5,564 nt of DNA from Bacteroidales bacterium (lineage in GTDB: Bacteria > Bacteroidota > Bacteroidia > Bacteroidales > UBA932), in the NCBI GenBank assembly GCA_017551215.1, contig JAFZMA010000234.1:1-5564 (forward strand). Reading direction: 5' to 3'. Every line of letters starts with the position of its first letter. Positions within the stretch are counted from its first letter, which is position 1. A model generated the notes under the pieces. The model worked only from the letters and a program-made list of their open reading frames with translations, ran no database searches and was not told the DNA's origin. The translations under genes and the position numbers were made by a program. This document shows positions 1 to 5,564 of the stretch, in pieces.

Positions 1-813
1 ATGGAAGCGCTTTCTACTCCGGAAGGCATTGTTAGCGTCATGTCCGGAAACCTGTCTGCCATTTACTTTGCCCAGATGATTGTCCCAGTGGCATTTATCT
101 GGCTGATAGGCAATTCCAAGAGCCAGGATCCTATGGCTTCTCCCGTTAAGGTGGACGCGCCGCATCTGGGCAAGTTCAATATCCTGAGCCTAGGTATCTT
201 GCTCCTCCTGCTGACCTTGGGTCTTAGCTGGACTCTTGATCCAATAACAAGCTATTTCCCAATGCCCGATAACTTTAAGGAGATGTTCGATAGCATAGCC
301 ACAAGGCCTCTGGACACCATAGTTTCCGTTGCCATAATGGCTCCGCTGTTCGAGGAGTTTGTCCTGAGGGGAACCATTGAAAGGGGCCTGCTTTCAAAGG
401 GTTCCGTTGCAGTTGCAATCCTCTGGTCTGCACTGCTTTTCGGAGTAATGCACATGAATCTGTGGCAGGCAATTCCGGCATTTGTTCTAGGCTGTCTGTT
501 CGGCTGGGTTTATTACAGGAGCCACAGCATCTGGGCCGTAATCTTCATGCACTTTGTCAATAACTTTTCGTCCATAGCATTGTTCTGGGCATTCCCGGAT
601 ATGGACGCGGAAGCCACTTCAAGAGAAAACATGATACAGCTTACCGGAACCGATACATGGTACTGGGTACTTGTGGGCGGTGGTGCTGTTGTTGTGATAG
701 TTGGCATCTTCCTGCTCAACAAGTTCCTGCCTAAAAAACCTCAGAGCTTCAAGCCGGCTCCGGTTCTTCTGGCGAATTCCGCAAATGAAAATCACGCCCC
801 TAATCTGCAATAG
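1..813 (+). CDS. CPBP-family intramembrane metalloprotease (Abi/CAAX type), possibly 5'-truncated
   Basis: Integral-membrane protein of the CPBP (CAAX protease and bacteriocin-processing) family, whose members are glutamate/histidine intramembrane proteases; the substrate here is unknown. The family motifs are present in order: EExxxR as E118-E119-R123 (FEEFVLRG), FxxxH as F147-H151 (FGVMHMN), and HxxxN as H184 with N187/N188 (MHFVNNF). Hydrophobic segments lie at about 20-37, 58-79, 136-150, 155-171, 176-195 and 221-241. A hydrophilic Pro/Asn-rich tail follows the last helix. The frame is open at base 1, which is itself an ATG, and the protein seems to enter late in its first membrane segment, so the true start may lie upstream. 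It ends with TAG. The next frame starts 23 bp downstream on the same strand, so the two are probably cotranscribed. Family assignment is secure; the start is not. Confidence 0.87.
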   Translation: MEALSTPEGIVSVMSGNLSAIYFAQMIVPVAFIWLIGNSKSQDPMASPVKVDAPHLGKFNILSLGILLLLLTLGLSWTLDPITSYFPMPDNFKEMFDSIATRPLDTIVSVAIMAPLFEEFVLRGTIERGLLSKGSVAVAILWSALLFGVMHMNLWQAIPAFVLGCLFGWVYYRSHSIWAVIFMHFVNNFSSIALFWAFPDMDAEATSRENMIQLTGTDTWYWVLVGGGAVVVIVGIFLLNKFLPKKPQSFKPAPVLLANSANENHAPNLQ

Positions 814-836
814 CTATCCCAGACAATATTCTTGAA

Positions 837-1316
837 ATGAAAAAGATATACCCTTTGCTGCTGAATAGCGTAACTCCAGAAAGCACTGCCCTCAACGGCT
901 TCCTAAAGGACAACACTCTTGACGACCTCATAGAGACCTATATGGGCAATTTGCTCGGCGACAAGGTATTCACCTTTTTCCAAGGCAACCTGCCTGTTAC
1001 TGTCAAACTCAGCGATACGGCATCTTCAACAGATTCCCCTTCAAAGGAGAGCCTTTCAGATTCATCCCTAAAAAAGAACCCGGAACGCTCATTATCAAAT
1101 GGCAATAGTTGCATACGGGTATCTCCGGATAACGAGACTGCTCTTCCGCGATACGGTTGCTGGGGCAAGGAAAGGATGCTCTACATACTTTCCGCAGAAG
1201 AGGATGCGTCCATCTGGATTGGGTTCAAGAAAAATCTCACAGCCTCAGATATCTACGAAAGATGCCAGAGCGGAACCATACTTGAGGCAATGAACGAGAT
1301 CGGTCCCGAGGAATGA
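837..1316 (+). CDS. N-terminal half of a degenerate class I phosphomannose isomerase (ManA)-like protein
   Basis: 159 codons ending at TGA. The N-terminus (KKIYPL), then NGFLKDNTLDDLIETYMGNL and GDKVFTFF, matches the start of Bacteroidota ManA, which interconverts mannose-6-P and fructose-6-P with Zn. Matches are from memory of the family, not a search. The segment with the usual WGG and ESWEISG motifs appears deleted after residue 9. The QxHP metal motif is RVSPDN here (Q to R94, H to S96), and the Glu of the TEMWY motif is R113 in GKERMLYIL, so this half cannot bind the catalytic metal in the usual way. Residues 61-91 are a Ser-rich insertion absent from the family. The same frame stays open past the TGA into the next entry, which carries the rest of the ManA fold. 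No Shine-Dalgarno sequence is visible before the ATG. A reader could treat 837-2297 as one pseudogene or interrupted gene. Confidence 0.7.
   Translation: MKKIYPLLLNSVTPESTALNGFLKDNTLDDLIETYMGNLLGDKVFTFFQGNLPVTVKLSDTASSTDSPSKESLSDSSLKKNPERSLSNGNSCIRVSPDNETALPRYGCWGKERMLYILSAEEDASIWIGFKKNLTASDIYERCQSGTILEAMNEIGPEE
1314..1316 (+). other. Single in-frame TGA interrupting the ManA-like frame
   Basis: The frame beginning at 837 meets this TGA and then continues without another stop to the TAG at 2295-2297. The residues after it (ETFYIRPGVPFCIGKGV) align one-for-one, without gaps, with the ManA segment that usually reads KGDVFFIPAGRVHAIGKG. The TGA sits exactly at the conserved glycine, so a single GGA-to-TGA change would explain it. 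The context is GAA-TGA-GAA. No frameshift is needed. It could be a real nonsense mutation, a sequencing error, or a site of readthrough or restart. Confidence 0.75.
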
Positions 1317-1373
1317 GAAACATTCTACATCCGGCCAGGCGTTCCTTTCTGCATAGGGAAAGGCGTAAAATAC

Positions 1374-2297
1374 GTGGAAGTCAGCCAGAATTCTCCGGTG
1401 GAATTCAACATAGAGGAACTGGACCAGCTGGTGGAGGCCCTTGATTTCATCCGCCTGGATGCCACCAACCCGGAATATGTGGCGCCGGAAGACTGCCTGT
1501 TCCGCATGGAAAGGGTTGCCATAACAAAGCCGCAGACCATAGCTCCAGACCAGACGGAAAGCTTCATGGTTTTGCTGAATCTGGACAACCAGACATCGCT
1601 GAAAGTAAAAGACCTGCGGGGCTATACGGAAATCTCTGAAGAAACTTGCATTACACTGGACAGCGCTTACCCTGGCAACGCCAGCAACCACTCGAACGAA
1701 AGCCGTACAAACGTTTGCAACTCGAACGGGAGCCGCTCAAACGCTTGCGCCTCGAGCAGGAGCCGCTCAAACGCTTGCAGTTCAAACGCCAACGCCCTTA
1801 ATACCAACCGTTCAAACGCTTGCGACTCGAGCAGGAGCCGCTCAAACGCTTGCAGCTCAAACGCCAACACCCTTAACACCAACCGTTCAAACGCTTGCGA
1901 CTTGAGCGCTAACGCCTTGAATGCCAACGGTTCCCGTTGCCTCGTTCTGATACCGCACGACATACAGGAACTTACAATAGCTCCCGCCCAGGAAGGCGAA
2001 AACCCAACCTCATCCTTCCTCCGCATCTACATGTGCAACATCCCGGAACCGCCAAAACCAGATGAGGAAGAGGAAGACGAATGCGATGATGACAATCACG
2101 AGCATCACTGCGGTTGTGACGCACATCATCACCACCACGATGAGGGTTGCGGATGCCACCACCATGATGATGAGGAAGATGATTGCCACTGCGGCCACCA
2201 CCATGATGATGAGGAAGATGATTGCCACTGCGGCCACCACCTCGATGAGGATTGCGGATGCCACCACGGAGAGGATGGTGGCAGACATCTGTCTTAG
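1374..2297 (+). CDS. C-terminal half of the ManA-like protein with Asn/Ser repeat insertion and His/Cys/Asp-rich tail
   Basis: If translated separately, the first usable start is GTG at 1374; AGGGAAAGG upstream looks like a ribosome site but also encodes the IGKG motif, so it may be fortuitous. The next ATG is at 1506. Residues 1-30 match the ManA stretch around AEIQQTSDTTYRIYDWDR, but the two Arg are lost (N12 and Q18). Residues 41-96 (CLFRMERVAI through TESFMVLLNL and EETCITL) and 189-222 (CLVLIPHDIQELTIAP then FLRIYM) form the C-terminal cupin sheet of ManA. Between them, residues 97-188 are an inserted Asn/Ser/Ala/Cys repeat block. After the normal ManA end, a Pro-rich linker leads to residues 229-307, a tail with 21 His, 11 Cys and many Asp/Glu, including CGC and CHC motifs. 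The tail suggests binding of Zn, Ni or Cu (inference). No signal peptide is seen. It could be a remnant or a repurposed pseudoenzyme. Confidence 0.7.
   Translation: MEVSQNSPVEFNIEELDQLVEALDFIRLDATNPEYVAPEDCLFRMERVAITKPQTIAPDQTESFMVLLNLDNQTSLKVKDLRGYTEISEETCITLDSAYPGNASNHSNESRTNVCNSNGSRSNACASSRSRSNACSSNANALNTNRSNACDSSRSRSNACSSNANTLNTNRSNACDLSANALNANGSRCLVLIPHDIQELTIAPAQEGENPTSSFLRIYMCNIPEPPKPDEEEEDECDDDNHEHHCGCDAHHHHHDEGCGCHHHDDEEDDCHCGHHHDDEEDDCHCGHHLDEDCGCHHGEDGGRHLS
1662..1937 (+). repeat. In-frame 15-bp-period repeat block (RSNAC units) inside the cupin domain
   Basis: The 15-mer CGYTCAAACGCTTGC (Y = C or T; encodes RSNAC) occurs at 1734, 1764, 1809, 1839 and 1884. The spacings are 30, 45, 30 and 45 bp, all multiples of 15. 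A diverged copy (RTNVC) precedes them. On a larger scale, 1751-1825 and 1826-1900 are a 75-bp tandem duplication with 72 of 75 identical bases; two of the three differences are silent and one changes Ala to Thr. The block keeps frame throughout. The ManA strand that normally reads ETVLIPA is split by it. Confidence 0.9.
2156..2233 (+). repeat. Perfect 39-bp tandem duplication in the His/Asp/Cys tail
   Basis: Positions 2156-2194 and 2195-2233 are identical 39-bp units encoding HHHDDEEDDCHCG in frame. A degenerate third copy begins at 2234. Perfect identity suggests recent expansion or active homogenisation. The unit length of 13 codons keeps the frame open. Confidence 0.92.
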
Positions 2298-2317
2298 AAT
2301 CAGACAGTTAACTACTT

Positions 2318-2344
2318 GTCCCTGCAGTAAAAATGCTGCAGGAC
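2318..2344 (+). terminator. Hairpin downstream of the ManA-like frame, possible terminator
   Basis: A stem of seven base pairs (CCTGCAG with CTGCAGG), extended by two pairs past a bulged C, closes an eight-base A-rich loop 20 bp after the TAG. The downstream sequence is AT-rich but has no run of T, so this is not a classical intrinsic terminator. It could instead be an mRNA-end stabilising stem before the S4 gene. Confidence 0.35.
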
Positions 2345-2387
2345 CACATATTTAAATCGCTGAGAATAAACAACTTAAGCACCACCC

Positions 2388-2765
2388 ATGGAAAGCGTTA
2401 GGATAGATAAATACCTTTGGGCCGTCAGAGTGTTCAAGACACGCAGTGAGGCCGCCGAGGCCTGCCGCAGCGGAAAGGTCTATGTAAACGGCGCCCAAGC
2501 CAAATCTGCGAGGGATGTTAAGAAAGGAGACTCCATAGAGGTCAGAAAAGGAGCTGTCCACTACAAATACCTGGTGATTGAGCCCATAGATAAACGCCAG
2601 GGAGCCAAGTTCGTAGACCAGTATGCGGAAAATGTCACCCCGCAAACCGAACTGGAAAAACTCATGGCTCCTAACGAAACGATATTCCTGAAAAGAGAGC
2701 GTGGAAGCGGCCGCCCAACCAAGAAAGAACGCCGCGATATTGACCGCCTGATGGATGGCTTCTAA
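2388..2765 (+). CDS. hslR: HslR (Hsp15)-like S4-domain RNA-binding protein
   Basis: 125-residue basic protein. Residues 4-60 form an S4 RNA-binding domain, recognisable by RIDKYLWAVRVFKTRSEA, then SGKVYVNG and the KGDSIEV strand. The C-terminal region ending RPTKKERRDIDRLM matches the conserved end of the Hsp15/HslR family (COG1188-like). In E. coli, Hsp15 is a heat-shock protein that binds free 50S subunits carrying a nascent chain and helps recycle stalled ribosomes; the same role here is inferred from family. ATG at 2388 gives the usual family length. No clear -7 TAnnTTTG box was found in the 90 bp upstream. It converges on pth; in Bacteroidales the S4, pth and rplY genes are, from memory, often neighbours, which fits, but here the S4 gene faces the other two. 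It ends with TAA. The fold is certain; the precise orthology is likely. Confidence 0.88.
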   Translation: MESVRIDKYLWAVRVFKTRSEAAEACRSGKVYVNGAQAKSARDVKKGDSIEVRKGAVHYKYLVIEPIDKRQGAKFVDQYAENVTPQTELEKLMAPNETIFLKRERGSGRPTKKERRDIDRLMDGF

Positions 2766-3011
2766 CGTACTGCCACCCGCAAAACAAAGCCCTTCTTCTT
2801 AAAGAAATCCCGCAAAATAGACTTTATGGATGGATCTTTTCGTATATGTGCTTTTGCGGAACCCTCCTCGGATGAAGCTTCTTCTAACAGCAAAGCAAGT
2901 TCTGCAAGGCATACCGCTGATAATCAACAACATACATACATGAACCTATACGGAAACGGATAGGTTCAAGCGCGTAATTTGCTGTGTGTCAGGTATTTGT
3001 CTTGCAGGCGC
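2766..3011. other. Intergenic region between convergent S4 and pth genes
   Basis: 246 bp with no convincing complete gene. It contains a 9-bp hairpin (2941-2968). On the minus strand there is a stop-free stretch from about 2934 down to a TAG at 2762-2764, overlapping the S4 stop codon. Its last residues (KSILRDFFKKKGF) resemble the end of Pth (DKLLDFFKKRD), and 12 bp (TTAAAGAAATCC) are identical at 2799-2810 and 3025-3036. No ATG opens this stretch, so it is read here as a possible gene remnant, not a gene. Confidence 0.4.
2941..2968. terminator. Perfect 9-bp inverted repeat between convergent genes, candidate bidirectional terminator
   Basis: TGAACCTAT (2941-2949) and ATAGGTTCA (2960-2968) are exact reverse complements with a ten-base loop. 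The hairpin lies 43 bp beyond the pth stop and 175 bp beyond the S4 stop. No T-tract follows on either strand, so intrinsic termination would be inefficient; position and symmetry are the main support. Confidence 0.45.
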
Positions 3012-3947
3012 TTAGTCTCTCTTTTTAAAGAAATCCAGAAGTTTATCTATGAAAGATCTTGAGGAATCAGATTCCTCCTCAGATAAAACTCCTGTTGACG
3101 GGTCCTTGCTCTCAGACTCTTGGGGACCAGGGTTCTGCGTAGCGGAGCGCTCAGGGGCGATATGCTGAGAGTCGGTATGCTGGGATTCGGAGTGCTCAGG
3201 GGCGGTATGCTGGGATTCGGCATGCTGAAAGTCGGTATGCTGGGATTCGGAGTGCTCCGGGGCATAATGCTGTGAGGAGGTATGCTGGGATTCGGAGTGC
3301 TCCGGGGCATAATGCTGTGAGGAGGACTGCAGTGGTTCGGATGCCTTTGGGGCGGATGCCTTTGGCTCGGACTTCTTGGGGTCTGTGTTGCAGATGTTCA
3401 TCGCCCGGTCTGCGCCCATGAAGGTGAAATCCTTGATTCCCTGGGCGGCACGTTTCAGTATATGCGGAAGCTGCTCCTTCTCCTCTCCCTCAATCTTCCC
3501 CAGAACGTAGTCCACCTGACCGCCCTTAGGGAAGCCGTTCCCAATGCCCACCCTTATGCGGCAGTAATCGGATGTTCCGAGCGTCATGTTTATGTGGGCA
3601 AGGCCGTTGTGACCGCCGTCGCTGCCCTTCTTGCGCATACGGACGGTACCGAATGGAAGAGCAAGGTCATCGCAGAGGATTAAAAGATGATCCAGAGATA
3701 TATTCTCTGCCTGCATCCAGTAGTTGACGGCTTTTCCGCTGAGATTCATGTAGGTAGAGGGCTTCAGGAGTATCAGTTTGCTTCCGCGCCAGGATATCTC
3801 CGCGATGCTTCCCAGCCTGTCTGTGCGGAATACTGCGCCGGATTCCTCCGCCAGGTAGTCCACCACCATAAAGCCAATGTTGTGACGGGTACCGGCATAC
3901 TCGGCACCAATGTTTCCAAGACCCGCTATCAGATATTTCCCTGCCAT
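3012..3947 (-). CDS. pth: Peptidyl-tRNA hydrolase with a long repetitive C-terminal extension
   Basis: Cleaves peptidyl-tRNA released from stalled ribosomes, recycling tRNA in the cytoplasm; normally essential. The catalytic domain (residues 1-186) is complete and aligns without offset to E. coli Pth at the key positions: N12 (E. coli N10) in GLGNIG, H22 (E. coli H20) in TRHNIGF, N68 in KPSTYMNLSG, D93 in CDDLALPFG and N114 in GGHNGLAHI. Typical Pth ends near residue 190. Here a further 125 residues follow: a Lys/Ser/Pro linker (187-209), pentapeptides such as SQHYA-PEHSE-SQHTD (210-269), an acidic Ser/Glu stretch, and a terminal amphipathic helix (SFIDKLLDFFKKRD). The function of the tail is unknown; it carries many His and no Cys. 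ATG at 3947 fits the family start; no Shine-Dalgarno sequence is seen. It lies downstream of rplY, separated by a terminator, and has a candidate promoter of its own. Confidence 0.95.
   Translation of the reverse strand: MAGKYLIAGLGNIGAEYAGTRHNIGFMVVDYLAEESGAVFRTDRLGSIAEISWRGSKLILLKPSTYMNLSGKAVNYWMQAENISLDHLLILCDDLALPFGTVRMRKKGSDGGHNGLAHINMTLGTSDYCRIRVGIGNGFPKGGQVDYVLGKIEGEEKEQLPHILKRAAQGIKDFTFMGADRAMNICNTDPKKSEPKASAPKASEPLQSSSQHYAPEHSESQHTSSQHYAPEHSESQHTDFQHAESQHTAPEHSESQHTDSQHIAPERSATQNPGPQESESKDPSTGVLSEEESDSSRSFIDKLLDFFKKRD
3141..3320 (-). repeat. Pentapeptide-period (15-bp) repeats encoding the Pth tail
   Basis: Residues 210-269 split cleanly into twelve pentads of the type [S/P/F]-[Q/E]-H-x-x, with the twelfth degenerate (PERSA). 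At the DNA level, 3240-3284 and 3285-3329 form a 45-bp tandem pair identical over the first 41 bases; further, more diverged copies lie at 3150-3239. All indels are multiples of 15 bp, so the frame is kept. Confidence 0.9.
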
Positions 3948-3980
3948 AATCCAATGGAATTAAAGCCCTATTCTCAACCG

Positions 3981-3988
3981 CAAATGTA
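3981..3988 (-). promoter_or_regulatory. Candidate pth promoter (-7 box TACATTTG)
   Basis: Read on the minus strand this is TACATTTG, a match to the Bacteroidota -7 consensus TAnnTTTG, 33 bp upstream of the pth ATG. A weak -33-like TTTC lies at 4010-4013, 21 bp further upstream. The strong rplY terminator just upstream supports a need for a separate promoter here. Confidence 0.5.
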
Positions 3989-4088
3989 AGAATCTGTTTT
4001 GAATTATTTGAAACATATCGTTCATATGAATCATTGAAGAGTATAAAAGACAATGTTTCGGGATGGCGCAAAGAAAAGTGGATATCAT

Positions 4089-4123
4089 AAAAAAAGGATG
4101 ACCAAGACTTGGCTTGATCATCC
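4089..4123 (-). terminator. Intrinsic terminator of rplY
   Basis: On the minus strand, an 11-bp stem (GGATGATCAAG with CTTGGTCATCC, one T-G wobble) closes a six-base loop and is followed at once by seven T. It starts 46 bp after the rplY stop. This is a textbook rho-independent terminator and separates rplY from pth transcription. Confidence 0.9.
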
Positions 4124-4169
4124 CATTCTGTTTTCAGACACTTTCTCCAGATTTGCCTGAAGTGTCAAA

Positions 4170-4763
4170 TTACTTGGCCTCTGCGTTCTCAGCCTCGGCT
4201 GCAGCAGCTGCAACAGCGGCACGGGTACGCTTGATCTCGCAAACCATCAGCTTCTTAGGAGAAGCAATCTTGCAGTCTGCAACGTTAAGTTCGCCTGCGT
4301 AGATAGCCTTGCCTACTCCCAGAGTAGTGATGTCTACATCGATCTGGTCAGGAAGCTTGTCCATAGGACCGCAAACCTTAACCTTTCTTACGCCAATTCT
4401 CAGACGGCCACCCTGCTTTACACCTTCTGCATTACCGAAGACGTTTACAGGAACTGCTATCTCAACTGGCTTGTCCTCTGAAATTGCGAGGAAGTCGATG
4501 TGAATAGCATCGTCTGTAATAGGATCATACTGTGCATCGTGGAGAATGCAAGGATGAATCTCTCCGTTGAGGTTTACATGAATGATGTAAGACTTTGGAG
4601 TGTCTGTAATCTTCTTGATGTCTGCCAATGGAATGGCGATGTCCAGATGCTGGGTTCCGTTACCGTAGATGATGCAAGGAACGTTTCCTGCTCTGCGGAT
4701 CTTCTTGAGATCCTGCTTTGTACCGATTTTACGCTCGGCAGCGTTCAGTGTGATAATCTGCAT
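4170..4763 (-). CDS. rplY: 50S ribosomal protein L25, TL5/CTC type (general stress protein Ctc)
   Basis: 197-residue two-domain L25 of the long TL5/CTC kind. L25 proteins bind 5S rRNA in the large subunit; in Bacillus the Ctc member is stress-induced. Residues 1-90 form the 5S-binding L25 domain, with the typical KxxLKKIRRAGNVPCIIYG start and the later HDAQYDPITDDAIHIDF stretch. Residues 95-185 form the CTC C-terminal beta domain (VPVNVFGNAEGVKQGG, then LPDQIDVDITTLGVG). An Ala/Glu-rich tail (RAAVAAAAAEAENAEAK) of a kind common in this group ends the protein. ATG at 4763 is preceded by an A-rich stretch rather than a Shine-Dalgarno sequence. It has a strong promoter upstream and an intrinsic terminator downstream, so it is probably transcribed mostly alone. 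It is divergent from the rubrerythrin gene. Confidence 0.96.
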   Translation of the reverse strand: MQIITLNAAERKIGTKQDLKKIRRAGNVPCIIYGNGTQHLDIAIPLADIKKITDTPKSYIIHVNLNGEIHPCILHDAQYDPITDDAIHIDFLAISEDKPVEIAVPVNVFGNAEGVKQGGRLRIGVRKVKVCGPMDKLPDQIDVDITTLGVGKAIYAGELNVADCKIASPKKLMVCEIKRTRAAVAAAAAEAENAEAK

Positions 4764-4820
4764 AATTGTTTGTTTTAAGTGTTACTCAGTCCGCCTTTTC
4801 CGGGGACCCCATTGCACCGA

Positions 4821-4836
4821 GCCCAAACCCTTGGGC
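4821..4836 (-). promoter_or_regulatory. Leader hairpin in the rplY 5' untranslated region
   Basis: On the minus strand GCCCAA and TTGGGC form a six-base-pair stem with a four-base loop, a few bases after the predicted transcript start and about 57 nt before the ATG. A GGGGTCCCC tract follows it. Ribosomal-protein leaders often carry autoregulatory structures, but no known L25 motif is recognised here. Confidence 0.35.
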
Positions 4837-4848
4837 GAAATGCGGACG

Positions 4849-4879
4849 CAAAGATAAACATTTTTGCCTCTCGTGCAAA
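4849..4879 (-). promoter_or_regulatory. rplY: rplY promoter, TTTG-N19-TATCTTTG
   Basis: On the minus strand, TTTG (4879-4876) and TATCTTTG (4856-4849) are separated by exactly 19 bp, matching the Bacteroidota -33/-7 promoter consensus in both boxes and in spacing. Transcription would begin near 4842, leaving an untranslated leader of about 80 nt. Confidence 0.8.
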
Positions 4880-4955
4880 CTCTCTTTCTTTTCCTCAGCG
4901 ATGCGATTTCATACGGCCTTACGGCGATAGTGTTTCAAAGGCCTGTATCGCGAGC

Positions 4956-4987
4956 CTTGCAGTTGATTAAAAATGTTGTTATCTTTG
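4956..4987 (+). promoter_or_regulatory. Rubrerythrin promoter, CTTG-N20-TATCTTTG
   Basis: TATCTTTG at 4980-4987 is a full match to the TAnnTTTG -7 box and is identical to the rplY -7 box. CTTG at 4956-4959, 20 bp upstream, fits the -33 element with one mismatch. The start would fall near 4992-4995, about 50 nt before the ATG. Confidence 0.7.
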
Positions 4988-4995
4988 AGACACCC

Positions 4996-5013
4996 GTACG
5001 GAACATTCTGTAC
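4996..5013. promoter_or_regulatory. 18-bp near-palindrome at the rubrerythrin transcript start, possible operator
   Basis: GTACGGAACATTCTGTAC has seven of nine symmetric positions complementary (GTAC-x-GAA-xx-TTC-x-GTAC). It begins at or just after the predicted start, a position where a bound protein would block transcription. It could also form a short hairpin in the mRNA leader. It does not match the PerR or Fur boxes known to me. Confidence 0.4.
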
Positions 5014-5046
5014 AGGCCGAAAACATTTAATTACACATTACCTTTT

Positions 5047-5564
5047 ATGATTAAGAAATTCAGATGTACAGTTTGTGGATATATCCACGAAGGACCAGAA
5101 CCTCCTGAGAGGTGCCCGCAGTGCAAGCAGCCTCGAGAAAAATTCGTCGAGGTTGTTGAGGAAGAAAACAAGAAGGCTTGGGCAGACGAGCATGTAATCG
5201 GCGTTGCAAAGGGTTGCGATCCGGAAATCATGGACGGCCTCAAGGCTAACTTCATCGGAGAATGCACAGAGGTTGGCATGTATCTGGCTATGAGCCGCCA
5301 GGCAGACCGCGAGGGCTATCCGGAGGCAGCAGATGCTTTCAGAAGATATGCCTTTGAAGAGGCAGACCACGCAGCAAGATTCTGCGAACTTATCGGCGAG
5401 ATGGTTTGGGACACCAAGACCAACCTCGAGAAGAGAATCGAAGCCGAAAGAGGCGCTTGCGAAGGCAAGAAGAAGATTGCCACCAAGGCAAAGCAGCTCA
5501 ACTACGATGCTATCCACGACACCGTTCACGAGATGTGCAAAGACGAGGCACGTCACGGACAAGG
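5047..5564 (+). CDS. Reverse-type rubrerythrin (rubredoxin domain first), NADH-dependent peroxidase family; 3'-truncated
   Basis: Cytoplasmic non-haem iron enzyme that reduces hydrogen peroxide (and, in clostridial reverse rubrerythrins, oxygen) using electrons passed through its rubredoxin site. 172 codons are present before the window ends; the family is about 190 residues, so only a short C-terminal piece is missing. The rubredoxin-like Fe(SCys)4 site is at the N-terminus: C7, C10 (CTVCG) and C23, C26 (CPQC). The ferritin-like diiron domain follows: E72, then EEADH (E104/E105 and H108), Glu residues around 134-139, and DEARH (E167, H170). The domain order is the reverse of classical rubrerythrin, which has rubredoxin last. 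ATG at 5047 is the only start that includes the rubredoxin site; no Shine-Dalgarno sequence is seen. It has its own promoter, divergent from rplY, with a possible operator at its start. Such proteins are typical of anaerobes such as Bacteroidales. Confidence 0.95.

Follow-up and report, generated by a model that had tools for sequence, protein, structure and literature searches.

The stretch of DNA that we analysed (the window; 5,564 nucleotides of contig JAFZMA010000234.1 from assembly GCA_017551215.1, a Bacteroidales bacterium of the UBA932 lineage) carries a gene related to the class I mannose-6-phosphate isomerase ManA. It lies between genes for a CPBP protease and an Hsp15-like protein (Table 1). 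Its core is split by an in-frame TGA and by an insert of repeats, and it ends in a tail rich in histidine and cysteine. Rfam gave no match within the window.

Table 1. Features of the ManA-like gene and its neighbours (positions in the window)
Feature	Positions	Strand	Remark
CPBP (Rce1-like) intramembrane protease, 5' end cut	1..813	+	upstream of dead and live tailed ManA
ManA-like core, first part (N-terminal region and part of first cupin), residues 1-159	837..1313	+	
R94, replacing the metal-ligand Gln	1116..1118	+	
S96, replacing the first metal-ligand His	1122..1124	+	Ser in 20/22 main-clade rows
K111, the Lys of GKTE, kept	1167..1169	+	22/22 main-clade rows; 28/29 dead database relatives
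R113, replacing the metal-ligand Glu	1173..1175	+	Arg in 20/22 main-clade rows
In-frame TGA	1314..1316	+	missing from near-identical relatives
ManA-like core, second part	1317..1661	+	
F171, replacing the second metal-ligand His	1347..1349	+	Phe in 20/22 main-clade rows
Tandem-repeat insert (Ser/Asn/Ala/Cys), within second cupin	1662..1937	+	
Second cupin, last part	1938..2048	+	
Acidic His/Cys-rich C-terminal tail	2049..2294	+	21 His and 11 Cys in 82 residues
S4-domain protein, Hsp15-like	2388..2765	+	NF007673 55 bits, cut-off 148; usual downstream neighbour

The double-cupin fold of ManA is present over about 250 residues. The gene scores 20.7 bits against TIGR00218, which is below the curated cut-off of 116.2, and Pfam profiles gave no match to it. 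In one class I enzyme, zinc is bound by Gln98, His100, Glu118, and His175, and Gln98, Lys116, and Glu118 are described as catalytically important (PMC4718643, available parts). In the window gene, the four ligand positions hold R94, S96, R113, and F171 on a retained ManA fold, just as the original prediction had it. That prediction also stated that every active-site residue was lost, including the two arginines of YRIYDWDR. The four zinc ligands and these substrate arginines are indeed gone, but the lysine described as catalytically important is kept (K111).

We then compared alignment columns between dead copies and 53 live ManAs (7 tailed, 17 second copies, and 29 from the order; the partial second copies L086, L090, and L112 were excluded). 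The dead copies comprised 22 rows from the main dead clade and 8 early-branching rows that are dead or half-dead, that is, still with some ligands. In the live set, 43 columns are at least 95% identical, and the four ligand columns among these are each kept in 0 of the 22 main rows. Framework positions such as G80, P92, P110, G123, G142, F143, Q197, S199, F278, and P310 persist in 95% or more of the main rows; F13, F91, and G286 are exceptions that fall below 95% (L014 numbering). The early-branching rows keep the Gln in 3/8, the first His in 4/8, the Glu in 0/8, and the second His in 2/8, and they have Lys (5/8) or Phe (3/8) instead of the Glu. In the main clade, the replacements are themselves conserved (Table 1), and 24 columns are fixed there (at least 90%) yet rare among the 53 live ManAs (at most 10%). 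An N-terminal segment is missing from the dead copies, as are the two substrate arginines. These are pseudoenzymes in the sense of enzyme homologues without catalytic residues, save one named catalytic lysine, and the family has presumably lost mannose-6-phosphate isomerisation.

Either a sequence error or a genuine dead allele of recent origin may lie behind the TGA in the window. When the TGA is read through, residues 1-270 are 100% identical to those of two database proteins that contain no stop, P0001 and P0002; all three near-identical proteins (P0001-P0003) are uninterrupted at this place. We rejected the reading of TGA as a glycine codon, since TGA ends 20 of 84 ManA-like open reading frames in genomes of the genus and the order. 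Among 36 conserved neighbours in L001-L006, 4 genes likewise stop at TGA, which contradicts the same reading, as do the uninterrupted near-identical proteins. (The window alone could not decide this: 0 of its 4 other genes with an end present stop at TGA.) The repeat insert adds 92 residues, in units of 30 and 75 bases. Among the database relatives that we aligned, a long insert occurs only in the window and P0001-P0003, with a length or copy number that varies even among these near-identical proteins; some others have shorter inserts. Repeat growth affects a second gene in the window as well. At its C terminus, the peptidyl-tRNA hydrolase (3012-3947) is extended by a long stretch of tandem repeats (SQHYAPEHSE-like; repeats at 3161-3371); the extension in L002 has a different sequence.

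A protein search returned 32 relatives, of which 29 (P0001-P0029) have lost all four ligands and two (P0030 and P0032) have them all. (P0022 resembles a broken or fused record.) The remaining one, P0031, is very divergent; it keeps both ligand histidines and has lost the Gln and Glu. Its residues at the ligand positions are R, H, K, and H, and it lacks a tail. P0031 is perhaps a separate, independent loss of activity. The five dead relatives with a name are 'hypothetical proteins' from metagenome-assembled genomes, four from Bacteroidales and one from Candidatus Egerieousia, and a rumen or omasum sample is named for 3 of 6 loci with titles.

The genus group of G002 has 39 genomes, whose assemblies may be incomplete: 29 have a dead or half-dead copy, 7 have a live tailed ManA (G306, G308, G311, G313, G315, G316, and G332), and we found neither in 3 (G301, G309, and G330). 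The absences are not interpretable. (The G309 contig stops inside the Hsp15-like gene, and that gene was not found in G301 or G330.) The half-dead copies keep different ligands: Gln and both His in G317, Gln and the first His in G310 and G307, the first His in G322, and the second His in G304. In an order-wide search, 278 of 295 genomes matched, and the 30 loci that we read were mostly ordinary ManAs.

We inferred a tree from 93 rows after masking the ten active-site columns that were scored; its root is a midpoint, and its bootstraps were not fully settled. The dead copies group with the live tailed ManAs in a single clade of 43 rows (support 100/99). Inside it, the dead copies form a branch of 35 rows, including P0031, with a stem of 0.38 (100/99). 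The placement of P0031 and L078, which have long branches, is unsure. The gene neighbourhood is shared as well. The CPBP gene lies upstream of 29/29 dead copies (counting half-dead ones, and G327, where it is split across two contigs) and of 7/7 live tailed ManAs, and the Hsp15-like gene is directly downstream of 27/29 and 7/7 (on the other strand in G327 and G329). By tree and synteny, the window gene is a positional orthologue of class I ManA.

The neighbourhood has other features. In G307 and G310 (L076 and L107), the Hsp15-like gene is found beyond the upstream genes and not on the downstream side of the half-eroded copy. In G132, which is outside the 39 genomes, a live ManA that bears a His/Cys tail lies between the same CPBP and Hsp15-like neighbours (L015 1384-2481). 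A nucleotidyltransferase-like gene (named by eye; L002 3115-4020) is found upstream of CPBP beside both dead and live tailed ManAs, and it may once have been part of an old sugar pathway.

If the dead copy is inactive, another gene could cover the isomerase step, and we found putative replacements in most of these genomes. A second ManA is present in 20 of the 29 dead-copy genomes. It keeps the Gln, first His, and Glu in 20/20 and the second His in 19/20 (L090 is unread at that position). In the tree, the second ManAs group in a separate clade of 20 rows (100/98) that lies among other ManAs of Bacteroidales; they were probably gained once. Of the other nine genomes, seven (G302, G304, G312, G314, G318, G328, and G333) have a type II gene (PF01050); for G320 and G329, neither a second ManA nor a type II gene was found in the assemblies, which are perhaps incomplete. 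In the live tailed genomes, we found a second ManA in 0/7 and a type II gene in 0/7. The association between a replacement and a dead copy has a Fisher's p of 4.3e-6, from related genomes that are not independent. Within the dead clade, the type II gene occurs in three branches. In G006 it accompanies a second ManA, and G301 and G330 have it with no ManA-like gene found. A Q-x-H-x-H-R-x-E-V-W stretch, which we take to be the type II motif, is in 9/9 of the full type II reading frames that we opened (a second match in G312 gave none, and G330 was outside this check). A caveat is that the type II protein CBU0671 did not complement an E. coli manA mutant (PMC3204966, available parts), so the presence of a type II gene is no proof of isomerase activity.

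Which copy is the old one? The original prediction spoke of a duplicated manA. A second isomerase is indeed common, but the dead copy is at the locus where sister genomes have their live tailed ManA, so it is the other isomerase that looks like the newcomer. Among the second-copy loci, 0 of the 14 that we tested share the CPBP or Hsp15-like neighbours (L007-L012 were outside this comparison).

The ligand loss is common to orthologues and not confined to this copy; the proposed search for orthologues, with dN/dS on them, found dead or half-dead copies in 29 of 39 genus genomes, under low dN/dS. Using NG86 on core codons, in hand-picked pairs of near neighbours that partly overlap and with several dS near saturation, dN/dS was 0.036-0.127 for dead copies (14 overlapping pairs), 0.118 for half-dead ones (1 pair), 0.071-0.088 for live tailed ManAs (3 usable of 4 pairs), and 0.051-0.131 for second ManAs (6 usable of 7 pairs). 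The window gave 0.097 against L049 and L050, with the stop skipped. The constraint on the dead family is thus about that on the live enzymes. Also, 28 of the 29 genus copies are a single open frame of 291-474 residues (G327 is cut by the contig end).

We then examined the tail. Its histidine codons in the window are mixed (15 CAC and 6 CAT), and its cysteine codons are mostly TGC (10/11). In a structure model of an orthologue, the tail (residues 289-317) has pLDDT below 50, which suggests that it is disordered. Of the 29 dead genus copies, 23 have at least 9 His+Cys among their final 90 residues (the tail is weak or missing in G304, G322, G326, G327, G328, and G331), and so do 27 of the 29 dead database relatives. 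Tail length varies. In L045 (1501-2847), the tail is out of frame near its end, with runs of Ile/Thr replacing the His runs, because of either a frameshift in a repeat or an assembly error. We also considered whether the tail could be a genome-wide quirk of composition, which was not supported. C-x-C-G-H-H occurs at 18 sites in the 39 genomes, 15 of them at the ManA-like locus, and the reversed control occurs at 1. (Among the three other sites, the coordinates of L116 and L117 place the motif outside the reading frame of genes that we named by eye, a glycosyltransferase and a RecQ-like gene.) It is possible that the tail consists of neutral repeats.

The original prediction regarded the His/Cys-rich material as new, but it was probably not added after the loss of activity. 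Live ManAs at the locus have a tail in 7/7. Among the best 120 of 7404 matches to a live tailed ManA, all 119 further matches keep Q, H, E, and H, as expected for those nearest a live enzyme, and 56 of these 119 have a tail (at least 8 His+Cys). The half-eroded L075 has linker and end motifs in common with the live tails. Given the tails in live relatives, including G132, and the motifs that L075 shares with them, the tail most likely preceded the loss of activity. Alternatively, tails may have been gained independently.

How might a dead isomerase persist? The explanation that we favour, with about even confidence, would start from a class I ManA whose disordered tail was rich in His, Cys, and acidic residues. 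Within a single Bacteroidales lineage, a tailless second ManA (or, in three sublineages, a type II gene) would have taken over the mannose-6-phosphate isomerase step. The zinc site would then have been lost stepwise, beginning with a ligand Glu, the N-terminal segment, and the two arginines, and continuing with the ligand Gln and both ligand histidines, while the double-cupin fold stayed under purifying selection. We infer this order of gains and losses from living copies. The cupin body might serve as a stable carrier for a tail that would bind several ions of the Zn/Ni/Cu type, and the tail could act as a cytosolic metal store or buffer that hands on ions, as is thought for the tail of SlyD. 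The two dead-copy genomes with no replacement found (G320 and G329) speak against this account. So do the six dead genus copies whose tail is weak or missing, the possibility of neutral repeats in the tail, the failed complementation by CBU0671, and, in the window itself, the broken frame. Also, the lysine is kept in all 22 main rows, which a pure scaffold does not explain.

The conserved lysine and replacements could point to a sensor or regulator instead. Where zinc was once bound, the fixed Arg and Ser next to the kept Lys would now form a pocket for anions, with a sugar phosphate as its ligand. The protein would also control a partner, for which the CPBP protease and the synthesis of cell-surface sugars are candidates; the tail would be secondary. 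We consider this possible although not likely. The 24 columns fixed in the main clade fit it, and CPBP adjoins every dead copy. But CPBP also adjoins every live tailed enzyme, so the linkage is uninformative about a new role, and the early branches have other replacements for the Glu. A joint version is rather doubtful: the buried zinc site would have been swapped for a cationic anion pocket, the tail would bind metal, and the protein would sense sugar phosphate and free metal together. If that were true, living species would preserve the path, from live with a tail, to half-eroded with a tail, to dead with a tail. The strong conservation of the core and of the replaced residues might also reflect a new enzymatic activity, in which the ManA scaffold would catalyse a different reaction with the kept lysine and new residues, and optionally a metal held by the tail. 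However, we see neither a metal site nor any other known set of catalytic residues, and the N-terminal segment and substrate arginines are lost, so we think this improbable.

Pseudoenzymes elsewhere act alongside an active paralogue, and by analogy the dead copy might join the second ManA in a heteromer, as a subunit without activity that makes the live enzyme more stable or tunes it. The 20 genomes with a live paralogue would allow this, but no other type I ManA was found in the other 9 of 29 (in assemblies that may be incomplete). These include two well-supported clades of three, G312/G314/G318 and G302/G328/G333, which keep the dead copy with dN/dS of 0.036-0.040 (3 pairs) and 0.085-0.127 (2 pairs), respectively. 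A partner role for the second ManA is therefore quite unlikely. The original prediction offered decay of a duplicated manA or repurposing, and the shared ligand loss and low dN/dS favour the second of these. Under slow decay, a redundant gene would be in the course of being lost, and the TGA would mark the next stage; the broken frame in the window, the stepwise loss of ligands, the repeats, and the one frameshifted tail would all fit. But dN/dS for dead copies matches that of live ManAs (0.051-0.131 in 9 usable pairs), nearly all genus copies are open, and the near-identical proteins are uninterrupted. Decay is hard to hold for the family as a whole, and we give it very little credence. Instead, the gene probably has a second life without catalysis.

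Inactive cupins are already known (PMC3765361, available parts), as are pseudoenzymes as a kind. Among the papers listed in searches of the open full-text literature (PMC; subscription papers were not covered), none dealt with a ManA pseudoenzyme or a His-tailed ManA, or with a ManA-derived pseudoenzyme with living intermediates and a tail that appears older than the loss. Live, half-eroded, and dead orthologues at one locus offer a readable series of an enzyme becoming a non-catalytic protein. The loss goes together with a replacement gene, and the tail, which could explain why the protein was retained, seems to be older than the loss. Why cells keep dead enzymes can thus be tested within one family. 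There is also a warning for annotation: the label 'hypothetical protein' hides a ManA fold, and a bare ManA label would imply an isomerase where there is probably none.

Compared to class I ManA (TIGR00218 / PF20511), the dead copies share the double-cupin fold, the framework glycines and prolines, and the Lys of GKTE. They differ in lacking the zinc ligands, the substrate arginines, and the N-terminal segment, and in bearing a tail of His, Cys, and acidic residues. The live tailed ManAs of sister genomes share the locus, the clade, and the kind of tail, but their eleven scored active-site positions are all intact. SlyD and UreE also have a His-rich C-terminal tail on a folded domain, and these tails bind Ni or Zn ions; the tail of SlyD also contains Cys, Asp, and Glu (PMC7055735, available parts). 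Here, in contrast, the folded part is that of an isomerase whose active site has been lost, and metal binding is putative. The seed vicilins and legumins are catalytically inactive cupins, and they offer a parallel for a bicupin fold without catalysis, which in their case is retained as a store (PMC3765361, available parts).
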